Of a DNA stretch of 64,000 bases, positions 1-64,000 are shown one piece after another. The stretch covers positions 496,001-560,000 of the forward strand of contig NZ_SDHX01000001.1 in the NCBI RefSeq assembly GCF_004118375.1. The letters run 5' to 3'. The notes beneath the pieces are model-generated. The model ran no database searches. It was not told the origin of the DNA and saw nothing but the letters and a program-made list of their open reading frames with translations. Position numbers and translations under genes: made by a program. How positions within the stretch are numbered: position 1 is the first letter of the stretch; each line of letters opens with the position of its first letter. The DNA comes from Oleiharenicola lentus. GTDB lineage: Bacteria > Verrucomicrobiota > Verrucomicrobiia > Opitutales > Opitutaceae.

Positions 1-1071
1 GCGACCACGGCCGCGGGCACCGGTCTGCACGACCGGGTCTCGCGTTTCACGGCACTCGCCGCACCGGCCTCGAATGCCGATATCCTTGCGACCGAGGTGC
101 CCCTGATCTCGCAGTTCGACGAGGCGAGCAACCACAACGGCGGCGACCTGCACTTCGGGCCCGACAACTACCTTTATATCGCCTTGGGCGACGAGGGCGG
201 GAGCAACGACCAATACAACAATAGCCAGCGCATCGACAAAGATTTCTTCGCCGGTCTCCTGCGGATCGATGTGGACCAGCTCGCCGACAACCTCCCGCCC
301 AACCCCCATCCGGCGGTGCACGCGGGCACCTACCGGATCCCGGTGGACAACCCGTTTGTCGGGGCGGCCACGTTCAACGGCCAGGCCGTCAACCGGGCGA
401 GCGTGCGCGATGAGTTCTGGGCGGTGGGGCTGCGCAATCCCTGGAAATTTTCCTTCGATGTGCCGACCGGCCGGCTGCTGCTGGGCGATGTCGGTCAGGG
501 CGCGCGCGAGGAGATCAATCTCATCGTCCGCGGCGGCAACTATGGTTGGAGTTATCGCGAAGGCTTGGTGGCGGGTCCGCGGTCCAACCCGCCGGCCGCG
601 GCGGTATTTGTCGATCCCATCTGGGATGCCGATCGGACCACGGCCGGCTCGATCACCGGAGGCGTGGTCTATCGGGGCAGCCGGTTTCCGGACCTCGCCG
701 GTCGCTATATTTTTGGCGATTATGTGCGCGACCGGATCTTCGCGATGACGATTCCGGTTGCGGGCAGCGTCACCGTCGAAACGCTGCTGACCGAGGACTC
801 GCCCGTGGCCTTTGGCACCGATCCCCGCAATGGTGACGTGCTCATCGCCAGCATTGGGGCCGGGGCCATTCGGCGGCTGGTCTCGGACGCGACGCAGCCT
901 CCCAGCCCGCCACCGCCCGTGGTGCAGCCACCGACCACACCACCACCCACCAGCGGCGGAGGGGGAAACGGGGGAGGAGGCGGCGGTTCCGTTTCGGGTT
1001 GGTTTCTGGCCTTGCTCGCTGGACTGGGGGTACTGCGATTCTGGCGCAACCAACCGGTCCATCGGCCCTGA
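1..1071 (+). CDS. PQQ-dependent sugar dehydrogenase, 3' part (glucose/sorbosone dehydrogenase family)
   Basis: The frame is open from base 1, so the start lies upstream and about 356 C-terminal residues are visible. The stretch HNGGDLHFGPDNYLY followed by ALGDEGG is typical of the soluble glucose/sorbosone dehydrogenase beta-propeller, including the His of the active-site strand. Later blades show NPWKFSFD, GDVGQGAREEIN and NYGWSYREG. The protein ends in a Pro-rich and Gly-rich linker and one hydrophobic segment followed by basic residues (about the last 30 residues), which looks like a C-terminal membrane or sorting anchor. Family members oxidise aldoses with PQQ in the periplasm; the substrate here is unknown. 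Confidence 0.85.
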   Translation, partial: ATTAAGTGLHDRVSRFTALAAPASNADILATEVPLISQFDEASNHNGGDLHFGPDNYLYIALGDEGGSNDQYNNSQRIDKDFFAGLLRIDVDQLADNLPPNPHPAVHAGTYRIPVDNPFVGAATFNGQAVNRASVRDEFWAVGLRNPWKFSFDVPTGRLLLGDVGQGAREEINLIVRGGNYGWSYREGLVAGPRSNPPAAAVFVDPIWDADRTTAGSITGGVVYRGSRFPDLAGRYIFGDYVRDRIFAMTIPVAGSVTVETLLTEDSPVAFGTDPRNGDVLIASIGAGAIRRLVSDATQPPSPPPPVVQPPTTPPPTSGGGGNGGGGGGSVSGWFLALLAGLGVLRFWRNQPVHRP

Positions 1072-1138
1072 AACGGTCGCTCAAACAAAACTCTTGCCCC
1101 ACTGGAGGCGGGACGTATCCATTGCCCTTCCGTTTTTT

Positions 1139-1223
1139 GCCCAGGTGGTGGAATTGGTAGACACGCAGGTCTCAGAAGCCTGTGCTTAACCGCATGGAGG
1201 TTCGAGTCCTCTCCTGGGCACCA
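1139..1223 (+). tRNA. tRNA-Leu (anticodon CAG)
   Basis: The acceptor stem GCCCAGG pairs with CCTGGGC before A and an encoded CCA. The D arm contains GGTAGAC, the anticodon stem CAGGT/GCCTG encloses loop CTCAGAA with anticodon CAG at 1173-1175, and the T loop is TTCGAGT. A long variable arm (TGC...GCA) marks it as a class II tRNA. Together these give tRNA-Leu reading CUG, a common codon in this G+C-rich sequence. Confidence 0.97.
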
Positions 1224-1227
1224 TTTG

Positions 1228-1262
1228 AAAAGTCCGCTGGCTTCCCGCCAGCGGACTTTTAC
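1228..1262 (+). terminator. Rho-independent terminator after tRNA-Leu
   Basis: A perfect hairpin GTCCGCTGGC / GCCAGCGGAC with a five-base loop is flanked by AAAA on the left and TTTTACTTTT on the right. It sits directly after the tRNA CCA and before the next coding start, so it should end the tRNA transcript. The A and T tracts would also allow some termination from the other strand. Confidence 0.85.
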
Positions 1263-1276
1263 TTTTCCGGCATTCC

Positions 1277-3232
1277 GTGAGCACCCCTTCCACCCCTTAC
1301 GCCCGCAGCGGCCTCCCGATTTGGGGCGTGGGACTGATCATCGTTGGCGCGACAGCGGTGGCCTACCACAACTCGTTTGGCGTGCCGTTCATTTTCGACG
1401 ACGACTTGTCGATCCGGGACAACCCAACCATCCGCAGTTTGGCCACGGCTTGGGTGCCGCCGGGGCAGAGCGGGCTTACGGTCAGCGGCCGGCCGCTGCT
1501 GAATTTCACGCTGGCGCTGAACTACGCGGTGGGCGGCACCGCGGTCTGGGGTTACCATCTTGTGAATCTGCTGATCCATGTGGCGGCGGGTTGCACGCTG
1601 TTCGGGATCGTGCGGCGGACGATGGAGGCAAATCGGTTTACCCCTTCGCTGGCCGAGGCCCGCCGGGGTTCGGAGAACCCACCCTGCAACCGCGATGCGA
1701 CCTGGCTCGCCTTGGCGGTCGCACTGTTGTGGACGCTGCACCCGCTGCAGACTCAGGCGGTGACCTACATCGTCCAGCGCGCCGAGTCGCTCGTGAGCCT
1801 GATGTATCTGCTGACGCTGTGGTGCTTCATCCGCTCGATCGAGCCCGGCGCGCCGAAACGCTGGGCGGTGTTGGCGTGGGTGGCGTGCCTGCTCGGCATG
1901 GCCGCGAAGGAAGTCATGGTCACGGCGCCGGTGATGGTGGCGCTCTACGACCGGGTTTTCGTGGCGGGTTCGTGGACTGAGGTCTGGCGCCGGCGCTGGC
2001 GCTTTCATCTCGCGCTGGCGGCAACGTGGCTGCTGCTGGTGTGGCTGGTCATGACGACCGGAGGGCGCGGGGGCACGGCGGGTTTCGGCGGCGCGATGTC
2101 GCCCTGGGGTTACGCGCTCACGCAGGTGGGCGCGGTGGTGCGCTACCTGCAGCTGGCGCTCTGGCCGCAGCCGCTGGTCTTTGATTACGGCAAGGACTTG
2201 GTGCCCGGTTGGAGCGCAGTCTGGTGGCAGACGCTGTTGCTCCTGCCCCTGCTCGTGGCGAGCGGCTGGGCGGCGTGGCGCGGACGGGCGAGCGGCTATC
2301 TGGGGGTTTTCTTCTTCGCGGTGCTGGCTCCGAGCTCGAGTTTTGTGCCGGTGGTGACCCAGACGATGAGCGAACACCGGGTTTACCTGGCGCTCGCGGC
2401 CGTCGTGTCGCTGGTGGTCGTCGCGTTGCACGCGTGGCTGGGACGGCGGAGTTTTCTGGTGTTGGGCGCGCTGGCTGTCGGTCTCACGACGGCGACGGTC
2501 CGTCGCAATCACGACTACCGCACGGAGCTGGCGATTTGGGAGGACACGGTGGTCAAGCGGCCGCAGAATATCCGGGCCCTGAGCGCGCTCGCGGAGATTT
2601 ACCAGAAGGCCGGGCGTCTTGATGAGGCGCGGGTGTTGCTGGAGGAGGCTGCACGCGTCGCGCCGGAGTCGGTGGAAGTGCGCAACAATCTCGGTAACGC
2701 GTGGATGAAGCTCGGCCGCTGGCCCGAGGCCATCGCGTGTTTTGAGGCGGCGCACCGGCTGAAGCCGGAAGAGCCGGATGTGTTGAGCAACCTGGGCAAC
2801 GCGTTGCTGCAGACGGGTCAGGTGGTCGAGGCGATCGCGCATTTCGAGCTGGCGCTGCGGCACAAGCCGGATTTCCCCGAACCGCGCTACAACCTCGCCA
2901 ACACGCTGGCGCAGCTCGGCCGCCTGGCGGAGGCCGAGCCGCACTACGCCCGTTACGTGCAGCTCAAGCCCGACGACCCCGATGCACGCTCGAATTACGG
3001 CGACGTTCTGCTGGAGCTCGGCCGTGGCCCGCAGGCGCTGGCGCAATTCGAGGCGGCGATCCGGCTGAAGCCGGACCGCGCCGAGCTGCACAACAATCTT
3101 GGCGTCGCGCTCGCCCGCCTTGGCCGGGCCCGCGAGGCCGTGCCTCATTTTGAGACGGCGTTGCGACTTCAGCCGGATTTTACCGGGGCCCGGCAGAATC
3201 TGGCGCAGGCACAGCAAGCTTTGGTTCGATAG
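1277..3232 (+). CDS. TMTC-like polytopic membrane protein with six TPRs
   Basis: A 651-residue protein with a GTG start just after the terminator. The first ~400 residues form multiple membrane segments and carry hallmarks of the TMTC / O-mannosyltransferase-like group: an early acidic loop FIFDDDLSIRDNPTI (residues 38-52), then GRPLLNFTLALNY and GYHLVNLLIH. From about residue 415 there are six consecutive 34-residue TPRs (for example NNLGNAWMKLGRWPEAI). The architecture suggests a GT-C-fold enzyme in the cytoplasmic membrane with a TPR domain for partner or substrate binding. Donor and acceptor cannot be read from sequence, and activity is unproven for bacterial members. Confidence 0.8.
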   Translation: MSTPSTPYARSGLPIWGVGLIIVGATAVAYHNSFGVPFIFDDDLSIRDNPTIRSLATAWVPPGQSGLTVSGRPLLNFTLALNYAVGGTAVWGYHLVNLLIHVAAGCTLFGIVRRTMEANRFTPSLAEARRGSENPPCNRDATWLALAVALLWTLHPLQTQAVTYIVQRAESLVSLMYLLTLWCFIRSIEPGAPKRWAVLAWVACLLGMAAKEVMVTAPVMVALYDRVFVAGSWTEVWRRRWRFHLALAATWLLLVWLVMTTGGRGGTAGFGGAMSPWGYALTQVGAVVRYLQLALWPQPLVFDYGKDLVPGWSAVWWQTLLLLPLLVASGWAAWRGRASGYLGVFFFAVLAPSSSFVPVVTQTMSEHRVYLALAAVVSLVVVALHAWLGRRSFLVLGALAVGLTTATVRRNHDYRTELAIWEDTVVKRPQNIRALSALAEIYQKAGRLDEARVLLEEAARVAPESVEVRNNLGNAWMKLGRWPEAIACFEAAHRLKPEEPDVLSNLGNALLQTGQVVEAIAHFELALRHKPDFPEPRYNLANTLAQLGRLAEAEPHYARYVQLKPDDPDARSNYGDVLLELGRGPQALAQFEAAIRLKPDRAELHNNLGVALARLGRAREAVPHFETALRLQPDFTGARQNLAQAQQALVR

Positions 3233-3313
3233 CTGCGAGACCGATCGGTTGGTGGCGGGCTGATCGCGGGAATGTGCTTTTATCCCTCTGGAAATGAGCC
3301 TATTGATGGCTGC

Positions 3314-3937
3314 ATGAAGGTGCTGCTTGTTGAAGATCATGTGGTCATCCGGCAGGTGTTTGCGGATGCCATCGGCCTGATGCCGGGCTACGAGGTCGTG
3401 GGCGGCGCATCCACCCTGAAGGCAGCGCAGGAGATTTATCAGCGAACCAAGCCGGACATCGTGGTGCTCGACATCAACCTCAACGGGTGGTCGGGCCTGG
3501 AGTTTCTCGAGTTTCTGCGCGAGCAGCAGTCGCCGACGCAGGCGCTCATTTTTTCGGGAGTCACCGACCGAAACGTGCTGGAGCGGGCCTTGTCGCTTGG
3601 AGCCCACGGCATCGTGGAAAAGACCGACACGTTGCCGGAGCTCACCGCAGCGCTGGCGGCTGTGGCCAACGGACGCACCTACCTGAGCCCGACCGTCGCG
3701 AAGGTGCTAGGTCGCAAGACCATCCGCCCAGACGTCGTGGATCTCACGCCGCGGGAGAAAGAGGTGCTCATGCACATTGCCAAAGGACTTGGGGTGGCGG
3801 ACATCGCCGTCAAGCTGAGCATCAGTTCGCTGGCGGTGGAAGAGCACCGCAGGAGTCTGATCAATAAAACGGGCCTGATATCGCAGGCCGAACTGGTGAA
3901 GCTCGGCGTCAGACTCGGACTGATTCAGGGAGGCTGA
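3314..3937 (+). CDS. Two-component response regulator, NarL/LuxR type
   Basis: A 207-residue protein. The start at 3314 (MKVLLVEDH) is preferred over an in-frame ATG 42 bases upstream because the receiver domain begins exactly there. Receiver domain residues ~1-120 have the acidic pair E7-D8, phosphoacceptor D53 in VVLDINLNG and the switch Lys in GIVEKTD. A LuxR helix-turn-helix follows (LTPREKEVLMHIAKGLGVADIA, about 146-190). It should be a phosphorylation-controlled transcription factor. No histidine kinase lies beside it, so it is an orphan regulator here. Confidence 0.93.
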   Translation: MKVLLVEDHVVIRQVFADAIGLMPGYEVVGGASTLKAAQEIYQRTKPDIVVLDINLNGWSGLEFLEFLREQQSPTQALIFSGVTDRNVLERALSLGAHGIVEKTDTLPELTAALAAVANGRTYLSPTVAKVLGRKTIRPDVVDLTPREKEVLMHIAKGLGVADIAVKLSISSLAVEEHRRSLINKTGLISQAELVKLGVRLGLIQGG

Positions 3938-3950
3938 CTCCCCCTGCGGA

Positions 3951-5270
<1,320 letters not shown>

Positions 5271-5281
5271 GGTCCGGGGTC

Positions 5282-5923
5282 TCACGCATACCGCTCTTCT
5301 TTCCACGGGTCGCCGATGGCGTGGTAGCCGCGGACTTCCCAGAAGCCGAGGCGGTCCCCGGCGAGGAAGGTGACCGTCTTCACGAATTTCGCGCCCTTCC
5401 AAGCGTAGAGCTTGGGGATGATCACGCGCGCCGGGCCGCCGTGCTCGCGGGAGACGGGCGCTCCGTCGAACTGCGTGGCGACCAGCACGTCGTCGTCGAG
5501 GCAGTGCTCCAGCGGGACGTTGGTCGAGTAGCCGTCGTAGCTGGTGAAATAGACGAACTTCGCCTCGGGCTTGGGTTGCGCGAGTTCGAAGAGGGTGGTG
5601 AACGCCACACCGCTCCACCGGCAGTCGTATTTGCTCCACGTGGTGACGCAGTGGAAGTCGCTCACGTCGGTCACCTGCGGCAGGGCGTTGAACTGGGCCC
5701 AGGTCAGCGTGGCCGGCTTTTCGACGAGGCCGTCGAGCGTCAACGACCATTCGGTGTGCGGGACCTCGGGCTGCACGCCGAGATCGAGCACGGGAAACCC
5801 GGTGGTAAGCTTCTGGCCCGGCGGCAGGCGCCCGGGTGCGGCGTGGTCGCGGGGCTTGAAGCCCGACGCCTTCTGTTTCTCGGCCCACTTCTGCTTGGCC
5901 GCGATGTAACGATCTTTCGACAT
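5282..5923 (-). CDS. Molybdopterin-dependent oxidoreductase, sulfite-oxidase fold, cytoplasmic form
   Basis: A 213-residue protein of the sulfite oxidase / YedY (MsrP) superfamily. It contains SDFHCVTTWSKYD, where C92 is the expected molybdenum ligand, plus GPARVIIPKLYAWKGAKFV and GFWEVRGYH. Only the Moco-binding domain is present. There is no Tat or Sec signal, unlike MsrP, so it probably acts in the cytoplasm. The substrate is unknown. It lies between a small membrane protein and thymidine phosphorylase on the same strand with short gaps, suggesting co-transcription but no obvious shared pathway. Confidence 0.88.
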   Translation of the reverse strand: MSKDRYIAAKQKWAEKQKASGFKPRDHAAPGRLPPGQKLTTGFPVLDLGVQPEVPHTEWSLTLDGLVEKPATLTWAQFNALPQVTDVSDFHCVTTWSKYDCRWSGVAFTTLFELAQPKPEAKFVYFTSYDGYSTNVPLEHCLDDDVLVATQFDGAPVSREHGGPARVIIPKLYAWKGAKFVKTVTFLAGDRLGFWEVRGYHAIGDPWKEERYA

Positions 5924-5932
5924 GCGCCGAAG

Positions 5933-6478
5933 CTATGACACGCGCGGCGGCCTGGCAAGCAGCGCCTCGGTGACGACCCGGCGCTTGAGGGTGTAGTAAG
6001 CGGCCATGCCGCCTTGGTAGAGCAGGGTGAGGCCGGCGAGGAGCAGGCAGACCAGGGCGTTCATCATCTGGAGGAGCAACGGGCGGTCGAGTTCGGGGTT
6101 CAGGCCGGCGGCGGTCAGCTGGCGGTCGATTTCCGCCCGGGCGAGCCCGGGCAGTTCGGCCCACATCGCCTGTGGATCAAACCACCGCCAGCGGAACCAG
6201 GCATAACTCCAGATCACGCCGAGCAGTGCGAGCTGGGCGCCGATCAGCCAGCTGACGCCGCGCGGGTCGGAGCTTAGCAATCGACGCCGACCATGCAGCT
6301 CGGCGAGACCGGTGAGCACGACAAGGATGGACGTGCCTGTGAAGAGCCAGCTGGGCTGGAGTAGCGAATAGAGCCCGCCCAAGGAGGCCACGATGACAAT
6401 GCTCCAGCCGTCAGCACGCGCGAGGGCCAGGACGCGCCGCAGGGTTTTCTCAGGCAGGACGGGCGGCGGGGCGGACAT
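5933..6478 (-). CDS. Hypothetical membrane protein, about four TM segments
   Basis: A 181-residue protein with hydrophobic segments near residues 25-40, 43-60, 78-95 and 140-165, separated by a polar loop with several Trp and Arg residues (SYAWFRWRWFDP). I do not recognise a family. It ends nine bases before the start of the molybdopterin oxidoreductase, a spacing compatible with one transcript, and could be a membrane partner of that enzyme. That link rests only on adjacency. Confidence 0.7.
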   Translation of the reverse strand: MSAPPPVLPEKTLRRVLALARADGWSIVIVASLGGLYSLLQPSWLFTGTSILVVLTGLAELHGRRRLLSSDPRGVSWLIGAQLALLGVIWSYAWFRWRWFDPQAMWAELPGLARAEIDRQLTAAGLNPELDRPLLLQMMNALVCLLLAGLTLLYQGGMAAYYTLKRRVVTEALLARPPRVS

Positions 6479-6535
6479 GGCCTCACGCTAACAGTCGCGC
6501 CCGGCCGTGCGAGTCTGTTCCAGTCCGGTTGCGGC

Positions 6536-7978
6536 TCACTCGACCGGTCTGAGCTGAATCGTATCGATAGTCTGCTCGCCCGCGAGCACGTTGGTCACGA
6601 CGACCATCCAGTCGCCGGTCTGCACCCAGCCGCGGCGCAGGAGGTAGGCGAAGGCGTCGCGGATGGTCTTCTCGGGTTCGGCCCCGAAATCCATCAGGAA
6701 CGGCTCCACGCCCCACACCAGCAGCAGGTGGCGGAAGGCGACGGGGTTGTCGGTGAACGCGTAGATCGGACAGCGCGAGGCGCGCAGGGCCGACAATGTC
6801 TGCGGCAGCAGGCCGCTGCGGGTGAAGACGACGATGCCCGATTCGCCGATCTCCTGCGCCAGCACGATGGCGGAACGCAGCAGGCGGTCCTTGTGGGTCT
6901 TGAGCGGCAGGTCGGCATTGTAACCTTTCGAGGTGGTGCCTTCGATGCGGCCGGCGACGCGCTTCATGAACTGCACGCATTCGAGCGGGTAACGGCCGGT
7001 CGTCGTTTCGCCGGAGAGCATAATGGCGTCGGCGGTGGACCAGACGGCGCTGGCGATGTCGCTGACTTCGGCGCGGGTGGGCACCGGCGACTGGATCATG
7101 GATTCGAGCAGGTGCGTGGCGACGATGACGGGCTTGCGGAGGCGAATGCAGGCCTCGACGGTGCGGCGCTGGATCAGCGGCAGATCTTCCATCGGCACCT
7201 CGATACCAAGGTCGCCGCGCGCGACCATCACGGCGTCGGAGGCGGTGACGATCTCGTCGAGGTTGGCGATGGCGGACTGGTCCTCGATCTTGGCGATGAC
7301 GCGAGCGGAGCTCCCCTTTTCGGAAAGGTAGCGGCGCAGGATGTCGATGTCGTCGGCCTCGCGCACAAACGACAGCGCGAAAAAGTCCACGCCTTCCTCG
7401 ATGCCGACGGTGACATCGGCCCGGTCCTTGGCGGTGAGGGCGGGCAGGCGGACCTTCACGCCGGGCAGGTTGATGTGGCGGCGGTTGCCCAGCCTGGCCG
7501 GCACGACCACCCGGCAGCGCACGCGGGCGGACGTCGCGCTGACGACCTCGAGGCGGATGAGCCCGCTGTCCACGAGCACGGTGGAACCGGTCTGCACATC
7601 CTCGCCAAAGGACGGATAGTTCACCGAAACGGCGAGGATGCGGTGCTCGGATTCGCCCGGCTGGGGCAGGAAGTCGATGAGCTGGCCCGCCGTCAGCTCG
7701 ACCGGTTCCGGCAGATCGCCGGTGCGGATCTCGGGGCCCTTCACGTCCATGAGCAGGGCGATGTGGCGGCCGGTGCGCTGGCAGACCTCCCGCACCCGGC
7801 GGATCATGGCGCGGGTCCACGCGTGGTCGGCGTGGGCCATGTTGAGGCGGCAGACGTCCACGCCGGCGAGGATGAGGCGCTCGAGCATGCGTTCGTCGGC
7901 CGAGGCCGGGCCGAGCGTGAAGACGATTTTGGTGAGCCGGAAGGCTTCCTTGGGCAGAGTGGCGGCGGGCGGATTCAC
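6536..7978 (-). CDS. pyk: Pyruvate kinase, divergent form
   Basis: About 480 residues. It shows TKIVFTLGPAS at the N terminus, MDVKGPEIRTGD, the catalytic Lys region VIAKIEDQSAIANLDEI, ARGDLGIEV and LSGETTTGRYP. It catalyses PEP + ADP to pyruvate + ATP. The motif usually written NFSHG reads NMAHAD here, and ATQMLESM reads ATHLLESM, so it is a divergent subgroup. The start is uncertain: GTG at 7978 is chosen because it leaves room for a promoter before the divergent helicase gene; an in-frame TTG at 7996 is the alternative. It heads the minus-strand run that ends with thymidine phosphorylase. Confidence 0.93.
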   Translation of the reverse strand: MNPPAATLPKEAFRLTKIVFTLGPASADERMLERLILAGVDVCRLNMAHADHAWTRAMIRRVREVCQRTGRHIALLMDVKGPEIRTGDLPEPVELTAGQLIDFLPQPGESEHRILAVSVNYPSFGEDVQTGSTVLVDSGLIRLEVVSATSARVRCRVVVPARLGNRRHINLPGVKVRLPALTAKDRADVTVGIEEGVDFFALSFVREADDIDILRRYLSEKGSSARVIAKIEDQSAIANLDEIVTASDAVMVARGDLGIEVPMEDLPLIQRRTVEACIRLRKPVIVATHLLESMIQSPVPTRAEVSDIASAVWSTADAIMLSGETTTGRYPLECVQFMKRVAGRIEGTTSKGYNADLPLKTHKDRLLRSAIVLAQEIGESGIVVFTRSGLLPQTLSALRASRCPIYAFTDNPVAFRHLLLVWGVEPFLMDFGAEPEKTIRDAFAYLLRRGWVQTGDWMVVVTNVLAGEQTIDTIQLRPVE

Positions 7979-8065
7979 GCCCGGCTGGTAGCACAAGGGA
8001 TGCCGGGTTGCGGGGTGGGAATCTGCTGGTTAAGTGGCTGGTTTCCCGCAAAAAGGCCCGTCGCC

Positions 8066-11000
8066 GTGCCGCCACGCCCACACAAACCCTGGCCCTTCCG
8101 GATCGAGTATCCGCCCGAGCTGCCCATCAGCGCGCGGGCGGACGAGATCGTTGCGGCCATCCGGGACAACCAGGTGCTGGTGCTGGCCGGTGAGACCGGT
8201 TCGGGCAAGACCACGCAGATTCCCAAGCTCTGCCTCGTGGCCGGTCGCGGCGAGCGCGGCCGCATCGCCTGCACGCAGCCGCGGCGCGTGGCCGCCAGCT
8301 CGGTGGCCCGGCGGGTGGCCGAGGAGCTGAACGTCGGTTTCGGCCGCGAGGTCGGCTGCAAGATCCGCTTCGCCGACCAGACCTCGGGCGACACGGTCAT
8401 CAAGTTCATGACCGACGGCATGCTGCTCGCCGAGCTGCAGGCCGACCCGGAGCTGCGCGAATACGACACCATCATCGTGGACGAGGCACACGAGCGCTCG
8501 CTCAACATTGATTTCATTCTCGGCCACCTGCGGCGGCTGCGCACGCGCCGGCCCGACCTGAAGATTGTCATCACCTCCGCGACGATCGACACCGAGGCGT
8601 TTTCCAAGGCCTTTGACGGCGCGCCGATCATCGAGGTGTCGGGGCGGGTTTACCCGGTGGAGGTGATTTATTCCCCGCTCGAGGAGATGAAGGGCGAGGA
8701 GAGCGAATACACCTACCTCGACGCCGCGGCCGAGGCCGTCGGGCGCATCCTCGACGAGAGCTCGACCGGCGACATCCTCGTCTTCCTCCCGACCGAGCGG
8801 GACATCCGCGAATTGCGCGACCTGTTGGAAGGGCGCAAACGAAGCCGGCTGGAGGTGGTGCCGCTCTTTGGCCGGCTGACCAACGCCGAGCAGCAGCGTG
8901 TTTTCACGCCCACGCAGGCGCGCAAGATCGTGCTCGCGACCAACATCGCCGAGACCTCGCTGACGATCCCCGGCATCCGCTTCGTGGTGGACACCGGGCT
9001 CGCGCGTTTCAGCCGTTACGTGCCGCAGAGCCGCACGCGGCGGCTGCCCGTGGAGCCCGTCTCGCAGAGCAGCGCCGACCAGCGCAAGGGCCGCTGCGGC
9101 CGCGTCAGTGACGGCGTGTGCATCCGGCTCTACGCGGAGCAGGATTTTCTCGACCGTCCGCGCTTCACGCAGCCCGAGATCCAGCGCAGCAACCTCGCGG
9201 ACGTGATCCTGCGCATGAAGGCCTTCGGCCTCGGCGACATCGAGGAGTTCCCGTTCCTGAACGCCCCGCCGGCCAAGGGCATCCGCGCCGGCTACGCACT
9301 GTTGCACGAGCTCGGCGCGATTGATGAGGCGGGCGTTCTTACCGATCTCGGCCGCGAGCTGGCGCACCTGCCCGTGGACCCGACGGTCGGCCGCATGATC
9401 CTGCAGGCCCGCACGGAGAAGGCCCTGCGCGAGGTGCTCATCATCGCCGCGGCGCTCAGCATCCAGGACCCGCGGGAGCGTCCGATGGATGCGCAGCAGA
9501 AGGCCGACGCCGCGCACCGGCGCTTCACGCAGCCGGATTCCGATTTTCTCACGCTGCTCTCGATCTGGGAGGCCTACCACGACGAGTTCGAGGCGATGAC
9601 GCTCGGCAAGCTGCGCAAGTTCTGCACCTCGCACTTTCTGTCGTTCATGCGCATGCGCGAGTGGCGCGACGTGCACGGCCAGCTCGAGGACACCTTGCGC
9701 GAACGCGACGGCTTTGCGCATTCGTCGGTCTATGACGGCTTGAAGAAGGGGCAGGAGCTGAAACTCGATCTCGGCACGCCCGCCTACGCGGCGATTCACC
9801 GGTCCATTCTCGCCGGCCTGCTGGGCAACGTGGCCACGCGCACGGACGAAGGGGATTACCACGCCGCGCACGACCGGCGGGTGAACGTGTTTCCCGGGTC
9901 CACGCTCTTTGAGAAGCGGGAGCGAGATTCCAAAAACAACCCGACCGGAGGCCGGGCTTCACCCTCCAAGCCGAAGGTCGCAAAGTGGCTCATGGCGGCG
10001 GAGATCATGGAGACGGCGCGGCTCTACGCCCGCACCTGCGCGCGGGTTGATCCGCAGTGGATCATTGGGCTCGGGTCACATCTCCTGCGGGTGGCGCACA
10101 GCGAGCCGTTCTGGAGCGCCGATGCCGGACGCGTGCTCGTGAAGGAGCGGCGCCGGCTCTACAACCTCGAGTTGGAAACCCGCTCGGTGGGCTACGGAAA
10201 GATCAACCCGCTGCATGCCACGGAGATTTTTATCCGCGAGGCGCTGGTCGGCGACACGGTGACCTGGCCCTTCGATTTTCTCGCCCACAACCGCAAGCTG
10301 CGTGAGCAGGCCGAGGAGCGCCTTACCCGGCTGCGCAGCTCGGGCTACATGAACATCGACGAGGCGCTGTATCGGTTCTACGCGAAGGAGTTTGAAAAGG
10401 TGGAGCCCGCGCTCAGCGCCGGCTTTCCGGAGGACCAGGCCAACCCGCGCGGAGCGAGGATGCCACCCCAAGGCATCAGCAGCGTGCCCGAGCTGATTGA
10501 CTTTGTTCGTCACCAGCAGACCACGAACCCGAAGTTCCTGTTCCTGCGCGACGAGGACCTGCGCGCGGCCGAGGATGATGCGCATGATGCGGAGGCTTTC
10601 CCCGAGGCCCTGCCGATCAGCAACCAGGTGCTGCCGCTGAGCTACGCCTACCAGCCCGGCAAGCACGACGACGGTGTGACCGTGCGCGTCTCGCTCGCCG
10701 AGGCGGAGGCACTGTCGCCCGCCGCACTCGACTGGGCGGTGCCGGGACATTTGCCGGAAAAGGTGGAACTGATGCTCAAGGCCCTGCCGAAGGAGCAGCG
10801 GCGTGGCCTGATTCCATTGACCGAGACCGCGCAAAGGCTCGTGCGCGAGCTGGCATTGATTTCGTCGCGTCCGAAGCAGCCCACGCTGGCCGAGGCGCTG
10901 GCTGAACTCTTGCAGCCCCGGCTCGGGGTGCGGATCGATCCGACGACTTGGTCGGCGAAAGGTTTGCCCGACCACCTGCGCGTGCGGGTGGAGGTGGTGG

Positions 11001-12067
11001 ACGCGAAGGACCGCGTGCTCTGCGCCAGCCGCGAACTCGGGGAGATTCAGGCGTTGTTGCACGACCGCCGCCGCGAATTCAGCCAGAAGGCCGCGACGGC
11101 GGAGAACGCCGCCTGGCGTGCCGCCCGGGCCAAGTGGGAAGGCGAACCGGCCGGGGAATGGAAGTTTGGCGACCTGCCGGCGTCCGTGCCGGTGGAGGAA
11201 AAACACGGCGTGCCCGTGCTGGCCTACCCCGGCATCAAGGCCCTGGGCGCGGGGGTGGCCGTGCGCCTGTTCGCCACGCCCGAGGAGGCGGCGACGGTGA
11301 CACGCGCGGGTGTGGCGCAGTTGCTCGAGACCCAGCTGCGTTACGATCTCGGCTGGCTGGAAAAGGATTTGCGTGCGTTGCGCATGCTCGGGGCCCTGAC
11401 CGCCACGCTGGCACCGATCGAGCAGTTGCAGGACGACGCGCTGGAGTGCATCCGGCGCTGGGTGTGTCGCCGCGAAGTCCAGCCGTTGCACCAGGAGGTT
11501 TTTGGCCGGGTGCTGGCGCAGGCGAAGCTGGACCTGCGGGCCTCCGTGCCGCGGCTGACTGACTGGATGAAGGAGCTCCTCACGCTGCGCTTGGAGCTGC
11601 AGACCCACGCCCAGCCTTACCCGAAGATGACGGAAGACCTGGCGGCGCTGCTGCCGGCGGACTTTTTGCGCCGCACACCCTACGACCGGTTGAAGCATTT
11701 GCCGCGCTATCTGCGCGGGATGAAGGCGCGGGCCGACCGCTGGAAGCGCGACACGACCAAGGACGCCCAGCGTGCAGCCGAACTGGCCCCGTTTGTGGCC
11801 GCGGCCCGCAAGCCGGCGGCGGCAGAGAGCGAGTTTCGCTGGCTGGTGGAGGAGTTTCGCGTGAGCCTGTTCGCCCAAGAGCTGGGCACGGCCGAGCCGG
11901 TATCGGCGGTGAGACTGAAGCGAGCATGGGAGGATTTGGCGCCCGGCGGGGTCAAGCTGGCGGCATCCGTCCCGGCCGGACCCGCGGTGGTGGTGGCCCC
12001 GGCCATGACCAAGAAGACCGCTCCGCTCAAGAGCCTCGGCGCGCTCGACCAGCTTTTCAAAAAATGA
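8066..12067 (+). CDS. hrpA: ATP-dependent RNA helicase HrpA (DEAH box)
   Basis: From the GTG at 8066 the protein is 1333 residues, close to E. coli HrpA (about 1300). Walker A GETGSGKT lies at residues 42-49 and DEAH at 139-142. SATIDTEAF and the helicase motif VI region SADQRKGRCGR follow, then the HA2/OB-fold region and a long C-terminal DUF3418-type region (GISSVPELIDFVRHQQ). An upstream ATG at 8000 is in frame, but the segment is unlike the family and would abut the divergent pyruvate kinase gene. HrpA-type helicases remodel RNA and mRNA-ribosome complexes. Confidence 0.96.
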   Translation: MPPRPHKPWPFRIEYPPELPISARADEIVAAIRDNQVLVLAGETGSGKTTQIPKLCLVAGRGERGRIACTQPRRVAASSVARRVAEELNVGFGREVGCKIRFADQTSGDTVIKFMTDGMLLAELQADPELREYDTIIVDEAHERSLNIDFILGHLRRLRTRRPDLKIVITSATIDTEAFSKAFDGAPIIEVSGRVYPVEVIYSPLEEMKGEESEYTYLDAAAEAVGRILDESSTGDILVFLPTERDIRELRDLLEGRKRSRLEVVPLFGRLTNAEQQRVFTPTQARKIVLATNIAETSLTIPGIRFVVDTGLARFSRYVPQSRTRRLPVEPVSQSSADQRKGRCGRVSDGVCIRLYAEQDFLDRPRFTQPEIQRSNLADVILRMKAFGLGDIEEFPFLNAPPAKGIRAGYALLHELGAIDEAGVLTDLGRELAHLPVDPTVGRMILQARTEKALREVLIIAAALSIQDPRERPMDAQQKADAAHRRFTQPDSDFLTLLSIWEAYHDEFEAMTLGKLRKFCTSHFLSFMRMREWRDVHGQLEDTLRERDGFAHSSVYDGLKKGQELKLDLGTPAYAAIHRSILAGLLGNVATRTDEGDYHAAHDRRVNVFPGSTLFEKRERDSKNNPTGGRASPSKPKVAKWLMAAEIMETARLYARTCARVDPQWIIGLGSHLLRVAHSEPFWSADAGRVLVKERRRLYNLELETRSVGYGKINPLHATEIFIREALVGDTVTWPFDFLAHNRKLREQAEERLTRLRSSGYMNIDEALYRFYAKEFEKVEPALSAGFPEDQANPRGARMPPQGISSVPELIDFVRHQQTTNPKFLFLRDEDLRAAEDDAHDAEAFPEALPISNQVLPLSYAYQPGKHDDGVTVRVSLAEAEALSPAALDWAVPGHLPEKVELMLKALPKEQRRGLIPLTETAQRLVRELALISSRPKQPTLAEALAELLQPRLGVRIDPTTWSAKGLPDHLRVRVEVVDAKDRVLCASRELGEIQALLHDRRREFSQKAATAENAAWRAARAKWEGEPAGEWKFGDLPASVPVEEKHGVPVLAYPGIKALGAGVAVRLFATPEEAATVTRAGVAQLLETQLRYDLGWLEKDLRALRMLGALTATLAPIEQLQDDALECIRRWVCRREVQPLHQEVFGRVLAQAKLDLRASVPRLTDWMKELLTLRLELQTHAQPYPKMTEDLAALLPADFLRRTPYDRLKHLPRYLRGMKARADRWKRDTTKDAQRAAELAPFVAAARKPAAAESEFRWLVEEFRVSLFAQELGTAEPVSAVRLKRAWEDLAPGGVKLAASVPAGPAVVVAPAMTKKTAPLKSLGALDQLFKK

Positions 12068-12130
12068 GCGGAGAATAGGCTTTGATGGAGCCGCGGGCGG
12101 GAGTATGGTCCGCGCATACCCCATACCCCA

Positions 12131-12577
12131 ATGAATGATACCTCGATCTCCCATCTGCTGGAGGGCAAGGGTCGTGTCCTCCACACCGTGCCGAGCACGG
12201 TCACCGTGACCCAAGCGGTCCAGGAAATGAATCGTCACCGCATCGGCGCCATCCTCGTGATGAACGATGCCAAACTCGCCGGCATCTTCACCGAGCGCGA
12301 CGTGCTCACGCGCGTGGTGGCCGCCGGACTCGATCCGCGCACGACACCTGTCACGCAGGTCATGACGAGCAACGTGCTCTCCGTGCTGCCCGAGACGACG
12401 GTGCAACAAGTCATGGAAATTTTCGCCGAGAAGCGCTGCCGCCACCTGCCGGTGATGGACGCCGGCGACTTGGTCGGGCTGATCTCGATCGGTGACGTCT
12501 CGCGCTGGATGGCCAACCACCACCGCGCCGAGGCCGAGTCGCTCCGTTCCTACATCTCCGGCGGCCTCACGACGTGA
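12131..12577 (+). CDS. CBS-domain-pair protein
   Basis: A 148-residue protein made almost entirely of two CBS domains (Bateman module). CBS1 is at roughly 8-65 (VTQAVQEMNRHRIGAILVM, then GIFTERDVLTRVV) and CBS2 at 75-135 (TTVQQVMEIFAEKRCRHLPVMD, then GLISIGDVSRWM). Such modules bind adenine nucleotides or related ligands and usually regulate a partner. The stop overlaps the next gene start (GTGA at 12574), so the two are translationally coupled. Confidence 0.92.
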   Translation: MNDTSISHLLEGKGRVLHTVPSTVTVTQAVQEMNRHRIGAILVMNDAKLAGIFTERDVLTRVVAAGLDPRTTPVTQVMTSNVLSVLPETTVQQVMEIFAEKRCRHLPVMDAGDLVGLISIGDVSRWMANHHRAEAESLRSYISGGLTT

Positions 12578-13029
12578 GGTTCGTCGCGGGGACACTCCTG
12601 CTCGCAGTCTTGATTTGCAGCGGGTGTGCTTTGGTCACCGCGACCGTCGTCGGCACGACGGCGGTCGCGACGACGGCCGTGAAAACCACGGCGAAGGTCA
12701 CCACCGCGACGGTGGCCACGACCGGCAAGGTGACGGCTGCGGCCATCACCTCCTCCGGTGACGTGGCGGCGCTCTCGATGGAATCTGCGGCGCGGCTGGC
12801 CCGCACCGGGATGGTCGTGCTGGTGGATGGCAGCTCCGGGGCCATCACCGAGCTGCCTTGGAAGGAGGGCTTGGAGCTCTATCAGGCTGCGCAAGCTGGG
12901 AGTCTGCGCGACGGACTCAAGGCGGCGCGCATCTTCCGCGACCGGAAGGTCATCAAGGCCGCCTTCAAGAAGGCGGTGGATCGCAAGCTGCGCCTGAACA
13001 GCGGCGACGTGGTCGAGCTGCTGCGTTAA
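12574..13029 (+). CDS. Hypothetical lipoprotein with Thr/Val/Lys-rich repeats
   Basis: A 151-residue protein with a GTG start inside the stop of the CBS gene. A hydrophobic signal ends in a probable lipobox LICSGC (C18). After it comes a low-complexity stretch of alternating Thr, Val, Ala and Lys (about 20-60), then a soluble tail. I recognise no family. The coupling to the CBS protein suggests they work together, but no function can be given. Confidence 0.75.
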   Translation: MRFVAGTLLLAVLICSGCALVTATVVGTTAVATTAVKTTAKVTTATVATTGKVTAAAITSSGDVAALSMESAARLARTGMVVLVDGSSGAITELPWKEGLELYQAAQAGSLRDGLKAARIFRDRKVIKAAFKKAVDRKLRLNSGDVVELLR

Positions 13030-13079
13030 GTGACGGATGGCCGGTTGTGTTTTACGCGGAGCCCGTTAGGTTCGCGGGC

Positions 13080-13886
13080 ATGAATTCTCCCCGACTCCTC
13101 TCCCTCGTGCTGGCCCTCGGTGCAACCGTGGCCCTGAACGCCAAGCTCGTCACCAAACCCGTCGCCTACGAGCACGCGGGCACCAAGCTCGAAGGCTGGC
13201 TGGCCTACGACGACGAGAAGGTGAAGCCCGGCGCGAAGGCCGCCGGCGTTCTGGTGATCCCCGAGTGGTGGGGCCTGACGGAGTATCCGAAGAGCCGGGC
13301 CGAGCAGCTGGCGAAGATGGGTTACGTGGCCTTTGCTGCCGACATGTATGGCGCGGGCGTGGTCACCGACGACCCGAAGCGTGCGGGCGAACTCGCCGGC
13401 CAGTTCTACGGCAAGCCGCTCATGGCCGAGCGGGCCCGGGCCGGACTCGACCAGCTGGTTGCGACGGGTCTGGTGGATGGGGCGCGGGTCGCCGCCATCG
13501 GGTATTGTTTCGGAGGCTCGACCGTGCAGGCGCTGGCCTACACCGGTGCGCCGCTCGCCGGTGTGGTAAGTTTCCACGGCGGGCTGATCCCCGTGCCCGC
13601 CGAGGCCGCGGCGAAAACCAAGGCCAAGATCCTCGTGTGCCACGGCGCTGCCGACGGGTTCATCACGGCGGAGGAACTGGCGGGCTTCACCAAGGCGATG
13701 AACGAAGGGAAATTCGACTACCAGTTCATCAGCTACGCCGGCGCCGTCCACGCCTTCACCAACCCGAAGGCCGACGAGATCGCCAAGCTGCGCGGCCTGC
13801 CCATCGCCTACCACAAGGTGGCGGACAAGCGCTCTTGGGGGCACATGAAACAGTTCTTCAAGGAAGTTCTCGGAGACACCAAGTGA
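13080..13886 (+). CDS. Secreted dienelactone hydrolase family protein
   Basis: A 268-residue alpha/beta hydrolase starting with an ATG at 13080 and a cleavable-looking signal peptide (about 1-21, ending ALNA). The dienelactone hydrolase triad is visible: nucleophile C143 in GYCFGGS, D192 in HGAADGFI and H224 in GAVHAFTNP. PEWWGLTEYP is also typical. The enzyme probably hydrolyses ester or lactone bonds in the periplasm; the substrate is unknown. Its stop overlaps the GTG start of the ArsC-like gene. Confidence 0.92.
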   Translation: MNSPRLLSLVLALGATVALNAKLVTKPVAYEHAGTKLEGWLAYDDEKVKPGAKAAGVLVIPEWWGLTEYPKSRAEQLAKMGYVAFAADMYGAGVVTDDPKRAGELAGQFYGKPLMAERARAGLDQLVATGLVDGARVAAIGYCFGGSTVQALAYTGAPLAGVVSFHGGLIPVPAEAAAKTKAKILVCHGAADGFITAEELAGFTKAMNEGKFDYQFISYAGAVHAFTNPKADEIAKLRGLPIAYHKVADKRSWGHMKQFFKEVLGDTK

Positions 13887-14248
13887 GTCGCCTGACGCTC
13901 TACGCCCATCCGAAGTGCACCACCTGCGAGGCGGCCCGGGCGTGGCTGACCAAGCACGGACTGACCTATTTCGAAAAGGACATCCGCACGGCCCCGCCGT
14001 CGGTGGCCGAGCTGAAAACCATGCTCAAGGCCTGCGAAGGCAAGTTGAGCCGCATCAGCAACACCTCGGGCATCGAATACCGGGCGCAAGGCCTCTCGGC
14101 GAAGCTGCCTGCTATGGCGGAGGATGACGCGCTGGGATTGCTCGCGAGCAACGGCATGTTCGTGAAGCGTCCGTTCCTCATCGGACCCAAGGTGGCGCTG
14201 GCCGGCTTCAAGGAGCCGGCGTGGCAGGCGGGCTTGCTCAAAAAATGA
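13883..14248 (+). CDS. ArsC/Spx-like thioredoxin-fold protein
   Basis: A 121-residue protein with a GTG start overlapping the previous stop. The N-terminal LTLYAHPKCTTCEAARAWL carries a CxxC pair (C12, C15). The middle, EKDIRTAPPSVAELKTML, and the RPFLIG motif are typical of the ArsC/Spx/YffB family of glutaredoxin-like reductases. It could be an arsenate reductase-like or thiol-regulatory protein. No ars genes are nearby, so arsenic resistance is not supported by context. Confidence 0.88.
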   Translation: MSRLTLYAHPKCTTCEAARAWLTKHGLTYFEKDIRTAPPSVAELKTMLKACEGKLSRISNTSGIEYRAQGLSAKLPAMAEDDALGLLASNGMFVKRPFLIGPKVALAGFKEPAWQAGLLKK

Positions 14249-14787
14249 ACGTGACCGCGGACAATCGCATCGAGGTCCGGCTACGCGAACTCGCGCAGCT
14301 GTTCAACCTGATGGATCCGTCCCCTTTCATCGATCGCGACCTCGACGCCGATGCCGAGGAGTTCATCGTGGGCTGGGCGCGCGAACTGCCGCACCAGGGC
14401 GAACTGGAGCTTGTGGTCCATTTGGCGACTGCGCCGCTGCCCGACCGCGCGGCCGGCACAGAGGAGGCCGTGCGACACTACTTTGCCAGCCGGGTGGAGG
14501 TGAAGCGGCGGGAACTGCGCCAGTTGCTGCGGCGGGGACGCGCCAGCCTCCTGATCGGGGTGCTCTTTCTCGGGGCCTGCTTCGGATTGGGGGAAGTAGC
14601 CCTGCACCTGTTGCCGGCCGGCAGGAACAGTTTTGTCGAACTGGGGTTGCAGATTGTGGGCTGGGTGGCGATGTGGCGTCCGCTGGAGATTTATCTTTAC
14701 GATTGGTGGCCGATTCGCGCCGACCTGCGGCTGCTGGAACGGCTGGCCCGCATGCGGGTGCGGCTGAATCTGCCGGCGAGCGGCTGA
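14245..14787 (+). CDS. Hypothetical two-TM protein
   Basis: A 180-residue protein whose ATG overlaps the ArsC-like stop (ATGA). The N-terminal ~95 residues are soluble and charged, followed by two hydrophobic segments (about 103-123 and 133-148) and a basic C terminus. It contains FNLMDPSPFIDRDLDADAEE, a pattern I have seen only in uncharacterised proteins. It is the third gene of a coupled trio with the hydrolase and the ArsC-like protein. Function unknown. Confidence 0.8.
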   Translation: MNVTADNRIEVRLRELAQLFNLMDPSPFIDRDLDADAEEFIVGWARELPHQGELELVVHLATAPLPDRAAGTEEAVRHYFASRVEVKRRELRQLLRRGRASLLIGVLFLGACFGLGEVALHLLPAGRNSFVELGLQIVGWVAMWRPLEIYLYDWWPIRADLRLLERLARMRVRLNLPASG

Positions 14788-14837
14788 TATTTTTTGTAAC
14801 TTCAGGCCGTCGGCGGGGTTTTCAGGAACACATTCCC

Positions 14838-15779
14838 ATGAAAATCCTGTTTCCGCTGTTTGCCATCGGCGCCCTGCTGCTGGGTGCCAACATCGCCGAG
14901 GCCAAAATCACCCGGGTCGTTGAAAAGACCTTCGCTGTCCAGCCGGGCGGCACCCTCAAGGCTTCCACCCAGGGTGGAGACATCACGATCCGCACCGCCG
15001 ACGTGGCCCAAGTCCAGGTGCAGGTGAAGCAGGTTATCCGCGCCTCCAGCGAGGCGGAGGCCGATGAGATTTTGAAAAAGCTCGCTCTCACGCTCGAGCA
15101 AAACGGCAACGACGTCGTCGCGGAGGCCAAATACGAGAAACAGGGCGCCGGTTCGTGGTTCGGCAACTGGCCGCCGGTCAACGTCTCCTTCGTGGTCACC
15201 GTGCCCACGGCCTACAATCTCAACCTCGGCACCTCGGGCGGCGACATCGCGGTGGCCAGCCTCAAGGGCAACGTTCGCGCCCGCACCAGCGGCGGCGATC
15301 TGGAGTTTGCCCGCATCGATGGCGATCTTGATGCCGGCACGTCGGGGGGCGACATCACCCTCCTCGAAGGCACGGCCCACGCCCGGCTCACGACCAGCGG
15401 GGGTGACATCAGCGTGGATCGCGCCGGGGGCCTGACGGAAGTTTCGACCTCGGGCGGCAACATCGACCTCAAGTCGGTCGCCCAGCTGGTCAGTGCCTCG
15501 ACCTCGGGCGGCGATGTGCGGGCCATCATCACCGAACCGATCAAACAAGATGCGGTGCTCAGCACCTCCGGCGGCCAGGTGCGCGTCGAGGTGGCCGAGG
15601 GCACGGGCTTCTACCTCGATGCCAGCACCTCGGGCGGGGACGTGCGCGCCGAAGGCCTGACCATTACGCTCGAAAAGGGCGGCAGCGGCAAAAGCCGGCT
15701 GACCGGCGCCGTCAACGGCGGTGGCCCGCGGCTCAAGCTCCGTTCTTCCGGCGGCGACATCAAGGTGACGAGCCGCTGA
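14838..15779 (+). CDS. Secreted DUF4097-like beta-repeat protein with ten SGGD motifs
   Basis: A 313-residue protein with a signal peptide (about 1-22, ending AEA). After an N-terminal domain it has at least nine turns with the core [T/S]SGG[D/N/Q][I/V/L], plus a first TQGGDI turn, spaced about 18-22 residues apart. This is the pattern of DUF4097 / putative adhesin proteins that fold as a single-stranded beta-helix. It is probably periplasmic or surface exposed. It follows the two-TM gene by 50 bases, so it may belong to the same transcript. No enzymatic motif is seen. Confidence 0.85.
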   Translation: MKILFPLFAIGALLLGANIAEAKITRVVEKTFAVQPGGTLKASTQGGDITIRTADVAQVQVQVKQVIRASSEAEADEILKKLALTLEQNGNDVVAEAKYEKQGAGSWFGNWPPVNVSFVVTVPTAYNLNLGTSGGDIAVASLKGNVRARTSGGDLEFARIDGDLDAGTSGGDITLLEGTAHARLTTSGGDISVDRAGGLTEVSTSGGNIDLKSVAQLVSASTSGGDVRAIITEPIKQDAVLSTSGGQVRVEVAEGTGFYLDASTSGGDVRAEGLTITLEKGGSGKSRLTGAVNGGGPRLKLRSSGGDIKVTSR

Positions 15780-15813
15780 GACCCAAAACAATTTGTCAGT
15801 GTGTGTGTGCAGA

Positions 15814-15850
15814 AAGCCGGCGCGAAAGCGCTGGCTTCTCTGTTTTCGGA
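15814..15850 (+). terminator. Candidate terminator hairpin after the DUF4097-like gene
   Basis: A 10-bp stem AAGCCGGCGC / GCGCTGGCTT (one G-T pair) closes a GAAA tetraloop, followed by CTCTGTTTTC. It lies between the DUF4097-like stop and the TatD start. The T tract is interrupted, so efficiency is uncertain. Confidence 0.5.
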
Positions 15851-15866
15851 CCCTTCAATCCGGCGC

Positions 15867-16664
15867 ATGGGCCTGATCGACACCCACACGCATCTCGACT
15901 CCTTTGCCCGCCGCGGTGAACTGACCGCCATCTTGCAGCGCGCGGGCGGGGCGGGTTTGGAGGCCATGATTACCATTGGCACCGATACAGACGATTGGAC
16001 GCTTTACCGGGACATCGCGGCAGAGCACGCCGGACAGGTGCACTACACTGTCGGCCTGCATCCGTGCAGCGTAGGGGCGGACTGGTCGGCGCGGGTGGCT
16101 CAGCTGGAGGACTTCTGGCGCGGAAAGGCCAAACCGGTCGCGTTGGGCGAGACCGGGCTCGACCGGTTTCACCTGCCCAAGGACAATGCCGCCGAAGCCG
16201 AGAAGATCCTCGGCTGGCAAAAGGAGGCCTTTGCTGTGCAGCTGGATTTGGCGAAGCGACTGGGGTGTCCGCTTGTGGTCCACTCGCGCGGGGCATTCCG
16301 CGAGTGTGTGGACATGATCGATGCGAGCGGTCTGCCGTGGTCGCAGATCGTTTTTCACTGCTACACGGAGGGGCCGGCAGAGATGGCCGAGCTGACGAAG
16401 CGCGGCGGCTTCGGATCGTTCACCGGCATCATCACCTACAAGACCGCGGAACCGGTGCGGGCGGCCGCGCTCGCCCAGGGACTGGACCGGCTGATGATCG
16501 AGACCGACGCGCCTTTCCTTACCCCGATGCCGCACCGGGGTAAGCCCAACGAGCCGGCCTACCTGCGGCACACGGCGGATTTTTGCGCGGAGCTGTTTGG
16601 CGTGAGCCGGGAGCGGTTCGCGGAGGTCACGACGGCGAACGCCAAGCGGTTTTTCGGGATATAG
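15867..16664 (+). CDS. TatD family metal-dependent hydrolase
   Basis: A 265-residue TIM-barrel hydrolase. Metal and catalytic motifs are in order: IDTHTHLD (H7, H9), GETGLD (E95), PLVVHSRGA, VFHCYTEG and the late ETDAPFLTP. TatD proteins are magnesium-dependent DNases or deoxyribonucleases involved in DNA repair and RNA or D-aminoacyl turnover; which activity applies here is not shown by sequence. It is the last plus-strand gene before a palindromic element and the convergent HPr gene. Confidence 0.93.
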   Translation: MGLIDTHTHLDSFARRGELTAILQRAGGAGLEAMITIGTDTDDWTLYRDIAAEHAGQVHYTVGLHPCSVGADWSARVAQLEDFWRGKAKPVALGETGLDRFHLPKDNAAEAEKILGWQKEAFAVQLDLAKRLGCPLVVHSRGAFRECVDMIDASGLPWSQIVFHCYTEGPAEMAELTKRGGFGSFTGIITYKTAEPVRAAALAQGLDRLMIETDAPFLTPMPHRGKPNEPAYLRHTADFCAELFGVSRERFAEVTTANAKRFFGI

Positions 16665-16759
16665 CCCACGGAACACACGGAGTACACCGAAGCAGAGGAC
16701 ACAAGAAAGGCCGGTCAGAGACCGGCCCCCATTCTGTGTATTCCGTGTGTTCCGTGGGC
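16664..16759. repeat. Long imperfect inverted repeat with nested hairpin (bidirectional terminator?)
   Basis: Arms at 16664-16687 and 16736-16759 share the unit CCACGGAACACACGG and its complement, with about one mismatch over 24 bases. Inside is a perfect hairpin GGCCGGTC-AGA-GACCGGCC (16709-16727). The element fills the gap between the convergent TatD and HPr genes. It may stop transcription from both sides; the outer unit looks like a dispersed intergenic repeat. Confidence 0.8.
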
Positions 16760-16767
16760 AACTCGCC

Positions 16768-17061
16768 TCAGGCCTCGTCGAATTTCTTGGCGAAGAGGGC
16801 TTCGAGCTCGGTCAGCATCTGCTCGGCATCCGCCCCGGTGGCCACGAACTTGACCTTCGAGCCCTTGGCGGCCGCCAGCATCATCAGGCCCATGATGCTT
16901 TTCCCGTTCACCTGCTCGTCGTCCTTTTCCACATGGACGTCGGCTTTGAATTTGTTGGTGACGCGGACGATCATGGCCGCCGGACGGGCATGGATGCCCA
17001 TCTTGTTCTGCACGAGGAGCTCCTTCGTGGCGGTGGCGGCTGGTGTGGCGTTCTTTTCCAT
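16768..17061 (-). CDS. ptsH: HPr, phosphocarrier protein of the PTS
   Basis: A 97-residue HPr. The active-site His is H24 in GIHARPAAMIV and the regulatory Ser is S55 in GKSIMGLMML; their spacing of 31 equals that of the classical His15/Ser46 pair. HPr carries phosphate from enzyme I to sugar permeases, or acts as a Ser-phosphorylated regulator with an HPr kinase. No enzyme I, EII or hprK gene is in the window. The N terminus has about nine residues more than typical HPr. Confidence 0.95.
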   Translation of the reverse strand: MEKNATPAATATKELLVQNKMGIHARPAAMIVRVTNKFKADVHVEKDDEQVNGKSIMGLMMLAAAKGSKVKFVATGADAEQMLTELEALFAKKFDEA

Positions 17062-17141
17062 TGCGGAGGGGTAAAGTGGTCGGATTAAAGGTTAACGCAA
17101 AATCCGGTCGAGCCCCGACTGGCAATCCCAAAGACCCCCGC

Positions 17142-17891
17142 ATGCCTGCCTTCGCCATCATCGTGCCGTGCCGTTTGGAGTCCACGCGCTTCCCGCGCAA
17201 GCTGTTGCATCCGATTAAGGGCAAGCCGCTTGTGCTGTGGGTGGCCGAGCGCATCACGGCACAGGCGCCGGACTTTCCGCTATGGTTCGCCGTGGATCAT
17301 GAGTTGCTGGCCGAATGCATCGAGGGCGCGGGATTCCGGGCGATTATGACCGATGCCAGCCACCAGAGCGGCACCGACCGGCTGGCCGAAGCCAACCGCA
17401 CCGTCCGGGCCAGCTACGTGCTGAACGTGCAGGCTGACGAGCCCCTGGTGACCGGCGCGCAACTGCAGACCCTGGCCAAGCTCATCCAAGGCGACTGCCC
17501 GATGGCGACCCTGGCGACCCCGTTCAAACGGATCGTGGATTTTTACAACACCAACCAAGTGAAGGTGGTCATGAGCGAGACCAAGCGGGCGCTGTATTTC
17601 TCGCGGTCGCGGATGCCGTATTCGCGCGATCTCGGCCTGACCATCGACGACGCCTGGGTGCAGGCCAATCCCTGCTACAAGCACCTCGGCCTCTACGCCT
17701 ACAAGGCTGACTTTCTGGAGAAGTTCGTGCGCATGGCCCCGGGCAAGCTCGAGCAAATCGAGAAACTGGAGCAGCTCCGCGTGTTGGAAAACGGCTACCC
17801 GATCGCCATTGACGTCACCGAGGACCCGACCATCGGCGTGGACACGCCGGAGGATGCGAAGAAGTTCGAGCTGCTGATCGAAGCAAAGTAA
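17142..17891 (+). CDS. kdsB: 3-deoxy-manno-octulosonate cytidylyltransferase (CMP-KDO synthetase)
   Basis: A 249-residue nucleotidyltransferase starting MPAFAIIVPCRLESTRFPRK, the signature for CTP binding in KdsB. It continues with GTDRLAEA, VNVQADEPLV-type region (LNVQADEP), FSRSRMPYSRD, HLGLYAY and GVDTPEDAKK. It activates KDO with CTP for lipopolysaccharide inner-core synthesis in the cytoplasm, evidence for a Gram-negative envelope. It is divergent from the HPr gene by 80 bases. Confidence 0.96.
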   Translation: MPAFAIIVPCRLESTRFPRKLLHPIKGKPLVLWVAERITAQAPDFPLWFAVDHELLAECIEGAGFRAIMTDASHQSGTDRLAEANRTVRASYVLNVQADEPLVTGAQLQTLAKLIQGDCPMATLATPFKRIVDFYNTNQVKVVMSETKRALYFSRSRMPYSRDLGLTIDDAWVQANPCYKHLGLYAYKADFLEKFVRMAPGKLEQIEKLEQLRVLENGYPIAIDVTEDPTIGVDTPEDAKKFELLIEAK

Positions 17892-17959
17892 CAAGGATCA
17901 ATTCACAAGCGCCAAGAGCCCCGGGGCGACCGTCTCTTGATACTTGGCCCTTGTTACTT
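17886..17959. repeat. Inverted repeat between kdsB and carA
   Basis: AAGTAACAAGG (17886-17896, overlapping the kdsB stop) and its exact reverse complement CCTTGTTACTT (17949-17959) flank a segment holding a smaller inner palindrome around CCCCGGGG. It lies between two convergent genes. Likely a transcription terminator region or a REP-like repeat; no T tract is present. Confidence 0.6.
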
Positions 17960-17986
17960 GCCACTTCCAGCGCCTCACGCGGGGGC

Positions 17987-19159
<1,173 letters not shown>

Positions 19160-19165
19160 TAAAGA

Positions 19166-19187
19166 CGCACGAAAAAGTGTTCGTGCG
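19166..19187 (-). promoter_or_regulatory. Hairpin immediately upstream of carA
   Basis: On the minus strand CGCACGAA and TTCGTGCG pair perfectly around a six-base loop, followed by TCTTTA and then the carA ATG seven bases later. It could terminate the upstream kinase transcript or occlude carA translation initiation; no Shine-Dalgarno is visible between it and the start. Confidence 0.5.
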
Positions 19188-19239
19188 ACCCTGCCAAGCG
19201 GTTTCCGAGCAATTCTGTGTCCAGCGACGCAAGCACGCC

Positions 19240-21909
<2,670 letters not shown>

Positions 21910-22093
21910 CAGAAAGCAGTTATTACCGGGGCATTGCCTCACGTAATCGGCACAATCCGCCGGATGCTTACCGCAAAGGTGTGCGCAATTGTCGGAACCG
22001 CCGTCGGAGCGACTATGGCAAGATGTTGCGGAACATGGGCATGGGCGGACCAGCTGGGACGCTGAACGCTGGGGACCGAGGCGGTCGCGCCGT

Positions 22094-22121
22094 TTGACAC
22101 TCCGGGCTAACCCGCTACTTC
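22094..22121 (+). promoter_or_regulatory. Candidate sigma-70-like promoter of the aminomutase gene
   Basis: A consensus TTGACA at 22094-22099 is followed after 16 bases by TACTTC (22116-22121). The -10 match is poor. Transcription would start close to the ATG at 22134, giving a very short leader. Confidence 0.35.
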
Positions 22122-22133
22122 TGCTTTTCGCAC

Positions 22134-23321
22134 ATGTCCTACCACGAAGATCGTTCCGCCTGGTTCTCGGGCCAAGGCCTTTGGTCGCACGTTCCGGAGT
22201 CGGATTGGAAGGACTGGACCTGGCAGCTGAAAAACCGGATCACGACCGTGGCCCAGCTGGAACGCTACCTGACGCTCACGCCGGAGGAGAAGGCGGGCTG
22301 TCTGTTCGCCAACCAGAAGCTGGCCCTCGCGATCACGCCCTATTTTTTCAACCTGATCGACCGGGACGACCCCCATTGCCCGATCCGCAAGCAAGTCATC
22401 CCGCGCAGCGACGAAATGGTGATCTCCTCCGGGGAGATGCTGGACTCGCTTGGCGAAGACAGCCACTCGCCCGTGCCCGGCCTGGTGCATCGCTATCCGG
22501 ACCGCGTGCTCTTTCTGGTGACAGACCGCTGTGCCTCCTATTGCCGCTACTGCACGCGCAGCCGGCTCGTGAGCAATGCGCAGGACTACAACTTCCATCC
22601 CGAATACGAGCAGGCGCTCCGCTACATCGAGGCGCACCCGGAAATCCGCGACGTCCTGCTCTCGGGCGGCGACCCGCTGCTGCTGTCCGACAAGAAGCTC
22701 GAACACCTGCTCGGCCGCCTGCGCGCGATCAAGCACGTCGAGTTCATCCGCATCGGCTCGCGCATCCCGGTATTCCTGCCGCAACGTATCACGCCGGAGC
22801 TGGGCGAGATTTTCCGCAAGCACGGCCCGATCTGGATGAGCATCCACGTCAACCACCCGCGCGAAGCCACGCAGGAGCTGAAGGACGCGTGCGAGCGCCT
22901 CGCCTTCGCCGGCGTGCCGCTGGGCAACCAAAGCGTGCTGCTCCGTGGTGTGAACGACGATCCCGAGGTGATGAAGGCCCTCGTCCACCGCCTGCTGCGC
23001 ATGCGCGTACGCCCTTACTACATCTACCAGATGGATCTCATCACCGGCGGCGCGCACTTCAAGGCCGACGTCCGCAAGGGCATCGAGATCATCAAGGCGC
23101 TGCGCGGTCACACGACCGGCTACGCGGTGCCGCAATATGTGATCGATGCCCCCGGCGGTGGCGGCAAGGTGCCGATCAATCCGGACTATCTGGAGCGGAT
23201 CACCGACGATGAGGTCGTCTTCCGCAATTTCGAGGGCAAGCAATTCCGTTATCCGCTCAAGGCTGAGCCGGTGCCGGAAAAATCCGCCGGCACCGTGATG
23301 CCGGCGGAGATTCACCTGTAA
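22134..23321 (+). CDS. kamA: Lysine 2,3-aminomutase, radical SAM/PLP enzyme
   Basis: A 395-residue KamA family protein. The radical SAM cluster cysteines are C133, C137 and C140 (CASYCRYC), and the PLP Lys is K345 in [10 protein letters not shown]. The two acidic residues that hold the lysine side chain in the clostridial enzyme (Asp293 and Asp330) correspond to D301 (YIYQMDL) and D338 (VIDAPGG), so lysine specificity is more likely than the glutamate 2,3-aminomutase type. It converts L-lysine to L-beta-lysine, used in catabolism or for N-acetyl-beta-lysine osmolyte. No ablB acetyltransferase or elongation factor P gene is adjacent. Confidence 0.93.
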
Positions 23322-23361
23322 AGTCGGGTTTCGACCGGGTCGTCCGAACCGGACAGAGCAA

Positions 23362-24366
23362 TCATTCGATCAACTTTCCGGTGGACTCAGGGGGCGGGGT
23401 GCCGCGCTCTTTTGCGAAGGCGGAGATGAAGAGGGCGTTGGCGGCGCGGGCGAGGCGGTCGCTGTCGCGATAGTAGAGCGCGGGGGCGAACGTGACGGAG
23501 GTGGCTTTGGTTTTTTCCGAAACTTTTCCGTCGAGCGTGGTGCTCTTGCCGGTGCGACTGTCGCCTTCGACAAAGGGGACGTTGCCGGAGTCGAGGCGCT
23601 GGCTGAGGGCGATGATGGCAAACTCGGGCTGGCCGACGGCGGCGAAACGGTAGCGCGTGTGCTTGGCGGGGAGGTAGTGTGCGAAGGAAGTTTCGATGTT
23701 GGTGAAGAAGCGGCCGGTCTTCACGTCGGCGAAATCAACGACGATGTTTACTGAGAGCAGGTTGGCGTTGAATTCATTGCAGAGCATCACCTCGTGCAGC
23801 CGGGTGTTGGTGCCGAAGGTCATCGAGGCGGCCTTGAATCCTTCGAGGCGCTCGGGGTTGTCGATGTAGACGGGCATGCCGTGCGCACCGATCAGGACGG
23901 AATTCGACGAGGCGTTTTCGAGCAACCACGGGGAAGCGTGCTGGGCGCCTTCGAGTTTGGCGAAGTGTTTGCTGACTTTGATGGTGTCGAACGGAATCAC
24001 CTCGACGCCGGTGGTTTTCAGGTCCGCGAGCAGCTGGTCGTAGAGGCGGTCGGCGATGGCCTGGGCCTGCACGGTGTCGAGGGCGGGAATGACGAGGCCG
24101 CCGGATTTGTAGCCGCCGCGTGTGCTGACCGAGGCGCTCTTGCCGGTCAGGAATTCCACGGAAAAATTCACAACGGCGAGCCGCTTGATCTTCTTGAGAT
24201 TACCGCCGCGGGTGACGGCAACGAAGGCGTCGGCTTGCGCGGCGGGAGCCTGCGAGAAGTTAAAAGGCGCTGCGGCGCCGGCTTCCTTGTCCTTCTTGGC
24301 GAAGGCTGGAACGGTGAGCGCAAGCCCGAGGGCGAGGGTGGTGAGAAGACGATGGGAGGGGGGCAT
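23362..24366 (-). CDS. Hypothetical exported protein
   Basis: A 334-residue protein starting MPPSHRLLTTLALGLAL with a signal peptide ending about residue 23 (VPAFA). The mature part contains KRLAVVNFSVEFLTG and a repeated helical segment AQAIADRLYDQLLADLK, a layout reminiscent of CsgG/TolB-like secretion proteins, but similarity is too weak for an assignment. It starts 26 bases after the stop of the large repeat protein, so it is likely the last gene of that operon. Confidence 0.75.
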   Translation of the reverse strand: MPPSHRLLTTLALGLALTVPAFAKKDKEAGAAAPFNFSQAPAAQADAFVAVTRGGNLKKIKRLAVVNFSVEFLTGKSASVSTRGGYKSGGLVIPALDTVQAQAIADRLYDQLLADLKTTGVEVIPFDTIKVSKHFAKLEGAQHASPWLLENASSNSVLIGAHGMPVYIDNPERLEGFKAASMTFGTNTRLHEVMLCNEFNANLLSVNIVVDFADVKTGRFFTNIETSFAHYLPAKHTRYRFAAVGQPEFAIIALSQRLDSGNVPFVEGDSRTGKSTTLDGKVSEKTKATSVTFAPALYYRDSDRLARAANALFISAFAKERGTPPPESTGKLIE

Positions 24367-24392
24367 GAGGAAAAGGCGGGATGACCGGTGGA

Positions 24393-27300
24393 TTATTTTT
24401 CGGCGAGCAGGGCCTGGGCGGCTTTGTCGCCGGCGTCGGCGTGTTTTTTGAGGAGACGCAGCACTGCTTGATCGCGCGGGGGTTTGTCCTTCCAGAAGAG
24501 CGGCGCGTAGTCGTACTCGTCGTGCGTGTCGATGGCGTAGGGCTGGGCGTCGTTGAGCGCGGCGGGGGCGTGGCGTTGCAGGAAGGCGAGCAGCGGGTTG
24601 GCCTTGCCGGTCGCGGGATCGCGCCATTGGGCGATTTTGGCGGCAGCAAGGTCGGCGTAGGTTTCTGTGAGCCGCTTCGATTCCAGGGCCTGGACCAAGA
24701 GCGGGTAATACACCGGGGCGTTGACGGAGGACTGGGTGGCGAGCAGGAAGGCGAGCTCGATCTTGGCGGAGAGATGTCCTTTTTTGCTTTCCTCGACGAG
24801 CAGCCGATAGGGCGCAGGATTGTAGCGGCCGAGGTGGCGGAGCGAGGTGTGGGCGAGCGCGAGGCAATGCGCCTGCAGCGGGTCGGGTCGTTCGGGTGTC
24901 AAGGCGCATAGCCGCGTGGCCACCGAGAGAAAGGCGGTGCGCTGGGCCTTGCTTGGCTCGTCGTCCTCGACGGGGAATTCATGGCCGAGGGCAATGGCGA
25001 GTGCGAGCGGGTCGCGGGTCTCGCGCAGGCGGGCGAGGTAGGTCTCGGAAATGCCCGGTTCGTAGCGCTCGTCCTCTTCCTGCTGCAGCAGGTTTTGCGC
25101 CTCGGTCGGATTGGGTGTTTCCCGGGGTGGGAGCTGCGCGGCGCGCTCGATGCGTGCGGCTTGGAAGAGCAGTTCGGAAGTGTCGGGGTTGGTGGCGGTG
25201 TGCTCGCGCAGCACGCGCAGGAACCAGCTTTCGCCTTGGGGCGGATCGATGAGGAACGGCTGGGCGGTCGTGAGGTGCGCCGAGGTAGCGGACGACAAGG
25301 CCTCGACCATCGGCTTTACGAACCAGCCTCCGCGCAGGAAATCGAGGATGGCGTCGCCCGGGCCGGGCCGCTGAATCCAGGCGGCGACAAAGTGTTCCCG
25401 GTGATCAACCGGAATCTGTTCGGCATACTTCATCGCCAGCGGGGCGTTGGCCAGGGAACAGGTGAACAGCGTGCTGACCAGCTGACAGAGGGCGTCGGAT
25501 TCGCCGGCGTCGGCGCGGCGGACGAGTTCGCGATAGGCCGGGAGGTGGCCGTTGAGGACGAAGGCGCGCAACAGCCAGATTGAATCGCGCACGCCGGTGT
25601 TTTCCGCGGTGAACTCCCAGATGGTGAGGGAATCGTTTCCGGCGCGGTCGGCGGCCGAGGGCGTGAGCGGGCCCTTCGGCGAGTCCGGTCCAATGATCCA
25701 TGCGTAGAGCTGTTCGCGGGTGGCGGGGGGCAAGGCGGCAAGGGCGGCGGCGTCGCCACGGATGCGGGCGGCCAGACTGGCAAGGTCGCGGTTTTCGGGG
25801 GCGATCACCCGGAGCGCCTGCTCGACCTCGAGGCGGATGGCGGGGTCGAGCTCTGCGGCGGCGGGCAATTGGGACAGCGCGCTGGCGTGGAATCTGGCCG
25901 CCTCGTCCAGATTGCGGGGCTGCCCGAGGCCGAACGCGGCACAATAGGCGCGCGCGAGCAGAATGCCGGCGCGGGTTTCCGCGTCATCCGGGGCGGCAAA
26001 TTTCTCCTCGTAGGCGAGGTAGGTTGAAATCCGGTGGCGGAGGTTTGCTTTTTCCATTTCCACGCAAGCCCGGGCGATCTGGCGGGAGGGCGGTTGGTTC
26101 CAGAACGAATCCGGCAGGGCGAAGAGAAAATTCTCCACCTCGATTTGGTCGGCCGGCCACTCATAGCGGGGCGAGCCGAAAGCCTGAAGCCGGGTGATGG
26201 CGGGGGCGACCCAGCGGGCCGTGTGGGGGGAATCGAGCAGGCCGCCGCGCCAGCCCGGGCCGAGTCGGGCGAGGACGAGTTCGGCTTCGAAGGCTTTGTG
26301 CAGTCTCATCGAATCCAGGTCGCGGGCGGCGGCGATGGCTTGGGCGACGCTGGGGCGCTCGGTGAGCGCGGTATAGGCGATGAGCGAACGGGCCAGCAAC
26401 CGGGTGGCGGATTTGTCCAGTTTCTCGAAGGCGGAGTTGCGGGCTTCGCCAGTCAGCGTGTTGGCGGCAAGCCAGGCCCGGGCCTCGGGGTTGTCTCCGA
26501 TCGCGGCGAGCGCGGTCGCGAGGTTGTCCTGCAGCCGTCCGCCGGGTTGGGTGATCGCGGTCCAAATGGCGGCGCGCACCGGGTCGGTGGCGCGGGTCAG
26601 GGAGATCCGCAGCTGGAGGCGCTGGTCCTTGGACAGTCTGGCGCGCTCGGCGTAGGAATTGGCCAACGGCTCGATGGATTCGGCCAGGCTTGGGTGGGAT
26701 TGGCTGAGCCGGAGCAGGCTGCGAAGCACATCGTAGGCGTCCGCCATCCGGCAGCCGGGCACCGACAACGCGGCGGAAAATTGGCGGAGGGCTGCGCCAG
26801 CGTCCGCCGGATGCTCGGGGTTTTGGGCGTCGGCGGAAAGCAGGCCGAGGGTGATTTGCGCGGCGGCGCTGTTGGTCGATTGGCGGAGAAACGCGAGCAC
26901 CGCCCCGTTGCTTTCGCGACGGGGAAAGGCGGCGTCGGTGGGGAACCGGGCGCTCATGGCCCGGTAACGCAGGATCGCCTCGCCATCGGTCCGGAGTTCG
27001 GGGCTGTCGGCCTGTTGGATCGCCAGGGAAAGCTCCGCTTCGGCCGCCATGAGGTTGCGGCCGGGCGCGATGTCGAGCGTGGCGAAGTCTCCCTCCAGAT
27101 GCACGAGGGCGCGCAACAGGTGGGCATGGTAGAAGAAGTCGCGGTGGTTGAAGCCCAAAAACTCCTTGGGTCCGTATTTTTTCACCGCGCGGCCTATCCG
27201 CTCGAAATCCGCCGCAGCCTCGAGCCGGCGTGCGGAATTCACCTCGACCTCCTCCTTTAAAATCAGATGGGACGCCTCCCAGAGGGCTTCGTAGGCCGTC

Positions 27301-28370
27301 GGCCCCTCGCAAGTCCGGAGCAGAAGCAGCGCGACGTCGTCGCGCGCGCCGGGGATCTTTTTCCGCACGTGCAGCCGGGCCAGCAACCGCCGGGCTTCGT
27401 CCTGCACGGTGGCCGTGTAGATGCCGTCCGCATCGCCGGGAATGCGCGAGGGATTTTCGAGCAGGGCCTTGAGCGACGCCACATATTCGCCGGTCGTATC
27501 GGGGTAGGAGGCGATCATCGCCCCGATGAAATACGTGCCGATATACGGCACTTTGTTTTTCACGAGTTCCAGCAGCCGGCGGACCTGGACCGACCGCTCC
27601 TCGAAAGTAATGCGCCGGGGAAACTGATACTCCATGCCGCACTCACCGTCGTGCTGGATCCAGAGCGCCAGCAGAAGCGCATCGACCCAGTTCTCCTTCG
27701 CGACACCCTCCTCGAGCCAGCCCATGATCGCTTCCGGTCCGGTGAGGCTGTCGATGGACCGGCGCACGCGATGCAGCCGTTCGCCATAGGAATTCATGGT
27801 CTGCGGATCGAGCAGCTGCGGGATCGCCCCGAGCAGACAGGCTTGGCGTTCGGTCGATGTGCCATCTCCCGCCCGGGCATAATAGTTGAAGGCCATCTCC
27901 GAGGCATCGACCCCATCGGCCAGAAACATTCCCCCGGTGCCGGCGAAATACTCGCCGACGCGCAACAGCGACCGCGAGTCGCCCGTCTTGGCCGGTTCAT
28001 AGATCCGGTCAAACTCCGCGCGCTTCTCCGCCTCGAGCTCCGCGTCGAGTTTGGCCATCAGGCGCTGGTGGTCCGCATCGTCCTGGACCTGCGCGCGGGC
28101 GGCGGATTCGTCCTGGGCCGGCCTTTCGGTGTTCGGCGCATGCCGGGCATTGTAGCGGTCGATCAATCCCTGCCACGCGCTCCAATCGGCCGTCGAGCTG
28201 GGGCCAGGTCCGGTGAAGGTCGGGTTGTTGTTCCGGTGATTGGCTGTCTCCTCCCGGATGCGCCGGGTGTTGAACTCGTCGTAGGTCTCACCCCGGTGCT
28301 GGGTGACCTGGGCCCGGAGGTGGGGCGTGAGTGCGGCCAGAATCACGAAGCAGGCGGCGACGCGGAACAT
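24393..28370 (-). CDS. Very large exported helical-repeat (Sel1/TPR-like) protein
   Basis: From the ATG at 28370 the protein has 1325 residues. A signal peptide (about 1-20, ending LRA) is followed by a charged region and then helical repeats for the rest of the length, with Sel1-like units such as AFNYYARAGDG and AYCAAFGLGQPRNLDEAARF. No catalytic motif is seen. It should be a periplasmic or outer-membrane-associated scaffold. It follows the SIMPL-domain gene by 79 bases and precedes another exported protein, so the three are probably one transcript. Confidence 0.8.
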   Translation of the reverse strand: MFRVAACFVILAALTPHLRAQVTQHRGETYDEFNTRRIREETANHRNNNPTFTGPGPSSTADWSAWQGLIDRYNARHAPNTERPAQDESAARAQVQDDADHQRLMAKLDAELEAEKRAEFDRIYEPAKTGDSRSLLRVGEYFAGTGGMFLADGVDASEMAFNYYARAGDGTSTERQACLLGAIPQLLDPQTMNSYGERLHRVRRSIDSLTGPEAIMGWLEEGVAKENWVDALLLALWIQHDGECGMEYQFPRRITFEERSVQVRRLLELVKNKVPYIGTYFIGAMIASYPDTTGEYVASLKALLENPSRIPGDADGIYTATVQDEARRLLARLHVRKKIPGARDDVALLLLRTCEGPTAYEALWEASHLILKEEVEVNSARRLEAAADFERIGRAVKKYGPKEFLGFNHRDFFYHAHLLRALVHLEGDFATLDIAPGRNLMAAEAELSLAIQQADSPELRTDGEAILRYRAMSARFPTDAAFPRRESNGAVLAFLRQSTNSAAAQITLGLLSADAQNPEHPADAGAALRQFSAALSVPGCRMADAYDVLRSLLRLSQSHPSLAESIEPLANSYAERARLSKDQRLQLRISLTRATDPVRAAIWTAITQPGGRLQDNLATALAAIGDNPEARAWLAANTLTGEARNSAFEKLDKSATRLLARSLIAYTALTERPSVAQAIAAARDLDSMRLHKAFEAELVLARLGPGWRGGLLDSPHTARWVAPAITRLQAFGSPRYEWPADQIEVENFLFALPDSFWNQPPSRQIARACVEMEKANLRHRISTYLAYEEKFAAPDDAETRAGILLARAYCAAFGLGQPRNLDEAARFHASALSQLPAAAELDPAIRLEVEQALRVIAPENRDLASLAARIRGDAAALAALPPATREQLYAWIIGPDSPKGPLTPSAADRAGNDSLTIWEFTAENTGVRDSIWLLRAFVLNGHLPAYRELVRRADAGESDALCQLVSTLFTCSLANAPLAMKYAEQIPVDHREHFVAAWIQRPGPGDAILDFLRGGWFVKPMVEALSSATSAHLTTAQPFLIDPPQGESWFLRVLREHTATNPDTSELLFQAARIERAAQLPPRETPNPTEAQNLLQQEEDERYEPGISETYLARLRETRDPLALAIALGHEFPVEDDEPSKAQRTAFLSVATRLCALTPERPDPLQAHCLALAHTSLRHLGRYNPAPYRLLVEESKKGHLSAKIELAFLLATQSSVNAPVYYPLLVQALESKRLTETYADLAAAKIAQWRDPATGKANPLLAFLQRHAPAALNDAQPYAIDTHDEYDYAPLFWKDKPPRDQAVLRLLKKHADAGDKAAQALLAEK

Positions 28371-28449
28371 GGTGCGGACGGATACGGGCAGGACCGGCAA
28401 AGATCAAGGATGCTTGCCCGCATCCGGGCGCCGCAGTGGCAGGGACGGC

Positions 28450-29199
28450 CTACTTCATCGCGAAGGTCGCGGTGATGGTGGCGATGATCGTCTTCTCGAC
28501 GGCGGATGTGTCGTTGTTGCCCTCCCAGCTCGTGGCGGTGGAGTGCAACGGATTGATCTGCACCACGCCCATCTTCGCGTTGCGCAGCGCCTCGATCTGC
28601 CGGTTGCCCTGCACGGCGATCTGCTCGGCGCGGGTGCGGGCGTCGCGCGTGGCCTCGGCCATCATCTCGACCTTGGCCTCGCCGGCCTTGGTGTAGATGA
28701 AATCGAAACCGCCCGATACGAAGGCCACGTCCTGACGCAGCAGCTCCCCGGACTCGCCCGCGAGCTTGGGCAGCAAATCCACATTTTCCGACTGCACCTC
28801 GATCGAGTGGCTCAGGCGGTAGCCGACGCGCACGTTCGTCACGGTGTCGTCCTCTTCGTGGCGCTGTTTCGCGACGAGTTCACGAACCTCGGCGGGGGAG
28901 GCGGCGAACCCGGTGATGCCGCGGGCGGAGAAAAAGGCCGCGACCTTGGCGTGGTCGGCGCGGAGTTTTTCCTGGGCTTCGACCAGGGTGGGGGCTTCGA
29001 CGGAAAAGCTCGCCCGCCAGATCACGAGATCGGAGCGGACATTTTTCCGGGCGGAGCCGGTGACGTTGATGACTTGGGACTCGGCGATGCGGGTCCAGGC
29101 GTTGGCGAGCACAGTGGCGGCGAAAACCAGTCCGGCGGAGAGCGCCAGACCGGCGAGCACCCCGAAGAGGTGCGGACGGGAGACAGACGGCGGGTTCAT
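28450..29199 (-). CDS. SIMPL-domain (DUF541) periplasmic protein
   Basis: A 249-residue protein; the start MNPPSVSRPHLFG is chosen because a membrane-spanning signal segment follows (about 11-33). The mature domain INVTGSARKNVRSDLVIWRASFSVEAPT plus the later EMMAEATRDARTRAEQIA and ALRNAKMGVVQINP matches the SIMPL/DUF541 family (YggE-like). These are envelope proteins of poorly known function. It is the first gene of the three-gene exported cluster. Confidence 0.88.
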   Translation of the reverse strand: MNPPSVSRPHLFGVLAGLALSAGLVFAATVLANAWTRIAESQVINVTGSARKNVRSDLVIWRASFSVEAPTLVEAQEKLRADHAKVAAFFSARGITGFAASPAEVRELVAKQRHEEDDTVTNVRVGYRLSHSIEVQSENVDLLPKLAGESGELLRQDVAFVSGGFDFIYTKAGEAKVEMMAEATRDARTRAEQIAVQGNRQIEALRNAKMGVVQINPLHSTATSWEGNNDTSAVEKTIIATITATFAMK

Positions 29200-29500
29200 T
29201 TTATGCGGGCATGCGAAGGGCAGGGCAGACAGCCTTGCCCCCTTTTGGAACCTCACCGCGCGTAACCAACTGGCTCCCAACGTTCAATGCCAGTCATTTC
29301 CTAAACAACTTATTCACAAAAATTCCTGCGGAAATATTCAACGTTTTCGAATCACCCCGCGTCTATCCTAACGACATCAGTGCGCGTTCATCGCAACGAA
29401 CATTGTTTGTAGTTCTTACGGTTTGCTTGGTGTTAGGTCATGCAGGGCGTCCCGCAAGGGGCGCCCTTCATGATTTCCGGGAGTCGCGATCGGGCCGGAA
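29200..29500. other. Intergenic region, locally A+T-rich
   Basis: A 301-base stretch between the start of the SIMPL gene and the end of a TonB receptor gene, both on the minus strand. Bases ~29280-29430 are clearly more A+T-rich than the surroundings and probably hold the SIMPL operon promoter, though I see no convincing -35/-10 pair. A hairpin at 29444-29467 lies just after the receptor gene. No credible small gene was found. Confidence 0.6.
29444..29467 (-). terminator. Candidate terminator hairpin after the TonB receptor
   Basis: On the minus strand AGGGCGCCCC and GGGACGCCCT pair (one mismatch) around a TTGC loop, starting about 34 bases past the receptor stop. There is no T tract, so it may be a transcript-end stabiliser rather than a true Rho-independent terminator. 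Confidence 0.4.
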
Positions 29501-31948
29501 TCAGAAATTCCAAGTGACCGTGAGCTTGCCGGATGCGTCGGGCGCTTTGGTCACAAGGTTGTTGTGGGAAAAAAGCGGGTCGGCCCCAAGGAAGTAATCC
29601 TCGCCGAACAAGTTCTCGGCAGAGAGGCGCACCGTGAGCGGTCCCTGCTTCCAGTGGACGCTTCCGCGCCAGACCAGTGACTCCGGCAGCACCAGGGTGC
29701 GCTCGAAGTTGTGGTAGAAGGCATGGCTCCAAACCGCGCCAACCGAGCAACCCCACGCCGGCGTGACTTGCCACGCGACGTCGAGCTTGGCCTGGGTTTC
29801 CGGCGTTCCCGGGTAGATCAGCTGCGGATTCAGCGCCGGGGTCGGCGTGACGCCGGCGTCAAACGTCGCGGCCTCCAGCGCAATGCGCTCGGCCGGGGCG
29901 TAGCGGGCGCGGAAGCCGAGTGGGTCCAGCCGGAACACGCGTTGCGAACCGGCGGAGGCGATGACGCTGAAGTCCTGTGTCGGCGCCCAGGTGAGTTCCA
30001 GTTCGGCGCCGCGGCCGCTCAGGCTTTCGGCGCGGTTTTCGCGGTCGTTGAAGCGGGCATTCTCCCACTCGTAGCCGGCGAGACCCGCGAAGAGATGACC
30101 GTCGAGCAAAGAAACCTTCGCGCCGAGTTCCGTGAGCTCGGCGGAGGCGAAGTTGCTCTTGCTGTTAACCGTGCCGCCCTGGCCGGGCTGGAGCGCGGTG
30201 CCGCGCTGGTAGCTGGCATAGAGATTGGTGTTGGCCCATGGAGTCCAGGCGACGCTGAGTGCGCCCGAACCATGGTGCTTCTCGCCGCTGCGCCCGGCGG
30301 CCTCGCGCTGGGCGAGGGTGGCACGCCCGACCTCAACGGGCAGGTCAGCCCGGTAGTTCACCGTCTCGGCCCGCAGCGAGAGGAACGTGTCGAGCGTCTC
30401 GTGCCAGCGGGTGCGCGCCGTGGCGAAGAGCGCGCCCTGCCAAAGATCCGACTCGGTGCTACCGCCGATGCCGGTGGACCAGAGGTTGCGTCCGTTCGGA
30501 TCGGGATCGCGTCCTGCCGGGACGCGGCTGTTGGCGGAGATCGTAGCGCGGGAAATGTCCCGCCGGTTGAAGGGCTCGGCGGCGAAGTCCTGCAGCATCC
30601 ACGCGTAAGTGTAGCGCAGGCCGGCACCGTAAGTGAGCGTGGTGTCGCGGGGCGACAGGCCGCGCTGCTCCACGAGCAGCTTGTTGTCCACCACCAGCTG
30701 CTCCGTCTGCACGCCGTAGCCGTAGCTCGAGTGCTTGTCGGTGCGGAGTTTTTCCACCAGCGATTTCCAGGTGACCGTGCGGTCGGTGTCGTGGGTCGAA
30801 ACCAGGTCGAGGAACCACAGGAAGTCACGCGAGTCGGCGAAGTCATTGGGATCCGACAACACGCTGGAGCCGTCGATTTTATCGGTGAGCGCCGTGCCGC
30901 CGGCATTGAAATACGCCTGCGTGTAGCGGTAGCCGCCGTCCACGGCGCGGCGGTCCTCCATCAGCGCTCGCAGGCCCGGCGCGATGCGCGCCTCGGCCAC
31001 GGCGGCCGGCAGGATGAGCGCGCGAAAATTGGCCGGTTGTCCGGTGAACGCGCCCGGGGCGGTGAGCAGGTCGCGGTCGGCGATGCCGCCCCAGGCGGCG
31101 CTCGCGATGTTCTGCGGTTCACCGATGAGGTATTCGCCGCGGTCGATGAGATCCTGGGTGACGCGGTTCCAGCCGGGGTTCTCGTTGCTGTGAAAATCGT
31201 AGTATTCCGCCCCGGTGAAGAGGCTGAGGTGCTCGCTGAGCCGCACCTTGAGTGCGGCGTAGGCGGAGAAGTAGTCATTGCCGACGTTCTTCCAGTAACT
31301 GTCCGCCTGCTGGCCGGTGAGGGACACGCGGTAGGCCGCTGGTTTGCCGCCCAGCAGAAAGGGACTCCCGTAGTCCAGCTGCGCGTGCCGGAGGTTGTGC
31401 GAGCCGACGGTCACCGCGAGGGAACCACGCGCCCGGTCGAAGTAGGGGGATTTGGGGATGAAGTTGGCGTAGCCACCTTCGGGCACCGGGCCGAGATGGG
31501 CGGGGGCGGGGCCTTTCACGAGATCGAGCGCCTCAAGTGAGCCGAAGGAAACGGGCATCTCGTTGCGCTGATAGGCACGGCCCATGCCGTTGAAGAACAC
31601 GCCGGCCTTGGCGCCGCGCAGGTAGGGTGTTCCGGCGATGCCGAAATAATTGGCCGGCTGCGTGCCGGCGCCGATGCGGCCCAGGTCGCCGAGGCTTTGC
31701 AGGTCGAAACGGCGCATCAGCTCGGGCGTGATCACGGTCACCGCGCGCGGCAGTTCGAGCGCGGTCAGGCCCGGGCCAAACACCGAATCCACCGGCCGCG
31801 AGGTCGGCAGGACATCGCCCGCACGGTAGCCGGCGCTCTCCGTGATGATGAACTTCTCCAGCACCGTCACCGGCCCGCCCGCCGTCTGCGCATGGGCAGC
31901 GACGGCTCCGCAGACCAGAAGCAGGGAAAGTGCAGGGGTGACCTTCAT
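29501..31948 (-). CDS. TonB-dependent outer-membrane receptor
   Basis: About 815 residues from MKVTPALSLLLVCG (signal peptide ending AHA near residue 20); an ATG five codons upstream is an alternative. The plug domain has LELPRAVTVITPELMRRF, YFGIAGTPYLRG and LVKGPAPAHLGPVPEGGYANFI. The barrel ends TWNF with the usual terminal aromatic. It imports an unknown ligand using TonB energy. No FecR/sigma pair is present. It lies 100 bases downstream of the RND pump gene on the same strand and may share its transcript. Confidence 0.93.
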   Translation of the reverse strand: MKVTPALSLLLVCGAVAAHAQTAGGPVTVLEKFIITESAGYRAGDVLPTSRPVDSVFGPGLTALELPRAVTVITPELMRRFDLQSLGDLGRIGAGTQPANYFGIAGTPYLRGAKAGVFFNGMGRAYQRNEMPVSFGSLEALDLVKGPAPAHLGPVPEGGYANFIPKSPYFDRARGSLAVTVGSHNLRHAQLDYGSPFLLGGKPAAYRVSLTGQQADSYWKNVGNDYFSAYAALKVRLSEHLSLFTGAEYYDFHSNENPGWNRVTQDLIDRGEYLIGEPQNIASAAWGGIADRDLLTAPGAFTGQPANFRALILPAAVAEARIAPGLRALMEDRRAVDGGYRYTQAYFNAGGTALTDKIDGSSVLSDPNDFADSRDFLWFLDLVSTHDTDRTVTWKSLVEKLRTDKHSSYGYGVQTEQLVVDNKLLVEQRGLSPRDTTLTYGAGLRYTYAWMLQDFAAEPFNRRDISRATISANSRVPAGRDPDPNGRNLWSTGIGGSTESDLWQGALFATARTRWHETLDTFLSLRAETVNYRADLPVEVGRATLAQREAAGRSGEKHHGSGALSVAWTPWANTNLYASYQRGTALQPGQGGTVNSKSNFASAELTELGAKVSLLDGHLFAGLAGYEWENARFNDRENRAESLSGRGAELELTWAPTQDFSVIASAGSQRVFRLDPLGFRARYAPAERIALEAATFDAGVTPTPALNPQLIYPGTPETQAKLDVAWQVTPAWGCSVGAVWSHAFYHNFERTLVLPESLVWRGSVHWKQGPLTVRLSAENLFGEDYFLGADPLFSHNNLVTKAPDASGKLTVTWNF

Positions 31949-32048
31949 CGGAAAAAACCGCATCTGGGCACGGCGGCCGGGCCTTGTCCACCGCAAGTTA
32001 AGTCATCGGTTTAATATAACTAACGCTGTGCGGTTTGCGCGGCGTGGA

Positions 32049-35000
32049 TTAATGCGCGGCCTGCACGGCGACGGCGGTCGTGGGCGCGGCGGCCTTTTGC
32101 TGGTGACGCCTTTCGGCGAGCAGCGTGTAGAACGCTGGCACCACGAAGAGCGTGAAAAGCGTGCCGATGCTCATGCCCGTGGCGATGACGAGGCCGATGC
32201 TGAAACGGCTCTCGGCGCCGGCGCCCTCGGCGCGCAGCAGCGGCAATACGCCGAGCACCATGGCGGCGGTCGTCATGAGGATCGGGCGCAGGCGGACGGC
32301 GGCGGCATGCTCGACCGCGTGCCGGACGCTCATGCCCTGTTCCTCCTGGAGCTTGTTGGCGAACTCCACGATCAGGATGCCATGCTTGGTAATGAGGCCA
32401 ACGAGGGTGATGAGGCCGACCTGCGTGTAGATGTTGAGCGTGGCGAAGCCGAAGAACAGGAACACCATCGCGCCGGCGATCGAGAGCGGCACGGACATCA
32501 TGATGATGAATGGATCTCGCCAGCTCTCGTATTGCGCGGCCAGCACGAGGAAGATTGCCACGACGGCGAACAGGAACGTCACCATGAGCGAGCTGCCTTC
32601 CTGCACGAACTGGCGCGACTCGCCGTTGAAATCGAGCGTGAAGCCCTGCGGGAAGAACGCCGCCGCCTCGGTGCGGATCCAGTCCAGCGCCTGGCCCTGC
32701 GACACGCCCGGCGCGGGGGAGAACGCCAGCGTGGCGGCGTTCAGCTGCTGGAAGCGGCGCAGTTCGCGCGGTTGGACGACGGACTCCTCCGTCGCGATGG
32801 ACGAGAGCGGCACGAGCTCGCCTTTGCTGGTCGAGACGTAGAACTCGGTGACCTGGTCGGGGTTAAGGCGGGCGAGTCGCGTGACCTGCGGGACGACGCG
32901 GTAGGCGCGGCCCTCGAAGGCGAAGCGGTTCACGTAGCCGCCGCCAAGCATCGCCCCGAGGTCGGCACCGAGCTGCGACATGTTGATGCCGAGCGCGGCG
33001 GCCTTTTCGCGGTCGATGACGAGGTTCACCTGCGGCAGGTCGAACTTCAGGTTGTTGTCGCCGAAGACGAACAGCCCGCTGCGCATCGCGCGCTGCAGCA
33101 GCGCGTCGGACACTTCGGCCACGCGCGCATGCGATTCGGTCGAGTTCACGACCACCTGCACCGGCAGGCCGCCGGCGGCGCCGGGCAGCGAAGGCCGGAG
33201 AAACGCCGAGAGCCGGATGCCACCGAGGGTGGCGACCTTGGCCTGGATTTCGGGCAGCAGCTGCATGGCGGTGCGGTGGCGCTGGCCCCACGGCTTCAAG
33301 CGCCAGCCGATGAAGGCGCTGTTAGCCGTGCCGCCGCGGCCGACGAAGAGGAAGAGTTCTGCGGTCTCAACCGGGTAGTCCTTGCGGATGAGATCGGCCA
33401 CCTCCTTGGCGAACATCATGGTCTGTTCGACGGTGGCTGTCGGCGTCATCTCCGCGTTGAAGAGAATCACGCTCTGGTCCTCCGGCGGCGCGAGTTCGCT
33501 CTTGGTCAGCAGGAAGAAGGGCACGATGGCGGCGAACACGAGCGCGGCGACCATGAAGACCGCGCCGCGCGTTTCCAAGGCGACGTGGAGCAGGCGCTCG
33601 TAGGCGTTCTGCAGGCGGTCGAAACTCCGGTTGAGCAAGGCCTCGAAGCCGCGGGGGTTGGGATTGTGGCGCAGGATACGGGCACACATCACGGGCGAGA
33701 GCGTGAGCGCGACGAAGCCGGAGATGATCACGGCGCCCGCCAGCGTGAAGGCAAACTCGCGGAAGAGCGCACCGGTCAGGCCGCTTTGGAAGCCCACCGG
33801 CGCATACACGGCCGCGAGCGTGATGGTCATGGCGATGACCGGTCCGACCAGCTCGTGCGCGCCCTTGATGGCGGCGGCGAAGGGTGAGAGACCCTCCTCG
33901 ATGTGGCGGTGGATGTTTTCCACCACGACGATGGCGTCGTCCACCACGAGGCCGATGGCGAGCACCATGGCGAGCAGCGTGAGCAGGTTGATCGAGAAGC
34001 CCATGGCCAGCATCAGCGTGCAGACGCCGACCAGCGACAGCGGGATCGCCACGATCGGGATCACAACGGAGCGGAACGAACCGAGGAACAGGTAGATAAC
34101 GATGATCACGATGACCATGGCTTCGACGAGCGTCAGCATCACCTCGTGGATGGAGTCGTTGATGAACTCGGTGAAGTCGGCGACGATCTTGGCGCTCAGG
34201 CCGGGCGGTAGCTGCTCCTGGATCTCGGGCATGACTTGGCGCACGCCCTTGATGACGTCGATCGCGTTGGCCGTGGGCAGGGCGGAGACGCCGATGAACA
34301 CGCCGTTCACGCCGGAGAAGTTGACGAGCGAGTCGTAGTTTTCCGCGCCGAGGACGACGTCGGCGATGTCACGCAGGCGCACGAGCTGCGTGCCGCTCTC
34401 GCGGATGATGATGTTGCGGAAGCCCTCCACGTCGCGCAGGTCGGTCTGCGCGGTGAGGTTGACGGTCATCATGGAGCCCTTGGCCTGGCCGACGGCGGAG
34501 AGGTAGTTCTGCGCGGCGAGGGCGGTGCGCACCTGACCCGCGCTGAGGCCCAGCGCGGCCATCTTGTCGGGCTTGAGCCAGATGCGCATGGCGAAGACGC
34601 GACCGCCGAGCACCTCGGCCTTCTGCACGCCGGGGATGGTGGAGAGCTTCGGCTGCACGACGCGCACCAGGTAGTCGGTGATCTGGTTGCTCTGCATCGT
34701 TTCGCTGCTGAAGCCGATGAAGGCCGAAGGCGTCGTTTCGCCCACGGCCACGTCAAAGATCGGGTCTTCGGAACCGGCGGGCAGCTCGCCGCGCACGCGG
34801 TTCACCTTGGCGGTGATCTGGGTCAGCGCGTCGTTCGGGTCGTAATTGAGCCGCAACCGGATCGAGATGGACGCGCCGCCCTGGCGGCTGACGGATTCGA
34901 TGAAGTCGATGCCGTCGGCCGAGGCGATCTCGCGTTCCAGCGGCGTGGTGACGAAGCCGCGCACGAGGTCGGCGTTGGCGCCGGGGTAGGCGACAGAGAC

Positions 35001-35138
35001 CGTGACGACGGCGTTGCTCGTGAAGGGATACTGGCGGACGACGAGCTTCTGGATGGCCTGCCAGCCGGCGATGAGCAGGAAGAGGTTGAGGACCGTCGCG
35101 AGGACCGGTCGCCGGATGAAAATCTCGGTGAGGTTCAT
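32049..35138 (-). CDS. RND efflux transporter, inner-membrane pump (HAE1/AcrB-like)
   Basis: A 1029-residue pump starting MNLTEIFIRRPVLATVLNLFLL, typical of multidrug RND permeases. It has YPFTSNAVVTVSVAYPGA, the TM4 acidic pair in LVVDDAIVVVENIHRHIEEG and the C-terminal KHGILIVEFANKLQEEQG. It exports drugs or other amphiphiles in exchange for protons together with the adaptor encoded just upstream (three bases between the genes). No outer-membrane TolC-like channel is in the cluster; the next gene downstream is a TonB receptor. Confidence 0.96.
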   Translation of the reverse strand: MNLTEIFIRRPVLATVLNLFLLIAGWQAIQKLVVRQYPFTSNAVVTVSVAYPGANADLVRGFVTTPLEREIASADGIDFIESVSRQGGASISIRLRLNYDPNDALTQITAKVNRVRGELPAGSEDPIFDVAVGETTPSAFIGFSSETMQSNQITDYLVRVVQPKLSTIPGVQKAEVLGGRVFAMRIWLKPDKMAALGLSAGQVRTALAAQNYLSAVGQAKGSMMTVNLTAQTDLRDVEGFRNIIIRESGTQLVRLRDIADVVLGAENYDSLVNFSGVNGVFIGVSALPTANAIDVIKGVRQVMPEIQEQLPPGLSAKIVADFTEFINDSIHEVMLTLVEAMVIVIIVIYLFLGSFRSVVIPIVAIPLSLVGVCTLMLAMGFSINLLTLLAMVLAIGLVVDDAIVVVENIHRHIEEGLSPFAAAIKGAHELVGPVIAMTITLAAVYAPVGFQSGLTGALFREFAFTLAGAVIISGFVALTLSPVMCARILRHNPNPRGFEALLNRSFDRLQNAYERLLHVALETRGAVFMVAALVFAAIVPFFLLTKSELAPPEDQSVILFNAEMTPTATVEQTMMFAKEVADLIRKDYPVETAELFLFVGRGGTANSAFIGWRLKPWGQRHRTAMQLLPEIQAKVATLGGIRLSAFLRPSLPGAAGGLPVQVVVNSTESHARVAEVSDALLQRAMRSGLFVFGDNNLKFDLPQVNLVIDREKAAALGINMSQLGADLGAMLGGGYVNRFAFEGRAYRVVPQVTRLARLNPDQVTEFYVSTSKGELVPLSSIATEESVVQPRELRRFQQLNAATLAFSPAPGVSQGQALDWIRTEAAAFFPQGFTLDFNGESRQFVQEGSSLMVTFLFAVVAIFLVLAAQYESWRDPFIIMMSVPLSIAGAMVFLFFGFATLNIYTQVGLITLVGLITKHGILIVEFANKLQEEQGMSVRHAVEHAAAVRLRPILMTTAAMVLGVLPLLRAEGAGAESRFSIGLVIATGMSIGTLFTLFVVPAFYTLLAERRHQQKAAAPTTAVAVQAAH

Positions 35139-35142
35139 CGGC

Positions 35143-36255
35143 TCAGCTCTCCACGGGCTTCGGGGCGGGGCTGCTGGCGGGCACAACGGTGTTGTTCACC
35201 TTGAGCGCTGAGCCGGGACGCAGCTTGGACTGGCCGATGGTGACGACTTGTTCGCCTTCCTTCAGGCCTTCAAGGATTGAGATGAGGTCGCCGCGCTTCG
35301 GGCCGACTTTGACCCAGCGCTGCTCGGCGACGGGGGCGCCGTCTTTCTGGCCGACAACATAAACGGAATCGCCGTAGGGGCTGTAAACCACGGCGGTGGT
35401 GGGCAGCACGATGACGGCGGTGTCGCCGGGCAACACGACGTCGATCCGCGCGAACATGCCGGGGTGGAGCACCTCGTCTTTGTTCGCCAGCGTGGCGCGG
35501 AGGCGGAGATTGCGCGTGGTGTCGGTGATGCGCGGGTCGATGGCCTCGATCTTGCCGTCGAACTGGCGGTCGGGGAACGCATCCACCGTGACTTTCACGG
35601 ACAAGCCGGTGGCGAGCTGGGCGATGTTCTGCTGGGGCAGGGCGAAGTCCGCGTAGATCGGATCAACAGCTTCGAGGGTGGCGAGGGCATCGCCCTTGTT
35701 GAGGAACTGGCCGATGTTGACCTGGCGGATGCCGATGCGGCCGGTGAAGGGCGCGACGATGCGCTTCTTGGCCAGCGTGGCCTTGGTGGCTTCGATGTTG
35801 GCCTGGGCCTGCAGGAAGGCGGCCTCGGAGGCGTCGAGGTCGGCCTGGGTGTTGGCGTTGGTCTGGCGGAGTTCGCGCGCGCGCTGGAGGTTGAGTTCGG
35901 CGAGCCGCGCGGTGGCTTCGTAGCTGCGCAACTGGGCCGTCTCAGCGGCGGTGTCCATCTCCACGAGCACGTCGCCGGCCTGCACGCGGGCGCCGGATTC
36001 AAAGGCGATGCGGACGATGCGGCCCTCGATCTCCGAGCGCACGGTGATGCCTTGGTAGCTCTGGAGCGTGCCGACCGAGCCGAGCGTCATGGCCCAATCC
36101 TGGCGGGCGGCCAGGGCGGTCGTGACCGCGGCAGGCACGGGTTTGCGGGCGGCCATCGCGGCCTTGGCCTGGCGGATTTGGAGGGCCTTGTAACCGAAAA
36201 TGGCGCCGAGGACGGCGACCGCTATGACGGTCGTGAGCAGGAAACGTTTATTCAT
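35143..36255 (-). CDS. RND periplasmic adaptor (membrane fusion protein, HlyD/AcrA type)
   Basis: A 370-residue adaptor with one N-terminal membrane segment (about 5-22). The lipoyl/barrel-sandwich halves are GTLQSYQGITVRSEIEGRI and KRIVAPFTGRIGIRQVNIGQ, separated by an alpha hairpin (about 100-155). The beta-barrel and membrane-proximal domains follow, ending LKEGEQVVTIGQSKLRPG. It links the pump to an outer-membrane channel. It is the first gene of the minus-strand efflux operon and divergent from the TPP riboswitch. Confidence 0.95.
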   Translation of the reverse strand: MNKRFLLTTVIAVAVLGAIFGYKALQIRQAKAAMAARKPVPAAVTTALAARQDWAMTLGSVGTLQSYQGITVRSEIEGRIVRIAFESGARVQAGDVLVEMDTAAETAQLRSYEATARLAELNLQRARELRQTNANTQADLDASEAAFLQAQANIEATKATLAKKRIVAPFTGRIGIRQVNIGQFLNKGDALATLEAVDPIYADFALPQQNIAQLATGLSVKVTVDAFPDRQFDGKIEAIDPRITDTTRNLRLRATLANKDEVLHPGMFARIDVVLPGDTAVIVLPTTAVVYSPYGDSVYVVGQKDGAPVAEQRWVKVGPKRGDLISILEGLKEGEQVVTIGQSKLRPGSALKVNNTVVPASSPAPKPVES

Positions 36256-36356
36256 CGAATTAGCAGGATATTGCGCGGATGCGCAGCCCACGCAAGCGGT
36301 GGTCGGGAAAAACTTTGGCTTGAGTAAGCGCGATGCAGGCGTTTCGTCCGGCCTTG

Positions 36357-36455
36357 CCTGTAGGGGTGTCCTCCGCGGAGGACTGAGATTGCGGTGCGCT
36401 CGGCCGCTCGACCCTTCGAACCTGAACGGATCATGCCGACGAAGGAAACAGCAGG
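36357..36455 (+). promoter_or_regulatory. TPP (thiamine pyrophosphate, THI-box) riboswitch
   Basis: The conserved THI elements occur in order: AGGGGTG at the 5' side, CTGAGA at 36383-36388, ACCCTTCGAACCTGA at 36411-36425, GGATCATGCC at 36428-36437 and GAAGGAAACAG at the 3' side, which closes stem P1 with the leading CCTGT. The variable P3 arm is GC-rich. Two further hairpins (36454-36470, 36474-36488) precede the receptor ATG at 36529 and lack a T tract, so control is more likely at translation than by termination. The downstream gene should be repressed when thiamine pyrophosphate is abundant. Confidence 0.95.
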
Positions 36456-36528
36456 CGCCGCGAAAGCGCCACCGGGCGCACGGCGCCCCTTCACTCGGGA
36501 GTCCATTTGGGTCGGGCATTTAAACCCA

Positions 36529-38643
36529 ATGCAAATCCCGACACGAATCCTCCTTCTCACCCTCGCCAGTGCGGCCCTTGCGACCGCGCCGGCCCAGACC
36601 ACCCGGACGCCAGACGCCGCTGCGACCGTGAAGCTCGAGCCGGTGCGCGTCACCGCCGATCTCTGGGAATCGCCGCTCGCGCGCATCCCGGCCAGCGTCA
36701 CGGTCTATGACGAGCCCGCCCTGCGCGCCGGCGCGGCCCGCCATTTCGGCGACCTCGTGGACCAGATCCCCAACCTCACGTGGACCGGCGGCACGTCGCG
36801 TCCGCGCTATCTCCAGATCCGCGGCATCGGTGAAAATTCTCAGTTTGAGGGCGAGACGCCTGATTCCGCCGTGCGCTTCCTCGTGGACGATCTCGACTTC
36901 ACCGGTCTTGGCACGATCGGCTCAACCTTTGACGTCAGCCAGGCCGAGGTGCTGCGTGGCCCGCAGGCCGGGGCCTTCGGCGCCAACGCGGCCGGCGGCG
37001 TCGTGCGGCTCGTGACCAACGCGCCCACGCCCTTCTGGACCGGCCGCGCCGAGGCCACCGTGGGCGGTGACTCGCTCCGCACCGGCTCGTTCGCCGTCGG
37101 CGGCCCGCTCTCGCCGGCGCGGCCCGAGCAACTGATGTTCCGCCTGGCGCTGCTGCAGAGCGAGAGCGACGGCTTCCGCCGCAACCTTTCGCTCAACCGC
37201 GACACCAACGCGCGCGACGAGCAGACCGCCCGCCTGCGCTTCACCTGGAATCCGAACGAGCTCTGGCGCTGGGACGCCACGCTCCTCGCCGCCGACTTCG
37301 ACAACGGCTACGACGAGTTCGCCCTCGACAACAACGGACGCAACACGTTCAGCGATCAGCCCGGTCAGGATGCGCAGAAATCCGTGGCCGCCAGCCTGCG
37401 CGGGACCTTCTCCGGCTGGGAAGGCGTGCGTGTGACCTCGGTCACGGGCGCCGCGCGCACGCGCTCGCGCTACAGCTACGACGACGACTGGACCGACGCC
37501 TCCTACATGGGCTTCAGCGACCTCGCCCGCCTGCGCTGGGTGGTGAACCAGGAGCTGCGGTTCGACTCCGCGCCCGGCGCCGCGCGCCGCTGGACGCTCG
37601 GGGCCTTTTATTCCGACACCGAGGAATTCTCGCGCTACACCAACACCGATCCTTGGAACATCCGCGGCCTGCGCACGCACTACCGGGCGGAGAACACCGC
37701 GCTCTTCGGCCAGATCGCCCATGATCTCGGCGACGGCTCACGGCTGATCGCCGGTCTGCGCGCCGAGCAGCTCGACCTGCACGGCGCGGGCACGAAGACC
37801 CGCTACCGTGCCGGCAGCAACAGCTACGATCCGGTGGTTAACACCCGGCCTTCCTTCGACGACACGCTCTGGGGCGGCCGCGTGGTGATCGAGCACGACC
37901 TCAGCGTGAACGAACTGGCCTTTGTGTCCGTCACGCGCGGCTACAAGGCCGGCGGCATCAACGTGGATGCGCGTATCGACGTCACGAGCGATCCGCTCAC
38001 CTACGACACCGAGACGCTCTGGAACTGGGAGGCCGGCCTGCGCGGCCACTGGCTCGGCGCAAAGCTCACGGGCGAGGTTACGGCTTTCCTGATTCAGCGT
38101 GAGGACACGCAGGTGCGCGACTCGGCCGGCTTCGGCGGCAACTACCGGTTCTTCACCGACAACGGCGGCGACTCGCATGTTTACGGGCTCGAGGCTGCCG
38201 GCGCCTACGCACTCACGCCGGCCTGGTCGGTGCGGGCCTCGCTCGCGCTGATGCGTTCCGAACTGGAGACGTTCACGCTCAGCAATGGCAACACCGGCGG
38301 CGGCCGGGTGCTGGCCAACACGCCGCGCTACGGCTACACGCTGGGCGTGCGTTACGATGCCGGTGCGGGAATCTTCGGCAGCGCGGAGCTCGTCGGCCGG
38401 GCGCAGCAGTTTGATTCCAACAACCAGAACGAGGCCCGCCGCGCCTTCCGCGTGGTCAATGCCACGCTCGGTTACGCGTGGGCGCGCTGGAGCGTGACCC
38501 TGTGGGGCAAGAACCTGTTCGACGAGGAATACGACCGCCGCGTGTATTTCTTCGGCAACGAGGACCCGGACTACATCGAGACGCGTTACGAGAACCGCGC
38601 CGATCCGCGCCAGGTCGGCGTGAGCGCCGCCTACCGATTCTGA
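36529..38643 (+). CDS. TonB-dependent receptor, probable thiamine uptake
   Basis: A 704-residue receptor starting MQIPTRILLLTLASAAL with a signal peptide ending APA near residue 22. The plug shows IPASVTVYDEPALR, LQIRGIGENSQ, EVLRGPQAGAFGANAAGGVV; the barrel has ELAFVSVTRGYKAGGIN and ends SAAYRF. The TPP riboswitch in its leader indicates that it imports thiamine or a thiamine derivative; TPP-controlled receptors of this kind are known from Bacteroidetes. The specificity is inferred from the riboswitch alone. Confidence 0.93.
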   Translation: MQIPTRILLLTLASAALATAPAQTTRTPDAAATVKLEPVRVTADLWESPLARIPASVTVYDEPALRAGAARHFGDLVDQIPNLTWTGGTSRPRYLQIRGIGENSQFEGETPDSAVRFLVDDLDFTGLGTIGSTFDVSQAEVLRGPQAGAFGANAAGGVVRLVTNAPTPFWTGRAEATVGGDSLRTGSFAVGGPLSPARPEQLMFRLALLQSESDGFRRNLSLNRDTNARDEQTARLRFTWNPNELWRWDATLLAADFDNGYDEFALDNNGRNTFSDQPGQDAQKSVAASLRGTFSGWEGVRVTSVTGAARTRSRYSYDDDWTDASYMGFSDLARLRWVVNQELRFDSAPGAARRWTLGAFYSDTEEFSRYTNTDPWNIRGLRTHYRAENTALFGQIAHDLGDGSRLIAGLRAEQLDLHGAGTKTRYRAGSNSYDPVVNTRPSFDDTLWGGRVVIEHDLSVNELAFVSVTRGYKAGGINVDARIDVTSDPLTYDTETLWNWEAGLRGHWLGAKLTGEVTAFLIQREDTQVRDSAGFGGNYRFFTDNGGDSHVYGLEAAGAYALTPAWSVRASLALMRSELETFTLSNGNTGGGRVLANTPRYGYTLGVRYDAGAGIFGSAELVGRAQQFDSNNQNEARRAFRVVNATLGYAWARWSVTLWGKNLFDEEYDRRVYFFGNEDPDYIETRYENRADPRQVGVSAAYRF

Positions 38644-38686
38644 GCGGGCCCTGCTTCCGCCCGCGGGCCGCCGTCAGTTGGCGGCC
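38644..38686. terminator. Candidate bidirectional terminator
   Basis: Two GC-rich hairpins, GCGGGC / GCCCGC (38644-38664) and GGCCGCC / GGCGGCC (38666-38686), lie between the convergent thiamine receptor and lipoprotein genes. The second loop contains the lipoprotein stop codon. There are no T tracts. Confidence 0.4.
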
Positions 38687-39303
38687 TGCGTCGGGGGGCG
38701 CTGGTCGAGCAGCAGCCGGGCGTTTTTCGTGTCAACGGGCAGGGTGAGCTCCCGCCCCGGGTTTTCGCCGATGTAATCGATGCAGGCGGAGGCCAGCGCG
38801 TCGAGGTAGGGGGCGAGCTGCTGCTTGGTGTCGGTGATCTTGGTCTTCACGCTCCACAGTTCGGCTCCCTCCTTGCCGGCGGCGTCGGGCACGGCGCGCC
38901 CGGTGATCTCGATCGTCTTGTCGTAAACCACCACCGCCTTGGAGTCGGGCGGCGGCAGGAGACCGGCGCCGAGCATGATGTCGGAATTGCGCTGCGTGAC
39001 GATCTTCACGTAGCCGTGGCCGATGCCGTAGCTGGCCTCGATGACCATGTCGGGTTTGGTGCGGGCCGGGACTTCGTAAAGGCCCCGGGCGGCAAGGGCG
39101 TCCCGGATGGCTTCCACGGCGGTGTTCTGGAGCGCGGGCTCAACGCCGCCGGTGGGGTCGTTCACCTCGAGGTGGTAGGAGGCGCCAAGCGGTTTGTTGC
39201 GGTCGCTGATGGCGTCGATGGTGACGTCGTGAACCGTCGTGCATCCGGTGAAAATTGCGGCGAGCAGCAGGCCGCCGGAAATGGTCAGGCGCGAATATCG
39301 CAT
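38674..39303 (-). CDS. DUF4136-like lipoprotein
   Basis: A 209-residue lipoprotein; lipobox FTGC puts the lipidated Cys at C21, with Thr at +2. The mature domain (YHLEVNDPTGG, AIRDALAARGLYEVPARTKPDMVIEASYG) has the shape of DUF4136 proteins, in which a short N-terminal strand is followed by a helix and a PD-hydrophobic motif. It is a paralogue of the next gene upstream on the same strand. Function unknown; the C terminus is rich in charged residues. Confidence 0.82.
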   Translation of the reverse strand: MRYSRLTISGGLLLAAIFTGCTTVHDVTIDAISDRNKPLGASYHLEVNDPTGGVEPALQNTAVEAIRDALAARGLYEVPARTKPDMVIEASYGIGHGYVKIVTQRNSDIMLGAGLLPPPDSKAVVVYDKTIEITGRAVPDAAGKEGAELWSVKTKITDTKQQLAPYLDALASACIDYIGENPGRELTLPVDTKNARLLLDQRPPTQAAN

Positions 39304-39362
39304 GGGAAGAGCTAGGCGCGGGCCGAATCGCCGGACAACTGCAAACCCCCGGGGTCGTCCGA

Positions 39363-40118
39363 CTACATGCCCTTCTTGATGAAGGTCACCACCTCGTCGC
39401 CCTCGTTGATCTTCACGGGCTTCGATTCCTTGGTGTTGGTGCCGATGTAGTCGGCGGTGGCCGAGGCGAGGATGGGCATGTATTTCCGCAGCTCCTGGCT
39501 GTTGTCCTCGGCGGAGACGTTCACGCTCCAGACCTCGGGCGGCGCGCGGCCCTCCGTGGCCTCGCGATTTTCGCGGGCGGAGAGCTTGAGGAACTTCTCA
39601 TACACCACGACCGGGTGAACGGATTCCTGCATGCCGAGAAACTCGGTGGTGCCCGGCACATACACCTGCGTCTGGACCTCCACGGTCTCGAAGGTGCCAT
39701 CCGGGCGCCGGCGGGTCACGTAACGCGTTTCGGTGACGTAACGGCCGGGTTGCTGCACGATGATCGGCTGGCTGATGGTCTCGAACTTGATGCGCGGGGC
39801 ATCCATGCCGTAGTCGATGTCGATTACGACGTCGGCCTTCTCGGGGGTGGGCGCTTCATACATGCCCTTGCCGGAGAGCGCGGTCCGGACGTAGTCGGCG
39901 ACCTCCTTGTAGCGGAGGCTGCTCTCTTCCAGCTGGGGGTTCTGGCTGCGGATGTGGTAGGACTGCGCCGAGGCGGTGGCCGGGCCGGTCTCGGCAGGCT
40001 GGGCGATGGCGTCAACCTGGACGGTGTAGGTCTTGCTGGAGTCGCACCCGGTCAGCAGCAGGACCAGGATTCCGGCGGCCGCGGCCGCAATACTTCGCTG
40101 GAGGTGGCTTGAGTTCAT
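39363..40118 (-). CDS. DUF4136-like lipoprotein, paralogue
   Basis: A 251-residue lipoprotein with lipobox LLTGC (C25). Asp at position +2 would, by the E. coli Lol rule, keep it in the inner membrane. The central region (SYHIRSQNPQLEESSLRYKEVADYVRTALSGKGMYEAPTPEKADVVIDIDYG) parallels the adjacent lipoprotein but has an extra ~50-residue insertion with RYVTETRYVTRRRPDG. The two genes are 59 bases apart and probably form one transcript. No enzymatic motif. Confidence 0.82.
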   Translation of the reverse strand: MNSSHLQRSIAAAAAGILVLLLTGCDSSKTYTVQVDAIAQPAETGPATASAQSYHIRSQNPQLEESSLRYKEVADYVRTALSGKGMYEAPTPEKADVVIDIDYGMDAPRIKFETISQPIIVQQPGRYVTETRYVTRRRPDGTFETVEVQTQVYVPGTTEFLGMQESVHPVVVYEKFLKLSARENREATEGRAPPEVWSVNVSAEDNSQELRKYMPILASATADYIGTNTKESKPVKINEGDEVVTFIKKGM

Positions 40119-40156
40119 GCCATCCGGGGAGGTGACGTGGAGGTGACTTGGGAAAC

Positions 40157-40810
40157 TCAGTTCGGCCTGACGGCATCCGCAGACGGGGCGCTGGCGGTGG
40201 TGGCGGAGGTGTTCTCGACCGGGGCGTTCTTCAGGCGGGCGAGTTCCTCTTCCAGGCGGACGATCTCGGCCTCGGTGGACAGCAGCTTTTCGTTGGCATC
40301 GTCGAGGGCCTTTTTCTTGTTTAGGGCGGCGTTGCGCTCCTCGCGCAGCTTGGCCAGCCGGTTGGCGGCGTTGTCCACCTTCTTCTGGGCCTCGGTCAGT
40401 TCGAGATCGGAAATCTGGAAACCCTGCGCGACGGCCATCTCCTCGTCGAGGAGCGCCTTGTTCTTGGCCTCCTCGGCCCGCTTGCGGGCGAGTTCCTGCT
40501 GGTAGGCGCGTTCCTGGGCGAGGCGGTCCTGTTCCTTGCGTTCCTTCATTTCCTGCGTGAGGCCGACGATGCCGCCGATGATGGCGCCGGCCCCCGCGCC
40601 CGCGAGCACGCCCTGGCTGCTGTTGCCGCTGGCGCTGCCGGCGAGGCCGCCAACGACCGCGCCCGCCGCCGCGCCGGTGCCCGCGCCGGTGACGGTCTTG
40701 GACGGGGCCACCTGGCAGCCCGCGACGCAGATGATAATGCCGGCCATGATGCTGCCGGTTAACGACCGCCGCAGCCGAGTGGAGGCGTGGACACCTTGGG
40801 GGTGGTTCAT
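40157..40810 (-). CDS. Glycine-zipper lipoprotein with C-terminal coiled coil
   Basis: A 217-residue lipoprotein; lipobox CVAGC (C32). Residues ~42-80 hold two glycine-zipper segments (GAGTGAAAGAVVGGLAG and GAGAGAIIGGIVG), which insert in or associate with membranes. From ~85 to ~200 a long charged heptad-rich region predicts a coiled coil. The combination resembles outer-membrane-anchored structural or peptidoglycan-spanning proteins. It is first in the minus-strand three-lipoprotein cluster. Confidence 0.83.
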   Translation of the reverse strand: MNHPQGVHASTRLRRSLTGSIMAGIIICVAGCQVAPSKTVTGAGTGAAAGAVVGGLAGSASGNSSQGVLAGAGAGAIIGGIVGLTQEMKERKEQDRLAQERAYQQELARKRAEEAKNKALLDEEMAVAQGFQISDLELTEAQKKVDNAANRLAKLREERNAALNKKKALDDANEKLLSTEAEIVRLEEELARLKNAPVENTSATTASAPSADAVRPN

Positions 40811-40825
40811 GGGTGAGGGAAACTT

Positions 40826-40853
40826 TTGGCAGAGTAGTTGTGTTGGCTATTTT
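40826..40853 (+). promoter_or_regulatory. Candidate promoter of the channel/VWA operon
   Basis: TTGGCA at 40826-40831 and TATTTT at 40848-40853 are spaced by 16 bases in an A+T-rich gap between divergent genes, 90 bases upstream of the channel gene start. Confidence 0.4.
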
Positions 40854-40941
40854 ATCAAATCTCCTTTTGTTCAGGCGCCGAGATACCAATCGCACCCCCG
40901 TGATCCAGCCTTGAACCGGCGCCCGCCGATCGCTTCGAACC

Positions 40942-41802
40942 ATGGCCATCCTCTCCCGCAACAAGGGTATTTTCTCCCGCGACTTCCTCGTTCCCAACAT
41001 AGGCCTCCTGGCCTCGATCCTTCTGGTCTGGATCTTTTTCGTGACGGTGGTCAACCCGCGCGTCAGGGAGGTGGAGATCACCCAGCGACTCGCCGCCGCC
41101 GGCCAGGCCGCCGACAAGAACAAGGCCGCCCAGCGCTCAATCTACATCATCATCAAGGATCCCGAGCAGGCCGTGGAGATCGCGCTCTGGGTCTGGGCCA
41201 CGATCATCCTCACCTACAAGCTCATCGAGGTCGGGCGCGAACGCTCGCTGCTCAAGCACGACTTCATCGGCGTGCGGCAGGGCGAGCGCATCATCCCGGA
41301 GGACGCGCTCGACCGCTACAAACAGATGAAGGAGGCCGTCGAGGCCACGCCCCGCTGGCAGGAGCGCCTGCTGCCGGATTTCCTGCTGGCGGCGCTGCAC
41401 CGTTTTCAGGCGACCAGTTCCGTCCAGGATGCGGCGAGCGCGGTCAAGGAACGCGCCGAGCTCGTGGCCGACAACCTCGACTCGGAACTCTCGCTCATCC
41501 GCTACATCGCGTGGGCCATCCCCGCGGTCGGTTTCATCGGCACCGTGCGCGGCATCGGCGACGCGCTCACGCATGCGGAGGAGGCGATCAAGGGTGATCT
41601 CAGCGGCGTGATCTCGGCGCTCGGCCTCGCGTTCAACTCCACGCTGGTGGCGCTGATCCTCAGCATGGTCCTCATGTATATGCTGCACATGCTGCAGTCG
41701 CGGCAGGAGGCGCTGATCCTCGAGCTGCAGAACTACTGCCGCGAAAAGCTCGTCCACATCATGCGCGTGCCGCTGCGCGAGGCCGATTCCACGGGAGCCT
41801 GA
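40942..41802 (+). CDS. MotA/TolQ/ExbB-like proton channel protein
   Basis: A 286-residue membrane protein. TM segments are predicted near 20-37, 65-82, 192-212 and 228-258. The last two carry the family pattern (WAIPAVGFIGTVRGIGDAL, then GVISALGLAFNSTLVALILSMVLMYML), matching the pore helices of TolQ/ExbB/MotA. It should conduct protons and power a partner. It is the first gene of a tight operon: three bases separate it from the actin/Hsp70-like gene. No canonical ExbD/TolR gene is present; the two VWA proteins take that place. Confidence 0.88.
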   Translation: MAILSRNKGIFSRDFLVPNIGLLASILLVWIFFVTVVNPRVREVEITQRLAAAGQAADKNKAAQRSIYIIIKDPEQAVEIALWVWATIILTYKLIEVGRERSLLKHDFIGVRQGERIIPEDALDRYKQMKEAVEATPRWQERLLPDFLLAALHRFQATSSVQDAASAVKERAELVADNLDSELSLIRYIAWAIPAVGFIGTVRGIGDALTHAEEAIKGDLSGVISALGLAFNSTLVALILSMVLMYMLHMLQSRQEALILELQNYCREKLVHIMRVPLREADSTGA

Positions 41803-41805
41803 CCC

Positions 41806-43293
41806 ATGAGCACCCTCGGCATCGAACTCTGTGACGCCGGCTTCGAGGCGGCCTTCCCCCGCGACGGTCATGCCGGTTACCCGCTGCTCGAGACCGGCGG
41901 CCCGCTGGGCTGGCTGGGCCTGGCCTACCAGGACGGCGCGAAGACGAGCTTCGGCCCGCCGGCCGAGGAATTCTGGCACGCCCGGCCCAAGCAGGTCACG
42001 CACGAGCTGTGGAGCCGGCTGTCCCACGACGCCTCGCCGCTCGGGCCGGCCGGCAAGCCGCAATCCTACTCGCAACTCGCCTACTTTTTCCTGCGGGACT
42101 ACCTCGGGCGGGTGAACTCGGTTGCCGGCGCTCCGGCCAAGGCCGTGCTGGCCGTGCCCGGCGAATACTTCCTCGACACGGCCACCGAGGAGGAGCGCAT
42201 CGGCCTGCTGCTCGGCATGGCCCACGAGCTGAAGCTGCCGCTGGCCGGCATCGTGGACATGGCGTCGGCCGCCCTGTGCGACACCCGGATCGATTACTTC
42301 GACCGCCAGCTGCCACTGCTGATGATTGATGTCCACCTCCGCGGCGCGGAGCTCACGCTCTTCCAGCCGGAAGCGGACGGGCGTTTCGCGCGCCGCGACT
42401 TCGCGAAGGTCTCGCACGCGGGCTTCAACGACCTGCTGCGCCACCTCACGACCACGATGGCCAACCGGTTCCTGCGGCACACCACCTTCGACATCCAGGA
42501 GGACGGGCGCATCGGGCAGGCATTCTACCGGCAGACCAAGGAATTTTTGCTCACGGGCGTGATGGGTTACCACTACCAGATCAACACCGGCACGCGCACC
42601 TACGAGCTTGTGGCCACCCGCGACCAGCTGGCCACGGACCTTGCGGCCTTCAACCAGGCGTTGCTCCAGGGCGCCCAGGCGATCCTCAAGAAGAGCGCCG
42701 GGCGCGCGCCGCGTTGCACGGTCGCCCTGACCGCCCGCGCGGATTTGCTGCCGGGCCTGGCCGGGGTGCTGCATGCGGCCGGTTTGGCACGCGTCATCCA
42801 TCTGCCGCCCGGTGCCGCCGCGTGCGGCGCCGCCCGGCTCGGCGCCAGCCGCGAAGCGCCCGCGCAGATTGACGACGTGCCGGTCGAGACCGCGGTGCCC
42901 GCGCACCTGCTGCCGGAACCGTCCGCCGAGCGGCTGATCATCCGTCTGGTCAAAGCCCGGCGCACGGCGCTGGCCCGGCGGCCGACGCACGCGCTCTGCG
43001 AAGGGCTGGGCCATCCGCTCGACGGCCAGAAGGTTTTCACCATCGGCCCCGCCACGCTCTCGCCCGACCTCACGCTGCCGGAAGAGTTCGACGACCTCGG
43101 GCCCGGTGGGCAGGTGCTGCTTGAGCAGCGGGACGGCCTCTGGTGGCTGCCGCCTTCGCCGCTCACGCAGCTCGCCGAGCGCGCGCTCATCGAGCCCGGT
43201 GACCGCCTGTCCATTCACCACGGGACGCACGAAACCGAGGTGCTGTTCGCCTACTGCCCCGACGGTGGCGCCGCCCCGCATCGTCAGGTTTGA
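41806..43293 (+). CDS. Actin/Hsp70-fold (ASKHA-like) protein with C-terminal FHA-like region
   Basis: A 495-residue cytoplasmic protein. The N terminus LGIELCDAGFEAA and the later LLMIDVHLRGAELTLFQ look like the two phosphate-binding hairpins of the actin/Hsp70 fold, and AKAVLAVPGEYFLDTATEEERIGLLLGMAHELKL fits the helical connection of Hsp70-like proteins. The phosphate-loop residues differ from the usual DxG, so nucleotide binding is uncertain. The last ~90 residues (KVFTIGPATLSPDLTLPEE, then LIEPGDRLSIHHG) look like a degenerate FHA domain that could bind phosphothreonine. It lies between the channel and VWA genes. Confidence 0.6.
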   Translation: MSTLGIELCDAGFEAAFPRDGHAGYPLLETGGPLGWLGLAYQDGAKTSFGPPAEEFWHARPKQVTHELWSRLSHDASPLGPAGKPQSYSQLAYFFLRDYLGRVNSVAGAPAKAVLAVPGEYFLDTATEEERIGLLLGMAHELKLPLAGIVDMASAALCDTRIDYFDRQLPLLMIDVHLRGAELTLFQPEADGRFARRDFAKVSHAGFNDLLRHLTTTMANRFLRHTTFDIQEDGRIGQAFYRQTKEFLLTGVMGYHYQINTGTRTYELVATRDQLATDLAAFNQALLQGAQAILKKSAGRAPRCTVALTARADLLPGLAGVLHAAGLARVIHLPPGAAACGAARLGASREAPAQIDDVPVETAVPAHLLPEPSAERLIIRLVKARRTALARRPTHALCEGLGHPLDGQKVFTIGPATLSPDLTLPEEFDDLGPGGQVLLEQRDGLWWLPPSPLTQLAERALIEPGDRLSIHHGTHETEVLFAYCPDGGAAPHRQV

Positions 43294-43308
43294 GCGAGGG
43301 CCGCCGCC

Positions 43309-44373
43309 ATGCTGAAAGGCAAACGTCGCGAGACCGAGGTGTTCAGCATGTCCTTCATGGACTGCATCTGCTGCGGCTTTGGCGCGGTGTTGCTGCTGTT
43401 CATCCTCACCACGGGCCAGAAAGCCGACCACAGCGAGGAAACCGTCGAGGAACTCAAACAGCGGGTGGCCGAGATGGAGAAGGAGATCACCAAGGAGCAG
43501 GATGTGCTCGCGAAGATGGCGCGTCCCGCGGCCATGACCGCCGAGCAGCTTGCGGCCGTGAAGCAGGAGAATGAAAACCTCAAGCGCAAGGCAGACGAGC
43601 TGGACGCTGAACTCAAACAGCTGCTGCGCCAGCTGGCAGCCTTGAAGAATGAAGAGGCCAAGCTGCTGGCCGACCTCAAGGCCATGCCCGAGGAGGAGCA
43701 GCAGCCGGTGCCCATCCCCGAGGTTGACCGCCGCCAGTATCTCACCGGCGTGCAGATGGAGGGCAGCCACGTGCTGTTCATCGTGCGCGCCTCGGGCAGC
43801 ATGCTCGGCGACACCATCGACGAGGCCGCGGCGCGGCTGGATGATCCCGATTTCAAGAAACGCGAGGCGCCCAAGTGGCAGCGCGTGATCAAGGCGCTCG
43901 AGTGGCTGGTGGCCAGTCTCGCGCCCGACACCAATTTCCAAATCCTGCTCTTCAACGACGAGACGATCCCGCTGGTGCCCGACCGGGGCGAGGGCTGGAT
44001 CTCACGCGGCGACCGCCCCGGCGTCCAGCAGACCCTGACCAAGCTGCGCCAGGTCGTGCCCAAGGGCTCGGCCAACCTCGAGCGGGCCTTCAACCAGGTG
44101 CGCTACATGCCCACGCTGCCCGATGCCATCGTGCTCATCACCGACGGCCTCCCCACGGCGAGCGAGGGTTCCCCCGATGCCTCCAGCACCGACGATGACA
44201 CCCGCATGCTCTTCCTCCGGCAGGCCGTGCGCCAGCTGCCCCCGCGCATCCCGGTGAGCACGATCCTCTTTCCCACGAGCGGTGATCCCGGTGCGCCCGC
44301 GCTTTATTGGGAGCTGGCCGGCTTCACCAAGGGCGCGCTCGTCAGTCCCTCCGCCGACTGGCCCGACACATGA
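43309..44373 (+). CDS. Membrane-anchored VWA-like protein, degenerate MIDAS
   Basis: A 354-residue protein. The N-terminal membrane segment has VFSMSFMDCICCGFGAVLLLF (about 11-31). A coiled coil follows (about 42-125) and then a VWA-like domain (about 145-345). The usual MIDAS DxSxS reads RASGS at residues 160-164, so metal binding may be lost. The layout (one short N-terminal TM, coiled coil, periplasmic domain) resembles ExbD/TolR/MotB partners of proton channels. The stop overlaps the next start (ATGA). Confidence 0.82.
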   Translation: MLKGKRRETEVFSMSFMDCICCGFGAVLLLFILTTGQKADHSEETVEELKQRVAEMEKEITKEQDVLAKMARPAAMTAEQLAAVKQENENLKRKADELDAELKQLLRQLAALKNEEAKLLADLKAMPEEEQQPVPIPEVDRRQYLTGVQMEGSHVLFIVRASGSMLGDTIDEAAARLDDPDFKKREAPKWQRVIKALEWLVASLAPDTNFQILLFNDETIPLVPDRGEGWISRGDRPGVQQTLTKLRQVVPKGSANLERAFNQVRYMPTLPDAIVLITDGLPTASEGSPDASSTDDDTRMLFLRQAVRQLPPRIPVSTILFPTSGDPGAPALYWELAGFTKGALVSPSADWPDT

Positions 44374-45413
44374 TCCGCCGCTCCAACGTTCCGATCTTCA
44401 GCCTGTCGTTCCTGGACTGCATCTGCTGCGGCTTCGGGGCGATCATCCTGATCTTCGTGCTGACGATGGGCTCGCAGACCAAGGTCGTGCAGGAGCTGCG
44501 CGAGCGTCTGCAGCGCATCATCCAGCAGCAGCTCATCACGCTCGCGGACCTGCGCCGCAGCCAGGAGGAGATCCTCATCACCCAGGCGCTCGCCGCGGAT
44601 TCCACGCTCGCCGAGCAGGACAAGGAGACACTCAAGCAGCTGCTGGCGCGCCTCGACCAGCAGGTGGCCGAGCAGAAGGCGGCCCGCGACCGGCTGCTCG
44701 TGGACGTCGCCGAGATCAAGACCGACCTTGCCGCCCGCCAGAAACCGAAGGAGGTGGAGCTCAAGGCCGTCGAGCCTTCGCCCATCGGACTGCCGGCCTT
44801 CAGCACGCACGTGGCCTTCATCATCGACAGCTCGGGCTCCATGCGCGACCCCAACTCCGAGCGGATCTGGCCCATCGTGCTGCGCAAGTTTGACGAGGTG
44901 CTCGATGCCTTCCCCGAGGTGAAGGGCATCCAGTTCCTCGATGCCGACGGACGCTTCATCCTCGGCGGCCGGCAGGCCGAGCAGCGCTGGCTCCCCGACA
45001 ACGACAACAACCGCAAGGCCATCAAGGAGGCGCTCTTCAATTACGATATCTTCAGCAACAGCAATCCCGTGCCCGGCATCGTGCGCGCCCTGCGCACGCT
45101 GCTCGACGAGAACGACAAGGAAATGCGCATGACCATCTTCATCCTGGGCGACGAGTTCACCGGCACCGCGGACGCCGTGATCCGGCGTCTGGACGAACTG
45201 AACCCCAAGAATGAGGAGGGCAAACGCCGGGTGATCATCAATGCGATCGGGTTTCCCACGGCGGTCAAAATGGGTTTCTCCATGGGCAACACCGGTGTGA
45301 AATACGCCAACCTGATGCGCGAGGTCTGCTTCCAGCACGGCGGCGCCTTCATCGCCCTGCGAGAGATCGAGGAACGCGACGACCGCGAAGCCGAGCGGGA
45401 ACGCGGGCGCTGA
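44370..45413 (+). CDS. Membrane-anchored VWA protein with intact MIDAS
   Basis: A 347-residue protein paralogous to the preceding one and translationally coupled to it. The N terminus has IFSLSFLDCICCGFGAIILIF, one TM segment with Cys at 17, 19 and 20. A coiled coil follows (about 38-120) and a VWA domain with an intact DSSGS MIDAS starting at D153 and later Thr/Asp positions (ILGDEF). It probably binds a ligand through a divalent metal in the periplasm. Last gene of the plus-strand operon. Confidence 0.88.
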   Translation: MIRRSNVPIFSLSFLDCICCGFGAIILIFVLTMGSQTKVVQELRERLQRIIQQQLITLADLRRSQEEILITQALAADSTLAEQDKETLKQLLARLDQQVAEQKAARDRLLVDVAEIKTDLAARQKPKEVELKAVEPSPIGLPAFSTHVAFIIDSSGSMRDPNSERIWPIVLRKFDEVLDAFPEVKGIQFLDADGRFILGGRQAEQRWLPDNDNNRKAIKEALFNYDIFSNSNPVPGIVRALRTLLDENDKEMRMTIFILGDEFTGTADAVIRRLDELNPKNEEGKRRVIINAIGFPTAVKMGFSMGNTGVKYANLMREVCFQHGGAFIALREIEERDDREAERERGR

Positions 45414-45531
45414 GGCGGGCTCAGTATTCCGGCCAAAACTACGGCGTCTCCCAGTCTGGGCGCAACACAGCCGGACTCAGCCTGACTCAGGCAGACGAGA
45501 CGATTTCAGGGCGCAACCATGGGAACCAAAC

Positions 45532-45608
45532 GGTGGAGCGCGTTGCTCCCCAACGCGCTGAGGATGTCCGCTGCGCTGCCAGCGCCCTGAGGAGCAGGTC
45601 GCTCCGCC
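45532..45608. repeat. Dispersed palindromic repeat, copy 1
   Basis: A 77-base unit with terminal inverted repeats GGTGGAGCG / CGCTCCGCC, an inner palindrome GCGCGTTG / CAACGCGC, and the string GCGCCCTGAGGAGCAGGTCG. The same string and termini recur at 52082-52196. It lies between the convergent VWA and DMDGDG-repeat genes, where transcripts from both strands should end. Confidence 0.75.
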
Positions 45609-45627
45609 TCCCCTGCAAGATCCTCGC

Positions 45628-46815
45628 TCAGATGCCGAGGATCCAGCGCAGCAGTTGCACGATGTTGAGGCTGCTCTGCTGCTGTTGCTGCTGCGAGGGC
45701 TGGCCGGGTTGGCCGGGCTGCCCCGGTTGTCCCGGCTGACCGGACTGGCTGGAACTGGAGCTGGAGGAGCTGGAACTGGAGGAACTTTGCTGCTGCCGGG
45801 ATTGCTGTTGCTGCTGGGAGGGACGTCCCGGCTGGCCCTGCTGAGACGACGGCTGGCCGGGCATGGCGACCTGGAGGCCCTGCTGTTGTTGCTGTTGCTG
45901 GGATGAAGATTGTTGCTGGCTGCTCTGCTGACCCTGCTGGCCGCTTTGTTGGCCGCTCTGCTGGCTGCGACTGTTGCTGCTGCTGCGCTGCCCCTGGCCC
46001 TGCGAGCTGCCGTCGGCCACGCTCTGGCCTTCGTTGGAATACTGGCCGGGTTGAGAATCCTGGCCGTTCTCCGCGCCGTCGCCGTCCATGTCGCTGTCCT
46101 GACCGTTGGGCACGCCGTCGCCGTCCATGTCCCCATCCTTGGAATCGCTCACACCGTCGCCGTCGAGGTCGCCGTCAGCCGTGTTGGGAATGCCGTCGCC
46201 ATCCATGTCACCGTCGTTGTGATTCTCGATGCCGTCACCGTCCATGTCGCCGTCTTGCTCGTTGGGCACGCCGTCGCCGTCCATGTCGCCGTCCTGGCGG
46301 TTCGGGATTCCGTCGCCGTCCATGTCGGGATCCTCGTGGTCGGCGATGCCGTCGCCGTCCATGTCGCCATCGCCGCCGGTGGGCTTGCCGTCGAGATCGT
46401 GGTCTTCCTTGCCGCCGCCGCCTTTCTGGCCGCCGCCTTCGCCGCGCCGGCCCATTTCGCCGCTGAAGGTGAACTTCACGACATCGATCTCGCTGGTATC
46501 GAGGGTGGGCCGGGTGCGGATGGCCGCATCGCGCACGGCCTCGAGTTCCCAGCGCGCCTTGCGGGCGGAATCCTCGTCGGCGAGCGGGCCGAAGAGGTAG
46601 GTCAGGTTCTCGTGCTTGTAGCGCACATACCAGCCCTCGTCGCTGGGGCCGAGGCCGGTGATGTTGATGCCGGCATATTTCTCGTTGAACTCGGTCTCCG
46701 CCAGCTGCCAGAGCTCGGCGATGCCCTCGACGGGCAAGATGACGGTTTTGGCCGGGGCGCCGGTGGCGAGCAGACCGAGCAGGAGACAGGGCAGGAGGCG
46801 TTTCATGGGCGACAT
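45628..46815 (-). CDS. Secreted Asp-rich repeat protein (thrombospondin type 3-like) with Gln/Ser-rich tail
   Basis: A 395-residue protein with a signal peptide (ending APA, about residue 22) and a ~100-residue N-terminal domain. Then come eight 13-residue repeats of the form DMDGDGxPNxxDG, a calcium-binding EF-hand-like / thrombospondin type 3 pattern. The next ~170 residues are nearly all Gln, Ser, Gly and Pro, and the protein ends with a short hydrophobic helix (NIVQLLRWILGI). The ATG overlaps the upstream stop (TGATG), so it is coupled to the Gln-rich gene. Confidence 0.85.
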   Translation of the reverse strand: MSPMKRLLPCLLLGLLATGAPAKTVILPVEGIAELWQLAETEFNEKYAGINITGLGPSDEGWYVRYKHENLTYLFGPLADEDSARKARWELEAVRDAAIRTRPTLDTSEIDVVKFTFSGEMGRRGEGGGQKGGGGKEDHDLDGKPTGGDGDMDGDGIADHEDPDMDGDGIPNRQDGDMDGDGVPNEQDGDMDGDGIENHNDGDMDGDGIPNTADGDLDGDGVSDSKDGDMDGDGVPNGQDSDMDGDGAENGQDSQPGQYSNEGQSVADGSSQGQGQRSSSNSRSQQSGQQSGQQGQQSSQQQSSSQQQQQQQGLQVAMPGQPSSQQGQPGRPSQQQQQSRQQQSSSSSSSSSSSSSQSGQPGQPGQPGQPGQPSQQQQQQSSLNIVQLLRWILGI

Positions 46816-47486
46816 CAGAGGCCCTTGGGGATGACCTTGCCCTTCTCAACGCCTTGGTTGCGGTTGTTACCCTGCTGGCCGGGTGGAACGGGTTTCTCGT
46901 ATTGTTGGGCCTTGCTTGGCTCGTTGCCGACCATGTCAGGAGTTTGCGGGACGGTCTGGATCTGCAGCGTGGCGTCGCCGATCTTCATGTCGCGGGCGCT
47001 GCCCTGCTGGGGACCGCCGGCCGGTTGAGGCTGCCCTTGCAGGCTTTGGGCCTGGGCGCCCACGGCCTCGCCTTGCGATCCACCCTGGGCGACTTGTTGG
47101 GCAGAGGCGCCGCCTTGCTGCTCGGCCTGTTGCGGTTGCTGCTGCCCGCCGCCGCCCTGTTGCTGCTGGGCGGATGGATCGGGTGCAGAGGCGCTTTGCG
47201 GGCCAGATTTGGGCGAGACGCGATCCTGCTGCTCGGCTTCCTGCTCGCCCATCTCGATCTCGGAGATCATGCCGTAGAGCGGTCGTTTCTCGGGTTCATA
47301 TTTCGAGCCGTCGAGCAACTCGGGATCAGGCAGCACCCCTTTGGCCTTCACGGCGCCCTTGGCCGCCGGGTTTTGTTTCGCGCGGGGAGTGGCAGCGCCC
47401 GGGGCGACCGGTGGAGTGGAAGACTGGGCGACGGCCTCGCCAGCGATCAGGGCGGCGAGGAGGAAGGGCAGGGGGGTAAGCTTCAT
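46815..47486 (-). CDS. Secreted Gln-rich low-complexity protein
   Basis: A 223-residue protein with a signal peptide (about 1-20, ending AVA) and a short ordered region (DPELLDGSKYEPEKRPLYGMISEIE), followed by a long Gln/Gly/Ala-rich stretch and ending GVEKGKVIPKGL. No family is recognised. It lies between the TPR/PEGA-like gene and the DMDGDG gene with nine-base and overlapping junctions, so all three belong to one operon. Such extensions usually sit in the periplasm or cell wall. Confidence 0.72.
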   Translation of the reverse strand: MKLTPLPFLLAALIAGEAVAQSSTPPVAPGAATPRAKQNPAAKGAVKAKGVLPDPELLDGSKYEPEKRPLYGMISEIEMGEQEAEQQDRVSPKSGPQSASAPDPSAQQQQGGGGQQQPQQAEQQGGASAQQVAQGGSQGEAVGAQAQSLQGQPQPAGGPQQGSARDMKIGDATLQIQTVPQTPDMVGNEPSKAQQYEKPVPPGQQGNNRNQGVEKGKVIPKGL

Positions 47487-47495
47487 GGCGCGGGG

Positions 47496-49196
47496 TCAGC
47501 GGTTGGCGCGGAGGGTGCAGGCCACGCTGACCACCGGCGGGGTCGAGCCGTTCCGCACCTGCAGCACGAGCAGGACATCCTGGTAGCCCTTGCGGCGGCT
47601 CACGATCTCGTAGTTGCCGGGCAGCATCTTGACGGTCTGCGAGGTGATCTTGCCGAGCATGCGGAAGTTGCTGATCGAGACCCAGCAGTTGCCGTCGGAC
47701 TGGAAGGTCACGTCCACCGGCTTGCTCTGCAGGTTGAGCACGTTGCGGAGCTGGCTCACGCGGTCGGTCATGGCGAGGTAGGCGGGCTTGATCTCCATGG
47801 CCTCGTTGAACGAGCGGATGCCCGCCTGGAATTCGGCGCGCTGGGCGTGGGCCTCGGCGATGTCCACGAGCTTGTTGTATTGCATCAGCGTGCGGATCAT
47901 CTTGCCCGTGCGGAAATAGCCGTCCTTGGCCTCGACGTGGTTGGCGTCGAGCTCGATGGTCTGGGCGTAGGCGCCGCGGGCCTGCTCCCATTCGTATTTG
48001 TTTTCGTAGGCGAGGGCCTTGCCGAGCGCGGTCTTCACGGCCTCGCGGTGCGCGGTTTCCTTGGTCTCCGCGAGGGCCTTCTTCACCTTCTCGTCCTTCG
48101 GATCCACCTTGAGCGCGCGTTCATAGGCGGCGATGGCCTTGTCCCACTGGGCCGCGTCGCGGTGCGTCGTGGCCTCGGCCAGCGCGCTGTTGAGCTCGGT
48201 CTCCTTCTTGAGGCGCTCGTTGCGGGCCTTGCCCTGCTGGGAAACGGCCGAGAAGGCGTCGAGCTCGAAGGCCTTGCCGTAGGATTCGGCGGCGAGCGCG
48301 TGTTCCTTCTTCTGCTCATAGGCCTCGCCTTGGAGGATCAGCGCGCGCACGCGGTCGGCGACCTCGGCGCGCTTCAGGCCCTGCAGGGCGATCTCGTTGG
48401 CCGGGTCCTTTTCCAGCGCGGCCTGGAAGGAGGCGAGCGCGCGGGGCTTGTCGCCGGCGGCCACGGCCTCGAGCGCCGTGCGCATGTTTTCGTCCACAAA
48501 ATCCTTCAGCGCCTGCTCGGCCCGGTCGAGGGCGGCGAAGGCGTCGTCGAACTGCTTCTTGGCGGTGGCGAAGCTGCCGTTGAGGTAGAACTCGCGGCCG
48601 GCGCCGGCGGAGGCGAACGCCGTCTCGAATTCCAGCGCGGCCAGCGGGCGGGCGCGGTCGAGCTCGCGCATGCGGGCCAGCACCTCGTCGTAGGCTTTCT
48701 GCGTGCTCTGCTTCAGCTTCACGTTCTCGCTGAAGGCGTCGATCTCGCGGCCCAGGGTGGTGAAGTGCGCGTAGGCCGCGCGGTAGTTGCGACCCTCCAG
48801 CAGGAGCTCGCCGTCGAGGAAGGATTTTTCGATGAGGATGAGCTGGTTCAGCTGGCTCTGGTGGTCCTGCGGGAGGCGGCGGATCTCGGCGAGGGCCTTG
48901 GCCACGTTTTCGCGGGCGAGGCTCGCCTTGGATTCGCTGACGAAGACCTGGCCCGGGTCGGTCTCATCCACCGTCTGGACGGCGGCGGTCGGGCGGAGGA
49001 ACTGGTCGCCGACGACGAGGCGGACGCCGCGGATGACCAGCCCCGCGAGAATGAGCAGCCCGAGCGTGCCGCCGAGGGTCCATCCCACGATGCGGAGCAG
49101 GGTCCAGGGTTTGGCGCCGTTGGCTCGTCCGTGATCCGGGTCCCAATGAATTACCCGACGTTTCCGGTTGGTGGAGGCATCCGATGAATCACTCAT
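47496..49196 (-). CDS. Membrane-anchored TPR protein with C-terminal PEGA-like domain
   Basis: A 566-residue protein. A basic N terminus (RKRRVIHWDPDHG) precedes one membrane segment (about 36-60). The rest contains several TPRs, most clear at ALAEATTHRDAAQWDKAIAAYERALKVDP, and long charged helices. The C-terminal ~80 residues (VDVTFQSDGNCWVSI, then MLPGNYEIVSRRKGYQDV) match the PEGA-type beta fold. It is the first gene of the minus-strand operon that converges with the channel/VWA operon and may be its scaffold. Confidence 0.86.
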   Translation of the reverse strand: MSDSSDASTNRKRRVIHWDPDHGRANGAKPWTLLRIVGWTLGGTLGLLILAGLVIRGVRLVVGDQFLRPTAAVQTVDETDPGQVFVSESKASLARENVAKALAEIRRLPQDHQSQLNQLILIEKSFLDGELLLEGRNYRAAYAHFTTLGREIDAFSENVKLKQSTQKAYDEVLARMRELDRARPLAALEFETAFASAGAGREFYLNGSFATAKKQFDDAFAALDRAEQALKDFVDENMRTALEAVAAGDKPRALASFQAALEKDPANEIALQGLKRAEVADRVRALILQGEAYEQKKEHALAAESYGKAFELDAFSAVSQQGKARNERLKKETELNSALAEATTHRDAAQWDKAIAAYERALKVDPKDEKVKKALAETKETAHREAVKTALGKALAYENKYEWEQARGAYAQTIELDANHVEAKDGYFRTGKMIRTLMQYNKLVDIAEAHAQRAEFQAGIRSFNEAMEIKPAYLAMTDRVSQLRNVLNLQSKPVDVTFQSDGNCWVSISNFRMLGKITSQTVKMLPGNYEIVSRRKGYQDVLLVLQVRNGSTPPVVSVACTLRANR

Positions 49197-49267
49197 ACAC
49201 AGGGGGGAGGCGTTGGCAGTGGCGTGCGGCGCGGTGACTGCGGGGTTGGCGGGGGGCGCGGAACTGG

Positions 49268-49295
49268 AAGTTAAAATTTAGGACCCAAAAGTCAA
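49268..49295 (-). promoter_or_regulatory. Candidate promoter of the TPR/PEGA-like operon
   Basis: On the minus strand TTGACT (49290-49295) and TAACTT (49268-49273) are spaced by 16 bases in the only A+T-rich part of the gap between divergent genes. Confidence 0.35.
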
Positions 49296-49333
49296 ACGGC
49301 GGTTCGTTGCGCGGGCAGATTTTACCCACCCGC

Positions 49334-49361
49334 TTGCAAATGCACAACGCGTGCCTATTTC
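49334..49361 (+). promoter_or_regulatory. Candidate promoter of the M48 peptidase gene
   Basis: TTGCAA (49334-49339) and TATTTC (49356-49361), 16-base spacer, 30 bases upstream of the ATG at 49391. Confidence 0.35.
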
Positions 49362-49390
49362 TCGGAGCCGGTTGTAATGCCATCCACCGC

Positions 49391-50215
49391 ATGAGCACCC
49401 TCGCCCGCCCAGCCTGTCTCGGCCTGCTTGCCTGCCTGTTGGCGGCGCCCGGTTGCTACAAGGTGCCGGTCACCGGCCGCGCCGCGGTCAACATGGTCTC
49501 CGACGAGGCGGTCATCAAGGTGAGCCAGGAGGCCTTTGCCGATTTCAAGAAACGCTACCCCGTCACCCGCAACCGCGCCTACGACCAGCGCGTGCAGCGC
49601 ATCGGCGAGCGGCTGGCCAAGGTCGCGTTCTGGGACGTGCCCGCCGCCGAGTGGGAGTTCGTCGTGCTCGAGGCGCCCGACCAGATCAACGCGTTCGCCA
49701 TGGCCGGCGGCAAGGTCGGGGTCTTCACCGGGCTGTTCAAGATCGTGCACAATGACGACCAGCTCGCCTCCGTCCTCGCCCACGAGATCGCCCACGTGGC
49801 GGCCAAGCATGTGAACGAGCGGCTCTCCCAGGCCATGGCCATCCAGGGCGGCGGCCTCATCGTGAGCGGCGTCATGTCCACCACCGGCGCCGGGGCGCTG
49901 ACCTCCAACGCCGTGCTCGAGGCCTACGGGCTCAGCACCGGCATCGGCGCCACGGGGTTTGACCGGAAAAAGGAAAAGGAAGCCGACCACATCGGGCTCA
50001 TCTACATGGCCCGCGCCGGCTACAACCCCGAGGAGGCGCCCAAGGTGATCGAGAACCTCGAGCAGGCCAACGCCGGCCGGGCGATGCCCCCCGCCCTCCT
50101 TTCCACCCACCCCAGCTACCCTGAGCGAATCCTGCAGATGATCGACCTGATGCCAAAGGCGCTTGAGATTTACCGGCAGAGCAGCCAGAAGCAGGCACCG
50201 CAGCTGGTGAAGTAG
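49391..50215 (+). CDS. M48 family metallopeptidase lipoprotein (BepA/LoiP-like)
   Basis: A 274-residue lipoprotein starting MSTLARPACLGLLACLL, lipobox AAPGC (C22). The zinc motif HEIAH is at 131-135 and the third ligand Glu is in EKEADHIGL. The upstream YKVPVTGRAAVNMVS and the NAFAMAGGKVGVFTGL segment are typical of M48C periplasmic proteases, which degrade or assemble misfolded outer-membrane proteins. It is anchored to a membrane facing the periplasm. Five bases separate it from the TonB-C gene. Confidence 0.94.
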   Translation: MSTLARPACLGLLACLLAAPGCYKVPVTGRAAVNMVSDEAVIKVSQEAFADFKKRYPVTRNRAYDQRVQRIGERLAKVAFWDVPAAEWEFVVLEAPDQINAFAMAGGKVGVFTGLFKIVHNDDQLASVLAHEIAHVAAKHVNERLSQAMAIQGGGLIVSGVMSTTGAGALTSNAVLEAYGLSTGIGATGFDRKKEKEADHIGLIYMARAGYNPEEAPKVIENLEQANAGRAMPPALLSTHPSYPERILQMIDLMPKALEIYRQSSQKQAPQLVK

Positions 50216-50220
50216 TCACC

Positions 50221-51042
50221 ATGTCACCTCTCAACTTCCGGGCCACCCTGTTCCGCCGCGTGCGCCAAGCTGCGGCCGGCAGCGGGATTTTTTTGACCCT
50301 GCTCGCGACCGCCGCCGCCGCCGCGACCGAGGCGGCCGAGGCGTCGGCCGGCAGCGCGAACCGGCAGTCCCCGGTCGTGCTGCGCCGCGTGACGCTGGAT
50401 TTTCCACCGGAATTGAAGAAGGAACTCGTCCAAGGCTCGGTCATGCTGGAGTGCCTGGTGGACACCGAGGGCAAGGCCCGGCAGATCCACGTGGCCGAGG
50501 CCACGCACCCGGCCTTCGCCCGCGTGGCCGTGGAGTCGCTGGAGCTCTGGGAGTTTGCGCCGGGCACGATCAACGGGCAGCCGGCGCCCATGCGCATCCG
50601 CGTGCCCTTCGAGTTCCAGCTTTCTTCCCAGGAAATCCTCGAGACCGTGGCGGGCCGGCCGGTATTCATGGAGGTGCGCGAGACCGTGATTCCGGCCTCC
50701 CAGCTGCCGAATTGGCCCCGCCCGAAAAATTTCTACATCCCGCGCTACCCGCCCGAGCTCGAGGGCAGCGGCAAATACGGCAAGGCGGTGGTGAACATCA
50801 CCATCGACAAGGAGGGCCGGGTGATCAACCCGCGCCTGGTGAAGGCCACCTATCCCGAGTTCGTGGCCCCGGCCCTCATCACCGCCCTGAAACTGGAATT
50901 CCCGCCCCAGGTGATGGCCAACCGCGAGGCCATCCACGTGAATCTCGACATCCAGTTCGACTTCAAGGTGCCCGACAAGGACCAGCGCGCCGCGGACAAG
51001 GCCAAGGCGAAGGCGAAGGCGGAGAAGGCGAAGCAGAAGTGA
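50221..51042 (+). CDS. Secreted protein with two tandem TonB C-terminal domains
   Basis: A 273-residue protein with a signal peptide (about 1-35). Two TonB-C-like domains follow (about 50-140 and 165-255), each with the strand-helix-strand layout (GSVMLECLVDTEGKARQIHV, then KAVVNITIDKEGRVINPRLV). The protein lacks the Pro-rich span of TonB and the N-terminal membrane anchor seems to be a cleavable signal. It ends with a Lys/Ala-rich tail. It may bind TonB boxes or peptidoglycan, or be a periplasmic relative rather than an energy transducer. Confidence 0.85.
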   Translation: MSPLNFRATLFRRVRQAAAGSGIFLTLLATAAAAATEAAEASAGSANRQSPVVLRRVTLDFPPELKKELVQGSVMLECLVDTEGKARQIHVAEATHPAFARVAVESLELWEFAPGTINGQPAPMRIRVPFEFQLSSQEILETVAGRPVFMEVRETVIPASQLPNWPRPKNFYIPRYPPELEGSGKYGKAVVNITIDKEGRVINPRLVKATYPEFVAPALITALKLEFPPQVMANREAIHVNLDIQFDFKVPDKDQRAADKAKAKAKAEKAKQK

Positions 51043-51107
51043 ATCCCCGGCCCGGGCTCCCATGTTTTTCGGTTCGCCAGCTGGCGACCGGCCGTTGAAA
51101 CCGACGC

Positions 51108-52070
51108 ATGGCCCGCAAGTCCACCGCTTCCCGCTCTCCGAAAATCCCCGGCGCGCTGCGCCGCACCAAAGCGTTCCTCGTGGTGAACCTCGTGCTCTGG
51201 GGCGCGATCGGCGGCTGGTTTCTTTTCCAACCCGCCGCGCGCCAGCAGGAGGTGGCGCGGCTCGTCGGCAACGCCTTCGACGGCCGCAAGCAGGTCACGG
51301 CCTTCGACGTCGCGTGGGATCTCTGGCAGCTCTACGCCGGCGAGGACTACGTCGCCGCCGTCGCGCCGGGCGACAAGGTCCACCTCTACGGCGGCGTGCC
51401 GCACCTGCGGCCGGACCTCGCCCCCGTGCGCGTGCTCGCCAACCTCGGCTACGTGGCCGGTTACAGCGACACGCTGGGCAACCCGCTCTGGGCCGCTTAC
51501 CGCCTGCACGACATCGAGCCGTCCGCCACGCCGGAACGGCCCGACGAGTTTTCCCTCGACCTCCGCACCTCCGCCCGCATCGAGCCCGGCGACTACGCGC
51601 GCAGCGGCTACGATCGCGGACACCTCGCGCCGAACTTCGCCATCGCCTCGCGCTACGGCGCTGCCGCCCAGCGCGAGACTTTCCTGATGTCCAACATCAT
51701 TCCCCAGAAACACGCGCTCAACGCCGGCCTCTGGAAGCAGCTCGAACAACGCATCGCGAACAGCTACCCCGCGCGCTTCGGCGAAGTCTGGGTGATCGCC
51801 GGCCCGGTCTTCGGCCCGAAACCGGAGAAACTCCGCCGCCGCGTCGCCGTGCCCGAATCGTGCTTCATGATCATTGTGGACGAGAGCGACGGCCGCGTGC
51901 GCGCCACGGCCTATCTTTTCCCGCAGGACACGCCCGAGGGCGGCCGGCTTGACGACTTCCTCGTGAGCATCGACGAGCTCGAACACCGCACCGGCCTGGA
52001 CTTTCTCCCCGAACTACCCGACGCGGCCGAGGACGTCCTGGAAGCCCGCCGGGCCGAGCGCGCGTGGTGA
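51108..52070 (+). CDS. DNA/RNA non-specific endonuclease (NucA-like), membrane anchored
   Basis: A 320-residue protein with one N-terminal membrane segment (about 22-40) after a basic leader. The active-site signature is DRGHLAPN (169-176, catalytic H172), with the metal-binding Asn in KHALNAGLWKQLEQ about 33 residues later. ArgPheGlyGluValTrpValIleAlaGly-type strands (WVIAGPVFGPKPEK) follow. These enzymes hydrolyse DNA and RNA with Mg; this one likely works in the periplasm. It follows the TonB-C gene on the same strand by 65 bases. Confidence 0.93.
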   Translation: MARKSTASRSPKIPGALRRTKAFLVVNLVLWGAIGGWFLFQPAARQQEVARLVGNAFDGRKQVTAFDVAWDLWQLYAGEDYVAAVAPGDKVHLYGGVPHLRPDLAPVRVLANLGYVAGYSDTLGNPLWAAYRLHDIEPSATPERPDEFSLDLRTSARIEPGDYARSGYDRGHLAPNFAIASRYGAAAQRETFLMSNIIPQKHALNAGLWKQLEQRIANSYPARFGEVWVIAGPVFGPKPEKLRRRVAVPESCFMIIVDESDGRVRATAYLFPQDTPEGGRLDDFLVSIDELEHRTGLDFLPELPDAAEDVLEARRAERAW

Positions 52071-52081
52071 GTTTCGCCCAA

Positions 52082-52196
52082 GGTGGTGCGCGTTGCCCGT
52101 TCGACGAGCTCAGGGCCTTGAGCCTGCCGAAACGGCTCCTCAACGCGCTGAGGACAACCGCACCGGAAAGCGCCCTGAGGAGCAGGTCGCTCCACC
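52082..52196. repeat. Dispersed palindromic repeat, copy 2, with nested insertion
   Basis: The outer part matches the repeat at 45532-45608 (termini GGTGGTGCG / CGCTCCACC and GCGCCCTGAGGAGCAGGTCG). Bases 52097-52135 are an extra 39-base segment, absent from copy 1, with its own palindromic core (TTCGACGAGCTCAGGGC). It lies between the convergent nuclease and DUF4286 genes. Confidence 0.75.
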
Positions 52197-52214
52197 TTCA
52201 CTCCAGGTCCCGCC

Positions 52215-52538
52215 TCAAAGCTCCGTCGCAATCTCCGCCACCTGCCGGGCAAAGGTCACACCGCTTTCCGGCGGGAAATGTTTCAACGCATCCGCGCGCA
52301 ACGCCGGGGCGTGATCACGAATGTAGGTGGCGAAAGCCTTGCGCGACGGGAACGCGTATTGCGTCTCGACGACCGCCGGAGCCGTTTCGCTATCGCGATC
52401 CAACAGCACGATGCGCACCGCGGTGGCGCCGCCGGCCTTCACCTGCAGCACATGGCCGGGCGTGAGCCAGGAGAGAAAGCGCCCGCGCTGCTGCACATCT
52501 TTGCAGGTGGCACGGACAGTGTAGAGAATCTCGGGCAT
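52215..52538 (-). CDS. DUF4286 family small protein
   Basis: A 107-residue protein starting MPEILYTVRATCKDVQQRGRFLSWLTPGHV; the family of short ferredoxin-like-fold proteins (DUF4286) has this opening and the later VVETQYAFPSRKAFATYIRDHAPALRADALKHFP. No function is known. It is a single gene between the nuclease (convergent) and a large structured intergenic element. Confidence 0.85.
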   Translation of the reverse strand: MPEILYTVRATCKDVQQRGRFLSWLTPGHVLQVKAGGATAVRIVLLDRDSETAPAVVETQYAFPSRKAFATYIRDHAPALRADALKHFPPESGVTFARQVAEIATEL

Positions 52539-52580
52539 GGCCGGTGACGTTATGGGAGAGGCACCCTGCGGCAAGTCAGA

Positions 52581-52787
52581 GGGTAACCACTAAGCAGTTT
52601 CACCAAGGGTGAAACTCACGTTATGCCCTTCGGCTAATCGCCTCCGGACTTGATTTAAGGAGCCTGCTGATCGCAGGCCCTTCACCGACCGCGATCAGCG
52701 GTCTTCACATCTAAATCCGGAGCCGATCAGGCGGAGGGGATCTCGTAGATTTCGCCTTTGGCGAAATCCTCTTAGTGGTTAACCCCG
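52581..52787. repeat. Cloverleaf-like structured intergenic element, about 200 bases
   Basis: An outer stem pairs TAACCACTAAG (52584-52594) with CTTAGTGGTTA (52771-52781). Within it are perfect hairpins AGTTTCACC/GGTGAAACT (52596-52616) and GATTTCGCC/GGCGAAATC (52748-52768), and a central stem CTCCGGA.../...TCCGGAG (52642-52722) carrying two hairpins GCCTGC/GCAGGC and GACCGC/GCGGTC. It has no coding potential. It could be a MITE-like mobile repeat or a structured RNA/cruciform. Confidence 0.8.
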
Positions 52788-52803
52788 GATCGGGTTCTTC
52801 ACC

Positions 52804-54282
52804 TCAGTGCGACTCGGTGAAGCTCGTGATCGAGTGCCACTCGAAGACTTCCTGCAGGAGCACGCGCTCGGCCTTGGTGATGGCGCGCTCGAGGCCGGCC
52901 CAGGTCTGGCTGTGGGCGATCTCCTTGCGCACCGTCTCGAGCCGGATGCACATCTCGCGGTAGCGGGCCACGCGGCGGTGCAGGTCGTTGATCGAGATCA
53001 GCGAGATGAACGACGCGGCCAGCACCGGCAGCATGATCGGCGCGAAGTAGAAACAGAACTGCTCCACCCAGCCGGGCACTTCCCAGTGGAAGGTGTGGGC
53101 CAGCGCGTAGCCGGTGGTGAACACGATCGCGAGGATCGAGCACACGCCGAAGCCCGTGCGCAGCCGCGTGAGCAGCGGGATGGCCTTGGCCTCCTGCCGG
53201 GCGAAATAGGCCAGCTGGTCGTCGATGCGGTTCGCCAGGTATTTCTGCCGGAACGTGTCGAAGTCCGCGCCCACCTCGCGCGCAGCCCGGCGGTGCAGCA
53301 CGTCGAGTGAGCGGCGCAGCGGCTCCACCCCCGCCCAGTCAAAATCGGCAAACAGGCGCGTGGCGCGCGGCAGGCCCCAGATCGCGAGCGCCGAGCGCGT
53401 GATTTCGGCCGCGAGGCGGCAGCGCGTCCAGTGGTGGTGCGTGCGCTGGGTGCGGACGACGATGGCCACGCCGAGCGCGCCGAGCAGCAGCAGCAGCTTG
53501 CCCCAGGGCAGCCCGACCCAGTGCCATTCAAAGGCCAGTCCCGCCGTCGCCAGCGCCGTGGCCGACACGTGCAACCAGAGGGTGAACGCGATCAACCGCC
53601 GGAAATGCGGCGAACTGTGCGTGGCCGCGTCATCCACCTTCTTCTGGAACGCCGCGACCCGCGCCTGCGAGGTGGCCGGCGCGGCTGCGTCGGCGTCGCC
53701 CCCGGGGACCGCGTTCAGGAAACGCAGGTTCTCGTCGTGCAGGCGGACCTTCTCGAAGTTCTCGCGTCGCACGACCTTGGTGTCGGGATTGATGATGACG
53801 ATCGGCCGGCCCATCGCGCGGGCATAGGCCACGACGTCGGCCGTGCCACCCTTGCCGCGGGCGGGCTGGCCGTCCCACACCACGAGCAGCACGTCGCAGC
53901 GGTTCACGATCTCGAAGCCGCCCGACAGGTAGGCCTCTTCGCGGGAGCCCGGCTCGGCGGCGATCTCCAGGTGCTCCGCGCGGGCCAACAGGGCCTTCAC
54001 CTCGCCCCATTCCTGTGGCGGGAAGTCCCGCTCGAAGTCCACCAGCGGCAGGGGCAGCGAGGCTTCCCAGCCCAGCCCGAGATCCAGCGCCGAGCGGACA
54101 AAGATCAGGTCGGCTCCCGCCGCGGCCGAAGAGAGGGCGATCCACTCGCCGGGGGCTTCCTTCTGCAGTTCCTCCAGCGCCGTCTTCACCGCCCGGGTGA
54201 CGCCCGCCGGGTCGGCCAGCTGACGGTGGCCCGAAAAGCCCACGACATGAAAAAGGGGAAGCTGGCTGGCGTCGGCGGACAT
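52804..54282 (-). CDS. SLOG-domain plus SLATT-like membrane protein
   Basis: A 492-residue protein. The N-terminal ~190 residues look like a SLOG (Rossmann-type nucleotide-binding) domain: VVGFSGHRQL, ALSSAAAGADLIFVRSAL, then DVLLVVWDGQPARGKGG and GRPIVIINPDT. Two hydrophobic pairs follow (about 230-275 and 375-425), and the end, ISINDLHRRVARYREMCIRLETVRKEI, fits the SLATT/DUF4231 type of transmembrane effector. SLOG-SLATT pairs are predicted to sense a nucleotide signal and act at the membrane in conflict systems. Divergent from the TIR genes by 80 bases. Confidence 0.78.
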   Translation of the reverse strand: MSADASQLPLFHVVGFSGHRQLADPAGVTRAVKTALEELQKEAPGEWIALSSAAAGADLIFVRSALDLGLGWEASLPLPLVDFERDFPPQEWGEVKALLARAEHLEIAAEPGSREEAYLSGGFEIVNRCDVLLVVWDGQPARGKGGTADVVAYARAMGRPIVIINPDTKVVRRENFEKVRLHDENLRFLNAVPGGDADAAAPATSQARVAAFQKKVDDAATHSSPHFRRLIAFTLWLHVSATALATAGLAFEWHWVGLPWGKLLLLLGALGVAIVVRTQRTHHHWTRCRLAAEITRSALAIWGLPRATRLFADFDWAGVEPLRRSLDVLHRRAAREVGADFDTFRQKYLANRIDDQLAYFARQEAKAIPLLTRLRTGFGVCSILAIVFTTGYALAHTFHWEVPGWVEQFCFYFAPIMLPVLAASFISLISINDLHRRVARYREMCIRLETVRKEIAHSQTWAGLERAITKAERVLLQEVFEWHSITSFTESH

Positions 54283-54363
54283 GGCGGAGTGGCGCCAAGA
54301 CGGGTGCCATTGTGGGTTTGGGCTGGCAAGGACTAAGCTTAACCGCCATTAACTGCGCAACTT

Positions 54364-56760
54364 ATGTCGGACACTCCCACGCACACCGGAGTCCGGGCAA
54401 TCTTCCTCAGCTACGCGCGGGAGGACGCCGAGGCGGCGCGCCGTATCGCCGAGGCCTTGCGCGGCTTTGGCCTCGAGGTGTGGTTCGACATGAACGAGCT
54501 GCGTGGCGGCGATGCTTGGGACAGCAAGATCCGCGGCCAGATCAAGTCGTGCGCCCTGTTCGTGCCGCTGATTTCGCAGCGCACGGAGGAACGCACGGAG
54601 GGTTACTTCCGCCGCGAGTGGAAGCTCGCCGTGGACCGCACGCACGACATGGCCGGCGGCCGGACCTTCATCGTGCCCGTGGTGATCGACGACACCGCCG
54701 AGGCCGAGTCCGCCGTGCCCGAGGAGTTCATGCGTTACCAGTGGACACGCCTCGTCGGCGGCGAACCGACGCCCGATTTTGTCGCGCAGGTGAAGCGCCT
54801 GCTCGAGGCCCCGCGCAAACCCACGCTGAAGGTCGAGCACGCCAAGCCGCCCACGCTGTCGCCCTTCCTCAAGGAAGCCGCCGCCAAGGCCTGGGAGGCG
54901 AAAGAGCAGGCCGCGGTGACTCAGAAGCGCAGCCGCTCCCGCTGGACCGTCGGGGCGCTCGTCGCCGTGGTCATCGGCGTGGCCGTGGCGATGGGCGTGT
55001 TCCGCCGACCGGCCCCAGCCTCCAGTCTCCCGTCTCAGGCTTCCCCTCCCGCAGCGCCTGAACCCTCCTCCCTGCCCTCTGCTCCCGCGGCGAAGCCGGC
55101 CGACAAATCCATCGCGGTGATACCCTTCACCAACATGAGCGAGGAGAAGGACAGCGCGTTCTTCACCGACGGCATCCACGAGGACATCCTCACCAACCTC
55201 GCGCTCGTGCGCGAGCTGCGCGTCGTCTCGCGCACCTCGGTCATGGCCTACCGGGCCACGACCAAGCCCATGAAGCAGATCGCGCAGGAGCTGGGCGTAA
55301 CCTACATCCTCGAGGGCAGCGTGCGGCGCGCGGGCAACAAGGTGCGCGTCACCGGCCAGCTCATCCACGCCGCGACCGACGAACACGTCTGGGCCCAGTC
55401 CTACGACCGAGACCTCACCGACGTTTTCGCCATCCAGGCCGAGCTTTCGCAGCAGATCGCCGCCGCGCTCAAAACCGCGCTCTCGCCCGAGGAGAAGGCC
55501 CTGATCGCCCGCAAACCCACGGAAAATCCCGCCGCCTACGATCTGTTCCTCCGGTCCCGCGATTTGAGCAATCGCGAGGGCGCGAATCTCGCGACGCGGC
55601 AGCGGCGCGTCACCCTGTTGGAAAGTGCCGTGACGATGGACCCGAAGTTTGCCCAGGCGTGGGGGGAACTGGCCGCGGCCAGCGCCTTCCTCGTGTTTGG
55701 CAATGCCCCGGGACGCGACGCCATTCTGGCCCGGGCCAAGCAGGCCAGTGAAAAAGCCCTGCAGCTGGCGCCCGAAGATCCGGATGTGATCGGCAGCTAC
55801 GGCACCTATCTTTACTATGGTTTCCGCGACTATGCCGGCGCTACGGCGCAATACCGGCGGCTGGCGGCGCTGCAGCCGAATTCGCCCGTCGTCTATAATT
55901 CCCTCGCCTTGATCCAGCGCCGGCAAGGCCAGTGGGCCGAGTCCCTCGCGAACGCCCGTCGTGCGAGCCAGCTCGACCCCGGCAATCTTCAATATTGGCG
56001 CAATCTCCTGGCCACACTCCGTTACGGCCGCCGTTGGCCCGAGGCAATCGATGTCCAGAACCGCATCGCCGCGATGTTGCCGGATGTGCTCCTCGAGAAA
56101 TTCGAGGTGGTGAAGATGCAGGCTCGCGCCACTGGTTCCTTCCGCGAAGGCGAGGAATTCTTCCGGGCCATGTCCCGCGAGGAACTTGAGTCGCCGGAGA
56201 TCTTAGCGTTGCGCAAGGACTGGGCCGAATTTACCGACCAGCTGGAGGAATTTGTCCGGCTGGACCGGTTGTCGCCCTATTTCGACGGCTACGGGGTGCC
56301 CCGCTCCATGCAGGCGCTCCGCGCGGCGCTGAATTATTACCTGGTCGGCGACAAGGCCGGAGCCGTCGCCCGGCTGGGCGAGCACACAGCCGAGATCCGG
56401 AAGCTCGCCGAGGCCGAGCCGAACAATGTCCTGGCGCAGATGAGCGTGGCCACCTTGGAGCTGATCAACGGCCGGCCGGAGGCGGCGCGCCGCCAGGCGG
56501 AGAAGGCGGCCGCCTTGCTGCCGGAAAGCAAGGACGCCCTCGAAGGGCCGCGCTGGTCCATCCAGCTGGCCATGTTTTGCGATCTCACGGGCGACCATGA
56601 GCGGGCGCTCGCCGAGTATAAGCGCCTGCTCTCTGTCCCCAGCATGCTGAGCGTCGAGGGCCTGAAGTTGGACAAGCACTCGCTGAGCCCGGCCCTCCGC
56701 AAGGATCCACGTTTTCAGGCCCTGCTGGCCGACCCGAAGAACAACGAGCCGCTGTTCTGA
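54364..56760 (+). CDS. TIR-TM-TolB-like-TPR protein 1
   Basis: A 798-residue protein. TIR domain ~10-150: IFLSYAREDAEAARRIAEAL, VWFDMNELRGGDAWDSKI and YFRREWKL, where E85 is at the catalytic-Glu position of NADase TIRs. One TM segment (about 193-213), a Pro/Ala/Ser linker, a TolB/FlgO-like domain (about 248-378, KSIAVIPFTNMSEEKDS, YILEGSVRRAGNKVRVTGQL), then TPRs to the end. The TIR should face the cytoplasm and the rest the periplasm. First gene of the TIR run, two bases before the next. Confidence 0.88.
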   Translation: MSDTPTHTGVRAIFLSYAREDAEAARRIAEALRGFGLEVWFDMNELRGGDAWDSKIRGQIKSCALFVPLISQRTEERTEGYFRREWKLAVDRTHDMAGGRTFIVPVVIDDTAEAESAVPEEFMRYQWTRLVGGEPTPDFVAQVKRLLEAPRKPTLKVEHAKPPTLSPFLKEAAAKAWEAKEQAAVTQKRSRSRWTVGALVAVVIGVAVAMGVFRRPAPASSLPSQASPPAAPEPSSLPSAPAAKPADKSIAVIPFTNMSEEKDSAFFTDGIHEDILTNLALVRELRVVSRTSVMAYRATTKPMKQIAQELGVTYILEGSVRRAGNKVRVTGQLIHAATDEHVWAQSYDRDLTDVFAIQAELSQQIAAALKTALSPEEKALIARKPTENPAAYDLFLRSRDLSNREGANLATRQRRVTLLESAVTMDPKFAQAWGELAAASAFLVFGNAPGRDAILARAKQASEKALQLAPEDPDVIGSYGTYLYYGFRDYAGATAQYRRLAALQPNSPVVYNSLALIQRRQGQWAESLANARRASQLDPGNLQYWRNLLATLRYGRRWPEAIDVQNRIAAMLPDVLLEKFEVVKMQARATGSFREGEEFFRAMSREELESPEILALRKDWAEFTDQLEEFVRLDRLSPYFDGYGVPRSMQALRAALNYYLVGDKAGAVARLGEHTAEIRKLAEAEPNNVLAQMSVATLELINGRPEAARRQAEKAAALLPESKDALEGPRWSIQLAMFCDLTGDHERALAEYKRLLSVPSMLSVEGLKLDKHSLSPALRKDPRFQALLADPKNNEPLF
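54963..55553. repeat. Long near-identical direct repeat, copy A (TIR gene 1)
   Basis: This segment (end of the TM region, linker and TolB-like domain) aligns without gaps to 57296-57886 in the next gene, 2333 bases downstream, with only scattered, mostly synonymous differences; the flanking TIR and TPR parts are much less alike. Confidence 0.85.
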
Positions 56761-56762
56761 CC

Positions 56763-59087
56763 ATGAGCGACACCGGCAAAGCGGTTTTCCTGAGTTACGC
56801 CCGCGAGGATGCGGCGGCGGCCCAGCTCATCGCAGGCGCGCTGCGGGGCTTCGGCATCGAGGTCTGGTTCGACATGAGCGAGCTGCGCGGCGGCGACCAG
56901 TGGGATGCCAAGATCCGCGGTCAGATCAAGACCTGTGGCCTGTTCGTCCCGGTGATCTCGGCGACAACCCAGGCCCGGGACGAGGCCTATTTCCGGCTGG
57001 AGTGGAAGCTGGCGGACGACCGTTCGCACCTGATGGCGGCGGGCAAGTCGTTCATCGTGCCGGTGGTGATCGACGGCACCCCGGAGACGGGCGCCACCGT
57101 CCCCGATTCTTTCAGCCGGGCGCAGTGGACCCGCTTGCCGGGTGGGCAGCCCACGACCGCCTTCATCGAGCAGGTCCGGCGGTTGCTGGAAGGAAAGGGA
57201 GCCGCCCCCATGCGTTCGAATCCGCCGATGCACCCGGCGGCCGCGCCGGTTCCCGCGAAAAAGGGCGTCCCCGGCTGGACCTGGGGTGCGCTGATCGCCG
57301 TGATCATCGGCGTGGCCGTGGCGCTGGGTGTGTTCCGCCGACCAGCCCCAGCCTCCAGTCTCCCGTCTCCGGCTTCCACTCCCGCTGCGCCTGAACCCTC
57401 CTCCCTGCCCCCTGCTCCCGCGGCGAAGCCGGCCGACAAATCCATCGCGGTGATCCCGTTCACGAACATGAGCGAGGAAAAGGACAGCGCGTTCTTCACC
57501 GACGGCATCCACGAGGACATCCTCACCAACCTCGCGCTCGTGCGCGAGCTGCGCGTCGTCTCGCGCACCTCGGTCATGGCCTACCGGGCCACGACCAAGC
57601 CCATGAAGCAGATCGCGCAGGAGCTGGGCGTGACCTACATCCTCGAGGGCAGCGTGCGGCGCGCGGGCAACAAGGTGCGCGTCACCGGCCAGCTGATCCA
57701 CGCCGCGACGGACGAGCACGTCTGGGCCCAGTCCTACGACCGCGACCTCACCGACATCTTCGCCATCCAGGCCGAGCTTTCGCAGCAGATCGCCGCCGCG
57801 CTCAAGACCGCGCTCTCGCCCGAGGAGAAGGCGCTGATTGCGCGCAAGCCCACGGAAAACCCCGCCGCCTACGACCTGTTCCTCCGCGCGCGCGACATTC
57901 TCAACCGGGAGAACAACACCATCGCGGCCCGCCTCCGGCAGATCGCGTTGCTGCAGCAGGCCGTGGACTTGGATCCTGCCTTTGCCCAGGCGTGGGGGGA
58001 GCTGGCGGCCTCGTGCGCCTACGGATATTTTCTCAGCTACCCCGACATGGACGCCTATCTGGCCCGGGCCAAGGTGGCGATCGAGCGGGCCGTCAAGCTG
58101 GCCCCCGAGGATCCGGAGGTCATCGGCAGCCTCGGCACCTACCACTACTACGGCTTCCGGGATTATGGGCGGGCGACCGAACAATACGAACGACTTGCCC
58201 GGCTCCAGCCCAACTCCCCGGTCGTCTTCAGTTCCCTCGCCCTGATCCAGCGCCGGCAGGGGCAATGGGCCCAGTCGCTGGCCAACTCCCGCCGGGCCTG
58301 CGAGCTGGACCCGGCTAATATTTTCTTCCTTCGCAACCATATGGCCACGCTGGTGGCCGGCCGGCGCTGGGACGAACTGCTGGCCGCCCATCGACGCCTC
58401 ATCGCCCTGCTGCCCGACGACGAGGAGGCCGTGGGCAGCCTCGCGCTGGCCACCTTCCTCGCCACCGGCTCGACCGCGGAGGGCGACGCCCTGCTCGCCT
58501 CCTGGCCGCGGGAAAAGCAGGAGACTCCGGAAATCATTGCGCTGCGACTGCGCTGGGCGGCGCGCAAGGGCGATCTGGCGGAGGCCATCCGCTTGGCCAA
58601 GCTCCAGCCCCTCTTTGAGGGCAACGGGGTGCCGCACTGGATGCAGGCCGCTGACCAGGCCTATCTTTATTTTGCTGCGGGCGACCGGGCCGGAGCGATC
58701 GCCCGGCTGGGGGACCATCCCGCCCAATTGCGCGACTTGGTGGCGAAGGAGCCGGCCAACCTGAACTACCTCACGAACCTGGCCGACATGGAGGCCATGC
58801 TCGGCAACAAGCAGGAAGCCCTCCGGCTCGCCGAACGCTACGTCTCCCTCCTGCCGGAATCCCGGGATGCGCTGGACGGGGCCCGTTATGCGATCAACCG
58901 CGCGACCGTTTACGACTTGGTGGGAGAAAAGGAAAAAGCGCTGGCCGAATACACCCGGCTCCTGAAGGTGCCGTGTCCCAACGGCCTGAACATTCACGTG
59001 ATTAAACGGGATTGGAGCTCGCTGCGCGGCGACCCGCGCTTCGAGGCCCTGCTCAACGACCCGAAGAACAACGAACCGCTGTTCTGA
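56763..59087 (+). CDS. TIR-TM-TolB-like-TPR protein 2
   Basis: A 774-residue paralogue of the preceding protein. TIR domain: AVFLSYAREDAAAAQLI, VWFDMSELRGGDQWDAKI and YFRLEWKLADDR (E80 at the catalytic position). TM segment about 172-192, then a TolB-like domain almost identical in protein and DNA to that of the first protein, and diverged TPRs (YGFRDYGRATEQYERLA). Both end in the same motif, DPKNNEPLF. It is the second gene of the array, with a 56-base gap before the third. Confidence 0.88.
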   Translation: MSDTGKAVFLSYAREDAAAAQLIAGALRGFGIEVWFDMSELRGGDQWDAKIRGQIKTCGLFVPVISATTQARDEAYFRLEWKLADDRSHLMAAGKSFIVPVVIDGTPETGATVPDSFSRAQWTRLPGGQPTTAFIEQVRRLLEGKGAAPMRSNPPMHPAAAPVPAKKGVPGWTWGALIAVIIGVAVALGVFRRPAPASSLPSPASTPAAPEPSSLPPAPAAKPADKSIAVIPFTNMSEEKDSAFFTDGIHEDILTNLALVRELRVVSRTSVMAYRATTKPMKQIAQELGVTYILEGSVRRAGNKVRVTGQLIHAATDEHVWAQSYDRDLTDIFAIQAELSQQIAAALKTALSPEEKALIARKPTENPAAYDLFLRARDILNRENNTIAARLRQIALLQQAVDLDPAFAQAWGELAASCAYGYFLSYPDMDAYLARAKVAIERAVKLAPEDPEVIGSLGTYHYYGFRDYGRATEQYERLARLQPNSPVVFSSLALIQRRQGQWAQSLANSRRACELDPANIFFLRNHMATLVAGRRWDELLAAHRRLIALLPDDEEAVGSLALATFLATGSTAEGDALLASWPREKQETPEIIALRLRWAARKGDLAEAIRLAKLQPLFEGNGVPHWMQAADQAYLYFAAGDRAGAIARLGDHPAQLRDLVAKEPANLNYLTNLADMEAMLGNKQEALRLAERYVSLLPESRDALDGARYAINRATVYDLVGEKEKALAEYTRLLKVPCPNGLNIHVIKRDWSSLRGDPRFEALLNDPKNNEPLF
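57296..57886. repeat. Long near-identical direct repeat, copy B (TIR gene 2)
   Basis: Partner of the segment at 54963-55553. It covers the TM-proximal region, linker and TolB-like domain of the second TIR gene, pointing to a recent duplication or gene conversion limited to the central part of the genes. Confidence 0.85.
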
Positions 59088-59143
59088 GCGCCGGGAAGGG
59101 AATCGCACCGCGAAACGCTCCACCGTGATGCCTGCCGTAAAAA

Positions 59144-61012
59144 ATGTCTGACGCAGGCAAAGCCGTTTTCCTGAGCTACGCCTCGCAAGACGCCGAGGCG
59201 GCGAAGCGCATCTGCGATGCCCTGCGCGCCGCCGGCATCGAGGTCTGGTTCGATCAGAACGAGCTCGTCGGCGGGGATGCCTGGGACAGCAAGATCCGGC
59301 GCCAGATCAAGGAGTGTGCGCTGCTGATCCCGGTGATTTCTCAGACGACGCAAGCGCGTCGCGAAGCCTATTTTCGGTTGGAGTGGAAGCTCGCCGATGA
59401 GCGCACGTTCCTGATGGCCCGGGGCACGCCTTTTCTCCTCCCGGTCACGATCGACGGCACCGACGACCGCGAGGCGCTCGTGCCCGACTCCTTCCTCGCC
59501 GTGCAATGGACCCGCGCTCCGGGCGGCGAGTTGCCCGCCATCTTCGCGGGACGTGTGCGACAGTTGCTCGACGGCAGCCCGCCGGTCGGATCGAGCCGTT
59601 CCACCCCGCCGCTGTCACCCGCTGCGCCCGCGGGCGTCCATCGCCGCCGCTGGCTCATGCCGACGTTGGCCGTCGCCGTCCTCGCGGCCGGGACGTTGAC
59701 CTTCGTTTTTTGGGCGCGTCGGGAGCCGGAGAATTCCGCCGCGATCGCGCCGGCGGCGGCGAGCCCCGTCGCGGCGGGACCCAGGGCAGCCGCCCGCGAG
59801 CTGGCGAAACGCGCCCGGGAGGTATCGAGCGCGATCGGCGCGACTGCCCCCGCCTTGCTCGCTGCGGCCAAGGATGCGGAGCGGGCCGCGGCAATGGAAG
59901 AGACGGATGGAGAGCTCTGGGCCAGCAGCGCGCTTGTCGACATCGCCCTCTACGAGCGCTGGATCGACTATTCGGATGCGCGTCGCGAGAGCATCAATGC
60001 CAAGCTCATCAAGGCCAAGGGCCTTGCGCCTGAAGCGCCGCTCACGCGTTATGCGGAGGCGAAGCGGCTCATTCGCATTGGCCCCAATGCCGCCAGTACC
60101 GAGGCGGGTCTCAAGCTGCTCGAGGCATTGCGCCGGGAGAAACCCGCGGAAATATCCCCCGATGGAATACTCGGGATGATCGGCGTCGCTCAGCAGGTGC
60201 AGGGTCGGTTGGAGGAGGCGGCCCGTACGCTCGACGAGGCGGGGCCCAATTGGGCCAACGCCGCAAGCTGGGCCTGCCTGCTCAACGGTGACACGGTGCA
60301 GGCCCTGGCGATGGCGCAGCGCCAGACTTCCGTTGATCCGGTTGGCGGCCTGCAGCAGGAGGCTTATGTGCAGTTCAGCCGCGGTGATCTGGAAGCGCAG
60401 CAGCAGGTGTTGAACCGGATGCCGCCGGAGGCGCGCTTCGGGGACGTTCCGCTGGCGATGGACCTCTACTTTGCTTACGTCCGGCGCGATGGCGACGCCC
60501 TGCTCCGTCTGGCCCGCGCCTACCCGGCGGCTAACGTGGCCTGCTTTTATTTGCCCGGGGGCCCCCGCGGTTTCTACGTTGGCCAAGCATACTCTTGGCT
60601 GGGACGTTCTGAAGCGGCCCGGGAGGAGTGGGCCGCCGTGCTCCGTCAATTGGACGAAGCCCGGGCGCGGAAGGCCGAATCAGAGGAAGAGCGCCTGATG
60701 CGCGTCCAGGTGCTGGTCCACCTCGAGCGACGGGCCGAGGCAGCGGAGGAACTGCGGATCCTTCGTCAGCGGGAGTTGGGTTTTTGGATGCGCCCGTCCA
60801 TCGTGGAACTGCTGGCCCTGCTAGGTCGACCGGACGAGGCTCTCGACGAAATGGAGCGCGAGTTGACCCGAGAGCCAACGGATCGCTGGTTGTCCCACCC
60901 GCGATTCCGCTTCGACCCTGCGCTCGAGCCGCTGCGGTCGCACCCCCGCTACAAGCAGATCCTTGCTGCGACGTTGCTGAAGGGTGTCAAGCCCCTGGAA
61001 ATCAAGCCATGA
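59144..61012 (+). CDS. TIR-TM-TPR protein 3 (no TolB-like domain)
   Basis: A 622-residue protein. TIR: AVFLSYASQDAEAAKRICDAL, VWFDQNELVGGDAWDSKI, YFRLEWKLADER (E80). The TIR differs from the first two but is close to that of the fourth gene. A TM segment lies near 165-187. The remaining ~430 residues are TPR-like helical repeats (GRLEEAARTLDEAGPNWANAAS, GRPDEALDEMERELTREPTDRWL). The TolB-like domain is absent. Its stop overlaps the next ATG (ATGA), so the two are coupled. Confidence 0.86.
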   Translation: MSDAGKAVFLSYASQDAEAAKRICDALRAAGIEVWFDQNELVGGDAWDSKIRRQIKECALLIPVISQTTQARREAYFRLEWKLADERTFLMARGTPFLLPVTIDGTDDREALVPDSFLAVQWTRAPGGELPAIFAGRVRQLLDGSPPVGSSRSTPPLSPAAPAGVHRRRWLMPTLAVAVLAAGTLTFVFWARREPENSAAIAPAAASPVAAGPRAAARELAKRAREVSSAIGATAPALLAAAKDAERAAAMEETDGELWASSALVDIALYERWIDYSDARRESINAKLIKAKGLAPEAPLTRYAEAKRLIRIGPNAASTEAGLKLLEALRREKPAEISPDGILGMIGVAQQVQGRLEEAARTLDEAGPNWANAASWACLLNGDTVQALAMAQRQTSVDPVGGLQQEAYVQFSRGDLEAQQQVLNRMPPEARFGDVPLAMDLYFAYVRRDGDALLRLARAYPAANVACFYLPGGPRGFYVGQAYSWLGRSEAAREEWAAVLRQLDEARARKAESEEERLMRVQVLVHLERRAEAAEELRILRQRELGFWMRPSIVELLALLGRPDEALDEMERELTREPTDRWLSHPRFRFDPALEPLRSHPRYKQILAATLLKGVKPLEIKP

Positions 61013-64000
61013 GCGATTCCGGCAAAGCCGTTTTCCTCTCCTACGCCTCGCAGGATGCCGAGGCGGCTAAGCGGATTTGCGAAGCGCTCCGCGCCGCCGG
61101 GGTCGAGGTCTGGTTCGACGCGGAGGGCGGGCTGGAGCATGGCGACGAGTGGGACGCGAAGATCCGCCGACAAATCAAGGAGTGCGTGCTGTTCCTGCCG
61201 ATCATCTCCGCCAACACGCAGGCGCGCGAGGAGGGTTACTTCCGCATCGAGTGGGACCTCGCCGCGGAGCGGGCCCGGGGCATCGCCAGCGGCGTCGCCT
61301 TCATCCTGCCGGTGGTGATTGACGACACGAAGCAACCCGACGCCTTGGTGCCCGACCGCTTCCGCACGGTGCAGTGGACGAAGCTGCCCGGAGGCGTCGT
61401 CCCGCCCGAGGTGCTGCAGCGCCTGCTGAAGCTTTGGTCGCACCGCACCGGCGCGCTGAAGCATCAGGCGGGATCGGGTGATGCCCGGGGCGAGAGCCGA
61501 GATTTGGCTCCCGGCGAGGCCCGGCTGGACCGACCCGGCGGCCGCACCTATGCGGCGATCGCAGCGGCCCTCTTCGCGCTCGTGGCCGTCGTGGGCTGGT
61601 GGCTGCTGCGGAGCCCGCGGCCAGGTCCGGCACCGGCCGCCGCCCAAGCCACGGAATCGGAGGCCCGCCGACAGGTTTACGAGGCCCATAGACTGGTGCA
61701 AAGCCCCGAAGGCGTCACTCGCGAGAGACTCGCGGCCGCGGATGAGATGTGTCGTCGCGCCCTCGCCTTGGACTCCCTGGATCCGGTCGTCCTCGCGGTG
61801 GCCGCGCGCATCGACGCGAACTGGGTGTTTTATCAGTTCGACAAGTCCGAGGAACGAAAACAGCAGGCGGCCAGCCGGGCGGAACGCGCTGCGGTGCTGG
61901 CGCCGCAGGAGCCGATGGTCCGGCTGGCCCGGGCCCAGGTCTTTGCCTGGGTCATTGGCACGCCGTCGATGCAGGCGGAAGCGGAGCGCATGTTCCGCGA
62001 GCTGAGCGCGGTCGAGGAGGTCGCGTCTGCGGCGAACCTCATGCTCGGGATCCTGCTGCGCGATTCGGGACGCACCGGCGAAGCGGCCACGCTCTACGAG
62101 AAGATTGGCGATCTGCACAACGCGGGGTGGGCTTATCTGGGGGCCCAGCGGCCGGAGGACGCCGCGCGGGTGATCGAGCGCCAGCTCAAGGACGGTCACA
62201 ACCGCAATGCCCTCGTGCAGAAGCTGGTGCTAAATCTGAATTTTCGGGAGGATCTCCACGCGGTGGGCGAGGTCATCGCGCAGTTTACTCCGTCCGACCT
62301 GCAACAAGACAGCCCGGCGGGCTTGGCTTTGAATGGATTGCTGGCCGGCCGTAACGCCGACCGCCTGCTCGAGGTGGTGAACGGATTTCCGCGCGAGGTG
62401 ATGGCGTCACCCGGCTACCTGGCCCCCAAGCGCGTTTTCTCGGGCTGGGCCCACCACCTCGCGGGACGGGCGGAACTGGCGCGAACGGAATGGAGCGCGG
62501 CGCTCGCAACCGTCCAGGAGTTGCGGCGTAACCGGACAGACGATGTGACGCTCTTGCTCTGGCAGGCCCTGCTGCAAAGTCGCTTGGGGCTCGAGGCGGA
62601 GGCCGATGCCACCGTGCACCTGATCCGCAGCGTCACGCCCGTCCCGACGCCAGGGCTGATTTTGAGGGTGGAACTGAGCGTGAACGCCGCGCTGGGGCGG
62701 ACGGAGCGGTTTTGGGCGACGCTGGCCGCGGGCAAGCTGCCGGCCGACGAGCGCACACCGACCCATTCCTGGCTGCGGTTCTCACCCGATTTCGATGTCT
62801 TGCGGGCGGACCCGCGCTTCCAGGCCTTCCTGCGCGAAAACCTGCCCCCGGGCGCCAAAGCCGTGGAGCCTGTGCCTGCTCCTACTCCTTCCTCCCTGCT
62901 CCCTGCTCCCGCGCGGCCATCCATGGCTGACGACAAATCCGTCGCCGTCCTCGCCTTCGCGAACCTTTCCGACGACAAGGGCAACGAGTATTTCTCCGAC
63001 GGCATCAGCGAGGAGCTGATGACGGTGTTGCAGAAGATTCCGGGTCTGCACGTGGCGGCACGGTCCTCGGCCTTTTCCTTCAAAGGCACGAAGGCGACGG
63101 CCCAGGAAATCGGGGCGAAGCTCGGCGTGGCGCACCTCGTCGAGGGCAGCGTGCAGAAATCGGGTGGGCGGGTGAAGATCACCGCGCGCCTGAGCCGCGT
63201 GACCAATGGCGAGGAGCTATGGTCGAAGAGTTTCCCGGCGCAGGAGCTGAAGGATGTTTTCGTGGCGCAGGAAGAGATCGCGCGGGCGATCGTGGGTGAG
63301 TTGCGCGAGCGGCTCACCGGGGCGCTGGACGAGAAGGCGAGTGGGGAAATCGCGGCGCTGGTGCGCGCGGCGGAAAGGGGCGGCACGCAGGATCCGGAGG
63401 CGCAGGAGCTGTTCCTGCAGGGGCGCTTCGCCGCGCGCGAGATTTCGGTCGAGGGCGCCGCCCGCGCGGAGAATTTCTACCGCCGGGCGACGGAGCGCGA
63501 CCCCAAGTTTGCGCGGGCCTGGGTGGGTCTCGGGGAATCGGTATTCTGGCAGGCCAGCAACGCCGTGGGCCCACGAACGCTTGACCAGGCCGCCGAGGAC
63601 GCCCGGCGCGCCATCCAGCACGCCCTCGCGCTTGAGCCCGAGCTGCCCGAAGGGCTGCTCGCGCTCGCCGGCATCCAGTATTCCTACGATCTGGACGCGC
63701 AGGCTGCGCGGGCCACGGTCCACCGAGTCCTGGCGGTGGCTCCGACCGCGCCAGTCCTGGCCGCTGCCGCGGGCCTGGAATCGGCCCAGGGGCACCAAGA
63801 GGCGGCGCTCGCTCTCGCCCGCCGGGCGGTGGCACTCGACCCACTCGATGAATTCGCGCGTGAGACCCTGCGTGCGGTGCTCTTCAATTTGGGCCACTTC
63901 GACGAGCTACAGGCCGAATGGCGGCGGGCTTTGGCGGCGAGTCCCGATATGGCCTTCCTGCACGGTGAACTCGCCCGCTGGGCGATCCTGGAGGGCCGGT
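61009..64000 (+). CDS. TIR-TM-TPR-TolB-like-TPR protein 4, 3' end outside the window
   Basis: The frame is open from the ATG at 61009 to the window end (about 997 residues, no stop seen). TIR: AVFLSYASQDAEAAKRICEAL, VWFDAEGGLEHGDEWDAKI, YFRIEWDLAAER (E81). TM about 184-204. A ~400-residue helical-repeat region follows, then a Pro-rich linker and a TolB-like domain from about residue 643 (KSVAVLAFANLSDDKGNEYFSDGI, LVEGSVQKSGGRVKITARL), then further TPRs. The order differs from the first two paralogues by the extra repeat block before the TolB-like domain. Coupled to the third TIR gene. Confidence 0.87.
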   Translation, partial: MSDSGKAVFLSYASQDAEAAKRICEALRAAGVEVWFDAEGGLEHGDEWDAKIRRQIKECVLFLPIISANTQAREEGYFRIEWDLAAERARGIASGVAFILPVVIDDTKQPDALVPDRFRTVQWTKLPGGVVPPEVLQRLLKLWSHRTGALKHQAGSGDARGESRDLAPGEARLDRPGGRTYAAIAAALFALVAVVGWWLLRSPRPGPAPAAAQATESEARRQVYEAHRLVQSPEGVTRERLAAADEMCRRALALDSLDPVVLAVAARIDANWVFYQFDKSEERKQQAASRAERAAVLAPQEPMVRLARAQVFAWVIGTPSMQAEAERMFRELSAVEEVASAANLMLGILLRDSGRTGEAATLYEKIGDLHNAGWAYLGAQRPEDAARVIERQLKDGHNRNALVQKLVLNLNFREDLHAVGEVIAQFTPSDLQQDSPAGLALNGLLAGRNADRLLEVVNGFPREVMASPGYLAPKRVFSGWAHHLAGRAELARTEWSAALATVQELRRNRTDDVTLLLWQALLQSRLGLEAEADATVHLIRSVTPVPTPGLILRVELSVNAALGRTERFWATLAAGKLPADERTPTHSWLRFSPDFDVLRADPRFQAFLRENLPPGAKAVEPVPAPTPSSLLPAPARPSMADDKSVAVLAFANLSDDKGNEYFSDGISEELMTVLQKIPGLHVAARSSAFSFKGTKATAQEIGAKLGVAHLVEGSVQKSGGRVKITARLSRVTNGEELWSKSFPAQELKDVFVAQEEIARAIVGELRERLTGALDEKASGEIAALVRAAERGGTQDPEAQELFLQGRFAAREISVEGAARAENFYRRATERDPKFARAWVGLGESVFWQASNAVGPRTLDQAAEDARRAIQHALALEPELPEGLLALAGIQYSYDLDAQAARATVHRVLAVAPTAPVLAAAAGLESAQGHQEAALALARRAVALDPLDEFARETLRAVLFNLGHFDELQAEWRRALAASPDMAFLHGELARWAILEGR

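Follow-up and report, generated by a model that had tools for sequence, protein, structure and literature searches.

Gene content of the locus

The window (the whole stretch of DNA that was analysed, 64,000 nucleotides) was searched around a block of four genes, A to D, and the following features were assigned, with the basis of each assignment in brackets:

G1, 38674–39303, − strand: lipoprotein-like relative of G2, membership of the system uncertain (same frames as G2; not in every locus)
G2, 39363–40118, − strand: DUF4136-like lipoprotein, inferred system member (DUF4136 match E=1.2e-4, below the cut-off)
G3, 40157–40810, − strand: glycine-zipper lipoprotein with a coiled-coil tail, divergent from A, inferred system member (synteny, co-occurrence)
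A, 40942–41802, + strand: channel subunit of the TolQ/ExbB/MotA type, 286 aa (PF01618 match, TolQ structures by profile, invariant pore Thr)
B, 41806–43293, + strand: Hsp70 nucleotide-domain fold with an FHA-like tail, 495 aa (DnaK profile match, structure model)
C, 43309–44373, + strand: single-TM coiled-coil VWA protein, 354 aa, VRASGSM (VWA_3 match, TM Asp18, MIDAS survey)
D, 44370–45413, + strand: single-TM coiled-coil VWA protein, 347 aa, DSSGSM (hhalign to C, TM Asp16, D153/S155/S157)
H1, 45628–46815, − strand: thrombospondin type 3 (Asp-rich) repeats and a Gln/Ser-rich tail, inferred system member (TSP_3 match E=6.1e-7)
H2, 46815–47486, − strand: Pro/Gln-rich protein, weakly inferred member (synteny)
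H3, 47496–49196, − strand: single-TM TPR protein, 566 aa, co-occurring partner (TPR match, one TM-like segment)

The tight co-directional block that the initial annotation had proposed was found in place at 40942–45413, with A, B, C and D all on the + strand. As given there, A and B are 3 bases apart and B and C 15, and the last 4 bases of C are also the first 4 of D (junction −4). In a set of 57 relatives that counts the own genome, A lay directly upstream of B in all 15 B-bearing genomes and A-B-C-D was contiguous in 13 of these; in the remaining two, the contig ended inside C (G020) or A-B and C-D were on separate contigs (G044). The four genes thus stay together in relatives, on which the initial annotation had made its reading depend. 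Across the phylum, the block was contiguous in 16/23 D-bearing genomes; one locus held C-D with no A or B adjoining (L076 in G337), and one genome had A-B-C on one contig and D on another (G201). From its recurring order in relatives, the arrangement is more than chance.

Channel protein and Hsp70-like protein

A was matched by the Pfam profile PF01618 (MotA_ExbB) with E=3.5e-14 and 53.1 bits (cut-off 22.9), so that the TolQ/ExbB similarity on which the earlier reading had likewise hinged was present, and TolQ structures were matched by the A profile at E=0.0014. The pore-motif Thr residues T201 and T234 were invariant in 15/15 aligned members, and GTVRG and FNST were present in all 30 A frames, a count that excludes frame 3426–4469 of L033, a weak match to A that is a different channel.

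B as a single sequence had no match in four profile libraries, and a profile of 15 B sequences matched DnaK over positions 3–344 with E=2.8e-10. The structure model of B (pLDDT 86.5) was superposed on Hsp70 nucleotide domains with Z about 32 over residues 1–351, and VIA rows aligned residues 1 to about 365 only. Because the Foldseek and VIA rows for full-length B (best 50 rows each) were all Hsp70-type chains, the tail was folded alone; the C-terminal part (about 375–482) gave a beta domain whose matches to FHA-like folds were weak (best Foldseek E 0.05, none at 0.001; 5 of the best 12 rows named FHA), and further rows not named FHA presumably also carry an FHA domain. PF00498 (FHA) was matched by 2/15 B family members. 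Of the actin/Hsp70-like protein with an FHA-like tail described earlier, the Hsp70-like fold is therefore well founded, while the tail is suggested by these weaker matches. No TM-like segment was found in B, which is probably cytoplasmic.

The residues D8, K70, E171, D194 and T199 of DnaK, which we take to be catalytic, were compared across the 15 B sequences: D8 was replaced by Glu in 15/15, E171 was kept in 0, T199 in 1 and D194 in 15, and the K70 position fell in an alignment gap in 15/15, possibly a limit of the alignment. The Hsp70 glycine-rich loop was absent, and two acidic phosphate-loop positions were kept in 15/15. B thus shares with DnaK/Hsp70 the nucleotide-domain fold (about 350 residues) but, judged by its sequence, has eroded catalytic residues and has lost most of those used for hydrolysis, and the FHA-like tail seems to stand in place of the substrate-binding domain.

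The VWA pair

C was matched by VWA_3 (Pfam; E=5.1e-6, 27.1 bits, cut-off 27) and D, more weakly, by VWA_2 (E=0.063; best family member 4.6e-5, matches in 2/13 D members). Alignment of C with D by hhalign gave E=2.4e-36 over 300 columns, and by this sequence comparison the two are diverged full-length paralogues. One TM-like segment was found near the N-terminus of each, so that the description of C and D as two single-TM coiled-coil VWA proteins holds. An Asp at the start of the TM helix (Asp18 of C, Asp16 of D) was invariant in 13/13 members of either family and was kept in 61/61 C/D frames (31 C, 30 D). D153/S155/S157 of D were likewise invariant (13/13). The first Asp of the MIDAS motif was kept in 30/30 D frames and in C was replaced in 23/31 (by Arg in 10 and by Glu in 13) and retained in 8, with Arg in the C protein of the window (VRASGSM); the pair is thus asymmetric. 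The solved-structure matches of the C and D profiles were mostly coiled-coil proteins and no VWA chain was recognised among them by name (one listing gave the best 60 of 127).

No ExbD match of C or D was obtained in Pfam scans, in which the best 25 of the 43 families matched by C and all 6 of those matched by D were listed. The own genome holds 8 ExbD matches at E<=0.001, none of which lies in the 64-kb window and none of which is C or D. The TM regions of C and D were also compared by hhalign with the N-termini of six ExbD/TolR sequences (L090, L095 and L096, with no N-terminus matching the pattern, are left out) and no significant match was found, so homology of the C/D TM helix to TolR/ExbD was not supported by profile; the grounds for a TolR-like role of C and D are the geometry, the Asp, the gene context and the models in the literature.

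Flanking genes

The Gly-zipper match of G3 was below the cut-off, and its alignment showed an invariant GC and glycines. G3 adjoins A in most f1 loci, in G040 and in three f11 loci, and G2 lies beside G3 even where both sit away from A (L107, L108). The lipobox scan used a simple pattern and missed several G2/G3 members, and the G1 profile finds the frames that the G2 profile finds, so no count was drawn from the scan. H1 is probably exported, as suggested by an N-terminal hydrophobic segment, and adjoins H3 in loci linked and unlinked to the motor genes; H2, in which no hydrophobic segment rose above the scan cut-off, is perhaps exported, judged by eye. H1/H2 were found beside H3 in many loci. 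These genes, which the initial annotation had passed over, seem to belong with the motor; H3, G2, G3 and H1 are linked to it through co-occurrence or synteny, and the relatives are non-independent samples.

Distribution and co-occurrence

The system is patchily distributed (16/57 relatives, 23/387 phylum genomes). When C was searched against the phylum at E<=0.001, 53/387 genomes matched. In 30 of them the match was weak, its best E staying above 1e-6 and its alignment mostly covering the coiled coil or a VWA region; with these 30 dropped, 23 remained, and strong matches to C and to D fell in the same 23 genomes. Among the 57 relatives, H3 and D were both present in 16, H3 only in 1, D only in 0 and neither in 40; among the 387 phylum genomes the corresponding numbers were 20, 2, 3 and 362, so that H3 was found in 20/23 D-bearing versus 2/364 D-less genomes, with misses possible since only 3 (H3) or 5 (C, D) candidates were scored per phylum genome. 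In G033, G267, G230 and G216, H3 and D are far apart on one contig and yet co-occur.

For G3 and D in the 57 relatives, both were present in 14, G3 only in 1, D only in 2 and neither in 40 at E<1e-38, a cut-off chosen after seeing the list, and the trend depends on this threshold: a G3-like match at E<=1e-10 was found in 37/57 genomes, some of them motor-less at about 1e-33 to 1e-35, and G047, scored as G3-less, has a weaker G3 beside A.

A-C-D without a recognisable B was found in four f11 order-mates and in G047, and B-like genes in five distant A-B-C-D loci matched weakly (20 to 99 bits). With B as a single query against genome contigs, a search that finds close relatives only, one near relative was obtained, in a Verrucomicrobiota MAG. 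Because B is absent from the four A-C-D order-mates, it is an accessory; the earlier proposal of an ASKHA-type protein as part of the machine therefore stands as to the fold of B and fails as to B being a universal part. Carriage by phages or plasmids was rejected: no relative of D was confirmed in viral contigs (119 pattern matches) and no relative of C was found in plasmids.

Comparison with known systems

In a 2025 study (PMC12204202), a tolQ-like gene with a heterologous vWA pair and no TolR/ExbD is described from Proteobacteria and Verrucomicrobia. The vWA pair, with a transpore helix and a conserved Asp, is predicted there to replace TolR/ExbD in a 5:2 motor, and AF3 models place the vWA helices inside the pentamer. 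The block in the window resembles this TPH-vWA motor family (Idiomarina type) in its heterologous vWA pair beside the tolQ-like A, in the TM Asp, in having no adjacent tolR/exbD and in the Verrucomicrobia hosts, a likeness that rests on the published description and not on sequence comparison with the Idiomarina proteins. The statement of the initial annotation that known proton motors use no VWA partner has been overtaken by that prediction, and the A-C-D core is consequently not undescribed, though the core itself rests on prediction. Hsp70, DnaK, ASKHA, MIDAS and glycine zipper are absent from the main text of PMC12204202, which also names no TPR partner for the TPH-vWA family.

The same paper describes a first family of vWA transducers as TolA/TonB-like, with an SHLS motif, with tolQ, with a pair of tolR genes and, among PVC bacteria, with a TPR gene. 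By that description this family shares with the block the vWA tip, the TolQ-like motor and a TPR gene, but no TolR/ExbD gene lies in the window, the vWA proteins are paired here, and SHLS was absent from the TM region of the 26 C/D N-termini listed. In the vWA/FtsZl1 operons (PMC2875224), too, vWA proteins, some of which have TM segments, go with a partner of cytoskeletal type; these operons differ in their tubulin-type, GTPase and OmpA partners, and their main text has no TolQ, ExbB or Hsp70. TolQR, ExbBD and MotAB share with the block the PF01618 channel, the pore Thr and the Asp at the TM start, whereas the partner here is a VWA pair in which neither C nor D has an ExbD profile match. As far as is known, 5:2 motors carry a homodimer, which in most of them contacts the cell wall.

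Proposed machine and alternatives

Gene order, folds, conserved residues and co-occurrence, as observed, point with moderate confidence to a trans-envelope machine of about eight genes, built on a 5:2 motor of the TolQ/ExbB/MotA type and probably driven by ion flow. The stoichiometry, ion flow, motion, docking, contacts and cellular task set out here are those that we infer. Five A subunits would form the channel, and one C and one D would insert their TM helices in the A pore with the Asp facing the Thr ring, as suggested by homology and the published AF3 models (PMC12204202). Ion flow would turn or shift the C/D pair, whose coiled coils (roughly 90 residues each) would carry the motion into the periplasm, where the VWA tips may act on a partner; D could bind a metal-dependent ligand via its intact motif, and C mostly could not. 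B would be a cytoplasmic Hsp70-fold adaptor, probably without ATP hydrolysis, whose most likely docking site is the cytoplasmic loop of A (residues about 96–185), where it would gate or place the motor. On the outer side, the parts would be the lipoproteins G2/G3 and the TPR protein H3 together with H1/H2.

Against the motor core predicted in PMC12204202, the Hsp70-like B and the co-occurring envelope proteins look like additions, and no description of such a motor with a dead Hsp70 fold, lipoproteins and a TPR protein was found in the part of the open-licence literature covered. A modular motor of about eight parts, in which an asymmetric vWA heterodimer with one metal-binding tip is joined by a dead Hsp70-fold clutch and by lipoproteins and the TPR protein as regular outer partners, is put forward more tentatively.

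B might instead be a working Hsp70-like ATPase that feeds substrate to an ion-gated chaperone or export device, with A-C-D energising passage or surface display and H1 and H2 as cargo. The Hsp70 fold, the retained acidic phosphate-loop positions and the position of H1/H2 beside H3 agree with such a device, but the loss of E171 and of the glycine-rich loop and the gap at K70, the FHA-like tail where Hsp70 has its substrate domain and the A-C-D lineages without a recognisable B make it unlikely. Still less probable is a reading in which A is a channel that does not rotate, C/D serve as anchored sensors or adhesins, and the operon senses surface contact or envelope strain and does no work: adhesion and protein contacts are the roles for which VWA domains are best known (PMC12204202), and signalling could be the task of the FHA-like and Hsp70-like parts, but the invariant TM Asp and pore Thr are the motor signature according to the same paper. 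Anti-phage defence of the Zorya kind, in which an ion motor would detect infection at the envelope and pass a signal on to an effector, was rejected as the least probable reading, since beyond the patchy distribution, genes after A-B in L035 that by eye look restriction-type, and weak PADLOC similarity of A to ZorA (20.1 bits, E=5.9e-5) and of C to ZorB (E=0.0031, over the TM and coiled-coil region), B and D had no PADLOC match at E 0.01 (scan of A, B, C and D), no peptidoglycan-binding domain was among the Pfam matches listed for C/D, A is short (286 aa versus ZorA models of 461 and 505), no Zorya effector genes were seen in the block, the conserved neighbours are lipoproteins and a TPR protein, and viral contigs yielded no confirmed D.

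If the ion-driven trans-envelope motor is correct, the asymmetric C/D pair would allow each Asp to be mutated alone, and thereby show whether both are needed per step, and the co-occurring genes would be concrete outer-side candidates for a motor class so far only predicted. A dead Hsp70 fold on the cytoplasmic side would then be an unusual coupling of cytoplasm to motor.

Gene order and core proteins

The four-gene block lies on the plus strand of the window:
A, 40942-41802, plus strand: channel protein
B, 41806-43293, plus strand: protein with an Hsp70-like fold
C, 43309-44373, plus strand: vWA protein
D, 44370-45413, plus strand: vWA protein, paralogue of C

The best explanation, which we hold with moderate confidence, is that A-D form the core of a trans-envelope machine built on a TolQ/ExbB/MotA-type 5:2 ion-driven motor. 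The initial annotation had called the operon undescribed; this stands only in part, since by gene arrangement and the Asp in the TM helix the core very probably belongs to a published, predicted motor class whose founder is from Idiomarina (PMC12204202). What is added to this class is a partner with an Hsp70 fold, an asymmetry in the metal site and a set of co-occurring envelope genes; these supply testable parts. Beyond PMC12204202, no description of such a system was found in literature titles and abstract openings; PMC7159879, PMC12505986 and PMC2875224 appear to deal with other systems.

On re-reading of the window, the four open reading frames and the junctions of 3, 15 and -4 bases were as annotated. 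The channel similarity claimed for A was likewise borne out, A being a PF01618 member by profile; TolQ sequences were its sole solved relatives at E<=0.1 in a profile search (E=0.0014). TM-like segments were located at 20-38, 77-95 and 227-245 by a simple hydropathy scan. The first of the two pore motifs, GFIGTVRG near residue 200, scored under the scan cut-off, and four TM helices are therefore predicted. The pore motifs GTVRG and NST were invariant across 15 aligned sequences and were found in 30/30 A frames from fetched loci.

The description of C and D as single-TM coiled-coil VWA proteins also held: each has one TM segment near the N-terminus (hydropathy scan), followed by about 90 residues of coiled coil, which match coiled-coil proteins by profile, and a VWA region C-terminal to it, and hhalign aligns C and D as full-length paralogues (E=2.4e-36, 300 columns). 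In the motif SF(L/M)D-x-I-x-CGFGA an Asp opens the TM helix, and by eye it occupies the place of the Asp in TolR/ExbD; comparing this short segment with ExbD/TolR by profile gave no significant match. In DxSxS, the metal-binding motif, D kept the leading Asp in 30/30 listed frames; in C this position was Arg in 10 and Glu in 13 (together 23/31) and Asp in 8, the latter comprising one order-mate (L037) and seven more distant loci. MIDAS, metal and heterodimer are unmentioned in the main text of PMC12204202.

Protein B

The window's B was recognised by none of four libraries. A 15-sequence B profile matched Geobacillus DnaK over positions 3 to 344 (E=2.8e-10), and an AlphaFold2 model built on the 15-sequence alignment (pLDDT 86.5) matched Hsp70 nucleotide domains with Z about 32 and rmsd about 3 A over about 340 residues. 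Folded by itself, the C-terminal stretch of about 115 residues gave a beta domain (pLDDT 88.5) for which 5 of the first 12 fold matches were named FHA domains, with a best E of only 0.05; PF00498 (FHA) was matched in 2/15 B members. The earlier assignment of B as Hsp70-like with an FHA-like tail is thus retained for the nucleotide-domain fold and weakly for the tail.

For the residue check, the B alignment was extended by E. coli DnaK, which the B profile matches only weakly (6.0 and 11.2 bits); the D8 position was Glu and the D194 position Asp in 15/15 sequences, E171 was kept in 0/15 and T199 in 1/15, and the glycine loop of DnaK was missing, with K70 aligned to a gap. With the hydrolytic and phosphate-loop roles that we assume for D8, K70, E171, D194 and T199, B appears to retain two acidic phosphate-loop positions and to have lost most of the hydrolytic set. 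No TM-like segment was detected in B by hydropathy scan, and the protein is probably cytoplasmic. A Verrucomicrobiota MAG carries a B gene 90 per cent identical to that of the window.

Occurrence in relatives

Among 57 relatives (own genome included), B was present in 15 and D in 16. The four genes stay together, A-B-C-D being contiguous in 13/15 B-bearing genomes; in G020 the block is cut by a contig end, and in G044 A-B and C-D are on different contigs. A-C-D without B was found in G047. Right after A-B in G044 (L035, 6338-9020), in the expected place of C-D, frames resembling a PIN-type toxin, a Vsr-type nuclease and a DNA-cytosine methylase were identified by eye.

In the phylum sample (n=387; C counted at E<1e-60, D at E<=1e-15), C and D occurred in the same 23 genomes. 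Sixteen of the 23 had A-B-C-D, with B weakly matching in five; of the other seven, one had B-C-D at the end of a contig, one had D on a contig separate from A-B-C, one had only C-D, and four, all order-mates of family f11, had A-C-D without B. B is therefore frequent, not universal, in the system. One genome carries a second, diverged A-B-C-D block besides its main one (L098, G028:C300, 4360-9032; B match only 2e-6), perhaps of the type seen in distant families of the phylum.

Flanking genes and co-occurrence with D

By neighbour clustering and profile searches, the conserved region was wider than the four-gene block:
G1, 38674-39303, minus strand: relative of G2, divergent from A at some loci
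G2, 39363-40118, minus strand: DUF4136-like lipoprotein, divergent from A
G3, 40157-40810, minus strand: glycine-zipper lipoprotein, divergent from A
H1, 45628-46815, minus strand: thrombospondin type 3 repeats, convergent with D
H2, 46815-47486, minus strand: convergent with D
H3, 47496-49196, minus strand: one TM-like segment and TPR repeats, convergent with D

In the 57 relatives, H3 and D were both present in 16, H3 only in 1 (G049, whose contig begins inside A), D only in 0 and neither in 40 (Fisher p about 3e-13); in the 387 phylum genomes the counts were 20, 2 (G156, G363), 3 (G143, G201, G233) and 362 (p about 3e-28). Both p-values overstate the evidence because the genomes are related. 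Presence was patchy even within one genus, where D was found in 8/21 genomes and H3 in the same 8. H3 and D were separated on a single contig by about 0.6 Mb in G033, 2.2 Mb in G267, 0.8 Mb in G230 and 0.3 Mb in G216; synteny alone therefore does not explain their co-occurrence. They were on separate contigs in G032, G044, G047 and G056; in G044 each is only a few kb away from a contig end, and the two may be physically linked there. A TPR gene is described in PMC12204202 as co-occurring with its other, TonB-like vWA family in the PVC group, for which, according to that source, deletion phenotypes have not been reported so far.

For G3 at E<1e-38, both genes were present in 14 of the 57 relatives, G3 only in 1, D only in 2 and neither in 40. 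This trend is weaker evidence than that for H3 because the cut-off was chosen after the list had been seen and 37/57 genomes match at 1e-10; the late choice of cut-off also slightly lowers our confidence in the trans-envelope motor.

Of the four f11 loci with A-C-D and no B (L083-L086), three (L084-L086) still keep a divergently oriented G3-like lipoprotein gene next to A. In G044, C-D, G2-G3 and H3 are all off the A-B contig. H1 carries consecutive Asp-rich thrombospondin type 3 repeats and a long Gln/Ser-rich tail, which looks atypical of small exported proteins. Beyond H3, on the opposite strand (window 49307-51042), metallopeptidase-like and TonB-like genes were noted by eye; such a pair accompanies H3 in many same-family loci, even where H3 is far from the motor (L104).
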